Positions 1-33,811 of a DNA stretch of 33,811 nucleotides are shown here, in pieces. Each line of letters opens with the position of its first letter. The first letter of the stretch is position 1. A program made the position numbers and the translations under genes. Below the pieces are notes generated by a model. It saw nothing but the letters and a program-made list of their open reading frames with translations. It had not been told where the DNA came from and did no database searches. Location: NCBI GenBank assembly GCA_017506175.1, contig JAFVNW010000061.1, positions 1-33,811 on the forward strand. The letters run 5' to 3'. The stretch comes from Bacteroidales bacterium (GTDB taxonomy: Bacteria > Bacteroidota > Bacteroidia > Bacteroidales > WCHB1-69).

Positions 1-11
1 CCGGCACTTTC

Positions 12-135
12 CAGCCTGCAAAATGACTATTAGCGCACTTCCAAAGGCCTTTTTGTGTACAAACCTCTTGAATCACTGGAAACGCTTGTAATGCCTGCGT
101 TTCAGATCATTTTCAGCCTGCAAAATGACTATTAG
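12..135. repeat. 22-bp direct repeat, two copies
   Basis: Positions 12-33 and 114-135 carry the same 22 bases, beginning CAGCCTGCAAAATG and ending ACTATTAG, with repeat starts 102 bp apart. The right copy runs into a 10-bp perfect palindrome, TTAGGCCTAA, at 132-141, directly beside the U-run end of the structured RNA. No coding potential is visible between the copies. Two copies are too few and too far apart for a CRISPR array. The repeat may belong to a larger element cut off by the window edge. Confidence 0.7.
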
Positions 136-140
136 GCCTA

Positions 141-386
141 AAAAAATCGTGAACTCAATTGATTGTGTGGAGGTTCGGCAAAACCTAAACTGCAACAAGA
201 AAGCTCACGATTACTCGCAAGCATTCTCACTTTCTTTTGCAGTTTGTTGAAATTTGCCGATTTCCACACACAAAGAAAAGCGAAAACGCCTTTGCTATAA
301 ATTATCTATTTTGTTCTTTAAATTTTAATCTTCTTTATTACAATGTTTTAAGTTTAAAAATCTGTTCAATGTGCCTACAAGAAACA
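141..386 (-). ncRNA. Candidate pseudoknotted small RNA, copy 1
   Basis: Read on the minus strand, a -7 box (393-400) is followed by an AU-rich leader and then, at about 293-276, a small GCG hairpin with a UUUU loop. A long interrupted stem follows: 270-230 pairs with 203-164, including about 16 nearly continuous pairs between 245-230 and 203-187. The loop is about 26 nt. Its bases 212-202 can pair with 155-145 over 11 bp including one G-U, just before a U6 run (146-141). The same order of parts is found at 32100-32339 with different stem sequences but preserved pairing, which is the main reason to call an RNA. I do not recognise a named family; it lacks the features of tmRNA, RNase P RNA and SRP RNA. 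Ends are inferred. Confidence 0.6.
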
Positions 387-392
387 CATTGG

Positions 393-400
393 CAAAATTA
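393..400 (-). promoter_or_regulatory. -7 box for structured RNA copy 1
   Basis: The minus strand reads TAATTTTG, matching the Bacteroidota -7 consensus TAnnTTTG, with about 100 bp of leader before the UUUU-loop hairpin. Copy 2 of the RNA has a matching box at almost the same distance. A short hairpin (CAATGTG with CACATTG) lies directly downstream. Confidence 0.55.
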
Positions 401-578
401 GAAAAATTTTCGGAAATACAACAAGAGGGGAGATTTTTCATTTTCCTTGCTCTGAAAATGTATTTGACAAGATTTGACAATTGACGGTTTTTATGAGCAA
501 TACAGCCCGTCACAAAACCCTTTTACCAAAAAAAATTAGAAATTTTTCACAATTTCGTTTTTATTGGAATAATTATTG

Positions 579-586
579 TATTTTTG
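579..586 (+). promoter_or_regulatory. -7 box for the abiE operon
   Basis: TATTTTTG matches the TAnnTTTG consensus. It lies 64 bp before the preferred abiEi start at 651, with an ATTGG block about 13 bp upstream as a weak -33 candidate. Confidence 0.6.
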
Positions 587-650
587 CAGTTGAATTGCAG
601 AAATAATCAGTAAATGATGATTTCCGCATTTGAAATGGCAAAAATATACA

Positions 651-1466
651 ATGGCGATGGTCACAAATTTGCAGGATTGGGTTGAAGGCGAGATGATGAG
701 GGGGCGATACATCTTTACGAAAGAGGATGTGCTGGCATTGCATCTGCCTATCACAATGAATGCCCTACAGAACAGTCTGAACCGCCTTACTCGGCGCGGC
801 ATCATTATGTCCCCGTGGAAGAATTTCTATGTGGTGATTCCCACAGAATATAAGTTGAAGGGTGTCGTGCCGCCCTCGTTTTACATTGACAGACTGATGC
901 GCTTTCTTGGACGCGACTATTACGTTTCATTGTTATCGGCAGCGGCATTGAACGGTGCCACACACCAAAGTCCAATGGTGTTTCAGGTGACGGTCGATGG
1001 GAAACCTATTCGTTCAGGGGTGAAGAACGGAACCATGCTGGAGTTCACTCTCTGTCAGAATCTTCCACTCAAGTTCACCAAACAGGTGAAAACACAAATG
1101 GGGTATATGAACGTGGCAGGGGCGGAACTTACTGCCCTTGACATTGTAGCAGAAGAAGAAAAGATTGGAGGTTTGGGACGAGTGGCAGAACTCCTGATAG
1201 AATTAAGCGAGACAATCTCGTTGGGTGATGACAAGTTGGCACTATTGAAGTATTTCAGCAGTCCAACCATCCAGCGGTTGGGTTATCTTTTGGAGCTGAT
1301 AGAGAACCAAGACCTCGCTAATGACCTGTATGTCCTGATGAAGCGTTCAGGAAAGCGAATGCGCAGGGTGCCGCTGAAGCAATCAGTACCTTTCACCAAT
1401 GATATGTCGAAGAACCGGCGTTGGAACATTATTGAGAACTACAAAATTGAAATTGACGAACTATGA
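651..1466 (+). CDS. abiEi: AbiEi-type antitoxin of a type IV toxin-antitoxin system
   Basis: The 271-residue protein has the layout of AbiEi antitoxins. An N-terminal winged-helix region (LQDWVEGEMMRGRYIFTKED through LTRRGIIMSPWKNFYVV) is followed by a C-terminal domain with the AALNGATHQSP block, which resembles the AbiEi_4-like core. AbiEi proteins repress their own operon and neutralise the AbiEii nucleotidyltransferase without direct binding. I chose ATG 651 because the sequence downstream looks like a family N-terminus; an in-frame ATG at 630 would add seven residues. The stop codon overlaps the next start (ATGA), which indicates translational coupling. Family assignment rests on overall pattern and on the partner gene, which is clear. 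Confidence 0.8.
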   Translation: MAMVTNLQDWVEGEMMRGRYIFTKEDVLALHLPITMNALQNSLNRLTRRGIIMSPWKNFYVVIPTEYKLKGVVPPSFYIDRLMRFLGRDYYVSLLSAAALNGATHQSPMVFQVTVDGKPIRSGVKNGTMLEFTLCQNLPLKFTKQVKTQMGYMNVAGAELTALDIVAEEEKIGGLGRVAELLIELSETISLGDDKLALLKYFSSPTIQRLGYLLELIENQDLANDLYVLMKRSGKRMRRVPLKQSVPFTNDMSKNRRWNIIENYKIEIDEL

Positions 1467-2266
1467 TCCCCCAATACTCTATTCAAGAGTGGTCAGAGCA
1501 AGTGCCATGGAACACGGATGCGATGGTTGAACAAGACCTGATTATTTGTCGTGCTCTGGTCAGCATCTTCAGTGACGAGTTTCTCGCTTCACAACTTGCC
1601 TTCCGAGGTGGCACTGCCCTTCACAAATTGTACTTGCAACCGCAACCCAGATATAGTGAGGACATTGACCTTGTGCAGATTGCCCCTGGCCCTATCAAAC
1701 CTATTATGTTCCGTTTGGGAGAAGTTCTGGACTGGTTGCCGAATAGGAGTACGGCACAAAAGAAACACAGCAACAAGATGTTCTTCCGTTTTGATTCGGA
1801 AGTCCCTCCTATCCAACAACTTCGTTTAAAAATAGAAATCAATTGTTTCGAGCATTTTAATGTATTGGGGTTGGTGAAAGTGCCGTTCAAAGTAATCAAC
1901 AGTTGGTTTTCTGGCGAGACGGAACTGACGACTTATCAGTTTGAAGAACTGATGGGGACGAAGTTGCGGGCATTGTATCAGCGCAAAAAAGGTCGCGACC
2001 TCTTCGATATATACAAGGGACTGACCTTCCGCGAATGTGATATGGGGAAAATTCTGGAATGTTACCAAAAGTATATGGAGTTCGTGGTCGAACGAGTCCC
2101 CTCTTACAAGGAATATGTGCTGAATATGCAGGAGAAGATGAAAGACGTTGAATTTTTAACAGACGTGGTATCCTTACTGCACCCTGATGTGGCATTCAAT
2201 CCACAGGACTCCTATCAGTTGGTTTATAACAAACTGATTGATAAGATGGAGGGAAAGAGGGAGTGA
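1463..2266 (+). CDS. abiEii: AbiEii/AbiGii-type nucleotidyltransferase toxin
   Basis: This 267-residue protein carries the nucleotidyltransferase signature of AbiEii (DUF1814) toxins: GGTALHK at residues 49-55 and SEDIDL at 65-70, giving the GG...DxD metal-binding site (D67, D69). A downstream [21 protein letters not shown] block fits the family motif in which a lysine and a conserved aspartate support catalysis. Known AbiE toxins are cytoplasmic, arrest growth and can abort phage infection. The start overlaps abiEi by 4 bp. The C-terminus ends with its TGA at 2264-2266, exactly where homology to EtfA begins, so the pair looks like a cassette cleanly joined to a broken etfA. Confidence 0.88.
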
Positions 2267-2435
2267 TGCCATCCAGCACCTTGCAGGTATGGAGGAATCT
2301 GACCTCATCATCGCCATCAACAAGGACAAATTCGCCCCCATTTTCGGTGTTTCCGACCTTGGCATTGTAGGCGACTGCCACAAGATCGTGCCCCTGCTGA
2401 CCGAACGCTTGCAGAAGGAGATACAGGAGAAATAA
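2265..2435 (+). pseudogene. etfA: 3' fragment of electron-transfer flavoprotein alpha subunit
   Basis: The frame reads [20 protein letters not shown] and continues [21 protein letters not shown] to a TAA. This is the characteristic C-terminal FAD-binding segment of EtfA (in intact proteins, [10 protein letters not shown]...IVAINKD..APIF..AD.G.VGD). About 56 codons remain of a gene normally about 300-340 codons long, so it is non-functional here. The 5' boundary coincides with the stop codon of the AbiEii toxin. A shorter related scrap lies at 13730-13783. Together they suggest that the etfA 3' region is a breakpoint for cassette insertion or replacement. Confidence 0.85.
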
Positions 2436-2450
2436 TGCCCATAATACCAC

Positions 2451-2479
2451 GTAGGGCTGCCAGAATATGGCAGCCCTAC
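2451..2479. terminator. 12-bp perfect hairpin after the etfA fragment
   Basis: GTAGGGCTGCCA and TGGCAGCCCTAC form a perfect 12-bp stem around the loop GAATA, but no U-run follows. It could be a terminator or a palindromic repeat. A part-copy of the left arm (GTAGGGCTGCC) reappears at about 12786, which favours a dispersed repeat. Confidence 0.5.
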
Positions 2480-2502
2480 AAAACCAATTTATTAATAAGC
2501 GG

Positions 2503-2522
2503 AGGCCGCCGAAAGGTGGCCT
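2503..2522 (+). terminator. GAAA-loop hairpin, probable etfA terminator
   Basis: AGGCCGCC pairs with GGTGGCCT around a GAAA tetraloop. Flanking AATAA and TTATT can extend the pairing. The position after a gene end and the AT-rich 3' side fit a terminator, although the U-run is weak. Confidence 0.45.
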
Positions 2523-2616
2523 TCATTTATTGTCATCAAAGACGTCTATCAACAAAAAATGCTGCAAAATTTAACGGAATTGTCACTTTTAGTCTTGTAA
2601 TCTAATAAAGATTTTT

Positions 2617-4020
2617 ATGATAATTCAAATCAAATGCTTAATTATTAATGTTTTACTGTTGATTGCAGTGGGGATTCCGGCAACAGCACAGCGGTTGAGC
2701 GACCGCTACTTCGGCATTTCCAAACAGGATTTTGTCGATACCATCAAGATAAAAATGTGGGACGGGGCCATCGTTGTGCCCGTGGAAATCGAAGGGAAAA
2801 CCAAGAACCTGATGTTCGACACGGGTGCCGGGACAGGGTTCTGGATAGGAAATGAAGAGCCGTGGATGAAGCCGATGGGCGAAAGCATCACCACTCGTGA
2901 CGCCCAAAACAGAACGAAAAAAACGGCGATAATGATGATTCCCTCCCTTAAAATGGGACATCTCACCATCAAAAATTATCCGGTGGTGGTGGATGACGGG
3001 CTCAGTAATTTCTCCTGCGGTATCATTGACGGTGCTTTCGGCTTCGACCTTGTCTCCAAGGGCATCTCGTTCAAATTCGACACCCGTGACAGTCTGCTGA
3101 TTATGACCTCCCGCAAGGGCTTTTTCGCCAAAGAGGAGAAACGACACGCCAAGGTGCCCTACAAAGTTTACGGCAACGTACCCTTCCTGTGGACAAAAAT
3201 TCCGTTTGCCCACCCGAGAATGCTTTTCGATATGGGAGCTGTCGGCGGTTGGTTCAGTCTCCCGCAGGATTTGCTGGACCTGTGGGCGAAGGATAACCCC
3301 GACATCAAGCGGCAATTGGATTCGATGACGGTGAATGTAGATACGACCGTGATGACCTACGCTGGCCTTTTCGGCGCCTCCTACGATACGGTTATCAATG
3401 GCGAGCTCTGTTTTCCTACAATTGAAATCGGCGACATCGTTCTCAAGGAGGTGTGGGTCTCGACCGCCACGCACAGCAGGGCCGTCGGTTCGGCCTTGCT
3501 GGAGCACGTCTCGCTGATTATCGACGCACCGAAGAAGAGTTTTTACTTCCTGCCCCACGACGGGAACCCAGAAATCAACGTGGCGAACAGGGGAAGTGGC
3601 CTCAAGTTTGTTCCTGCCGAAGAGGGCGACACCCTCGGGGCGATGAAGACGATTGTGCGCAAAGGGACGAAAGCCTACGAGAAAGGCCTCCGCACCGGCG
3701 ATTACCTCATCAGCGTTGACGACACCCCCATCCCGGATTTATGCACGTATATGTTGCTGGTGCGCAGCGGTACTACGAAACGCTTTGTGTTCCGCAGTCC
3801 CGAGGGAAAATCAAGGAGGTGGATTGGTAGTAGCTATTTTTTTTTGAATCGGATAATCCGCTCATCCAATCACATTTTAAATCAGTATCCTCGTCTGTTT
3901 CCGGTACTCCGCGTAGCCGGGTTTGTTCTTCAGCTGGCGCTTTTCCATGAGCGGGATGCTGATGCCGAGAAACAGGGCGGTCATCGCTATCGGGGCCAGT
4001 ATCAGCCAGTTGAAACCTAA
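2617..4020 (+). CDS. Exported retropepsin-like aspartic protease with PDZ domain
   Basis: A signal peptide (residues 1-25, ending PATAQ) precedes a retropepsin-like fold. The first active-site loop is FDTGAGTG (D68-T69-G70). A second, degenerate loop, FDMGAVGG, lies near residue 205, so the enzyme could be monomeric with two unequal lobes. A PDZ domain follows (about residues 330-395: VRKGTKAYEKGLRTGDYLIS). The protein is probably periplasmic or surface-attached; the substrate is unknown. The last part is odd. After SSYFF (residue 409) the frame runs through a nine-T tract and 144 bp of sequence antisense to the convergent membrane gene. One T fewer would give a stop at once, so the natural C-terminus is probably near 3847. 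Confidence 0.8.
   Translation: MIIQIKCLIINVLLLIAVGIPATAQRLSDRYFGISKQDFVDTIKIKMWDGAIVVPVEIEGKTKNLMFDTGAGTGFWIGNEEPWMKPMGESITTRDAQNRTKKTAIMMIPSLKMGHLTIKNYPVVVDDGLSNFSCGIIDGAFGFDLVSKGISFKFDTRDSLLIMTSRKGFFAKEEKRHAKVPYKVYGNVPFLWTKIPFAHPRMLFDMGAVGGWFSLPQDLLDLWAKDNPDIKRQLDSMTVNVDTTVMTYAGLFGASYDTVINGELCFPTIEIGDIVLKEVWVSTATHSRAVGSALLEHVSLIIDAPKKSFYFLPHDGNPEINVANRGSGLKFVPAEEGDTLGAMKTIVRKGTKAYEKGLRTGDYLISVDDTPIPDLCTYMLLVRSGTTKRFVFRSPEGKSRRWIGSSYFFLNRIIRSSNHILNQYPRLFPVLRVAGFVLQLALFHERDADAEKQGGHRYRGQYQPVET
3837..3845 (+). repeat. T9 homopolymer at the end of the protease gene
   Basis: Nine consecutive T residues sit where the protease frame should end. With eight T residues the codons would read TAT TTT TTT TGA. 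The tract could be a sequencing slip, a natural slippage site, or a phase-variable end that switches between a 409-residue and a 467-residue product. Confidence 0.7.
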
Positions 4021-4728
4021 AAGCGAAGCGTACATCACCCACATCCCCCACCAGAACAGAATCTCGCCGAAGTAGTTGGGGTGGCGGCCTCGTTTCCAAA
4101 GTCCCACATTGCAGTATTGCCCCGGATGGGCGGCGCGGAAGTCGTGAATCTGTTTGTCGGCAATGAGTTGGATAGTAGGGGCGGTAAGGCACACCAGGAA
4201 GCCCAACCACGTGAGGAGGTTGGAGGAAAGGCTTGAGTTGTACAACATAAGTGCGGGCACCATGGCCAAAAACACCACCAATGTCGGCATTATATTCAGA
4301 CCGAAGAGATTGATAATGTGGAAGATGGCGGGATGCAGACTGCGGTATTGGGTATAGCGCCAGTCTTCGTGGGCGATGCCTTTGAAGGTGATGGCCCAAT
4401 TGCGGGTGAGTCGCCAGCCCCAGTACCACGAGGCCACCAGCACAAGGATGACCGGCAGCGACCACGTATGGGTGTAAAATGCCCACAGCAGGAATGCCAC
4501 GGGCGGGAACACGCTCCAATAAGGGTCGTAAACCGACACGTTTTCATACAGCAGTCCGAACAGCCAGATGACGATAGTGGTGAGCACATCGGCGTAGAGC
4601 AATGCCCACAGTGGCGGGGCAGCGATGGCAGTGAGTCTGAAAAACAGAAAGATACCAGCGGCTATGCTAAGGAGATAGATGGCCGCAATCAGCGCGATGC
4701 TGCACGATTTGGAATAGGTTCGTTTCAT
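3877..4728 (-). CDS. DUF1295-family multi-pass membrane protein
   Basis: This 283-residue protein has about seven hydrophobic segments and ends with a steroid 5-alpha-reductase/isoprenylcysteine methyltransferase-like block: GLWKRGRHPNYFGEILFWWG, then MEKRQLKNKPGYAEYRKQT. That RHPNYFGE signature is typical of DUF1295, in which the conserved C-terminal region is thought to bind a nucleotide cofactor. The reaction is unknown; it would act in the inner membrane. The start at ATG 4728 (MKRTYSKS) directly precedes the first membrane segment. An upstream in-frame extension to 4914 is rejected because it would cross the promoter and the divergent gene. The gene converges on the protease gene, whose annotated end overlaps it by 144 bp. 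Confidence 0.85.
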   Translation of the reverse strand: MKRTYSKSCSIALIAAIYLLSIAAGIFLFFRLTAIAAPPLWALLYADVLTTIVIWLFGLLYENVSVYDPYWSVFPPVAFLLWAFYTHTWSLPVILVLVASWYWGWRLTRNWAITFKGIAHEDWRYTQYRSLHPAIFHIINLFGLNIMPTLVVFLAMVPALMLYNSSLSSNLLTWLGFLVCLTAPTIQLIADKQIHDFRAAHPGQYCNVGLWKRGRHPNYFGEILFWWGMWVMYASLLGFNWLILAPIAMTALFLGISIPLMEKRQLKNKPGYAEYRKQTRILI

Positions 4729-4752
4729 ATTGGTGATGGTCAAAGGAAGGTG

Positions 4753-4780
4753 CAAAAGTAAACAAATTTGATTATTTTTG
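4753..4780. promoter_or_regulatory. Divergent -7 boxes between DUF1295 and EEP genes
   Basis: TACTTTTG on the minus strand (4760-4753) serves the membrane-protein gene. TATTTTTG on the plus strand (4773-4780) serves the exported hydrolase. Both fit TAnnTTTG. Only 12 bp separate them, so the two polymerase sites overlap and should exclude each other. Confidence 0.6.
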
Positions 4781-4819
4781 TCGAATCCAAAAAATGTGTC
4801 AGAATCAATTACATCAAAT

Positions 4820-5656
4820 ATGAAACATTTATACAAAACATTGTTATTCGTTGTGTTATGTGGACTTTGTTTAGGCACGCAGGCACAGGATTTGAAAATC
4901 ATCTCGTTCAACATCCGCTACAATTCGTGTGACAACATCGATGGTGAGAACGGCTGGCCGAACCGTAAGGGTGCTGTGGCGAAGATGATTCTCGAAGAAC
5001 ACCCTGCTGCCATCGGGTTGCAGGAGGCGCTGATTGACCAGCTGCAGTATCTTGACACCGTCTTGACGCACTACCGCCGCATCGGGGTAGGGCGCGACGA
5101 CGGCAAGGAGGCCGGTGAGTTCATGGCCATCTACTACGACACCACCCGCCTTGAACTGCTCTCCCATCGCACACGCTGGCTCAGCGAAACGCCCGACGTG
5201 CCGACCAAAGGCTGGGATGCCGCCTGCTACCGCACGGTCACCATCGCCCGTTTCCGTGACCGACAGAGCGGGCAAGAGTTCCTGTACCTCAACACGCACC
5301 TCGACCATGTGGGTAAAGCTGCCCGGACCGAAGGGGTGAAACTGATAGTTAATTCATTGAAAGAAAGCTCAATAGCTGGTAATGTCCCCGTTGTTGTGGG
5401 CGGCGATATGAACTCCACCATTGAGGACAAGATTTTCCAGCGTTTCTACGATGCGAACCTGAAACCTGCCCGCGAGTTGACGAAGAAAACCAGTCATGTG
5501 GACACGTACAATGCCTACGGCAAGGAGCCGAGTGCCCTGATTGACCACTTCTTTGTCCGTAATGTGAAGGTGAGACAGTTCCGCACGCTTGACGGCAACT
5601 ATGGTGTTCCCTACATCTCCGACCACTATCCGATAGAGATGGTGATTGGGTTGTAG
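4820..5656 (+). CDS. Exported endonuclease/exonuclease/phosphatase-family hydrolase
   Basis: The 278-residue protein has a signal peptide (MKHLYKT...GTQAQ, about residues 1-23) and a full EEP fold. The metal and catalytic motifs are visible in order: SFNIRYN (Asn), AIGLQEAL (Glu), NTHLDHVG (His), VVVGGDMNS (Asp/Asn) and the terminal ISDHYPIEM (Asp-His). EEP enzymes cut phosphodiester or phosphomonoester bonds in nucleic acids, sphingolipids or inositol phosphates; the substrate cannot be read from the sequence. Location is probably periplasmic or secreted. The start at 4820 is preferred over an in-frame ATG at 4778 because the signal peptide begins there and because 4778 overlaps the -7 box. 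Confidence 0.88.
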   Translation: MKHLYKTLLFVVLCGLCLGTQAQDLKIISFNIRYNSCDNIDGENGWPNRKGAVAKMILEEHPAAIGLQEALIDQLQYLDTVLTHYRRIGVGRDDGKEAGEFMAIYYDTTRLELLSHRTRWLSETPDVPTKGWDAACYRTVTIARFRDRQSGQEFLYLNTHLDHVGKAARTEGVKLIVNSLKESSIAGNVPVVVGGDMNSTIEDKIFQRFYDANLKPARELTKKTSHVDTYNAYGKEPSALIDHFFVRNVKVRQFRTLDGNYGVPYISDHYPIEMVIGL

Positions 5657-5678
5657 AATTCGTTAAAAAGGTGATTTG

Positions 5679-5705
5679 ACCACGAATGATGCGGATTACG
5701 CGAAC
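5679..5705. repeat. 9-bp-period tandem repeat, intergenic
   Basis: ACCACGAAT, GATGCGGAT and TACGCGAAC follow each other as degenerate 9-bp units. The same style of repeat appears inside the neighbouring T9SS gene at 6320-6346, 6467-6493 and 6613-6639, where it is translated. Confidence 0.55.
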
Positions 5706-5724
5706 AGGGGTGCTGTGTCCTGAT

Positions 5725-8700
5725 TTACCGCCGCACCACCTTCCGCACGCCGATGACGCGCCCATCACCGACCAATCGGATCAGGTAAACGCCGGGTGTG
5801 TATTGCGACAGGTCGATTTGCGTCGTCTGTAGAGACGCGCCATGGCACGTCTCTACATTTTGCAACAACCGCCCGTATACATCCAACACCTGAATCTCAC
5901 TTTCCCCGAATTGTACATTGTTCATGGTAAATTGTACATTGACCATCCCCGTGGTGGGGTTGGGGTATAGGGTGAGGTTCGCCATGCCGTTTTCGTTGAT
6001 TCCGTTGGTGTCGCAAGGCTCAATGGTGAGGGTCAGCGTCACCGTGCTGTCGCAACCGTGTTGAGTTAAAAGTTGAAAGTTAAAAGTTGAGAGTTGGGGC
6101 GTGCCGATTTCGAAGGTGGTGTCGATGTCGCCGTTCACGTAGTGATACGGCAGGTCGCTCTCGCAGATGGTGACTTCGACAAGCTCAGTCACCGGTTCAT
6201 ATATCGTCAGATGCAGTGTAACCACCGAGTCACATCCATTCGCATTGGTGAACGTCTGCACATAATCCCCAGATTCTTCGTAAACTTCATTATTCCACGT
6301 GTAACTTCCGCAAGCATTATCTGCGAAATCCGCGTAATTTGCGGTAAAAATTGTCAAATGCAACGTCACGACAGAGTCGCAACCATTCACATTCGTGAAC
6401 GTCTGCACATAGTCGCCAGACTCTTCGTACACCTCACCATTCCACGTATAACTTCCACACGCATTATCCGCGAAATCAGCGTAATTTGCGGTGAAAATAG
6501 TCAGATGCAGCGTCACTACACTATCACAGCCTGCCGCATTGGTAAACGTCTGTACATAGTCGCCGGATTCCTCGTAAACCTCATCATTCCACGTATAGTT
6601 CCCACAAGCTGTTTCTGTGAGTTCTGTGTAGTTCGCAGAGCGTACGTTCAGCGTAAGAATGACCGTGCTGTCGCAACCGTGTTGAGTTAAAAGTTGAAAG
6701 TTAAAAGTTGAGAGTTGGGGTGTGCCCACCTCGAAGGTGGTGTCAATGTCGCCATTCACGTAGTGATACGGAAGGTCGCTTTCGCACACGGTGACTGAGC
6801 TTGTCGAAGTCACTGAGTGATAGATGGTCAGGTGCAACGTTACGGTGCTGTCCGCCTGCAACGCCGTCACGAACTGGCGGGTGTACTCGCCCGACTGGGT
6901 GTAGGTCTGCCCGTTCCACGTGTAGGAGTCGCAGGCCGTGTCGTAAACATCGGTGAAGATGGGCTGCATGCGGGTGGAGAAGTGCCACACCTCCGACCAC
7001 GGGGTGGTGTCCACCGCGCTCAGCTCCCGCACCCGCCAGTAATAGAGGCGGTTCTCCTCCAGATCGGAGATGGTCACCTGGCTGGTGCCCACCTGGATGC
7101 TTCCCTCCACCAGCTCGGCGGAGTTGAAAGCCGGCGTAACATCATACTGGTACTCGTAAATCGTGCCGCCCCGTATGTAGTCCCAGTCCAAAGTGGTGGA
7201 TGCCCCGACATTGGTGGTTCCGTTGGCGGGCGACACCAAAGCGATTTCGCCGGGCGTGGTGAAGCTCCACGTTGCGCTCCACGGCGTGGTGTCGATGCTG
7301 GTGGTTTCGCGTACCCGCCAGTAGTAGGTGGCGCCGAAACGCAGCGGGGTGGTGATATCTATCTCGCTGGTACCCACTGCCCTTTGTCCCGTGACCAGCT
7401 CCGGCGAGTCGAAGTCGGGACTGAGGTCGTATTGGTACTCGTACATGTCGCCCCCGTTGATGTAGTCCCAATCCAATGTGGGGTTGAGGGTGCGGGAGAG
7501 CGTGCTTCCGTTGGCGGGCGACACCAAAGCGATTTCGCCGGGCGTGGTGAAGCTCCACGTTGCGCTCCACGGCGTGGTGTCGATGCTGGTATATTCGCGC
7601 ACCCGCCAGTAGTAGGTCGTGTCGAAACGCATCGGTGCGGTGAGGTCAACCTCGCTGGTGCCCACGGCCACCAAGCCGCTCACCAATTCCGGCGAGTTGA
7701 AGTCGGGACTCAGGTCATACTGGTATTCGTAGTAGTCGCCATCGTTGATGAAGTCCCAATCCAAGGTGGGATGGAGGTATCGGTAGAGGGTGGTGCCGTT
7801 GGAGGGAGAGGTCAGCGCGATGGTTCCCGCCGTGGTGAAACTCCACACGGTGGACCAGCTGGAGGTGTCGCTGTTCAGACGGATGCGCACGTGCCAATAG
7901 TAGGTGGTGCCGTAGCGGAGTTGGTTGAGCCGCACCTCGGAAGTGCCCGCCGCAATGGCGCCGCTCTGCAGCTCGGGTGAGTTGAACTGCGGGGTGGTGT
8001 CGCACTCGTAGTCATAATAGTCGCAGCTGGAGACGGCGTTCCAGTCAAGGGTGGGTCGGAGCCGCACCGCAGTGGAACCGTTGGAGGGCGACGCGAGTGT
8101 GGGGATGCTGCCGCCCGTGGTGAAACTCCACACGGCGGACCAGCTGGAGGTGTCGCTGTCGTTGTAGTTGGTGGCACACATGCGCCAGTAGTAGGTGGTG
8201 CCCAACTTCAACGGACCTACAGTCACGCTGGTGCTGGTTTGTACCGTACTCCGGCAAAGGGGCGAGTTGAAGTTACTCGTTGTATCCCATTGGTAAATGT
8301 ATTTACCAATGTTTCTGATAGTTTCACACTTCAGGGTTGGGTTGACGGAGCTGGAATAGACATAGCCGTTACTCGGTGAATTCAAAACAGGGGCATCGCT
8401 GGTAATAAAAGTCCGCACTGCCGACCATGCCGAGGTATCGCTTTCATCCGTGTTGGTCGCTCTCATGCGAAGGTAGTAGGTGGCTCCGAATCGCAGATTG
8501 AGAGGGCTGCTTCCTCCTGACGAGTAGCTTACGGTATAGGTCCTTTTCACGGGAGAATTGAAAGAGGCACTGGTATCGCATTGGTAAATATACTTGGTGG
8601 CTCCTACCATTTCTGTCCATTGGATGTTGGGGGATATGCTGTTGGTGAGAATCGTTCCATCATTTGGAGCGGTGATGGTGGGAGCATCTGTGGTGGTGAA

Positions 8701-10863
8701 GCTCCACACTGCCGAGCTGGCCGACGTGTCAGCGTAGTTGGCCGTAATTGAGAAAACCCTCCAATAATAGGTGGTGCCAAATTTCAGTCCGTTTACGTTC
8801 AATCCCGTGTACGAAGACGACATGGTGTACGAGCTGTAGGTGGCAAACGTTGGATCCTCCGACCAATGGAACAAGTAGTAGCTTGCACCTGTGACAGCCT
8901 CCAACCTCAAAAGTGGCTTTACCGTGCTGGGATATACGTAACCATCCGCAGGACTGACAAGTGTAGGCACGCCGTTAGCGGTGGTAAAACTCCATACATC
9001 AGACCATCCGGATGTATCGGGAGCCTCATTTACTGACCGCACCCGCCAATAGTAGGTGTTGCCAAATCGCAAATCGTTGAGTGTGTAGGATTTGTAGCTG
9101 TCATTATTGGTGATGGATGATGCAACGATGATTTCACGCAGAGAGGAAGAATTGAAGTTTGTCGAGGTGTCCACCTGCAGAATGAATTTAGACGAACCTT
9201 TATTGTTCTTCCACTGAAGAGTGGTGGAAAGAGATGCATTGGTGGTCTGGTTTTCCGGACTGTATAAAAAGACCTTGTCTCTAGTGTGAAACTGCCATGT
9301 GTTCGACCAGTCTGAAGTATCAGGCGCATTGTTGATGGCACAAATCCTATAGTAGTACATTGCCCCATGAAGCAGGTTATAGACTGTCGTACTCAACTCA
9401 TTGGTCTCATCGTCTATGTCGTTAGTGATATTGACTTGACGGAAGACAGGTGAATTGAAATCAGGCGTAGTGTCTAATTGAAGGATATATTGAGTTGAAC
9501 CACGGTTGTTCTCCCATTTCATCGAGATACGGGTAAAGTAGGTTTCAGTTTGAGTGGTGTCGTTGAGGGTATTGGACGTAGAGAAAACCTTGTTGATGGT
9601 ATGAAACTGCCAGGTGGCCGACCAACCCGATGTATCGGGTGCATTGTTGATGGCACATACTCGATAGTAGTACATCGTGCCATATAGCATATTATAAACC
9701 TTGGTGCTCAGCTCATTGGTAGTGTTGTCAATGGCATTTGTCGTATAAATCTCCCGAAGAATGGGTGAGTTAAAATGTGGTGTGGTATCTAATTGAAGAA
9801 GATATTTTGTTGAGCCCCTGTTGTTTTTCCAATAAAGAGTTTGGCGGGTATAGTAGTTTTGGGTTGAATCAGAGTTGTTGATGGTATTGTCTGTATTATT
9901 TACAAAGTCCATAGTGTGGAACTGCCAGGTGGCCGACCAGCTGGAGGTGTCGGAGCCGTTATAGTTGGCAGCCCGCACCCGCCAATAATACATTGAACCA
10001 TATCGCATATTGTTGATAATGACGCTTTGGTTGTCGGTCGTGGAAGTGGAGGAAGATGTGTAGTTAATCTGTTGTAAAACGGGTGAATTAAAATGGGGTG
10101 TGGTATCTAATTGTAGAAAGTACTGCGTCACGCCCCGGTAGGGTTTCCAACTTAATGTCTGCCGGGTATAATAATTGGCTGTGGGGCTTGGATCATTGAA
10201 GGATACCAGTGTGATGCTGTCGCTGGTGGTGAAACTTCGCACCGCCGACCATGCCGAGGTGTCGCTCTCACTCGTATTGGTAGCCCTCATGCGAAGGTAG
10301 TAGGTTTTGCCGAAACTCAGATTGAGAGGATTGCTTCCTCCTGACTGATAACCCAAGGTATAGGTTCTTCGCAATGATGAATTGAATGAAGGAGTGGTGT
10401 CGCACTGGTAAATGTAATTGGTGGCTCCCACTATTTCTGTCCATTGGATATTGGGCATTATGCTGTTAGTGAGAACGGTGCCGTCGGCTGGGGCGGTGAT
10501 AGTTGGAGCATCTGTGGTGGTGAAGCTCCACACTGCCGAGCTGGCAGAAGTGTCGGCATAGTTGGCCGTGATGGCATAAACCCGCCAATAATAGGTGGTG
10601 CCATATTTCAGTCCGTTTACGTTCAATCCTGTGTACGAAGACTGCATAGTGTGCGAGCTGTAGGTGGCAAAAGTGGGGTCCTCCGACCAATGGAACAGAT
10701 AATAACTTGCCCCTGAAACGGTATTCATCTTCAGAAATGGCTTTACCGTGTTGGGATATACGTAACCGTCGGCGGGTGAGTTCAGCGTAGGAACCGCAAT
10801 CTGCGCAAACACAATATTCATCCCCGCACACAGCAGGAGCATCAAGAAGGCAAATTTTTTCAT
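5725..10863 (-). CDS. Giant T9SS-secreted surface protein with 13 fibronectin-III-like repeats
   Basis: This 1712-residue protein has a signal peptide (MKKFAFLMLLLCAGMNIVFA). It is followed by 13 Fn3-like domains of about 95-105 residues (about 22-1299), each ending in a YYWRV...DTSxWSxxWxFTT pattern. Residues about 1300-1625 hold further repeats of the type ACGSYTWN-EVYEESGDYVQTF and CESDLPYHYVNGDID. The last ~85 residues form a type A sorting domain (LTLYPNPTTG, then VYLIRLV...VRKVV), so it should cross the outer membrane by T9SS and be anchored at the surface. Domains 1-2 and 7-8 are near-identical, a recent duplication. The C-terminal third contains several dispersed DNA repeats read in frame. 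An adhesin or scaffold role is inference; no catalytic domain is visible. Confidence 0.9.
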   Translation of the reverse strand: MKKFAFLMLLLCAGMNIVFAQIAVPTLNSPADGYVYPNTVKPFLKMNTVSGASYYLFHWSEDPTFATYSSHTMQSSYTGLNVNGLKYGTTYYWRVYAITANYADTSASSAVWSFTTTDAPTITAPADGTVLTNSIMPNIQWTEIVGATNYIYQCDTTPSFNSSLRRTYTLGYQSGGSNPLNLSFGKTYYLRMRATNTSESDTSAWSAVRSFTTSDSITLVSFNDPSPTANYYTRQTLSWKPYRGVTQYFLQLDTTPHFNSPVLQQINYTSSSTSTTDNQSVIINNMRYGSMYYWRVRAANYNGSDTSSWSATWQFHTMDFVNNTDNTINNSDSTQNYYTRQTLYWKNNRGSTKYLLQLDTTPHFNSPILREIYTTNAIDNTTNELSTKVYNMLYGTMYYYRVCAINNAPDTSGWSATWQFHTINKVFSTSNTLNDTTQTETYFTRISMKWENNRGSTQYILQLDTTPDFNSPVFRQVNITNDIDDETNELSTTVYNLLHGAMYYYRICAINNAPDTSDWSNTWQFHTRDKVFLYSPENQTTNASLSTTLQWKNNKGSSKFILQVDTSTNFNSSSLREIIVASSITNNDSYKSYTLNDLRFGNTYYWRVRSVNEAPDTSGWSDVWSFTTANGVPTLVSPADGYVYPSTVKPLLRLEAVTGASYYLFHWSEDPTFATYSSYTMSSSYTGLNVNGLKFGTTYYWRVFSITANYADTSASSAVWSFTTTDAPTITAPNDGTILTNSISPNIQWTEMVGATKYIYQCDTSASFNSPVKRTYTVSYSSGGSSPLNLRFGATYYLRMRATNTDESDTSAWSAVRTFITSDAPVLNSPSNGYVYSSSVNPTLKCETIRNIGKYIYQWDTTSNFNSPLCRSTVQTSTSVTVGPLKLGTTYYWRMCATNYNDSDTSSWSAVWSFTTGGSIPTLASPSNGSTAVRLRPTLDWNAVSSCDYYDYECDTTPQFNSPELQSGAIAAGTSEVRLNQLRYGTTYYWHVRIRLNSDTSSWSTVWSFTTAGTIALTSPSNGTTLYRYLHPTLDWDFINDGDYYEYQYDLSPDFNSPELVSGLVAVGTSEVDLTAPMRFDTTYYWRVREYTSIDTTPWSATWSFTTPGEIALVSPANGSTLSRTLNPTLDWDYINGGDMYEYQYDLSPDFDSPELVTGQRAVGTSEIDITTPLRFGATYYWRVRETTSIDTTPWSATWSFTTPGEIALVSPANGTTNVGASTTLDWDYIRGGTIYEYQYDVTPAFNSAELVEGSIQVGTSQVTISDLEENRLYYWRVRELSAVDTTPWSEVWHFSTRMQPIFTDVYDTACDSYTWNGQTYTQSGEYTRQFVTALQADSTVTLHLTIYHSVTSTSSVTVCESDLPYHYVNGDIDTTFEVGTPQLSTFNFQLLTQHGCDSTVILTLNVRSANYTELTETACGNYTWNDEVYEESGDYVQTFTNAAGCDSVVTLHLTIFTANYADFADNACGSYTWNGEVYEESGDYVQTFTNVNGCDSVVTLHLTIFTANYADFADNACGSYTWNNEVYEESGDYVQTFTNANGCDSVVTLHLTIYEPVTELVEVTICESDLPYHYVNGDIDTTFEIGTPQLSTFNFQLLTQHGCDSTVTLTLTIEPCDTNGINENGMANLTLYPNPTTGMVNVQFTMNNVQFGESEIQVLDVYGRLLQNVETCHGASLQTTQIDLSQYTPGVYLIRLVGDGRVIGVRKVVRR
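5829..5856. repeat. 28-bp palindromic element, copy 1, in coding sequence
   Basis: GTAGAGACG...CGTCTCTAC surrounds a GCCATGGC core, making an almost perfect 28-bp palindrome. On the coding (minus) strand it is translated as part of VETCHGASLQT inside the sorting domain. Identical copies lie at 12393-12420 and 33764-33791, the last outside any gene. Confidence 0.85.
5908..5942. repeat. 7-bp-period repeat encoding VQFTMNNVQF
   Basis: Five degenerate heptamers (GAATTGT, ACATTGT, TCATGGT, AAATTGT, ACATTGA) run in tandem and encode NVQFTMNNVQF on the minus strand. A near-identical block lies at 12472-12506 in the orphan sorting domain. Confidence 0.65.
6064..6098. repeat. 7-bp-period repeat encoding QLSTFNFQLLT, copy 1
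   Basis: Five heptamers (AGTTAAA, AGTTGAA, AGTTAAA, AGTTGAG, AGTTGGG) encode QLSTFNFQLLT on the minus strand. The copy at 6685-6719 is identical and lies at the equivalent place in an earlier protein repeat. Confidence 0.75.
6170..6192. repeat. 23-bp element, orientation A, in coding sequence
   Basis: The 23 bases start GTGACTTCGACA and end AGCTCAGTCAC. They are the exact reverse complement of 6791-6813. The ends form 6-bp inverted repeats (GTGACT/AGTCAC). On the minus strand this copy encodes VTELVEVT, just before ICESDLPYHY. Confidence 0.85.
6320..6346. repeat. 9-bp-period repeat encoding ANYADFAD, copy 1
   Basis: TCTGCGAAA, TCCGCGTAA and TTTGCGGTA form three 9-bp units, read on the minus strand as TANYADFAD. 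A variant follows at 6467-6493. Confidence 0.55.
6467..6493. repeat. 9-bp-period repeat encoding ANYADFAD, copy 2
   Basis: TCCGCGAAA, TCAGCGTAA and TTTGCGGTG repeat the pattern of 6320-6346 in the preceding protein repeat. Confidence 0.55.
6613..6639. repeat. 9-bp-period repeat encoding ANYTELTE
   Basis: TTCTGTGAG, TTCTGTGTA and GTTCGCAGA form three 9-bp units translated as ANYTELTE on the minus strand. The position in the protein repeat equals that of ANYADFAD, but the repeat unit is different. Confidence 0.5.
6685..6719. repeat. 7-bp-period repeat encoding QLSTFNFQLLT, copy 2
   Basis: Same five heptamers as at 6064-6098, again followed on the coding strand by codons for QHGCDSTV. It marks two homologous units of the T9SS protein. 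Confidence 0.75.
6791..6813. repeat. 23-bp element, orientation B, in coding sequence
   Basis: Exact reverse complement of 6170-6192. On the minus strand it encodes VTSTSSVT just before VCESDLPYHY, so the two homologous protein repeats carry the same DNA read in opposite directions. Confidence 0.85.
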
Positions 10864-10899
10864 ATTTTAACCTTTAAAATTTCAGTTTTTACAAATGTG

Positions 10900-10907
10900 C
10901 AAAATTA
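10900..10907 (-). promoter_or_regulatory. -7 box for the giant T9SS protein
   Basis: The minus strand reads TAATTTTG, 37 bp before the start codon. A TTGAC block lies about 12 bp further upstream, closer than the usual -33 spacing. Confidence 0.5.
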
Positions 10908-10971
10908 CGAATAATTTTGTCAAGAAAGCATTTTGTCAGTAATTTTAGGGGGGGTAATAGTTGAAAATTAA

Positions 10972-10999
10972 CAATTTACAATTTACAATTATCAATTAT
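10972..10999. repeat. 7-bp-period tandem repeat, intergenic
   Basis: CAATTTA, CAATTTA, CAATTAT and CAATTAT follow without gaps in the 205-bp space between the T9SS and ATPase genes. The rest of that space holds only the T9SS promoter. Confidence 0.65.
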
Positions 11000-11068
11000 G
11001 CATGTGTGCAAAATCACCACCGAAGTGGGCTTGAGAAAAGGGAGAATTGGGGGAGAAAATATCTTTTC

Positions 11069-12190
11069 TTAAACACCTTGCAGCCATAAGCCGAAGAAGG
11101 GGTCATAGACCATATATGCGGACTTTTCCTGTGTTATGAAATCTTTCTCCAACAGTCCGCGGATCGCTGCCGATACTGCACTGGCGCTCTGGAGATGGTG
11201 TTTTTTGAGGAAAGCACGTCCCGTGATACCCATGGCTTTTCCCTCTCGCGCAATGGCGACGAACACTTCGCGCTGCTTTTCTGGAATTTTGTCAAGCAAG
11301 TCTGCAAATGTTTCGGAAAACAGTTCCAAAATGTATTGGATAGCCCCATTAACCATTTCAGTTGTACATCGCCCGCCTTGGGGTGTTTTGAGGAAAAGAA
11401 CATTCATCACACGCTGCATGCATGAAGTAACGGCATCAAATCGCTCGTATACAAGGGGAACGACTTCATCGTCAATATGTTTCCCATTCTTTTCAAATTG
11501 CAGACGCGCAAATTCAGAGTATTTTTCTTGGGAGATGGGTTTCAAATTCATGATGAGTACCGATTGGTAGAAAGGACGCGATGGTGAAGTGAAGATTTCA
11601 CCCATCAGGTGGCGTTTGCTGCCTGCAAAGATGAAAGTGGCATTTGTGCATCGCTGAATGTGCGTTCGCAATGTCGCTTCCACATTAGAGGTGTCACTAT
11701 AACGCGTTATTTGCTGAAATTCGTCAATGGCGACAATGCAGGGTTTGTCGGATTGTGCAAGGTATTGGAAAATCTCGTCAAGTGTGGTCTCTGGGTTCTC
11801 AATGTCGCCCAGTCCGATGCTCCATGAAGGGTTGTTGTTGATGTCGAAAGAGATTTCGCCACGAATGGAGCGAAGTGCATTCAGAAACGACTCCCAGATG
11901 GCTTTTCCCTTGGGTTTGAGTTCGTTGAGTATCGCTTTCCCAAAAACATTGACAAAATCACGCAAGGTATTTGTGGCGTAGATGTCAATATGGAAAGAAT
12001 AATAATTCCCTTTGATTTCCGGTTGTTGGAAAAGATGGTGAATCAAATCGGTTTTCCCAACCCGCCTTGGGGAGATAAGGGCGATATTGTTTCCATTGGT
12101 AGTTAACTCCAACAAATTCTGGGTTTCCGCCACGCGATCGCAGAAATATTCGGCACCGGCATATCCCTTTGTCACAAATGGATTCTCCAT
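11069..12190 (-). CDS. P-loop ATPase of the archaeal-type ATPase family (ATPase_2-like)
   Basis: The 373-residue protein begins MENPFVTKGYAGAEYFCDR, a typical start for this STAND/MNS-like ATPase family. It has Walker A SPRRVGKT (residues 40-47) and Walker B CIVAIDEFQQI (151-161). A C-terminal winged-helix region follows (LKKHHLQSASAVSAAIRGLL...), ending with the family-like YDPFFGLWL. Such proteins are cytoplasmic and are often found in accessory regions of archaea and Bacteroidota; their role is poorly known. The start at 12190 is chosen because the motif-bearing N-terminus begins there and a -7 box lies 27 bp upstream. A longer in-frame start at 12412 would run through the promoter and the orphan sorting domain. 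Confidence 0.85.
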   Translation of the reverse strand: MENPFVTKGYAGAEYFCDRVAETQNLLELTTNGNNIALISPRRVGKTDLIHHLFQQPEIKGNYYSFHIDIYATNTLRDFVNVFGKAILNELKPKGKAIWESFLNALRSIRGEISFDINNNPSWSIGLGDIENPETTLDEIFQYLAQSDKPCIVAIDEFQQITRYSDTSNVEATLRTHIQRCTNATFIFAGSKRHLMGEIFTSPSRPFYQSVLIMNLKPISQEKYSEFARLQFEKNGKHIDDEVVPLVYERFDAVTSCMQRVMNVLFLKTPQGGRCTTEMVNGAIQYILELFSETFADLLDKIPEKQREVFVAIAREGKAMGITGRAFLKKHHLQSASAVSAAIRGLLEKDFITQEKSAYMVYDPFFGLWLQGV

Positions 12191-12216
12191 AATTTTGATC
12201 TTTAATAATTTGCCGG

Positions 12217-12264
12217 CAAAAATACAACTTTTATCCCAAATAGGATAATCCTGATTAGGATAAT
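12217..12264 (-). promoter_or_regulatory. Promoter and direct-repeat operator of the ATPase gene
   Basis: TATTTTTG on the minus strand (12224-12217) is the -7 box. Upstream, the 9-mer TAGGATAAT occurs twice (12241-12249 and 12256-12264), 15 bp apart, over the expected -33 region. Such spacing suits a regulator binding site, but the regulator is unknown. Confidence 0.5.
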
Positions 12265-12392
12265 TTTTTTTGCAACGAAATTCCCATTTTACTCCTTCAC
12301 CACCTTCCGCACCGCCATCACCTTGCCGCCATTCACCATTCTTACGAAATAAATGCCCGTGGCATAATGCGACAGGTCGATTTGCGTCGTTT

Positions 12393-12420
12393 GTAGAGAC
12401 GCGCCATGGCACGTCTCTAC
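12393..12420. repeat. 28-bp palindromic element, copy 2, in coding sequence
   Basis: Identical to 5829-5856 and at the same place in the sorting domain, encoding VETCHGASLQT. Its presence in both paralogues means either insertion before duplication or transfer by gene conversion. Confidence 0.85.
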
Positions 12421-12471
12421 GGTTTGCAACAACCGCCCATACACATCCAACATCTGAATCTCACCAGCCCC

Positions 12472-12506
12472 TGATTGTACATTGTTCATGGTAAATTGTA
12501 CATTGA
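12472..12506. repeat. 7-bp-period repeat encoding VQFTMNNVQ
   Basis: Five heptamers (TGATTGT, ACATTGT, TCATGGT, AAATTGT, ACATTGA), differing from 5908-5942 only in the first unit. They encode NVQFTMNNVQ in the orphan sorting domain. Confidence 0.65.
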
Positions 12507-12835
12507 CCATCCCCGTGGTGGGGTTGGGGTAAAGGGTGAGGTTCGCCATGCCGTTCTCGTTGATTCCGTTGGTGTCGCAGGGGTCGATGGTGAGGTGCAG
12601 CGTCACGGTGCTGTCCGCCTGCAATGCCCTCACTCTCAACACAGGCCAAATGGTCAAAATGACATTTGGCTCACAGAGTTTGTGGATGCGAAGTATATAG
12701 ATTTGGTGGGGACTTTTTAAAATGTGCCATGTGTTTTTTCTCAATTCGTAAAAATGACAATACGACAGAATAGGGAACGTAATTTGTAGGGCTGCCGAAA
12801 GGTGCCTCGCTAGGTTATATATTATTGCTAAAATC

Positions 12836-13177
12836 CTATACTGTTGCAACAGGATTGGTGTGTAATGACAACCACGGACTTATGTTACGGATGGCCGCAA
12901 ATCGCATTTTGACCGTCTCTTTGTTTTTTGCGACTTGGAGGTTGTAGCGTGCCTGCATATTCAGCCAAAGCTCGGCGGGGGTACCTAACGCCGCTTCTAC
13001 TAAAATGGCGAAATCGGTTGTGATGGAACGTTTGCCATTTAGTATTTCATTTAGCATCGTATAGGACACCGATATGACCTTGGCAAAATCTTTTTGTGAG
13101 ATACCCCTCGACTCCAACTCCTCTTTTAGCACTTCTCCAGGGTGAATGGCTATATAAGAAAATTCTAAATTGCTCAT
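12836..13177 (-). CDS. higA: HigA-family antitoxin
   Basis: This 113-residue protein has the HigA hallmark sequence: HPGEVLKEELESRGISQKDF, then a helix-turn-helix (AKVISVSYTMLNEILNGKRSI) and the ALGTPAELWLNMQARY block. HigA binds HigB, blocks its mRNA-cleaving activity and represses the operon. It follows the toxin gene by 5 bp, which is the reversed (toxin-first) order typical of higBA. The operator candidate is the perfect inverted repeat at 13542-13564. Length and motif order match the family. Confidence 0.92.
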   Translation of the reverse strand: MSNLEFSYIAIHPGEVLKEELESRGISQKDFAKVISVSYTMLNEILNGKRSITTDFAILVEAALGTPAELWLNMQARYNLQVAKNKETVKMRFAAIRNISPWLSLHTNPVATV

Positions 13178-13183
13178 ATTTAA

Positions 13184-13498
13184 TTATTTATAATGATTGG
13201 TAATGTCTAAAATGTTGCAAATTGTAATGATAGGCTCTTCCATTTCTTCCACCTTGAATTCCAGTCTGTATTTCAAATCTATCCGAATAAATGATATTCC
13301 TGCTTTATCGCCAGTTAAAACTTCGTAGTTCAGGGAGTTAAGAACGTATAATGTTTCAATATTCGGAGCTTCAGCCAAAGTGATAATCCGTTTCACATAA
13401 TTCTTCACAATGCCCGGCTGGAAGCGATGTTTTTTGTCTGAGCATTTTCCTGTATAATAGAGTTCTGAGAGATATTCCTTGTCGAATTGTATCGTCAT
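13184..13498 (-). CDS. higB: HigB/RelE-superfamily toxin
   Basis: The 104-residue protein lies directly upstream of the HigA antitoxin. It shows a RelE/ParE-fold pattern: FDKEYLSELYYTGKCSDKKH, a central helix pair (GIVKNYVKRIITLAEAPNIE), YRLEFKVEE, and an ending with ITICNILDITNHYK. HigB toxins cut mRNA on the ribosome. This version is somewhat longer and more divergent than the classic ~92-residue HigB, so the label rests partly on the partner gene. Transcription probably starts from the -7 box at 13520-13527. Confidence 0.78.
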   Translation of the reverse strand: MTIQFDKEYLSELYYTGKCSDKKHRFQPGIVKNYVKRIITLAEAPNIETLYVLNSLNYEVLTGDKAGISFIRIDLKYRLEFKVEEMEEPIITICNILDITNHYK

Positions 13499-13519
13499 AG
13501 TTCAAATTCAACTGCGCGG

Positions 13520-13564
13520 CAAAGATACAATTATTTTTAATAAATTCACTATTTTAGTGAATTT
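13520..13564 (-). promoter_or_regulatory. higBA promoter with palindromic operator
   Basis: The -7 box TATCTTTG lies at 13527-13520 on the minus strand. Beginning 15 bp upstream, AAATTCACT and AGTGAATTT form a perfect 9-bp inverted repeat around ATTTT (13542-13564), covering the -33 region. This is a good candidate for autorepression by HigA. Confidence 0.7.
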
Positions 13565-13603
13565 GTGTGTAGATTTTTCAATTGTTTTTTTTTCACATAC
13601 TAG

Positions 13604-13726
13604 AACCATAAAAAAGATGAATTTTTGAAAGTGGTGGAATGTGATCCATCAGTGAGTTCTGTATTGACTTATGATACTTCCCCGAATGCTCCACCATATT
13701 TTGGAGTAACAAGTGAAGCGGCATAA
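13604..13726 (+). pseudogene. Coding-like 3' remnant of an unidentified gene
   Basis: Between a TAG and a TAA the frame reads FLKVVECDPSVSSVLTYDTS then PNAPPYFGVTSEAA. Composition and codon choice look protein-like, but there is no start codon and no family I recognise. It ends 3 bp before the second etfA scrap. Together they suggest a patchwork of gene ends trapped between two toxin-antitoxin pairs. The remaining bases of the 13565-13729 gap show nothing else. Confidence 0.4.
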
Positions 13727-13729
13727 AAT

Positions 13730-13783
13730 ATGGAGGAATTCGACCTCATCATCGCCATCAACCGCGACAAGGATGTGCCCACT
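13730..13783 (+). pseudogene. etfA: Second etfA scrap
   Basis: The sequence encodes MEEFDLIIAINRDKDVP and closely matches [17 protein letters not shown] from the larger etfA fragment (2289 onward). The first ~33 bp are nearly identical at DNA level. Homology starts abruptly at the ATG and fades after about 54 bp. It lies between higBA and the second toxin-antitoxin-like pair. Confidence 0.7.
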
Positions 13784-13804
13784 CTTCAGGGTGTCTTGTT
13801 TTTT

Positions 13805-14092
13805 CTATTTGGTGATCATAATAAGGGATGTTCCCAATGCCTGCTCAATCAGAGCAATTGTGCGGCAGGTGAAGTTATGACCACCGCTAAGCCACCTTGT
13901 GACATCAGATGGACGACGGTGGGTCAGAATTGCCAAATCTTTTTTGCTGATACCCTTTTCTTTCATTATCGCATCCATACGACTGGCAATACCTTCCGTT
14001 ATGGCATCGGTCGCCCAGTCAAGGTCGGAAATACTGTCATACGCCTCCTGTACGATAGGACTATAAATTTTGATGTTGGGGGTCGTTTTCAT
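13805..14092 (-). CDS. XRE-type helix-turn-helix antitoxin
   Basis: This 95-residue protein has a C-terminal Cro/CI-type helix-turn-helix (ISKKDLAILTHRRPSDVTRW through LSGGHNFTCRTIALIEQALG, about residues 48-88) and an acidic N-terminal region. Its start overlaps the end of the upstream 158-residue gene by 4 bp (ATGA), giving a compact toxin-first pair like higBA. It probably represses the operon through the palindrome at 14612-14631. It differs in sequence from the HigA gene nearby, so the two modules are not a recent duplication. Confidence 0.8.
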   Translation of the reverse strand: MKTTPNIKIYSPIVQEAYDSISDLDWATDAITEGIASRMDAIMKEKGISKKDLAILTHRRPSDVTRWLSGGHNFTCRTIALIEQALGTSLIMITK

Positions 14093-14565
14093 AATTCAAA
14101 AGAAACGCTTTCTATGCCTGTGATGACATTCTGTTCTATTTTGATTTTACCACTTTTCAGTTCTTGTGCAAGGAGTTGGTCGAATTTTTGCAGGTTCATT
14201 ACATATCCGCTTAATTCTGCATCTTCTTCGTATGTTCTTGTCGTTTTTACTCCTCCATTCCCCACTATCAATATCTGGTCAGATATTCGTAAGCAGTACA
14301 AATGCAATACTTTGGAGTCTATTGATAATGCTGCAGGATTGTCCTTGAAATGGCCTTCGGGTCTGAAATAGCGTTCCAGTGCGCCATTCGCCACAATTCG
14401 GTTGAGAGCATTGAACACCTTCTTAAAATCTTCGTTCAAGGTTGCATCACTCCTAAATTTCTGTATAAACTTCTCGTACTCAGTTATATCACTGTCATTA
14501 AATCTTATGGAGTAAAGCCCCACTTTTTCACTTTGTTCGATAATTTTAGCAGTAGCAGTTTTCAT
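14089..14565 (-). CDS. Putative toxin partner, RelE-like or unknown family
   Basis: The 158-residue protein starts at MKTATAKIIEQSEKVG (14565), 25 bp after a -7 box; a longer frame to 14664 would include the promoter and operator. Visible segments include ALERYFRPEGHFKDNPAALS, LYCLRISDQILIVGNGGVK and TRTYEEDAELSGYVMNLQKF. The strand-rich LYCLRISDQILIVGNGG part is reminiscent of RelE/HigB-type toxins, but the protein is longer than usual and the match is not firm. Gene order, 4-bp overlap with an XRE antitoxin and a palindromic operator all argue for a type II toxin. Confidence 0.6.
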   Translation of the reverse strand: MKTATAKIIEQSEKVGLYSIRFNDSDITEYEKFIQKFRSDATLNEDFKKVFNALNRIVANGALERYFRPEGHFKDNPAALSIDSKVLHLYCLRISDQILIVGNGGVKTTRTYEEDAELSGYVMNLQKFDQLLAQELKSGKIKIEQNVITGIESVSFEL

Positions 14566-14589
14566 AGTAATGGTAGTTTTTTTACGCTG

Positions 14590-14631
14590 CAAAAATAATA
14601 TCTTTTTTAATATTTCGCATATATGCGAAAT
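14590..14631 (-). promoter_or_regulatory. Promoter and palindromic operator of the second toxin-antitoxin pair
   Basis: TATTTTTG on the minus strand (14597-14590) is the -7 box. Starting 15 bp upstream is a perfect 20-bp palindrome, ATTTCGCATATATGCGAAAT (14612-14631). The layout copies that of higBA: a perfect inverted repeat over the -33 site. Confidence 0.75.
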
Positions 14632-14651
14632 TATTTTTTTAACAGAAAACG

Positions 14652-14681
14652 GGGGCAAACCCACACTCGCGGATTTGCCCC
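14652..14681. repeat. 30-bp inverted-repeat element, copy 1
   Basis: GGGGCAAA and TTTGCCCC form 8-bp arms around a 14-base centre. The same 30-bp sequence, reverse-complemented and with two differences in the centre, lies at 33565-33594. Its conservation beyond the arms argues for a dispersed element rather than two chance terminators. Confidence 0.7.
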
Positions 14682-14686
14682 GTTTT

Positions 14687-14714
14687 CAATTCTCAGTTTT
14701 CAGTTCTCAATTTA
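14687..14714. repeat. 7-bp-period tandem repeat, intergenic
   Basis: CAATTCT, CAGTTTT, CAGTTCT and CAATTTA follow in tandem, directly after the 30-bp inverted-repeat element. Confidence 0.6.
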
Positions 14715-14738
14715 ATAAATTAGCTGTCAGTAAAAGGA

Positions 14739-14770
14739 GCGATTTTTTTGCAGAAAAATCGCTATTTTTG
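14739..14770 (+). promoter_or_regulatory. Promoter with inverted repeat before the helicase gene
   Basis: TATTTTTG at 14763-14770 is the -7 box. Directly before it GCGATTTTT and AAAAATCGC form a 9-bp inverted repeat with a 6-base spacer (14739-14762). It covers the region between -33 and -7 and is a possible operator. Confidence 0.6.
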
Positions 14771-14802
14771 CCATTTTTTTGAAAAAGATGTAAATAAATC
14801 GG

Positions 14803-17800
14803 ATGAAAAAAAACATCGTTCATATCATCACTGATGCCATTAAGCGGGGAAAATGGTTACAGCTACAGTACCTCAACCGCCGGAATGAAGAAAGCGCAGG
14901 CTGGTTTTCCATCCACGATTTCGAGTGCAAGTCCAATGATATTTTCTTGAAGGGTACTTGGTTTAATCCGAGTTTGGACGATTTGATCGACCCTTGTATC
15001 TCTGTCAGCAGAATCATAGAAGCGAATGTTTTGGAGTTTACCCATTACGATGGTTATCAGAATGTTATTAAAAAAATCGAAAGCAATAGCCGTTTTGTCG
15101 ACCGATTTCAATTCGATCATTTCAACAACAACATCCTTGCCTATCTTGCCGACTGCTACAAATACAACAAAGATCCATATATTGACAAGAGTTTATTGCT
15201 GGAAGGAGCTGATATTCACACACTTGAAAAAGATGGTATCACGCCTGTGATGAAAGAGAAAATCAGGGAAATCATCGCCAAAACGCGAAAATACAATTAC
15301 CCGAAAGACAATGACGATACGTGTTTCAGCGAACTTGCCGTTTCCGTTCTGTCTATCGATGAAGGCAATCGCAAGTTCCTTGTCTGCTATTACACACTGA
15401 CTTTCAATCCGGAAGACAACACGCTCAAAATCGGAGAGACCGATCCGCTCACTGGCGAGATTAATACGGAATTGAAATTCAACCAATATTTTTTAGACGA
15501 AAATTACCGACACTCCTTACAAAAATATATTGACTGCAGTTTGGATGATTTCAAGAATATGTTCACTCGAAACCGCAGTCAGGCCATACAAATTCTAACT
15601 GAAAATTTAGGACCGGGCGAAATAATCAATACCCGCCCCGACATCTACGTCTTGCAGCGGGAGTATTTTACGGATTTGAAAACGCTTTTTGAGCATATTG
15701 GCGACAGTCAGGACAAGAGGGAGTTGTCGGTTCCCCTGCGCACCTTCTTTGGCGACAGCCAGTCCAACCAGTACCTGCAGCGCACCAATCCCAACATCGT
15801 TATTTACGACAGCCGAGTGAATATCGATCAGGCGAGGGTGGTGTTTAATGCTGTAAAGCACCCACTGACGCTTGTACAGGGGCCTCCAGGAACGGGCAAA
15901 ACTCAGACCATCCTCAATGTGATTCTGACGGCCTTTTTCAATGATAAGAATGTACTGGTAACTTCCAACAACAACATTGCTGTGGATAATATCACAGAAA
16001 AGCTGGCTTTCAAATACCGTCAGCGAGATTTTGAACTGCCATACCTCCGCTTGGGGAATCGCGAGATGGTAAAACAGGCGATTCTAAAGATTCGCAAACT
16101 CTACGAAACAAAATTTGTCGGCGACCCTGACGACCGCAAAATCAACAAAATCAAATTGCGGGACAAGGAGAATAATGCTCGGATTCTCACTAAACTGAAA
16201 AATTACGAAGACCGTCAGCAACTGACCGAAGCCATTGAAATCGCCCAGAAATTCAGCAGATATACAGTTGATAACAACTTTTCAGGCGGGATAAATGAAT
16301 CGTTCGGGCAAAGCATCTCTGCCAACATCAACCATTTTATTGCAGAAAAGCAGGCGGAACTTAACAAGATTGAAGAGACTACCAATGAGGACATCCTGAA
16401 ACTCTTCCATTCTGTAAAGGAGGACGATATTTTCATGCAATACCTTTATTTTGAATCAATTAAGTTGCATAGGGAGTTGAGGAAGCCCAAATATCAGGAG
16501 CTGATTGAGATTGTTTATCATGCGGATGAGAATGAAGCTGCCACAGAGTTCAACAAGTGGTGCAAAGAGGATGAAAACGTCAAGCTTCTGACCAATATTT
16601 TCAAAATTATCATTTCCACGAACATTAGTTCCAACCGGCTGGGAACCACCCATTTCAAGTTTGACCTGTTAGTCATAGACGAAGCGGGGCAATCCGACAT
16701 TGCCACCGCACTTATTCCGATTGCACGGGCGACTTCGCTTCTTTTGGTTGGCGATCCCAACCAATTGGAACCAATCATTGTTTTAGATTCGAGCGTGAAT
16801 GAAAAGCTGCGTCATCACTATGAAATCAGCAACGATTACAATTTCATGACGCACTCCATCTATTCGCTTTTTGCCGCCAAAAGCAAAATCAAACCCGAAA
16901 TACACCTGACCTACCATTACCGCTGCGGCAAAAAAATCATCGACTACAGTAATCAGCGTTACTATCAAAAACAGTTGAAAGTGCTGACACAAAACGCGGG
17001 AGGACTGGAACTCCTTTCTGTAAAGAACAAGAACAGCGCAAGAAAAAACGAGTATTTTGATGAGGCAAGTGGCATTGTGGATTATCTGATACGCAATCAA
17101 ATTAAAGATAACACATTCATTATCACACCTTTCGTAAACCAAGCGGAAATTATCAACGACTTGCTGAAAACCAACGGACTTCAAAAAGTGAGAGCAAATG
17201 GAAAAACGAGTGGGATTGAAGCCGGCACGGTTCATTCTTCGCAAGGAAAAGAGGCCAACAACATCATTTTCTCAACAGCCATTTCACCCAAAACCGCCAA
17301 AAGAACCTACGACTGGCTCAAGAATAACCGTGAACTGATCAATGTGGCCACGACTCGCGCCAAAGAGAAACTGATTGTCGTCTCCGATGTGGAGGCTTTG
17401 GAAAAACTAAGCGACAAAAGCGACGATTTATTTGCATTGGTAAAGTACATTCAAAGCAATGGAAATATGACGGTGCTGCCGTCAGCTAACACCATCCAAA
17501 TCGGTCGCTCCAACGGTTCCAAAAATGAAGAGGAGTTCTTCAAGACCGTAGGCCATTTTTGCAGCTGTCAGAAAAACCACTCTTTTAAAGTCAAAAGAAA
17601 TGTTAAATTGACGGATGTCATCAAAGACAAAAGATTTGCAGAAAACCGGCAGGAATTCGACTGTATTCTGTACAATTACGACGAGCCGAAAATCGTTTTC
17701 GAAATCAACGGCGGCGAACACGTCGGCAATCAACGGCGCGAGCAGCTTGACACACTGAAACGCTCTATTCTGGAACAACACAACATCAAATCCATCACCA

Positions 17801-17901
17801 TCCCCAATTCCGACATCAAGCATTACGAACTGATACGCGACCTGATTCTGAAGGTGATTGACGGAAGCCAGTACCAGCAGACGCTATTTGATGTGGTGTG
17901 A
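14803..17901 (+). CDS. WYL-like/SF1 helicase/nuclease fusion, candidate defence protein
   Basis: The 1032-residue protein has three parts. Residues about 10-80 (AIKRGKWLQLQYLNRRNEES... ISVSRIIEA) resemble a WYL-type ligand-sensing fold. Residues about 340-880 are a DNA2/NAM7-like SF1 helicase: motif I GPPGTGKT (360-367), motif II DEAGQ (626-630), motif III GDPNQLEP, motif IV YHYRCG, motif V GTVHSSQGKE and motif VI ATTRAKEK (from 849). Residues about 945-1015 resemble a DUF2726/DUF559-type PD-(D/E)XK nuclease (FDCILYN...IVFEINGGEH, with D953, E967, and Asn where Lys is usual). The protein is cytoplasmic and presumably acts on nucleic acid. Its place among toxin-antitoxin modules suggests anti-phage function, which is inference. 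Helicase call very sure; the end domains moderate. Confidence 0.85.
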   Translation: MKKNIVHIITDAIKRGKWLQLQYLNRRNEESAGWFSIHDFECKSNDIFLKGTWFNPSLDDLIDPCISVSRIIEANVLEFTHYDGYQNVIKKIESNSRFVDRFQFDHFNNNILAYLADCYKYNKDPYIDKSLLLEGADIHTLEKDGITPVMKEKIREIIAKTRKYNYPKDNDDTCFSELAVSVLSIDEGNRKFLVCYYTLTFNPEDNTLKIGETDPLTGEINTELKFNQYFLDENYRHSLQKYIDCSLDDFKNMFTRNRSQAIQILTENLGPGEIINTRPDIYVLQREYFTDLKTLFEHIGDSQDKRELSVPLRTFFGDSQSNQYLQRTNPNIVIYDSRVNIDQARVVFNAVKHPLTLVQGPPGTGKTQTILNVILTAFFNDKNVLVTSNNNIAVDNITEKLAFKYRQRDFELPYLRLGNREMVKQAILKIRKLYETKFVGDPDDRKINKIKLRDKENNARILTKLKNYEDRQQLTEAIEIAQKFSRYTVDNNFSGGINESFGQSISANINHFIAEKQAELNKIEETTNEDILKLFHSVKEDDIFMQYLYFESIKLHRELRKPKYQELIEIVYHADENEAATEFNKWCKEDENVKLLTNIFKIIISTNISSNRLGTTHFKFDLLVIDEAGQSDIATALIPIARATSLLLVGDPNQLEPIIVLDSSVNEKLRHHYEISNDYNFMTHSIYSLFAAKSKIKPEIHLTYHYRCGKKIIDYSNQRYYQKQLKVLTQNAGGLELLSVKNKNSARKNEYFDEASGIVDYLIRNQIKDNTFIITPFVNQAEIINDLLKTNGLQKVRANGKTSGIEAGTVHSSQGKEANNIIFSTAISPKTAKRTYDWLKNNRELINVATTRAKEKLIVVSDVEALEKLSDKSDDLFALVKYIQSNGNMTVLPSANTIQIGRSNGSKNEEEFFKTVGHFCSCQKNHSFKVKRNVKLTDVIKDKRFAENRQEFDCILYNYDEPKIVFEINGGEHVGNQRREQLDTLKRSILEQHNIKSITIPNSDIKHYELIRDLILKVIDGSQYQQTLFDVV

Positions 17902-17908
17902 AGGAATC

Positions 17909-17954
17909 TCATCCAACCAGCCTTGGATTTCCGCGATGCGCCGGCGGTATTTCT
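17909..17954 (-). pseudogene. Duplicated 3' scrap of the 89-codon hypothetical gene
   Basis: These 46 bp match 28554-28599 at 44 positions. On the minus strand they encode YRRRIAEIQGWLDE, the C-terminal end of the hypothetical protein at 28544-28813. The scrap lies in the 79-bp gap between the convergent helicase and AraC genes. It probably marks the scar of a deletion or insertion when the helicase arrived. Confidence 0.8.
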
Positions 17955-17980
17955 ACAGCACCTAATTGAATGGGATTGTT

Positions 17981-18754
17981 TTAGTCTGCCTTGGTGTGGG
18001 CTGTGCCGTTCCACATCTTCTCATTGTCTTTTATCATGTTTTTGAACACATTCGGCGTGACGCCGACAATGCGTTTGAAAGCGGAGTGGAAGACCTGCCG
18101 GTTGTTGTACCCGCACATTTCAGCTATGGCCTCCAACTTGTACTGTCGGGTTGTCGGGTCGGTAAGCAGCCGAACTGCCTCTTTGATGCGGTAATCGTTG
18201 AGTAGCGTCGGGAAATTGCATCGCAAATAAGTGTTGATTGTCTTTGAGATGGAAGCACTGCTCACCTTCAGGTGCCTTGCCAATTCATCGATAGTCAACG
18301 ACTGGTTGGTGAATATTTTCTCTTCTTCGAATGACTTTGTGATTTTGTCCAGAAGTTCCTTTTCAGCTAAATTGGTGGGTTTCGGATTGTCGGCGGAAGC
18401 ATTTTCGGAGAGGATGTTGAGTTTGGCATCTTTTTCTAAAATCTTATACAACAATTTTTTATAGCGCCTTTGCTTGTCGGTGAACAGGAAGATGAAAAGG
18501 ATGGCTGTGGTGGTTGTTGTACCTAAAGCAATGAACTCCCAGATGGAAAAATGGGGCGTGGACTCTTCGATTTCCAAAATTTTGTGTTCCAGCTTTTTCG
18601 CATCCTCGTATTCGCCGCTTTTGTAAAGTTCGAAAGCGCGCAATCGAAGGGAATTATTGTGAATGTGGATGGAATTGCCGACAAGTAACGCCAGCATCAA
18701 CAGCACCGCGACAACATGAATAGTGTAAAGAAAAGGTCGATAAGTCTTTGTCAT
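17981..18754 (-). CDS. Membrane-anchored AraC-family transcription regulator
   Basis: The 257-residue protein has two membrane segments (about residues 8-28, VVAVLLMLALLVG, and 78-96, ALGTTTTTAILFIFLF). Between them is a short, probably periplasmic loop with a helical stretch. A C-terminal AraC domain with two helix-turn-helices follows (SLTIDELARHLKVSSASISK and IAEMCGYNNRQVFHSAFKRI). This is the layout of Bacteroidota membrane AraC regulators whose sensing region is reduced. ATG 18754 is preferred over an upstream TTG at 18775, which overlaps the -7 box. The gene is divergent from the transporter-sulfur operon, so it may regulate it (inference). Confidence 0.85.
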   Translation of the reverse strand: MTKTYRPFLYTIHVVAVLLMLALLVGNSIHIHNNSLRLRAFELYKSGEYEDAKKLEHKILEIEESTPHFSIWEFIALGTTTTTAILFIFLFTDKQRRYKKLLYKILEKDAKLNILSENASADNPKPTNLAEKELLDKITKSFEEEKIFTNQSLTIDELARHLKVSSASISKTINTYLRCNFPTLLNDYRIKEAVRLLTDPTTRQYKLEAIAEMCGYNNRQVFHSAFKRIVGVTPNVFKNMIKDNEKMWNGTAHTKAD

Positions 18755-18772
18755 CGTTTGAATTTTATGCTG

Positions 18773-18780
18773 CAAAAATA
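18773..18780 (-). promoter_or_regulatory. -7 box for the AraC regulator gene
   Basis: TATTTTTG on the minus strand lies 18 bp before the ATG at 18754, implying a very short leader and excluding the upstream TTG as the start. Confidence 0.6.
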
Positions 18781-19210
18781 CATAAATCGCATTATTGTGA
18801 AACAGTAGAAGAGATTGACGTATCTTTTTGTAACAAAGAGATTTATAACCTAAATGAAAGGAATATTTACAGTAATTATTTTTATTCTGACACGATTTTG
18901 GGGATAGTTACTGTCTAAAAATGTAGGCGATTATACTTTTGCAGTGCATTTGAAACTTCGTATAGTCTTTTACGTGCAATGCCGAGATGCGAATCACGGT
19001 CATCAATTTTAATCATTATGTTACATGGCTATCTTCAATTGTAAAATTTCTTACTAAAGTGAACAGAAATCAGTGAACAGTGAACAGGATTTTAGGCAAA
19101 AGACACAAAAAACCTTGGTTTTCCGTCTCAGATACCATCTTTATATTTTGCAAATCACCCCAAATCAAGGTTGTGCTATTTTGAGGGATAATCTATAAAC
19201 AATTATATGT
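18781..19210 (+). other. Long leader or control region of the pst-cys operon
   Basis: This 430-bp gene-free stretch separates the divergent AraC gene and pstS. It holds a -7 box TACTTTTG at 18934-18941 on the plus strand, which would give a leader of about 265 nt. It also holds the 7-bp repeat at 19058-19085 and a loose inverted repeat, AACCTTG (19111-19117) with CAAGGTT (19166-19172). I see no match to a known riboswitch. The length leaves room for regulator sites or an RNA control element. Confidence 0.45.
19058..19085. repeat. 7-bp-period tandem repeat in the pst-cys leader
   Basis: AGTGAAC, AGAAATC, AGTGAAC and AGTGAAC stand in tandem. A related block (AGTGAAC, AAAAATA, GGTGAAC) begins at 27024, after hydE, so both sides of the operon carry this unit. 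Confidence 0.6.
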
Positions 19211-20182
19211 ATGAAGAGTGTCAGACTTTTTTCAATTTTATTGTTAGCGGGCGCAATGCTCGTTTCTTGTTCGAGCAAGAACACTGGTGGGAAAACGCAG
19301 GACTCCACGAATTTGAAGGGAGAGATTTCACTATCGGGGGCGTTTGCTCTTTATCCGTTGGCGGTTGAATGGGCTGGAGAGTTCCAGCAGATGCATCCGG
19401 GCGTGAAGATAGACATCTCGGCGGGCGGTGCTGGCAAAGGCATCACCGATGCTTTGTCGGGCATGGTGGATCTTGGCATGGTTTCCCGCGAACTTTATCA
19501 GGAGGAAATTGACAAAGGAGCCGTCGGCATTGCTGTGGCCAAGGACGCGGTGGTAGCGACCATCAATGCCAAGAATCCCGCCTTGAAAGAGATTTTGGCT
19601 CATGGACTTACGCCCGAAATGGCCACGAGAATCTGGATTACAGGCGATGTAAAAACCTGGGGTGACCTGCTGGGCATCAACGACCAAACTCCCATTCACG
19701 TTTATACGAGAAGTGACGCTTGCGGCGCCGCTGAAACTTGGGCAAACTGGTTTGGCCATAAGCAGGAAGACCTCAAAGGCACCGCCGTCTATGCCGACCC
19801 GGGTCTCGCCAACGCCGTTCAAAAAGACATTTACGGCATCGGTTTCAACAACATCGGCTATGCCTACGATAACGAAACGCACAAGTACTTGACCGACCTG
19901 CGCGTGGTGCCCGTTGATAACAACAAGAACGGACAAATCACCAGCGATGAGTATTTCTACGATGTGAAGGATTCGGTCACGAAAGCCATTGGTGAAGGTC
20001 GCTATCCATCGCCCCCCGCCCGCGACCTCTACCTTGTCTCCAAAGGCAAACCCTCCAATCCCGTGGTTGTTGAATTTCTCAAATACATCCTCTCCAAAGG
20101 ACAAGACAAAAACGAATCCGTCGGCTACATCCGCATGAGTGCCGATAAAATTAAAGCCGGAATGGAGAAAGTGGGACTTTGA
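19211..20182 (+). CDS. pstS: PstS-type substrate-binding lipoprotein
   Basis: This 323-residue protein has a lipoprotein signal (LVSC, Cys20) and the PstS-like periplasmic binding fold. Visible blocks are LSGAFALYPLAVEWAGEFQQ, VKIDISAGGAGKGITDALSG and MVDLGMVSREL, then the hinge region YTRSDACGAAETWANWFG. In a Gram-negative cell it would sit in the periplasm and hand its anion to PstCA. The binding loop GGAGKG differs from the usual GSGxG of phosphate PstS. The gene stands first in an operon with cysDNH and without phoU, so sulfate or another oxyanion is a serious alternative. Its stop is 1 bp before the pstC start. Family sure, substrate unsure. Confidence 0.82.
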   Translation: MKSVRLFSILLLAGAMLVSCSSKNTGGKTQDSTNLKGEISLSGAFALYPLAVEWAGEFQQMHPGVKIDISAGGAGKGITDALSGMVDLGMVSRELYQEEIDKGAVGIAVAKDAVVATINAKNPALKEILAHGLTPEMATRIWITGDVKTWGDLLGINDQTPIHVYTRSDACGAAETWANWFGHKQEDLKGTAVYADPGLANAVQKDIYGIGFNNIGYAYDNETHKYLTDLRVVPVDNNKNGQITSDEYFYDVKDSVTKAIGEGRYPSPPARDLYLVSKGKPSNPVVVEFLKYILSKGQDKNESVGYIRMSADKIKAGMEKVGL

Positions 20183-20183
20183 C

Positions 20184-21071
20184 ATGTTGAGTTGGAGGCT
20201 GGCTAAGGAAAAGGTGATGAGTGGCGTGATGTTTTTCATCACGTGTGCTTCGCTGTTGCTGGTGGTGGCGATGGGCATTGGACTTTGCCTGCGCTCGTCG
20301 CCCATCCTGTCGGAAATTTCCCTTTGGGACATCCTCTCCGCCAACGAGTGGAAACCGGCGAAAAATCAATTCGGTTTCTTCCCGTTTATTATGGGCACGG
20401 TGTGCGTGACGGGAATCTCCATAGTGTTGGCCCTGCCGGTTTCTCTCTTTACGGCCCTGTTTTTGACAGAATACTCCCATTCGCAGGTCAGAAAATTTGT
20501 GTATCCGGTGCTGGACATCCTAGCGGCTTTGCCCTCCGTAATCTACGGCGTGTGGGGCACGCTGATTGTGGTTCCGTGGATTAGCGGCTGGTTGGCCCCG
20601 CGGTTTGTATCGGAATACACCTCCGGCTATACGGTGTTGGCGGCCGGAACGGTGCTGGCCATTATGATTCTGCCGCTGCTGGTGAGCATGTTCGTGGAGA
20701 TTTTCAGCACGGTGCCAGGCGAAATGCGTGAAGCCGCCTACGCCTTGGGTTCCACCCGTTGGCAGTTGTCGAGGCGCGTGGTGATGAAGAAATCCTTGCC
20801 GGGAATCTTCGCCACGGTGGTGCTGGCGGTCTCCCGCGCCTTAGGCGAGACCATCGCTGTGCTGATGGTGTGCGGCAACCTGCCGCAAGTGCCCCGTTCC
20901 CTGTTCGATGCCTGCTACCCGCTACCCGCTCTCATCGCCAACAACTATGGCGAAATGATGTCCATGCCGCTCTATGAAGCTGCCCTTATGCTCGCTGCTG
21001 CAATCCTCTTCATCGTCGTGCTGCTCTTCAATCTGCTCTCGCGTATCATCCTGAAACGGGTTGAAGACTGA
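20184..21071 (+). CDS. pstC: PstC-type ABC transporter permease
   Basis: The 295-residue membrane protein has about six hydrophobic segments, a large first periplasmic loop (SPILSEISLWDILSANEWKP) typical of PstC, and the ATPase-contact EAA loop EMREAAYALGSTRWQLSRRV. It forms the inner-membrane pore with PstA. ATG 20184 is chosen because it follows the pstS stop at 20182 and starts MLSWRLAKEKVM. An in-frame ATG at 20139 lies inside pstS. The tight spacing shows co-translation with pstS. Confidence 0.88.
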   Translation: MLSWRLAKEKVMSGVMFFITCASLLLVVAMGIGLCLRSSPILSEISLWDILSANEWKPAKNQFGFFPFIMGTVCVTGISIVLALPVSLFTALFLTEYSHSQVRKFVYPVLDILAALPSVIYGVWGTLIVVPWISGWLAPRFVSEYTSGYTVLAAGTVLAIMILPLLVSMFVEIFSTVPGEMREAAYALGSTRWQLSRRVVMKKSLPGIFATVVLAVSRALGETIAVLMVCGNLPQVPRSLFDACYPLPALIANNYGEMMSMPLYEAALMLAAAILFIVVLLFNLLSRIILKRVED

Positions 21072-21092
21072 CAGTGACTTAGTATAGATAAT

Positions 21093-21965
21093 ATGAAATT
21101 GAAGAAACGTTTTGGAAAAAATAGTGGGAAGTTCATCATGGAATGGGTGATGAAGGCGTTGATGATTATTTCGTTGGCGGTGGTGGTGTTTGCTGCTGTA
21201 TTTATCATTTTCACCATAGTAAAAAAAGGGTGGAGTTGCATCACGTGGGAGATGGTGACAAGTTTGCCAGGAAATGGTTTTTACATCGGCAAGTCGGGCG
21301 GCTTTCTCAATGCAATAGTGGGTTCGTTGTACATTGTGCTGGCTTCCACGCTGTTAGGTCTTATTGTCAGCATCCCTGCCGTTTTTTACTTGAATGTTTT
21401 CCTTAAAAAATCGTCGAAGATCGCCTCGGTCGCGCGCTTGGCGTATGATGTGCTTTTCGGCATTCCGAGCATTGTATATGGTGCGTTTGCCTTTTCCATT
21501 ATGATTTTTATTGGAATGCGCACCTCCCTTTTGGGCGGCATCATCACTACCACGCTCCTCATCATCCCGATTCTCATCCGTTCGATGGATGAGGTGGCGA
21601 AGAACGTGCCATCGGAGTTGTACGAAGCCTCCTTCGCAATGGGAGCCACTCGCACGGAAACCATCCGCATCGTGCTCCGCCAGATTCTGCCAGGTATCGC
21701 CACCGCCATCCTCTTGTCAGTAGGCCGCGCCATTGGTGACGCAGCCGGTATCATGCTCACCACCGGTTTTTCCGACACCATCCCCACCTCACTAACACAA
21801 CAAACCGCCACTCTGCCGCTCTCCATCTTCTTCCAACTCACTGCTCCACAAGCCGAAGTGCAGGACCGTGCCTACGCCGCCGCGCTCGTCCTAACAATCA
21901 TCGTATTGTTAATCAGTCTTCTCGGAAGATTTATCACCAGTTATTTCTCAAAAAATAAAATCTAA
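21093..21965 (+). CDS. pstA: PstA-type ABC transporter permease
   Basis: The 290-residue permease has an N-terminal basic stretch, about six membrane segments and the EAA loop SELYEASFAMGATRTETIRI followed by VLRQILPGIATAILLSVGRAIGDAAGI, the PstA signature region. It pairs with PstC in the inner membrane. It starts 21 bp after pstC and is followed after 43 bp by pstB. No sign of truncation. Confidence 0.9.
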   Translation: MKLKKRFGKNSGKFIMEWVMKALMIISLAVVVFAAVFIIFTIVKKGWSCITWEMVTSLPGNGFYIGKSGGFLNAIVGSLYIVLASTLLGLIVSIPAVFYLNVFLKKSSKIASVARLAYDVLFGIPSIVYGAFAFSIMIFIGMRTSLLGGIITTTLLIIPILIRSMDEVAKNVPSELYEASFAMGATRTETIRIVLRQILPGIATAILLSVGRAIGDAAGIMLTTGFSDTIPTSLTQQTATLPLSIFFQLTAPQAEVQDRAYAAALVLTIIVLLISLLGRFITSYFSKNKI

Positions 21966-22008
21966 TGTACGGGCGCAAAATTCTGCGTCTCTTCCCATCC
22001 ATAATAAT

Positions 22009-22833
22009 ATGCCTCTTTTCCAAAAATTATCCGACCTTAAAAATGAAGATTTCGCCTCTCCCTGGGCGAATGACGGAAAATCCCGTCTTTATACAGAGAA
22101 CCTGAGCCTGTCCATCCATGGGAATCGGATTTTGAAAAACATCTCGGTCGAACTTCCATGCAATAAAATCACCTGCATTGTCGGACCGTCGGGATGCGGG
22201 AAATCCACGCTGCTGAAGACCTTTAACCGTTTGATAGACATGACGGAGGGTGTGAAAATCAGCGGGAATGTGTTCTTGGGAAATGAGAACATCGTCAAGG
22301 CGGGCTTTGATGATTTGACTGAAATCCGTCGTCGCATCGGGCTGGTGCCGCAGCGTCCGTGTCCGCTGCCAATGTCCATTTACGGCAACATCGCCTACGG
22401 CTGCAAGATTCACGGGGTTAGAAAGCGTCGTGAACTCAATCGCATTGTGGTGAAATATCTGAATGAGGTTGGATTGTGGAATGAGGTGAAAAACCGTTTG
22501 CGCTCTCCGGCAGTCGGCCTCTCTATTGGACAGCAGCAGCGGCTCTGTCTGGCCCGTAGTCTCGCCGTTGAACCCGAGTACATTCTCGCCGATGAAGCCA
22601 CCAGTGCTCTTGATCCGCAATCCAGCAAAATCGTCGAGGATCTTTTCGTGCGCCTCAAAGAGAAATACTCCATCGTGATGGTCACCCACACCCTCCATCA
22701 GGCTATGCGCATCGCCGACTACGTCATCTTCATCTATATGGGTGAAATCATCGAAACCGGCACTGCCGACGAGGTCTTCCACCACCCCAAACACGAATTG
22801 ACTAAGAACTATCTCTCAGGTGTATTCAGTTGA
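22009..22833 (+). CDS. pstB: PstB-type ABC transporter ATPase
   Basis: The 274-residue ATPase has Walker A GPSGCGKST (59-67), a Q-loop at LVPQRPCPLP, the signature LSIGQQQR (171-178), Walker B YILADEATSALD (191-202) and the H-loop VTHTLHQA. In normal PstB the signature is LSGGQQQR, so the Gly-to-Ile change at the second position is unusual though probably tolerated. A ~25-residue N-terminal extension precedes the usual start. It drives the transport of the anion bound by the PstS-like protein. No phoU follows; instead cysD starts 45 bp downstream. Confidence 0.9.
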   Translation: MPLFQKLSDLKNEDFASPWANDGKSRLYTENLSLSIHGNRILKNISVELPCNKITCIVGPSGCGKSTLLKTFNRLIDMTEGVKISGNVFLGNENIVKAGFDDLTEIRRRIGLVPQRPCPLPMSIYGNIAYGCKIHGVRKRRELNRIVVKYLNEVGLWNEVKNRLRSPAVGLSIGQQQRLCLARSLAVEPEYILADEATSALDPQSSKIVEDLFVRLKEKYSIVMVTHTLHQAMRIADYVIFIYMGEIIETGTADEVFHHPKHELTKNYLSGVFS

Positions 22834-22878
22834 GGTGAGAGGTGTGGAATGTAATAAATCAAAAAACAAATAAACAAA

Positions 22879-23769
22879 ATGACTCATTTAAAGGAACTAG
22901 AAGCAGAATCAGTTTATGTTTTGCGTGAAGTGGCGGAGCAGTTTCAGAATCCGTGCATTCTTTTTTCGGGAGGAAAGGATTCCATCGTTGTCACTCATTT
23001 GGCTTACAAGGCTTTTTATCCCGCCAAAATCCCGTTTCCGTTGTTACATATCGACACGGGGCACAACTTCCAAGAGACCTTGGACTACCGCGATGCGTTG
23101 GTGAAGAGGTTGGGCGTGCGCTTGGTGGTGGGGTGTGTCCAGGAATCCATTGACACCGGCCGCGTGAAGGAGGAAACAGGCTACAATGCCAGCCGCAACA
23201 AACTGCAGACGGTGACGTTGCTTGACACCATTGAAAAGTACAAGTTCGATGCGGCTATCGGCGGCGCACGCCGAGATGAGGAGAAGGCTCGAGCCAAAGA
23301 ACGCATCTTCTCCCACCGCGACGAGTTCGGCCAGTGGAATCCCAAGAACCAGCGCCCCGAGCTTTGGAATCTTTACAACGGACACAAGTCCCAAGGTGAG
23401 CATTTCCGCGTTTTCCCTATCAGCAATTGGACCGAAATGGACGTTTGGCAGTACATCTATCAAGAGCAGATTGAGATGCCGAGCCTCTATTTCACGCACA
23501 CCCGCAAGGCATTTTTCCGTGATGGGCAATGGCTGGCGGCGGAACCCTGTATGAAACTCAAACCCGATGAAAAAGTGGAGGTGAAGCAAGTGCGCTGCCG
23601 AACCATCGGCGACATCACCTGCACTGGACTCACACTCTCCACCGCACACACATTGGAGGATATTATCAGCGAAATTGCCGCCACCCGCATCACCGAACGC
23701 GGTGGGCGTGCCGACGACAAACGCTCTGAAACCGCTATGGAAGACCGCAAAAAAGCCGGCTATTTCTGA
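22879..23769 (+). CDS. cysD: Sulfate adenylyltransferase subunit 2
   Basis: The 296-residue enzyme carries the PP-loop FSGGKDSIVVTHLAYKAF and the conserved blocks PLLHIDTGHNFQETLDYRD, GGARRDEEKARAKERIFSHR and FPISNWTEMDVWQYI. With CysN it adenylates sulfate to adenosine 5'-phosphosulfate (APS) in the cytoplasm. The length and the C-terminal ITERGGRADDKRSETAMEDR are standard for CysD. It sits between pstB and cysN, transcribed as one unit. Confidence 0.97.
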   Translation: MTHLKELEAESVYVLREVAEQFQNPCILFSGGKDSIVVTHLAYKAFYPAKIPFPLLHIDTGHNFQETLDYRDALVKRLGVRLVVGCVQESIDTGRVKEETGYNASRNKLQTVTLLDTIEKYKFDAAIGGARRDEEKARAKERIFSHRDEFGQWNPKNQRPELWNLYNGHKSQGEHFRVFPISNWTEMDVWQYIYQEQIEMPSLYFTHTRKAFFRDGQWLAAEPCMKLKPDEKVEVKQVRCRTIGDITCTGLTLSTAHTLEDIISEIAATRITERGGRADDKRSETAMEDRKKAGYF

Positions 23770-23825
23770 TGCACTCGCCGGCAACCGTACTTAAAACTCA
23801 TCACATAACACAGCTTGTTTAGAAA

Positions 23826-25094
23826 ATGGAAAAAGGATATTTAGACATGGAATTACTTCGCTTCACCACAGCGGGAAGCGTGGACGACGGCAAGAGTACC
23901 CTCATCGGCCGTCTGCTTTACGACAGCAAATCGATTTTTGAAGACCAGTTGGAGGCCGTGAAAATCGCCTCCGAAAACAGGGGCAACGAGGAACTCAATC
24001 TCGCGCTCCTCACTGACGGGCTGCGCGCCGAACGCGAACAGGGAATCACCATCGATGTGGCATACCGTTATTTCGCCACACCCAAACGCAAATTCATCAT
24101 CGCCGACACCCCCGGACATATCCAATACACCCGAAATATGGTGACCGGCGCCTCCACCGCCGACCTCGCCATCATCCTCATCGATGCGCGCAACGGGGTG
24201 CTTGAGCAGACCGTCCGCCACTCCTTCATCGCCTCTCTTCTCGGAATCGAAAAAATCGTCATTTGCATCAACAAAATGGACTTGGTGGGTTTTTCGGAAG
24301 ATGTTTTCAACGAAATTTGTAAAGATTATGAAGAAAAAGCGAAAATCCTGAACATACAAAACTTCACATTCATCCCGATTTCTGCAAAACTGGGTGACAA
24401 TGTGGTGGAGGACTCTCCCAATATGCCGTGGTATCAGGGAGGAGCGTTGCTGAATCTGCTGGAAAATGTGCAAATTAAGAGCAATTTGGCGCAGAAGCCG
24501 TTTAGAATGTCGGTGCAGCATGTCATCCGGCCCATTTCCGACAAGTTCCCTGATTTCCGTGGGTATGCAGGAAGAGTAGCCAGCGGCACCATCCGTACGG
24601 GCGACGAGATCACGCTCTATCCTTCCGAGCTGAAGTCGAAGGTGACGCACCTCTATTTTGCCGATAAAGGGTTGGAGGAGGTCTCTGCACCTGAGTCTGT
24701 CACCCTCTGTCTGGCCGACGACCTTGATGTGAGTCGCGGCGACTTGATTGCGAAAGCCAAAGAACCTCAACCTACTATTTCACAGGATGTTACCTTGCAC
24801 GTCTGTTGGCTTCGCGAAGACAAACTTCAACTCCGCAAACGCTACCTCATTCGAAATGCCAACTCGGAAGTGCTCGGCATCGTCAAATCCATCGAATATA
24901 AAATAGACATCAATTCTTTAGAGAAAATCACCGACATTCAGCAATTGGAAATGAACGACATCGCCTGCATCTCGCTCCACACTGCTGCTCCCCTGACTTT
25001 TGATGCTTATAGCCAGAATCGAACTACTGGCAGCCTCATCTTCATTGACCCTGATACCAACGACACCGTTGGCGCTGGCATGATTGACCTGTAG
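23826..25094 (+). CDS. cysN: Sulfate adenylyltransferase subunit 1, GTPase
   Basis: The 422-residue GTPase has the P-loop GSVDDGKST (17-25), DTPGHIQYTRNM (G3) and NKMDLVGF (G4), then beta-barrel domains, ending VGAGMIDL. It uses GTP hydrolysis to drive APS formation by CysD. It lacks the C-terminal APS kinase (CysC) that many CysNC fusions have, and no separate cysC is present here. This fits direct APS reduction by the next gene. ATG 23826 is used; a second ATG seven codons later is possible. Confidence 0.97.
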   Translation: MEKGYLDMELLRFTTAGSVDDGKSTLIGRLLYDSKSIFEDQLEAVKIASENRGNEELNLALLTDGLRAEREQGITIDVAYRYFATPKRKFIIADTPGHIQYTRNMVTGASTADLAIILIDARNGVLEQTVRHSFIASLLGIEKIVICINKMDLVGFSEDVFNEICKDYEEKAKILNIQNFTFIPISAKLGDNVVEDSPNMPWYQGGALLNLLENVQIKSNLAQKPFRMSVQHVIRPISDKFPDFRGYAGRVASGTIRTGDEITLYPSELKSKVTHLYFADKGLEEVSAPESVTLCLADDLDVSRGDLIAKAKEPQPTISQDVTLHVCWLREDKLQLRKRYLIRNANSEVLGIVKSIEYKIDINSLEKITDIQQLEMNDIACISLHTAAPLTFDAYSQNRTTGSLIFIDPDTNDTVGAGMIDL

Positions 25095-25151
25095 CAATTG
25101 ATTTTCAGTATCGTTTCACCTCACAAATGAATCAACGAAATAACAATCCCT

Positions 25152-25856
25152 ATGACTGAACAAGAGATAAACACCCTAAACCAGCAGTTCGCTACGCAAT
25201 CGGCGATGGAAGTGCTCGCCTATTGCCTTCAACGCTTTCACGGCCACATTGCACTGTCGTCAAGCCTCGGTTTGGAAGACCAAGTGCTCACCGACATGAT
25301 TTGCAAAATTGACAAGTCCACCCGCATTTTCACGTTGGATACAGGGCGGCTTTTCCCCGAAACCTACCTCCTGTTGGACCGGACTAACTTGCGATACGGT
25401 ATCAAGATGGAGGTGCTTTTCCCCGACAGGGAAGCCGTGGAAGCGCTGATGAAAGAGTGCGGCATTAACTGTTTTTATGACAGTGTGGAAAACCGCAAGC
25501 GATGCTGCAAGGTGCGGAAAATCGATTCGCTGATGCGTGCCTTTGAACATTTGGACTGTTGGATTTGCGGCTTGCGCCATGAGCAGTCGGTAACGCGGAA
25601 GGATGTGCAAATTATTGAATATGATAAAGTTAATGGACTTATAAAGGTGAATCCTCTCGTCAATTGGTCGGAGGAGGAGGTAAAAAAGTACATTCGCGAG
25701 AATCAGGTCCCGTACAACAAACTCCACGACGAGGGTTTCCCGAGCATCGGCTGCCAGCCGTGCACACGCGCAGTCAAACCCGGCGAAGACATCCGCTCCG
25801 GCCGCTGGTGGTGGGAGGACCCCGACCACCGCGAATGCGGACTTCATCAACGTTAA
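25152..25856 (+). CDS. cysH: APS reductase with [4Fe-4S] cluster
   Basis: The 234-residue protein has the PP-loop-like SSSLGLEDQVLTDM, the FTLDTGRLFPETY block, and the cluster-binding cysteines CC (118-119) and CxxC (201, 204) characteristic of assimilatory APS reductases. PAPS-specific enzymes lack these. The catalytic ECGLH ends the protein (Cys229). It reduces APS to sulfite with thioredoxin. This agrees with the absence of APS kinase. No sulfite reductase gene is seen in the window. Confidence 0.96.
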   Translation: MTEQEINTLNQQFATQSAMEVLAYCLQRFHGHIALSSSLGLEDQVLTDMICKIDKSTRIFTLDTGRLFPETYLLLDRTNLRYGIKMEVLFPDREAVEALMKECGINCFYDSVENRKRCCKVRKIDSLMRAFEHLDCWICGLRHEQSVTRKDVQIIEYDKVNGLIKVNPLVNWSEEEVKKYIRENQVPYNKLHDEGFPSIGCQPCTRAVKPGEDIRSGRWWWEDPDHRECGLHQR

Positions 25857-25867
25857 ATTTTCAAAAT

Positions 25868-25966
25868 ATGACCATTTCACAATGCCAATTCCCAATTATC
25901 GAATTAAAGGAAGAGCATGATTTCTGCATCACCGCCCACTACTGTCAGTCGATGGAATTGGCTTAA
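25868..25966 (+). CDS. 32-residue ORF between cysH and hydE
   Basis: ATG 25868 opens MTISQCQFPIIELKEEHDFC then ITAHYCQSMELA. It starts 11 bp after cysH and ends 11 bp before hydE, so its position in the operon is as tight as that of its neighbours. Three cysteines and two histidines in 32 residues hint at metal or cluster contact, but no family is recognised. It could instead be the remains of a larger gene. Translation is unproven. Confidence 0.4.
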   Translation: MTISQCQFPIIELKEEHDFCITAHYCQSMELA

Positions 25967-25977
25967 TTTGTTATTAG

Positions 25978-27012
25978 ATGTTGGAAGAATTAGTTGTCAG
26001 ATTGAGGGAAGCACGCGATTTGTCCGATGCCGAGCTTCTTCAACTCATCGATGAAGACCAGGATATATCGTTTCTTGCACAGCAGGCCGACCTGGTGCGA
26101 CGCGAGCATTACGGCATTGATGTTTACGTACGCGGGCTGGTAGAGTTTTCCAATATTTGCAAAAACGACTGTCTGTATTGCGGCATCCGCAGGAGCAATG
26201 CATCGGTAGGGCGTTATCACCTCACTGAGCAGCAGATTCTGGAATGCTGTCGGCTGGGTTATGCGTTGAATTATCGTACATTTGTGCTTCAAAGCGGGGA
26301 GAGTGCCTACTATTCCGACCAGCAGATTTGTAGCATCGTCTCCTCCATAAAGGAGGAATTTCCCGATTGTGCCGTTACGCTTTCCTTGGGTGAAAAGCCG
26401 GAGCAAAGTTACCGCGACTACTTCCGTGCTGGCGCCGACCGCTACTTGTTGCGCCACGAGACCGCCGACTCCGCTCATTATGCCATGCTGCATCCGAGTG
26501 GCATGAGCTTGGGAAACCGCAAACGTTGCCTCTTCCAGTTAAAGGAAATCGGGTTTCAGGTCGGTTCCGGCTTTATGGTCGGTACACCGTACCAGACTTC
26601 GCGGCATCTGTTGGCCGACTTGCGTTTTTTGCAACAGCTGCAGCCGGATATGATTGGCATCGGCACTTTCTTGCATCACAAAGACACTCCGTTCAAGTCG
26701 TTTCCCGACGGCAGTTTGCAGCTTACCCTGAAGATGATTTCCATTTTGCGGTTGATGTTCCCGTACGCCCTGATTCCGGCCACCACCGCTTTGGGAACCG
26801 TCAGTCCTTTTGGACGCGAAATGGGACTGAAAGCTGGAGCCAATGTCCTGATGCCCAACCTTTCGCCGTTGGAGGTGCGCAGTCAATATCTCCTTTACGA
26901 CAATAAAATCTGCACCGCCGAATCGGGCTCCGCTTGCGCCAATTGCCTCCATAACAGAGTGAAAAATGCAGGTTATCAAATAGTTATGGATAGGGGCGAT
27001 GTGAGGAAGTAA
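25978..27012 (+). CDS. hydE: HydE-type radical SAM protein
   Basis: The 344-residue protein carries the radical SAM motif CKNDCLYC (Cys61, 65, 68) inside FSNICKNDCLYCGIRRSN, the HydE hallmark. Other HydE-like blocks are VLQSGESAYYSDQQ, SLGEKPEQSYRDYFRAGADR and IGTFLHHKDTPF. A second cysteine set, C312-x7-C320-x2-C323, matches the accessory cluster of some HydE proteins. HydE helps build the dithiomethylamine-bearing subcluster of [FeFe]-hydrogenase. HydF, HydG and a hydrogenase are not in the window, so its place behind cysH is unexpected. A repurposed paralogue is possible. Confidence 0.87.
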   Translation: MLEELVVRLREARDLSDAELLQLIDEDQDISFLAQQADLVRREHYGIDVYVRGLVEFSNICKNDCLYCGIRRSNASVGRYHLTEQQILECCRLGYALNYRTFVLQSGESAYYSDQQICSIVSSIKEEFPDCAVTLSLGEKPEQSYRDYFRAGADRYLLRHETADSAHYAMLHPSGMSLGNRKRCLFQLKEIGFQVGSGFMVGTPYQTSRHLLADLRFLQQLQPDMIGIGTFLHHKDTPFKSFPDGSLQLTLKMISILRLMFPYALIPATTALGTVSPFGREMGLKAGANVLMPNLSPLEVRSQYLLYDNKICTAESGSACANCLHNRVKNAGYQIVMDRGDVRK

Positions 27013-27023
27013 TTGGGTGTTTA

Positions 27024-27051
27024 AGTGAACAAAAATAGGTGAACATTGAGT
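27024..27051. repeat. 7-bp-period tandem repeat after hydE
   Basis: AGTGAAC, AAAAATA, GGTGAAC and ATTGAGT form degenerate heptamers sharing the GTGAAC unit with 19058-19085. The rest of the 138-bp gap before the porin is AT-rich with no clear -7 box. Confidence 0.45.
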
Positions 27052-27150
27052 TTGTTTTTTCAAAAATCAAAGATAATAATCATTCAGCACATCCAAACAC
27101 AGATCACAGTTCAGTAACAACATTTGAATAATTTTTACACAAAAAATATA

Positions 27151-28329
27151 ATGATTATGTATGCAAGAATTTTACACTGTTTTTCATTGATACTCCTGTT
27201 GGGAACATGGACGATTGCATCGGCTCAAACTGCCGACCACCCCAAGAAAGAGAGGAGGGAAAAGAAGACCGAGCAGGAGATGGGCGACACCGTGAAGCAC
27301 AAGAAATTCCATATTGGCGATTATATTAAAATTGGAGGTCTGGTGAATGCGCAGTATGGCTACACTTACCAGCAGGACAACGACAGCGAGGTGGAGCAGA
27401 CGAGTGTTTTTCAAGTTCGCCGCGCCCGTTTGGATGTTCGCGGGGAGATCCATCCGAAATTCGAATATCGTATTCAAGCTGAACTTGCCAATAGTCCGAA
27501 GTTGTTGGAAGCTTATGTGAAACTTAAGTTCTGCAAGTATGCAAATTTGCAGGTCGGTCAGTTCAAGATTCCATTCACGCTGGAGAACCCTTACAGTCCG
27601 ATTGATTTGGAATTTATTGACAATGCGCAGATTGTCAACAGGTTATCGGGTTATAGTGACGTGTCAGGAGTTTCTAATTTCGCCAATGGTCGCGAGATTG
27701 GCCTGATGTTGTATGGCACGTTGGCGCAGTTTGAGCGTGATGGCGAGAAGTACCCGATATTGAGTTATAGTGTGGGCGTTTTCGGTGGCAACGGCATCAA
27801 TGTGAAAAAAGACAACATGGCCAAGGACATTGCGGGGCGCCTTGAATTTCGGCCATGGCTCAAGCATTTCACGCTGTCGGGATCCGCTTATTGGGGACGC
27901 TACACCTTGAGCAACGACATTGGAAACGGCTTGCGTCTGCGTCTGGCCGGAGGCGTAGAGTATAAGGACGGGCATCTAACGATTCGGGGCGAATATGTGT
28001 GGGGCAAGACGGCCATGCCCATCACGGTGAATGACGATCCCTCCTCCCGCAATATGATTACGCAGGGTGCCTATCTGGTTGCAGGTTACTGGTTTAAAAT
28101 GGGCAAAGGAAATGGCTTTTTGGGGAATCAGAAAATCAGTCCGATTGTGCGCGTGGACTTTTACCAGCAAGATATTGACGTGGAAAGTTACTCGATTTAT
28201 TACAGTGTAGGCATGGACTGGTGGCCGGAAAAGCACCTGCGCTTCACTGTGAACTACAACCTGATGCAGCGTACCGGTTATGACCAGCTCGGACACGGCG
28301 TAACTGCTGCCCTGATGGCGAAGTTTTAG
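27151..28329 (+). CDS. OprP/OprO-type porin
   Basis: The 392-residue protein has a signal peptide ending ASAQ, then a charged stretch (KKERREKKTEQEMG). A 16-strand-type porin O/P barrel follows: GDYIKIGGLVNAQYGYTYQQ, RRARLDVRGEIHPKFEYRIQ, LQVGQFKIPFTLENPYSP, and a C-terminal Phe. Family members are outer-membrane anion channels, some phosphate- or polyphosphate-selective. At the end of a sulfate-assimilation run, a sulfate or general anion route is plausible. ATG 27151 is chosen; ATG 27157 is equally possible, and an upstream TTG (27124) is unlikely. A 138-bp gap leaves room for its own promoter. Confidence 0.85.
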   Translation: MIMYARILHCFSLILLLGTWTIASAQTADHPKKERREKKTEQEMGDTVKHKKFHIGDYIKIGGLVNAQYGYTYQQDNDSEVEQTSVFQVRRARLDVRGEIHPKFEYRIQAELANSPKLLEAYVKLKFCKYANLQVGQFKIPFTLENPYSPIDLEFIDNAQIVNRLSGYSDVSGVSNFANGREIGLMLYGTLAQFERDGEKYPILSYSVGVFGGNGINVKKDNMAKDIAGRLEFRPWLKHFTLSGSAYWGRYTLSNDIGNGLRLRLAGGVEYKDGHLTIRGEYVWGKTAMPITVNDDPSSRNMITQGAYLVAGYWFKMGKGNGFLGNQKISPIVRVDFYQQDIDVESYSIYYSVGMDWWPEKHLRFTVNYNLMQRTGYDQLGHGVTAALMAKF

Positions 28330-28543
28330 TGCCCAGTGAATTCGGGCGTTCGTGAAAGGTGAATTCTCAAAACGCAAAGTTACAAAAACGCATAGATAAC
28401 GAACTGTTCCTTCTTTTTCTGTGCAAAATACACTATGCCAAATTCACAAAGTCGGAAATAGCTGTATCTCTGCCGCTGATGCCAATTTCTCCGAAAATTT
28501 GGGCCGAGCTGCCTCAATATAGCTGATTCAACCCATGGGCCAA
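28330..28543. other. Intergenic region with one coding-like scrap
   Basis: Between the porin and the convergent 89-codon gene nothing firm is found. On the minus strand, 28513-28433 is open between two stops and reads AQIFGEIGISGRDTAISDFV then NLA, which looks protein-like but has no start and no recognised family. It may be a relic of a lost gene. No terminator hairpin with a U-run was seen. Confidence 0.25.
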
Positions 28544-28813
28544 TCAACGAAGATCATCCAGCCAGCCCTGGATTTCCGCGATGCGCCGGCGGTATTTCTC
28601 AATCTGTCCCTCTATGAAACTCTCGCTGAATTTGGTCTCGCGGAATCCGTTGCCACATACAAGGTAGTCGCTGTTGTCCATGTCATCCCACAAGTCTTGG
28701 TAATTCTCCAGATACTCTTGGTTTTGAGCCAACAATTGTTGCAAATCCGCCTTGTCGGCTTCAATTCGCGTATGGTCTGAAAACAGGTAAGCGCGTTTCA
28801 TCGTCAATGTCAT
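28544..28813 (-). CDS. Hypothetical helical protein, 89 residues
   Basis: The protein is mostly charged helix (HTRIEADKADLQQLLAQNQE and IEKYRRRIAEIQGWLDDL), suggesting a small coiled-coil or helical-bundle cytoplasmic protein. I do not recognise the family. The start at ATG 28813 overlaps the stop of the upstream lipoprotein gene by 4 bp, so the two are coupled; a second ATG lies four codons in. The last 46 bp are duplicated as a scrap at 17909-17954. Confidence 0.7.
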   Translation of the reverse strand: MTLTMKRAYLFSDHTRIEADKADLQQLLAQNQEYLENYQDLWDDMDNSDYLVCGNGFRETKFSESFIEGQIEKYRRRIAEIQGWLDDLR

Positions 28814-29316
28814 CTTTTGTGCACCACGAGTTCCGTGGTTTCGATGGTGTTGCTCTCGTGCAATGCCCTATCTACGATGTAGAGGCTGTACTTGATGGTG
28901 TCGGTGGGCGTGGAGTAGTCGAAACTGTTGATGTCTAAATTGATGCGAATAACACCCTCAATAGACTCGCTATCCTCTTTGCTGAGGCGCGGGATTCGTT
29001 GGTTGAAGGTGATTCCGTCGAACTCAACAAGTTGGTATTGGCCTCCAACTTTTTTGTAATAATGGATGAAGCAATTGTAATAATAAGTGGAGGCGGTGTC
29101 GAAGGGCGTATCCGTATCTGTGGCGTCCAATCCGACATCGCCGTCGCCGTCCTGGAAATGGAAACTGAGTGTGGCGCGATGGTCCACACCGGTATTGTCG
29201 TCTATTTTTTCCAGACTGATGAATTCGATTACGGGCTCAACGGGAAATTTCTCCTCCCGCTGGCAGGCAGTACAGAGGAGAAAAAACACCGACATTAAAA
29301 TCCCGAATCTTCTCAT
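28810..29316 (-). CDS. Lipoprotein with acidic repeat-like region
   Basis: This 168-residue protein has a clear lipoprotein signal (LLCTAC, Cys18) and is otherwise soluble. It contains the acidic stretch FQDGDGDVGLDATDTDTPFD, which resembles a calcium-binding loop (DGDGDVG). The same opening pattern (ACQREEKFPVEPVIEFISLE followed by DGDGDVG) is common in uncharacterised Bacteroidota lipoproteins. It is probably attached to the outer membrane. It lies 50 bp after the beta-barrel gene and overlaps the 89-codon gene, forming a small operon. Confidence 0.8.
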   Translation of the reverse strand: MRRFGILMSVFFLLCTACQREEKFPVEPVIEFISLEKIDDNTGVDHRATLSFHFQDGDGDVGLDATDTDTPFDTASTYYYNCFIHYYKKVGGQYQLVEFDGITFNQRIPRLSKEDSESIEGVIRINLDINSFDYSTPTDTIKYSLYIVDRALHESNTIETTELVVHKR

Positions 29317-29366
29317 CGATTGAAATCACAATTAACTCCCAACACCTAACCCCTGTCTCCTAACCA

Positions 29367-30035
29367 TTAAAAGTGGAGACCGAGTTTGAAGGCCAGCAAG
29401 CCGACTTTCATTTTCGGAGGGGTGTTGAAGGTGGAGTCGTAGGTGACACCTTCCACCTTGATGTTGTTGTTGCCGAGCCAGTAGTAGTGTACGCCCAAGC
29501 TGATGGTTTTGACAAAGCGCACACCGATGCCGCCTTCAGCTGCAAATGCCGGATTCCAAAGGTATTTGGTGAGATTGTTTTCCCACCCCTCGTTGGTTTT
29601 CCAAAACAGGTTGCAGCCTGCGCCGGCTTCAGCCCATACGTCGAACACATAGCTGAAATCCGAGATGTAGCTGAGACCGAGCATGATGGGGATGTTGACG
29701 TACATCGGAGAGGTGCAACTGGCTTGGTCGTAGAGGTCGCGCGCACTCTTGTTCAGCATGTTCCACATGCCGTCAACGGAGCAGAAAATCCCCAAGCCGA
29801 AGTCGAAACGGTAGTTGTATTTCAGTCCGAATGACGCACCGAACATCGCGTTGCCGTGGTTGCCCATGCTGTTGGCGCCCGGAATGAAATAGGTTGTTGC
29901 GTCATTAAATTGTTGTATTGGCAGAAGCCCGCCCAATTGGATTGAAAAACCGCACGGTACCTTTTGTGCGGATGCCGGTGTGAGGCCACCGACCATCAAA
30001 GCAATCGCAAGAATAAAACCGTAAAATTTTTTCAT
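29367..30035 (-). CDS. Outer-membrane beta-barrel protein, PorT/OMP_b-brl-like
   Basis: The 222-residue protein has a signal peptide (MKKFYGFIL...SAQ) followed by alternating strand patterns typical of a small 8-strand barrel (FGASFGLKYNYRFDFGLGIF, PIMLGLSYISDFSYVFDVWA, GIGVRFVKTISLGVHYYWLG) and a C-terminal Phe. It most resembles the PorT-type outer-membrane barrel family of Bacteroidota, with no specific function. Its own -7 box is at 30068-30075. Confidence 0.8.
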   Translation of the reverse strand: MKKFYGFILAIALMVGGLTPASAQKVPCGFSIQLGGLLPIQQFNDATTYFIPGANSMGNHGNAMFGASFGLKYNYRFDFGLGIFCSVDGMWNMLNKSARDLYDQASCTSPMYVNIPIMLGLSYISDFSYVFDVWAEAGAGCNLFWKTNEGWENNLTKYLWNPAFAAEGGIGVRFVKTISLGVHYYWLGNNNIKVEGVTYDSTFNTPPKMKVGLLAFKLGLHF

Positions 30036-30067
30036 ATTGAATGGATTTTAGATGAACAATATTTGCG

Positions 30068-30075
30068 CAAAAATA
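30068..30075 (-). promoter_or_regulatory. -7 box for the beta-barrel and lipoprotein operon
   Basis: TATTTTTG on the minus strand, 32 bp before the start at 30035. It is the only clear promoter inside the minus-strand envelope cluster. Confidence 0.6.
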
Positions 30076-30135
30076 CAATAAATTAATGATTATTGCAAAA
30101 TTTATTGCAGATGATGCATTGACAAGCTGAATTGA

Positions 30136-30426
30136 TTAAGCTATACCATTGTCGGAGATGGGCAGCATGTTAGGCTGTCCATCGTTGATGCGGCCGTTGC
30201 GTTCTTCGAATCGATGTACGTTTTCGTTCAGCGCGTTCAAGAGGCGTTTGACGTTCTGAGGCGTCATGACAATTCTGGAGCGCACGTTCCCCTTGGGAGC
30301 GCCCGGCATCATAGCGACAAAGTCAAGGATGAACTCGTTGTCGGTATGCGTGATGATTGCTAAATTGGAATAGGTGCCCTGCGCAATGTCTTCCGGCAGG
30401 TTGATTTCAAGTTTCTGTTCTGGCAT
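30136..30426 (-). CDS. DUF3467-family protein
   Basis: The 96-residue protein matches DUF3467 closely: LPEDIAQGTYSNLAIITHTD, NEFILDFVAMMPGAPKGNVR and SRIVMTPQNVKRLLNALNEN. These are small cytoplasmic proteins nearly universal in Bacteroidota, with unknown function. It starts 53 bp after the FadL-like gene on the same strand. Confidence 0.9.
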   Translation of the reverse strand: MPEQKLEINLPEDIAQGTYSNLAIITHTDNEFILDFVAMMPGAPKGNVRSRIVMTPQNVKRLLNALNENVHRFEERNGRINDGQPNMLPISDNGIA

Positions 30427-30479
30427 AGGTGGTTGATTCGTTTATTGGTTAGATGTGCAAAATTGTGCCTGTACTGATA

Positions 30480-31943
30480 TTAGAATTTCACGCCGATGGT
30501 GGCGGCGAATTTATGGTTGATGTTGCTGATTTCCACGGGATTGAGGGTGGGATCTTCGAAGAACCAGCTGTTCTGGCCTGTCAAGCGGCAGACGTAGGCG
30601 AGGTCGGCGAAGAAGACTCTGCCGCGGAAGCCGATGCCGCCGCTGATGTTGTGGGCGGAGCCAGTGTTGATTTTGTTTTTGAAGGGGGAGCTGCTGTAAG
30701 AGTAGCCCAGACGAACGAGGAAGTGTTCGGTGACGGTCAGTTCGCCGCCGACACGAATGGTGTGGCAGGCACCGTATTTGAGTTTGACATTGTTGTTCTC
30801 TTTGGCATAGTCATAGCGGTAGAGGATGTTCTCGGAAGAGGCGAGTCTGGCCATGGAATAGTCCGTGAACTCATATTCGGCGCTGATGAAGGCGCGTTTG
30901 GCGATGAGGAATCCCAAACTACCCATCACGCGGAAAGGAGTGGTGAGTTTGTACCTAGAGAGGTTTTCGTAATCCTCGTCAAAATCGTCGCTATCGAAAT
31001 CGGACTTGATTTGGCGGGTGTAGTTCTCCTTCAGGTTGCCGTAATAGGTGGGGGTGTGGATGGCCACGCCTATGCGCATGAAGTCAAGAGGTTGGTAAAT
31101 GAGGCCGAATTTGGCGTTGATACCGGTGCCGGAAGTGCGCAGTGTTTCGTAGGAGGTCCACTCGTTGAAGCCGCCAACCGCATCGTTTTCGTCCACTTCG
31201 CTGTATTCCGTTTCCGCTTTGTAATTAAGGAAGGGCACGCCCAAGGTCAGACCGAGGTAGAGTTGGTCGTTGTAGTTCGCACCGAGGGAGAAGTTCATCT
31301 CGTCGATGCCGCCAGTGGTCTTGGTGTAGCTGTTTTGGCGCATATCGTGGTGGCCGATGAAATTCTCGTATTGGTTATCGGTACCTGCCACAGTGTCCAT
31401 CAGCCAGGTGCCCCAGGCCAGTTCGCCGTCGTGGGTCAAGGAGTTGTAATGGATCCCGTTGGAGGCGTTTACGAAGCCGTCAATCATGGTGGTGCCGCCG
31501 CTCATACCGGAGGCATAGACGAGGTTGTTGAAATCGTTGATGCGGTTGTAGCCGAAGCCGAACTGCATCATGCGCCATTTGCGCTCCTCTTCGGGCTTGC
31601 TCCTTTCGAGCGTCCACGAGAAAATCGAGCCGAAGTTGGTAAGACTGTATCTTACGCTATTGGCGTCCACGGACTCGCCGTTGTAAACAGCGTTTGTGCC
31701 GATGGCGTTGATGACGATAGGGGTGAATGAGATTTCATCTTTTTTGAAAAGACCAATGCCGGCCGGATTGGTTGCCAACGAAGAGAAGTCGCCGCCAATG
31801 GAGCCGAAAGCCCCGCCAGCACCCATAAAACGCGCCGTTCCCGACCAGTTCACCTGTGAAAAACGGAATGCATCCAGATCATTCTGGGCCATTGCCCCCA
31901 ATGTCATGAGCATTGCAATGCTTAAAAGAAATAATTTTTTCAT
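30480..31943 (-). CDS. FadL/OMPP1-like outer-membrane transport protein
   Basis: This 487-residue protein has a signal peptide (MKKLFLLSIAMLMTLGAMAQ) and the FadL-like N-terminal plug pattern (SGTARFMGAGGAFGSIGGDF, SSLATNPAGIGLF), in which the NPAG motif is diagnostic. A long beta-barrel follows, ending HKFAATIGVKF. FadL relatives carry hydrophobic molecules across the outer membrane. The start at 31943 is set by the signal peptide; an in-frame ATG 30 codons upstream is rejected. No exact TAnnTTTG box was found before it. Confidence 0.88.
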   Translation of the reverse strand: MKKLFLLSIAMLMTLGAMAQNDLDAFRFSQVNWSGTARFMGAGGAFGSIGGDFSSLATNPAGIGLFKKDEISFTPIVINAIGTNAVYNGESVDANSVRYSLTNFGSIFSWTLERSKPEEERKWRMMQFGFGYNRINDFNNLVYASGMSGGTTMIDGFVNASNGIHYNSLTHDGELAWGTWLMDTVAGTDNQYENFIGHHDMRQNSYTKTTGGIDEMNFSLGANYNDQLYLGLTLGVPFLNYKAETEYSEVDENDAVGGFNEWTSYETLRTSGTGINAKFGLIYQPLDFMRIGVAIHTPTYYGNLKENYTRQIKSDFDSDDFDEDYENLSRYKLTTPFRVMGSLGFLIAKRAFISAEYEFTDYSMARLASSENILYRYDYAKENNNVKLKYGACHTIRVGGELTVTEHFLVRLGYSYSSSPFKNKINTGSAHNISGGIGFRGRVFFADLAYVCRLTGQNSWFFEDPTLNPVEISNINHKFAATIGVKF

Positions 31944-32086
31944 ATTAAAACATTTAAAACCAGCCTTTATAACGCTTGAACTCGCTTTTTGTTGCAATTT
32001 CAAATGATAATATATCTTAAATGACTTTGACAATGGTTCGGCCGCTGAATGGAAAGATAATGACTCGCCACATAAATAATTTTTTC

Positions 32087-32094
32087 TATCTTTG
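32087..32094 (+). promoter_or_regulatory. -7 box for structured RNA copy 2
   Basis: TATCTTTG matches TAnnTTTG and lies 80 bp before the UUUU-loop hairpin. Transcription from about 32100 would give a transcript of about 240 nt up to the U-run, almost the same length as copy 1. Confidence 0.6.
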
Positions 32095-32099
32095 CCGCA

Positions 32100-32339
32100 T
32101 TGAATTTCACCCTATCGTTTCACCAAAAACCACCCGTCTATAGAATAGAAAAAGATAATTTAATATATTGATATAAAGCGTTTTCGCTTTTCTTGCAAAG
32201 TCGGAATCTGGTAAAATTCTAATCACTTAGTACGCAAGAAAGGAAAGACGTTCACGCTATCCGTGGACTTTTCTTGTTTGTACTAAAGGTTTACCAGAGC
32301 CTCGACTTAAAACACAAAAAGAGTTTCACGGATTTTTTT
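32100..32339 (+). ncRNA. Candidate pseudoknotted small RNA, copy 2
   Basis: An AU-rich leader, including AGATAATTTA shared in part with copy 1, leads to a perfect 6-bp hairpin with a UUUU loop (32175-32190). The main stem follows in four helices: 32198-32203 with 32303-32308, 32207-32215 with 32290-32298, 32227-32233 with 32280-32286, and 32236-32243 with 32268-32275. The 24-nt loop ends in ATCCGTGGA (32259-32267), which can pair with 32325-32333 just before a U7 run (32333-32339). The order and sizes match copy 1 while the stem sequences differ, so base changes are compensated. It may be a free RNA or the 5' leader of the lipoprotein gene that starts 42 bp later. Confidence 0.65.
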
Positions 32340-32380
32340 ATGCCCAATTTTAACCCATTTATTAACCAAACCCAATTATT

Positions 32381-33430
32381 ATGAAAAAACATTACATTAT
32401 TATGCTCGTGGTTATTATGCCATTTTTAATCACATCCTGCAAAAAAGAGCTTCCTGTTGCAGACTTTAGTTATGTTTTAAAGAATCACTATACGTATACC
32501 AATACCTATTGGGGCCAAGTTGATTATGTTACTGTTTCGGTGAGTAATTATTCTTACAATGCCAACTCGTATTCATGGCAACTAACATTTCCTAATGGCA
32601 CAACCCTTACTAGTACTGAATATTTGCCAACCTTTGTATGCAATATTACTGGTAATTATGAACTAAAACTAACAGCTCGTAATGACGAAGGGGAAAACAC
32701 CTCTTCTCAAACTTTTTTCATTGAGATTGAGTATAGCGGAGAGAATGACAATCCAGATGAACCTGACAACCCCATTACCCCTCCCACTGCCTCTTTCAAT
32801 ATTAATAGCAGTAATGGGATATATGCACCTTCCAATATTCATTGTAACAATACTTCTGTAAACGCCACACACTACCAATGGACTTTAGTGTGTCCTGACA
32901 ATACTTCTGCGACCAGCACTTCAGTAAATCCGACATTTGCGTGTACTCAATCAGGGACATACACAGTACAACTAATTGCCTATAATTCGGAAAACCAGTC
33001 ATCAACTTCCACGATGACATTTTCACTAACAGCACCCTCGACCTTTACAATCACTTATCTCAGGTTGGAAGATATTCCTATGACTGACACAGACCATTCT
33101 TCGTGGGATACAGGACTTTTTGGTGGTGCAGACCCTGATATTGTTTTCAAAATACTAAACTCTTCTTCTTCTGTGTTATATACCAGTTCCAGAAAAGATG
33201 ATATTGGAGAATCAGACTTGCCAGTGACGTGGAATAATGTCAATAAAACGTTGAATTATAGTGGTAACTATTCTATATGGTTTTATGATTATGATGATGG
33301 AATGGACAGCCACGATATAATGGTTAGATGCAATTTACCCACCTCAAACATAACACCAGGATCTTCTTCATTTACATGGTTTAATAACGATGCAGGCGTG
33401 CGATTCGTCATAGGATTGACTTGGCAATAA
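32381..33430 (+). CDS. Lipoprotein with two PKD-like domains
   Basis: The 349-residue protein has a lipobox (ITSC, Cys20). It has two PKD-like domains: about 25-115, with the typical SYNANSYSWQLTFPNG and GNYELKLTARNDEG, and about 135-218, with NATHYQWTLVCPDN and GTYTVQLIAYN. A C-terminal domain of about 125 residues follows (YLRLEDIPMTDTDHSSWDTG, DPDIVFKIL, WFYDYDDGMDSHDIM) that recalls C2-like calcium-binding folds. It is probably displayed on the cell surface. The gene is visibly richer in A+T than its neighbours, which suggests later arrival. It sits directly behind the structured RNA copy 2, with no other clear promoter. Confidence 0.85.
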   Translation: MKKHYIIMLVVIMPFLITSCKKELPVADFSYVLKNHYTYTNTYWGQVDYVTVSVSNYSYNANSYSWQLTFPNGTTLTSTEYLPTFVCNITGNYELKLTARNDEGENTSSQTFFIEIEYSGENDNPDEPDNPITPPTASFNINSSNGIYAPSNIHCNNTSVNATHYQWTLVCPDNTSATSTSVNPTFACTQSGTYTVQLIAYNSENQSSTSTMTFSLTAPSTFTITYLRLEDIPMTDTDHSSWDTGLFGGADPDIVFKILNSSSSVLYTSSRKDDIGESDLPVTWNNVNKTLNYSGNYSIWFYDYDDGMDSHDIMVRCNLPTSNITPGSSSFTWFNNDAGVRFVIGLTWQ

Positions 33431-33448
33431 CATATAAATGTATTGGAT

Positions 33449-33544
33449 ATGACAACGAAAGCATATAGAAAAGTCACCCCCGAACAAGTGGATAAAATGA
33501 AAAGACTTCAAAGAACACTTGCTATGGTATTAAAAGACAATTAA
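33449..33544 (+). CDS. 31-residue ORF after the PKD lipoprotein
   Basis: ATG 33449 opens MTTKAYRKVTPEQVDKMKRL then QRTLAMVLKDN and a TAA. It starts 18 bp after the lipoprotein stop and is followed by a hairpin, so it fits the end of the same transcript. The sequence is basic and helical, and codon use looks normal. No family is recognised; it may be a small regulator or the start of a truncated gene. Confidence 0.45.
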   Translation: MTTKAYRKVTPEQVDKMKRLQRTLAMVLKDN

Positions 33545-33564
33545 AATTTGAGAATTGAAGAAAT

Positions 33565-33594
33565 GGGGCAAATCTGCGGGTGTGGGTTTGCCCC
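33565..33594 (+). terminator. 30-bp inverted-repeat element, copy 2, terminator-like
   Basis: GGGGCAAA and TTTGCCCC form an 8-bp stem, followed by TTGTTGTTTTT. This fits a terminator of the lipoprotein operon. The same 30-bp sequence occurs in reverse orientation at 14652-14681, differing at two central bases, so it is also a dispersed repeat. Confidence 0.65.
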
Positions 33595-33811
33595 TTGTTG
33601 TTTTTATGCACATTGTCTTTACGGTTATTTCCAATACGCAGGCTGTTGCCGCACACCAATTCCGGTAAGTGCCAGTTCCACGCCATCGAGATCATGGTGC
33701 TGTATCGCGGGCGGTATTGTTGACGAATACCGCAACATGGAGTAATTCCATGAACCACCATCCGTAGAGACGCGCCATGGCACGTCTCTACAATGAAATC
33801 GAACCCCGCCC
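33595..33811. other. Gene-free window end with third palindromic element
   Basis: Apart from the palindrome at 33764-33791 no gene is supported. Short coding-like fragments (FHAIEIMVLYRGRY in one frame near 33670-33715) could be a gene relic, but they lack starts and family matches. Confidence 0.3.
33764..33791. repeat. 28-bp palindromic element, copy 3, intergenic
   Basis: Identical to 5829-5856 and 12393-12420. Because this copy lies outside any supported gene, the element is a dispersed DNA repeat and not merely a conserved protein segment. Confidence 0.85.

Follow-up and report, generated by a model that had tools for sequence, protein, structure and literature searches.

A candidate leader RNA class of Bacteroidota with a putative pseudoknot-type terminator and an apical arm matched by guides of Cas12f-sigma loci

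The window, by which we mean the whole 33,811-nucleotide stretch of contig JAFVNW010000061.1 (Bacteroidales assembly GCA_017506175.1), carries two copies of a structured element, copy 1 on the minus strand and copy 2 on the plus strand (Table 1). Both lie where the initial annotation had placed them, and an AAGCG-UUUU-CGCUU-type hairpin, a long interrupted stem, a loop-to-tail pairing and a terminal T run were present in each. The TAnnTTTG boxes were likewise found, whilst their distance to the GCG hairpin, given there as 80-100, was counted as 84 nt in copy 2 and 104 nt in copy 1. Predicted folds of 300-141 minus (copy 1; -55.1 kcal/mol, z -5.0) and 32170-32339 plus (copy 2; -47.7 kcal/mol, z -3.9) were not equalled by any of 200 dinucleotide shuffles, confirming that two elements of common architecture are real. 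In both copies the loop-tail pairing directly adjoins a run of seven Ts, the first of which (146) also takes part in the pairing in copy 1, and the transcript lengths of approximately 246 and 240 nt predicted by that annotation are plausible from sequence. The lipoprotein-like gene 3' of copy 2 is likely the target that this copy regulates. The contig ends 139 nt beyond the 3' end of copy 1, and a sequence of about 22 bases, CAGCCTGCAAAATGACTATTAG, occurs twice at this end just past the copy (window 10-36 and 113-136). An AbiEi/AbiEii toxin-antitoxin pair (window 630-2266, plus strand; Pfam) is divergent from copy 1, and genes upstream of copies L011, L012, L013, L048 and L050 resemble AbiEii or HepT-type genes, judged from sequence.

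Table 1. Positions of the two element copies, their parts and the gene that follows copy 2 within the window
Feature	Position	Strand	Basis
TAnnTTTG promoter box, copy 1	393..400	-	sequence
Conserved RNA core, copy 1 (5' hairpin to U-run)	140..299	-	first model R1 148.2 bits, second model R2 136 bits
5' hairpin P0, copy 1	278..291	-	P0 98.8% paired in family alignment
PK5 alternative, copy 1	GCGUUU 289-284 with 226-221	-	97.9% paired, two-sided change in 3/6 pairs
P1, copy 1	268-264/166-170 (junction part 166..268)	-	alignment, covariation
Hairpins HA and HB, copy 1	HA 264-249; HB 186-171	-	alignment, covariation
Loop-loop helix P2 (putative), copy 1	260-255/181-175, one gap	-	alignment, covariation
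P3 and P4, copy 1	P3 245-239/187-193; P4 233-231/200-202	-	alignment, covariation
Apical hairpin P5, copy 1	222-215 with 210-203 (203..222)	-	family alignment
Tail, copy 1, pairing apical 3' arm 211-204 (pseudoknot)	146..153	-	family alignment
U-run, copy 1	140..146	-	sequence
TAnnTTTG promoter box, copy 2	32087..32094	+	sequence
Conserved RNA core, copy 2	32168..32339	+	R1 149.6 bits, R2 138.2 bits
5' hairpin P0, copy 2	32176..32189	+	family alignment
PK5 alternative, copy 2	GCGUUU 32178-32183 with 32246-32251	+	family alignment
P1, copy 2	32199-32203/32303-32307 (junction part 32199..32307)	+	family alignment
Hairpins HA and HB, copy 2	HA 32203-32219 (one A-A mismatch); HB 32287-32302	+	family alignment
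P2, copy 2	32207-32213/32292-32298	+	family alignment
P3 and P4, copy 2	P3 32227-32233/32280-32286; P4 32239-32241/32270-32272	+	family alignment
Apical hairpin P5, copy 2	32250..32268	+	family alignment
Tail, copy 2, pairing 32260-32267 (pseudoknot)	32325..32332	+	family alignment
U-run, copy 2	32333..32339	+	sequence
Gene 3' of copy 2: 349-aa lipoprotein-like, PKD domains (Pfam)	32381..33430	+	start codon 41 nt past U-run

The window's genome (G000) has exactly six occurrences of the 17-mer GCGTTTTCGCTTTTCTT, each heading such an element. A first covariance model (R1), built from seven copies, returned 14 copies from this genome at E<=1, the last four at E 4e-5 to 3e-4, and matched 25 of the 41 genomes of a search among relatives, G000 included, with 21 matches in one genome. 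With a second model (R2, from 42 copies), 119 of 294 Bacteroidales genomes gave matches, as did 38 of 296 genomes drawn from the whole phylum, G000 being counted in both surveys, for which copy numbers are lower bounds because nine candidates were scored per genome. Covariance-model searching of Bacteroidales genomes, which the initial annotation had proposed as a check, thus recovered abundant homologues with compensated pairing. When named genome contigs were scanned with a pattern, 41 stretches were returned, all from uncultured or metagenome-assembled Bacteroidales or Bacteroidetes and many from rumen, whilst viral contigs scanned with one pattern, and phage and plasmid records compared with copy 2, gave no match.

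Pattern matches at L007 and L009, where the element was absent, and a 25-bit match judged spurious (L031:1465-1581) were excluded, as was a 42-bit antisense match in L063 from the placement count. Removal of eight duplicate cores reduced 110 copies to 102 distinct ones, and 101 of these (L104 excluded) make up alignment A5, fitted to the nested structure model. A further 47 loci from genomes outside the window's order (L119-L165), hereafter other Bacteroidota, are at a guess, by gene content, largely Flavobacteria. Locus L103 holds tandem copies (934-1101 and 3397-3563), both preceding a secreted-protein-like gene of their own, and a palindromic insert (about GACAACGCATGCGTTGTC) separates promoter and core in L012, L017, L024, L025, L028, L031 and L051, being absent from the others.

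In agreement with the earlier view that the RNA could be assigned to no known family, the Rfam 15 comparison that had been suggested alongside it found no family at gathering threshold in the window, and none at the element among 20 loci, where a single SAM-I/IV match (L059) fell outside the element. Permissive scans produced sub-threshold hits (BTnc231, SurA, Teg49 and others) that were far below the family thresholds and judged to be chance. Identity with AbiF-type defence ncRNA, FopS/GibS, 6S-like RNA or Flavo-1, the last of which is among the Rfam models, was rejected for want of a gathering-level Rfam match at the element. A search of the open PMC literature, a scope short of most subscription papers, of bioRxiv and of the list of 224 candidate RNAs reportedly given in a 2017 study, found no description of the leader RNA or of dCas12f-sigma work.

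Covariation was already evident when seven copies were aligned without a structure model, with two-sided changes in 16 of 46 predicted pairs. Across A5, whose nested-pair figures lean towards the nested structure because the alignment was fitted to it, helices P0-P5 were paired in 97.9% of 3489 cells, compared to 72.3% when shuffled and 37-43% with slid partners, and two-sided changes affected 32 of the 35 nested pairs. The covariation first proposed from the two window copies therefore proved far above chance once homologues were added (101 copies). The core, approximately 165 nt, comprises a 5' hairpin, a P1-closed junction with two small hairpins and a P3-P4-P5 arm. P2 draws its strands from the loops of the two small hairpins, GAAA/UUUC (95.8% paired, two-sided changes in 3 of 4 pairs) and AGGU/ACCU (93.3%, 4 of 4 pairs), for which shuffles come close (90.7% for AGGU/ACCU) because the letters vary little; for hairpin HB, one measure, that of further pair types, was reached by 68 of 500 shuffles. 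P2 would accordingly represent a loop-loop interaction in space, inside the P1-closed junction. An extended P2, formed via AAAUU/GGUUU in place of HB, was rejected (82.7% versus 93.3% of cells paired).

The 5' hairpin loop, GCGUUU, is complementary to the AAACGC that opens the apical hairpin, 97.9% of cells being paired. This pairing exceeded all 500 shuffles in both sets, each time by a small margin: 4.86 of 5 against 4.80 in the Bacteroidales copies (99 copies, two of the 101 A5 rows being excluded for gaps) and 4.21 against 3.86 in the 47 copies of other Bacteroidota, none of which was excluded. In these 47 copies the nested fold and the tail pairing were recognised by eye, the letters being very different in the most distant.

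The loop-to-tail helix lies outside the nested model used to fit A5, and the initial claim that a loop segment complements the bases just before the U-run was upheld, with 95.8% of 805 cells paired against 84.3% when shuffled and 30-53% when slid. Two-sided changes occurred in five of its eight pairs (90 two-sided cells versus 25 in shuffles), and one of five measures, that of further pair types, was reached by 28 of 500 shuffles. The apical 3' arm covaries both with its own 5' arm (columns 87-93) and with the tail (columns 93-159), each at approximately 16 SD above background, so that the tail resembles a duplicate of the 5' arm, and formation of one helix excludes the other. Hairpin P5 and the tail pairing may thus be functional alternatives. 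By eye, distant copies preserve the tail pairing with different letters. TTTTT was present at the 3' end of 93 of 98 Bacteroidales copies and 32 of the 47 from other Bacteroidota, and the GC-rich pseudoknot helix abuts this U-run, an arrangement characteristic of intrinsic terminators.

Copies within one genome differ in their tail letters (CACGA, CACGG or GCGG), and one variable tail pair (A5 columns 147/246) was C-G in 31, U-A in 31 and G-C in 24 of 101 copies; copies 1 and 2 of the window differ in its form. Such variation might prevent cross-pairing among paralogous leaders. In nine of the 47 copies from other Bacteroidota, inspection by eye showed an additional hairpin ahead of the start codon, either accompanying a clean U-run or replacing it, with a loop that complements the tail. 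Its complementarity comprised 50 of 54 pairs, a result matched by 504 of 362,880 permutations; the copies and loop hexamers were chosen by eye, and the tail hexamer of L141, which is out of register, counts against it. This hairpin would appear to form another type of expression platform.

A TAnnTTTG box was detected within 170 nt upstream of 62 of 98 Bacteroidales copies, where mononucleotide shuffling predicts 7.8 and the reverse strand holds 24 (the four of 102 copies with less than 170 nt of upstream sequence were excluded), and upstream of 38 of the 47 copies from other Bacteroidota against 7.2 expected from shuffles, where its spacing is tight (median 23 nt). Boxes in the 60 nt after the RNA were confined to 11 of 98 Bacteroidales copies, whose genes could therefore own a separate promoter. 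Among the 102 distinct copies, 85 lie in leader position, with a same-strand open reading frame starting less than 300 nt downstream (median 76 nt), whilst seven precede an opposite-strand frame and ten precede neither; of the 17 with no same-strand start within 300 nt, six have one farther away and several are at contig ends. The corresponding numbers within 300 nt for the 47 copies from other Bacteroidota are 33 same-strand, one opposite and 13 neither. In 27 of these 47, a divergent frame lies within 200 nt upstream, and the three tested encode helix-turn-helix proteins.

By a simple home-made hydrophobicity rule, 61 of the 85 downstream frames have a signal-peptide-like N-terminus, compared to 75 of 281 other frames of the same loci. 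Pfam analysis of 82 downstream proteins, many of them cut by the locus end (the very long proteins of L083, L090 and L110 were excluded), identified Por_Secre_tail, the type IX secretion sorting domain, in 20, Fib_succ_major in nine and BspA-type leucine-rich repeats in three, and the remainder include two restriction-helicase-type proteins and two ClpB-like ATPases. Downstream genes in other Bacteroidota include TonB-dependent receptors (all six tested were confirmed), sigma factors and response regulators, the receptor genes starting about 200-700 nt past the RNA. Between RNA and receptor gene, a hairpin-like element (about GGCCCTCTAC...GTAGAGGACC) was observed in L121, L123, L125, L133, L148, L154 and L157.

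Taking these results together, we propose, at a probability of roughly 0.7, that the element represents a new class of Bacteroidota leader RNAs that regulate in cis, chiefly by attenuating transcription through a pseudoknot-type terminator. Its position and strand relative to downstream genes indicate a cis-acting leader rather than a free small RNA, and the free transcript of about 240 nt implied by the initial annotation is disfavoured by the 85 same-strand against seven opposite-strand downstream genes; a transcript of this length would be the terminated form of the leader. Before genes for surface and secreted proteins, the RNA is probably an on/off switch. Under this model, transcription would begin at the TAnnTTTG promoter and yield the core, whose apical 3' arm would choose between its own 5' arm (P5) and the tail before the U-run. 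Pairing with the tail would set a GC-rich helix against the U-run and cause termination, whereas a closed P5 would allow RNA polymerase to read on into the downstream gene, usually one for a surface or secreted protein. Were the 5' hairpin loop to pair with the apical 5' arm, the 3' arm would be released and termination made more likely. We infer this direction of control, and also that the state is selected by a signal, be it a small molecule, a protein or something else. Alternative pairings that are conserved and feed into an expression platform, as expected of a riboswitch, are seen in the covariation and suggest switching. The genes concerned (secreted proteins, TonB receptors, sigma factors, response regulators, restriction enzymes and ClpB-like ATPases) span no single metabolic pathway and offer no clear ligand candidate, a diversity that a global cue would fit better than one metabolite. 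If true, the class would rank among the more elaborate and more widespread kinds of leader RNA in a major phylum whose members inhabit gut, rumen and water, and it would govern what Bacteroidota display on their surface.

T-box and SAM-I are examples of terminator-controlled riboswitches or attenuators, with which the proposed leader shares a 5' leader position, an upstream promoter, a folded core and exclusive pairing with a terminator-like helix and U-run. It differs from this type in that the terminator helix is a pseudoknot between the core's apical loop and the tail, and in serving no single pathway. The FopS/GibS small RNAs, as described in PMC11697453, resemble it in belonging to Bacteroidota, in having many paralogues per genome and in their link to outer-membrane proteins. 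FopS of Bacteroides consists there of a single-stranded 5' stretch with a seed (the R1 seed of that family) followed by a terminator hairpin, and in architecture this contrasts with a folded core of about 165 nt in cis. Flavo-1, mentioned in PMC9723704 (an F. psychrophilum transcriptome whose small RNAs include Rfp18) as a computational find in Flavobacteriaceae with function not known, is similarly a computationally found Bacteroidota motif, and its Rfam family did not reach gathering score at the element.

Two other readings of the element bear on this proposal. Were the copies free small RNAs that act in trans, end at the U-run and stand before genes by chance, the tightly placed promoter box of other Bacteroidota and the terminator-like geometry would be expected; the gaps of about 200-700 nt to TonB receptor genes mean that the RNA may there end as a transcript of its own, and Bacteroides is known from PMC11697453 to have other paralogous small RNA families such as FopS. 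The strand bias (85 versus 7, and 33 versus 1) and the enrichment of secreted proteins are, however, unexpected under this reading; copies of one genome use different tail letters, and no conserved single-stranded seed stands out because the most variable parts are paired stems. We therefore regard free small RNAs as an unlikely explanation, though less so for the copies of other Bacteroidota that lie about 200-700 nt from a TonB receptor gene. When a trans-encoded copy of the 3' arm was sought in the window's genome, 10 matches with at most three mismatches were found against three for the reversed control, six of them in known copies (C89, C30, C78, C19, C53 and C81) and four elsewhere with 2-3 mismatches. 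A mobile or cassette-type DNA element travelling with secreted-protein genes, such as an integron-like folded attachment site or a transposon end, might account for the many copies per genome, several of them near contig ends, and for the accessory-looking downstream genes. By eye, however, only closely related copies have common ends outside the RNA core, no transposase was noticed among the neighbouring genes looked over, and the viral contigs (one pattern) and the phage and plasmid records (copy 2) gave no match. The U-run and promoter box make sense for an RNA, and we give the mobile-element reading very little credence.

In two genomes, L131 and L126, the leader RNA stands ahead of genes for a sigma factor and a Cas12f-like protein. 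The closest solved structure to the L131 protein is "Nuclease-deactivated Cas12f" (PDB 9n9c, E 1e-194), and the L126 protein is 65% identical to that of L131; by this structure match and identity the two are putatively nuclease-dead. The 3' flank of each Cas12f-like gene contains a gRNA-like scaffold that is conserved and leads into GCGTGGGCTC or GGCGTGGGTTC, which correspond to the conserved apical 3' arm of the leader RNA family. In a survey of the order of L131 and L126, 28 of 344 genomes encoded such proteins (36 genes), and 30 of these 36 loci were examined. A sigma-factor match lay upstream of the Cas12f-like gene in all 30, the leader RNA preceded both genes on the same strand in 24 (L183 weakly, at 36 bits), and at least one guide beginning (G)GCGTGRG was present in 28, in 25 of these within the first unit, the misses being L168 and L169. 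This separate protein-gRNA system (PDB 9n9c) is thus tied to the leader RNA both by gene order (24 of 30 loci) and by guide match to the apical arm (28 of 30).

In ten Cas12f-bearing genomes, all of which contained the leader RNA (35 copies), the 11-mer GGCGTGRGYTC occurred 58 times, compared to eight for the reversed control. Of these sites, 22 fell in elements (one in each of 22 of the 35), six in guides and 30 elsewhere; within elements they were always on the same strand, 60-66 nt before the element end, whilst 20 of the 30 remaining sites, on inspection, all lay in open frames, 19 of 522-2010 nt and one of 291 nt. A dCas12f match was detected in only two of 18 element-bearing genomes tested, and not in that of the window, showing that the element is independent of dCas12f. 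The leader RNA was rejected as the dCas12f gRNA itself, as the scaffold after dcas12f differs in sequence and 16 of the 18 element genomes gave no dCas12f match.

The guide matches (28 of 30 loci) and the 11-mer content of 22 of 35 elements would also suit a DNA target site for dCas12f-guided sigma recruitment, in which RNA structure is incidental. Against such a site stand the 2-of-18 count, which makes it unlikely outside dCas12f-bearing groups, and the massive two-sided covariation, which requires a folded nucleic acid, and we consider it highly improbable as an explanation of the family. We lean slightly towards the element being a shared node, namely the RNA switch proposed above in most Bacteroidota, and in some also an address for dCas12f-sigma, encoded in the DNA of the apical arm. 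One short guide may then recruit sigma factor and RNA polymerase to leaders genome-wide, the system's own operon included, bypassing the terminator with positive feedback. The published dCas12f-sigma system reportedly requires a minimal 5'-G target-adjacent base and starts transcription approximately 46 bp downstream of the R-loop, and at this distance new transcripts would begin at the tail, past the terminator-forming point. A guide-directed start near the tail would leave the terminator unable to form. The guide match would explain the target of an exapted CRISPR activator in these genomes, and a protein-guided layer and an RNA-switch layer would meet on the same few bases. At L169, L171, L184 and L193, three to four tandem gRNA-like units with different guides follow the Cas12f-like gene, and these Cas12f systems may therefore have further targets.
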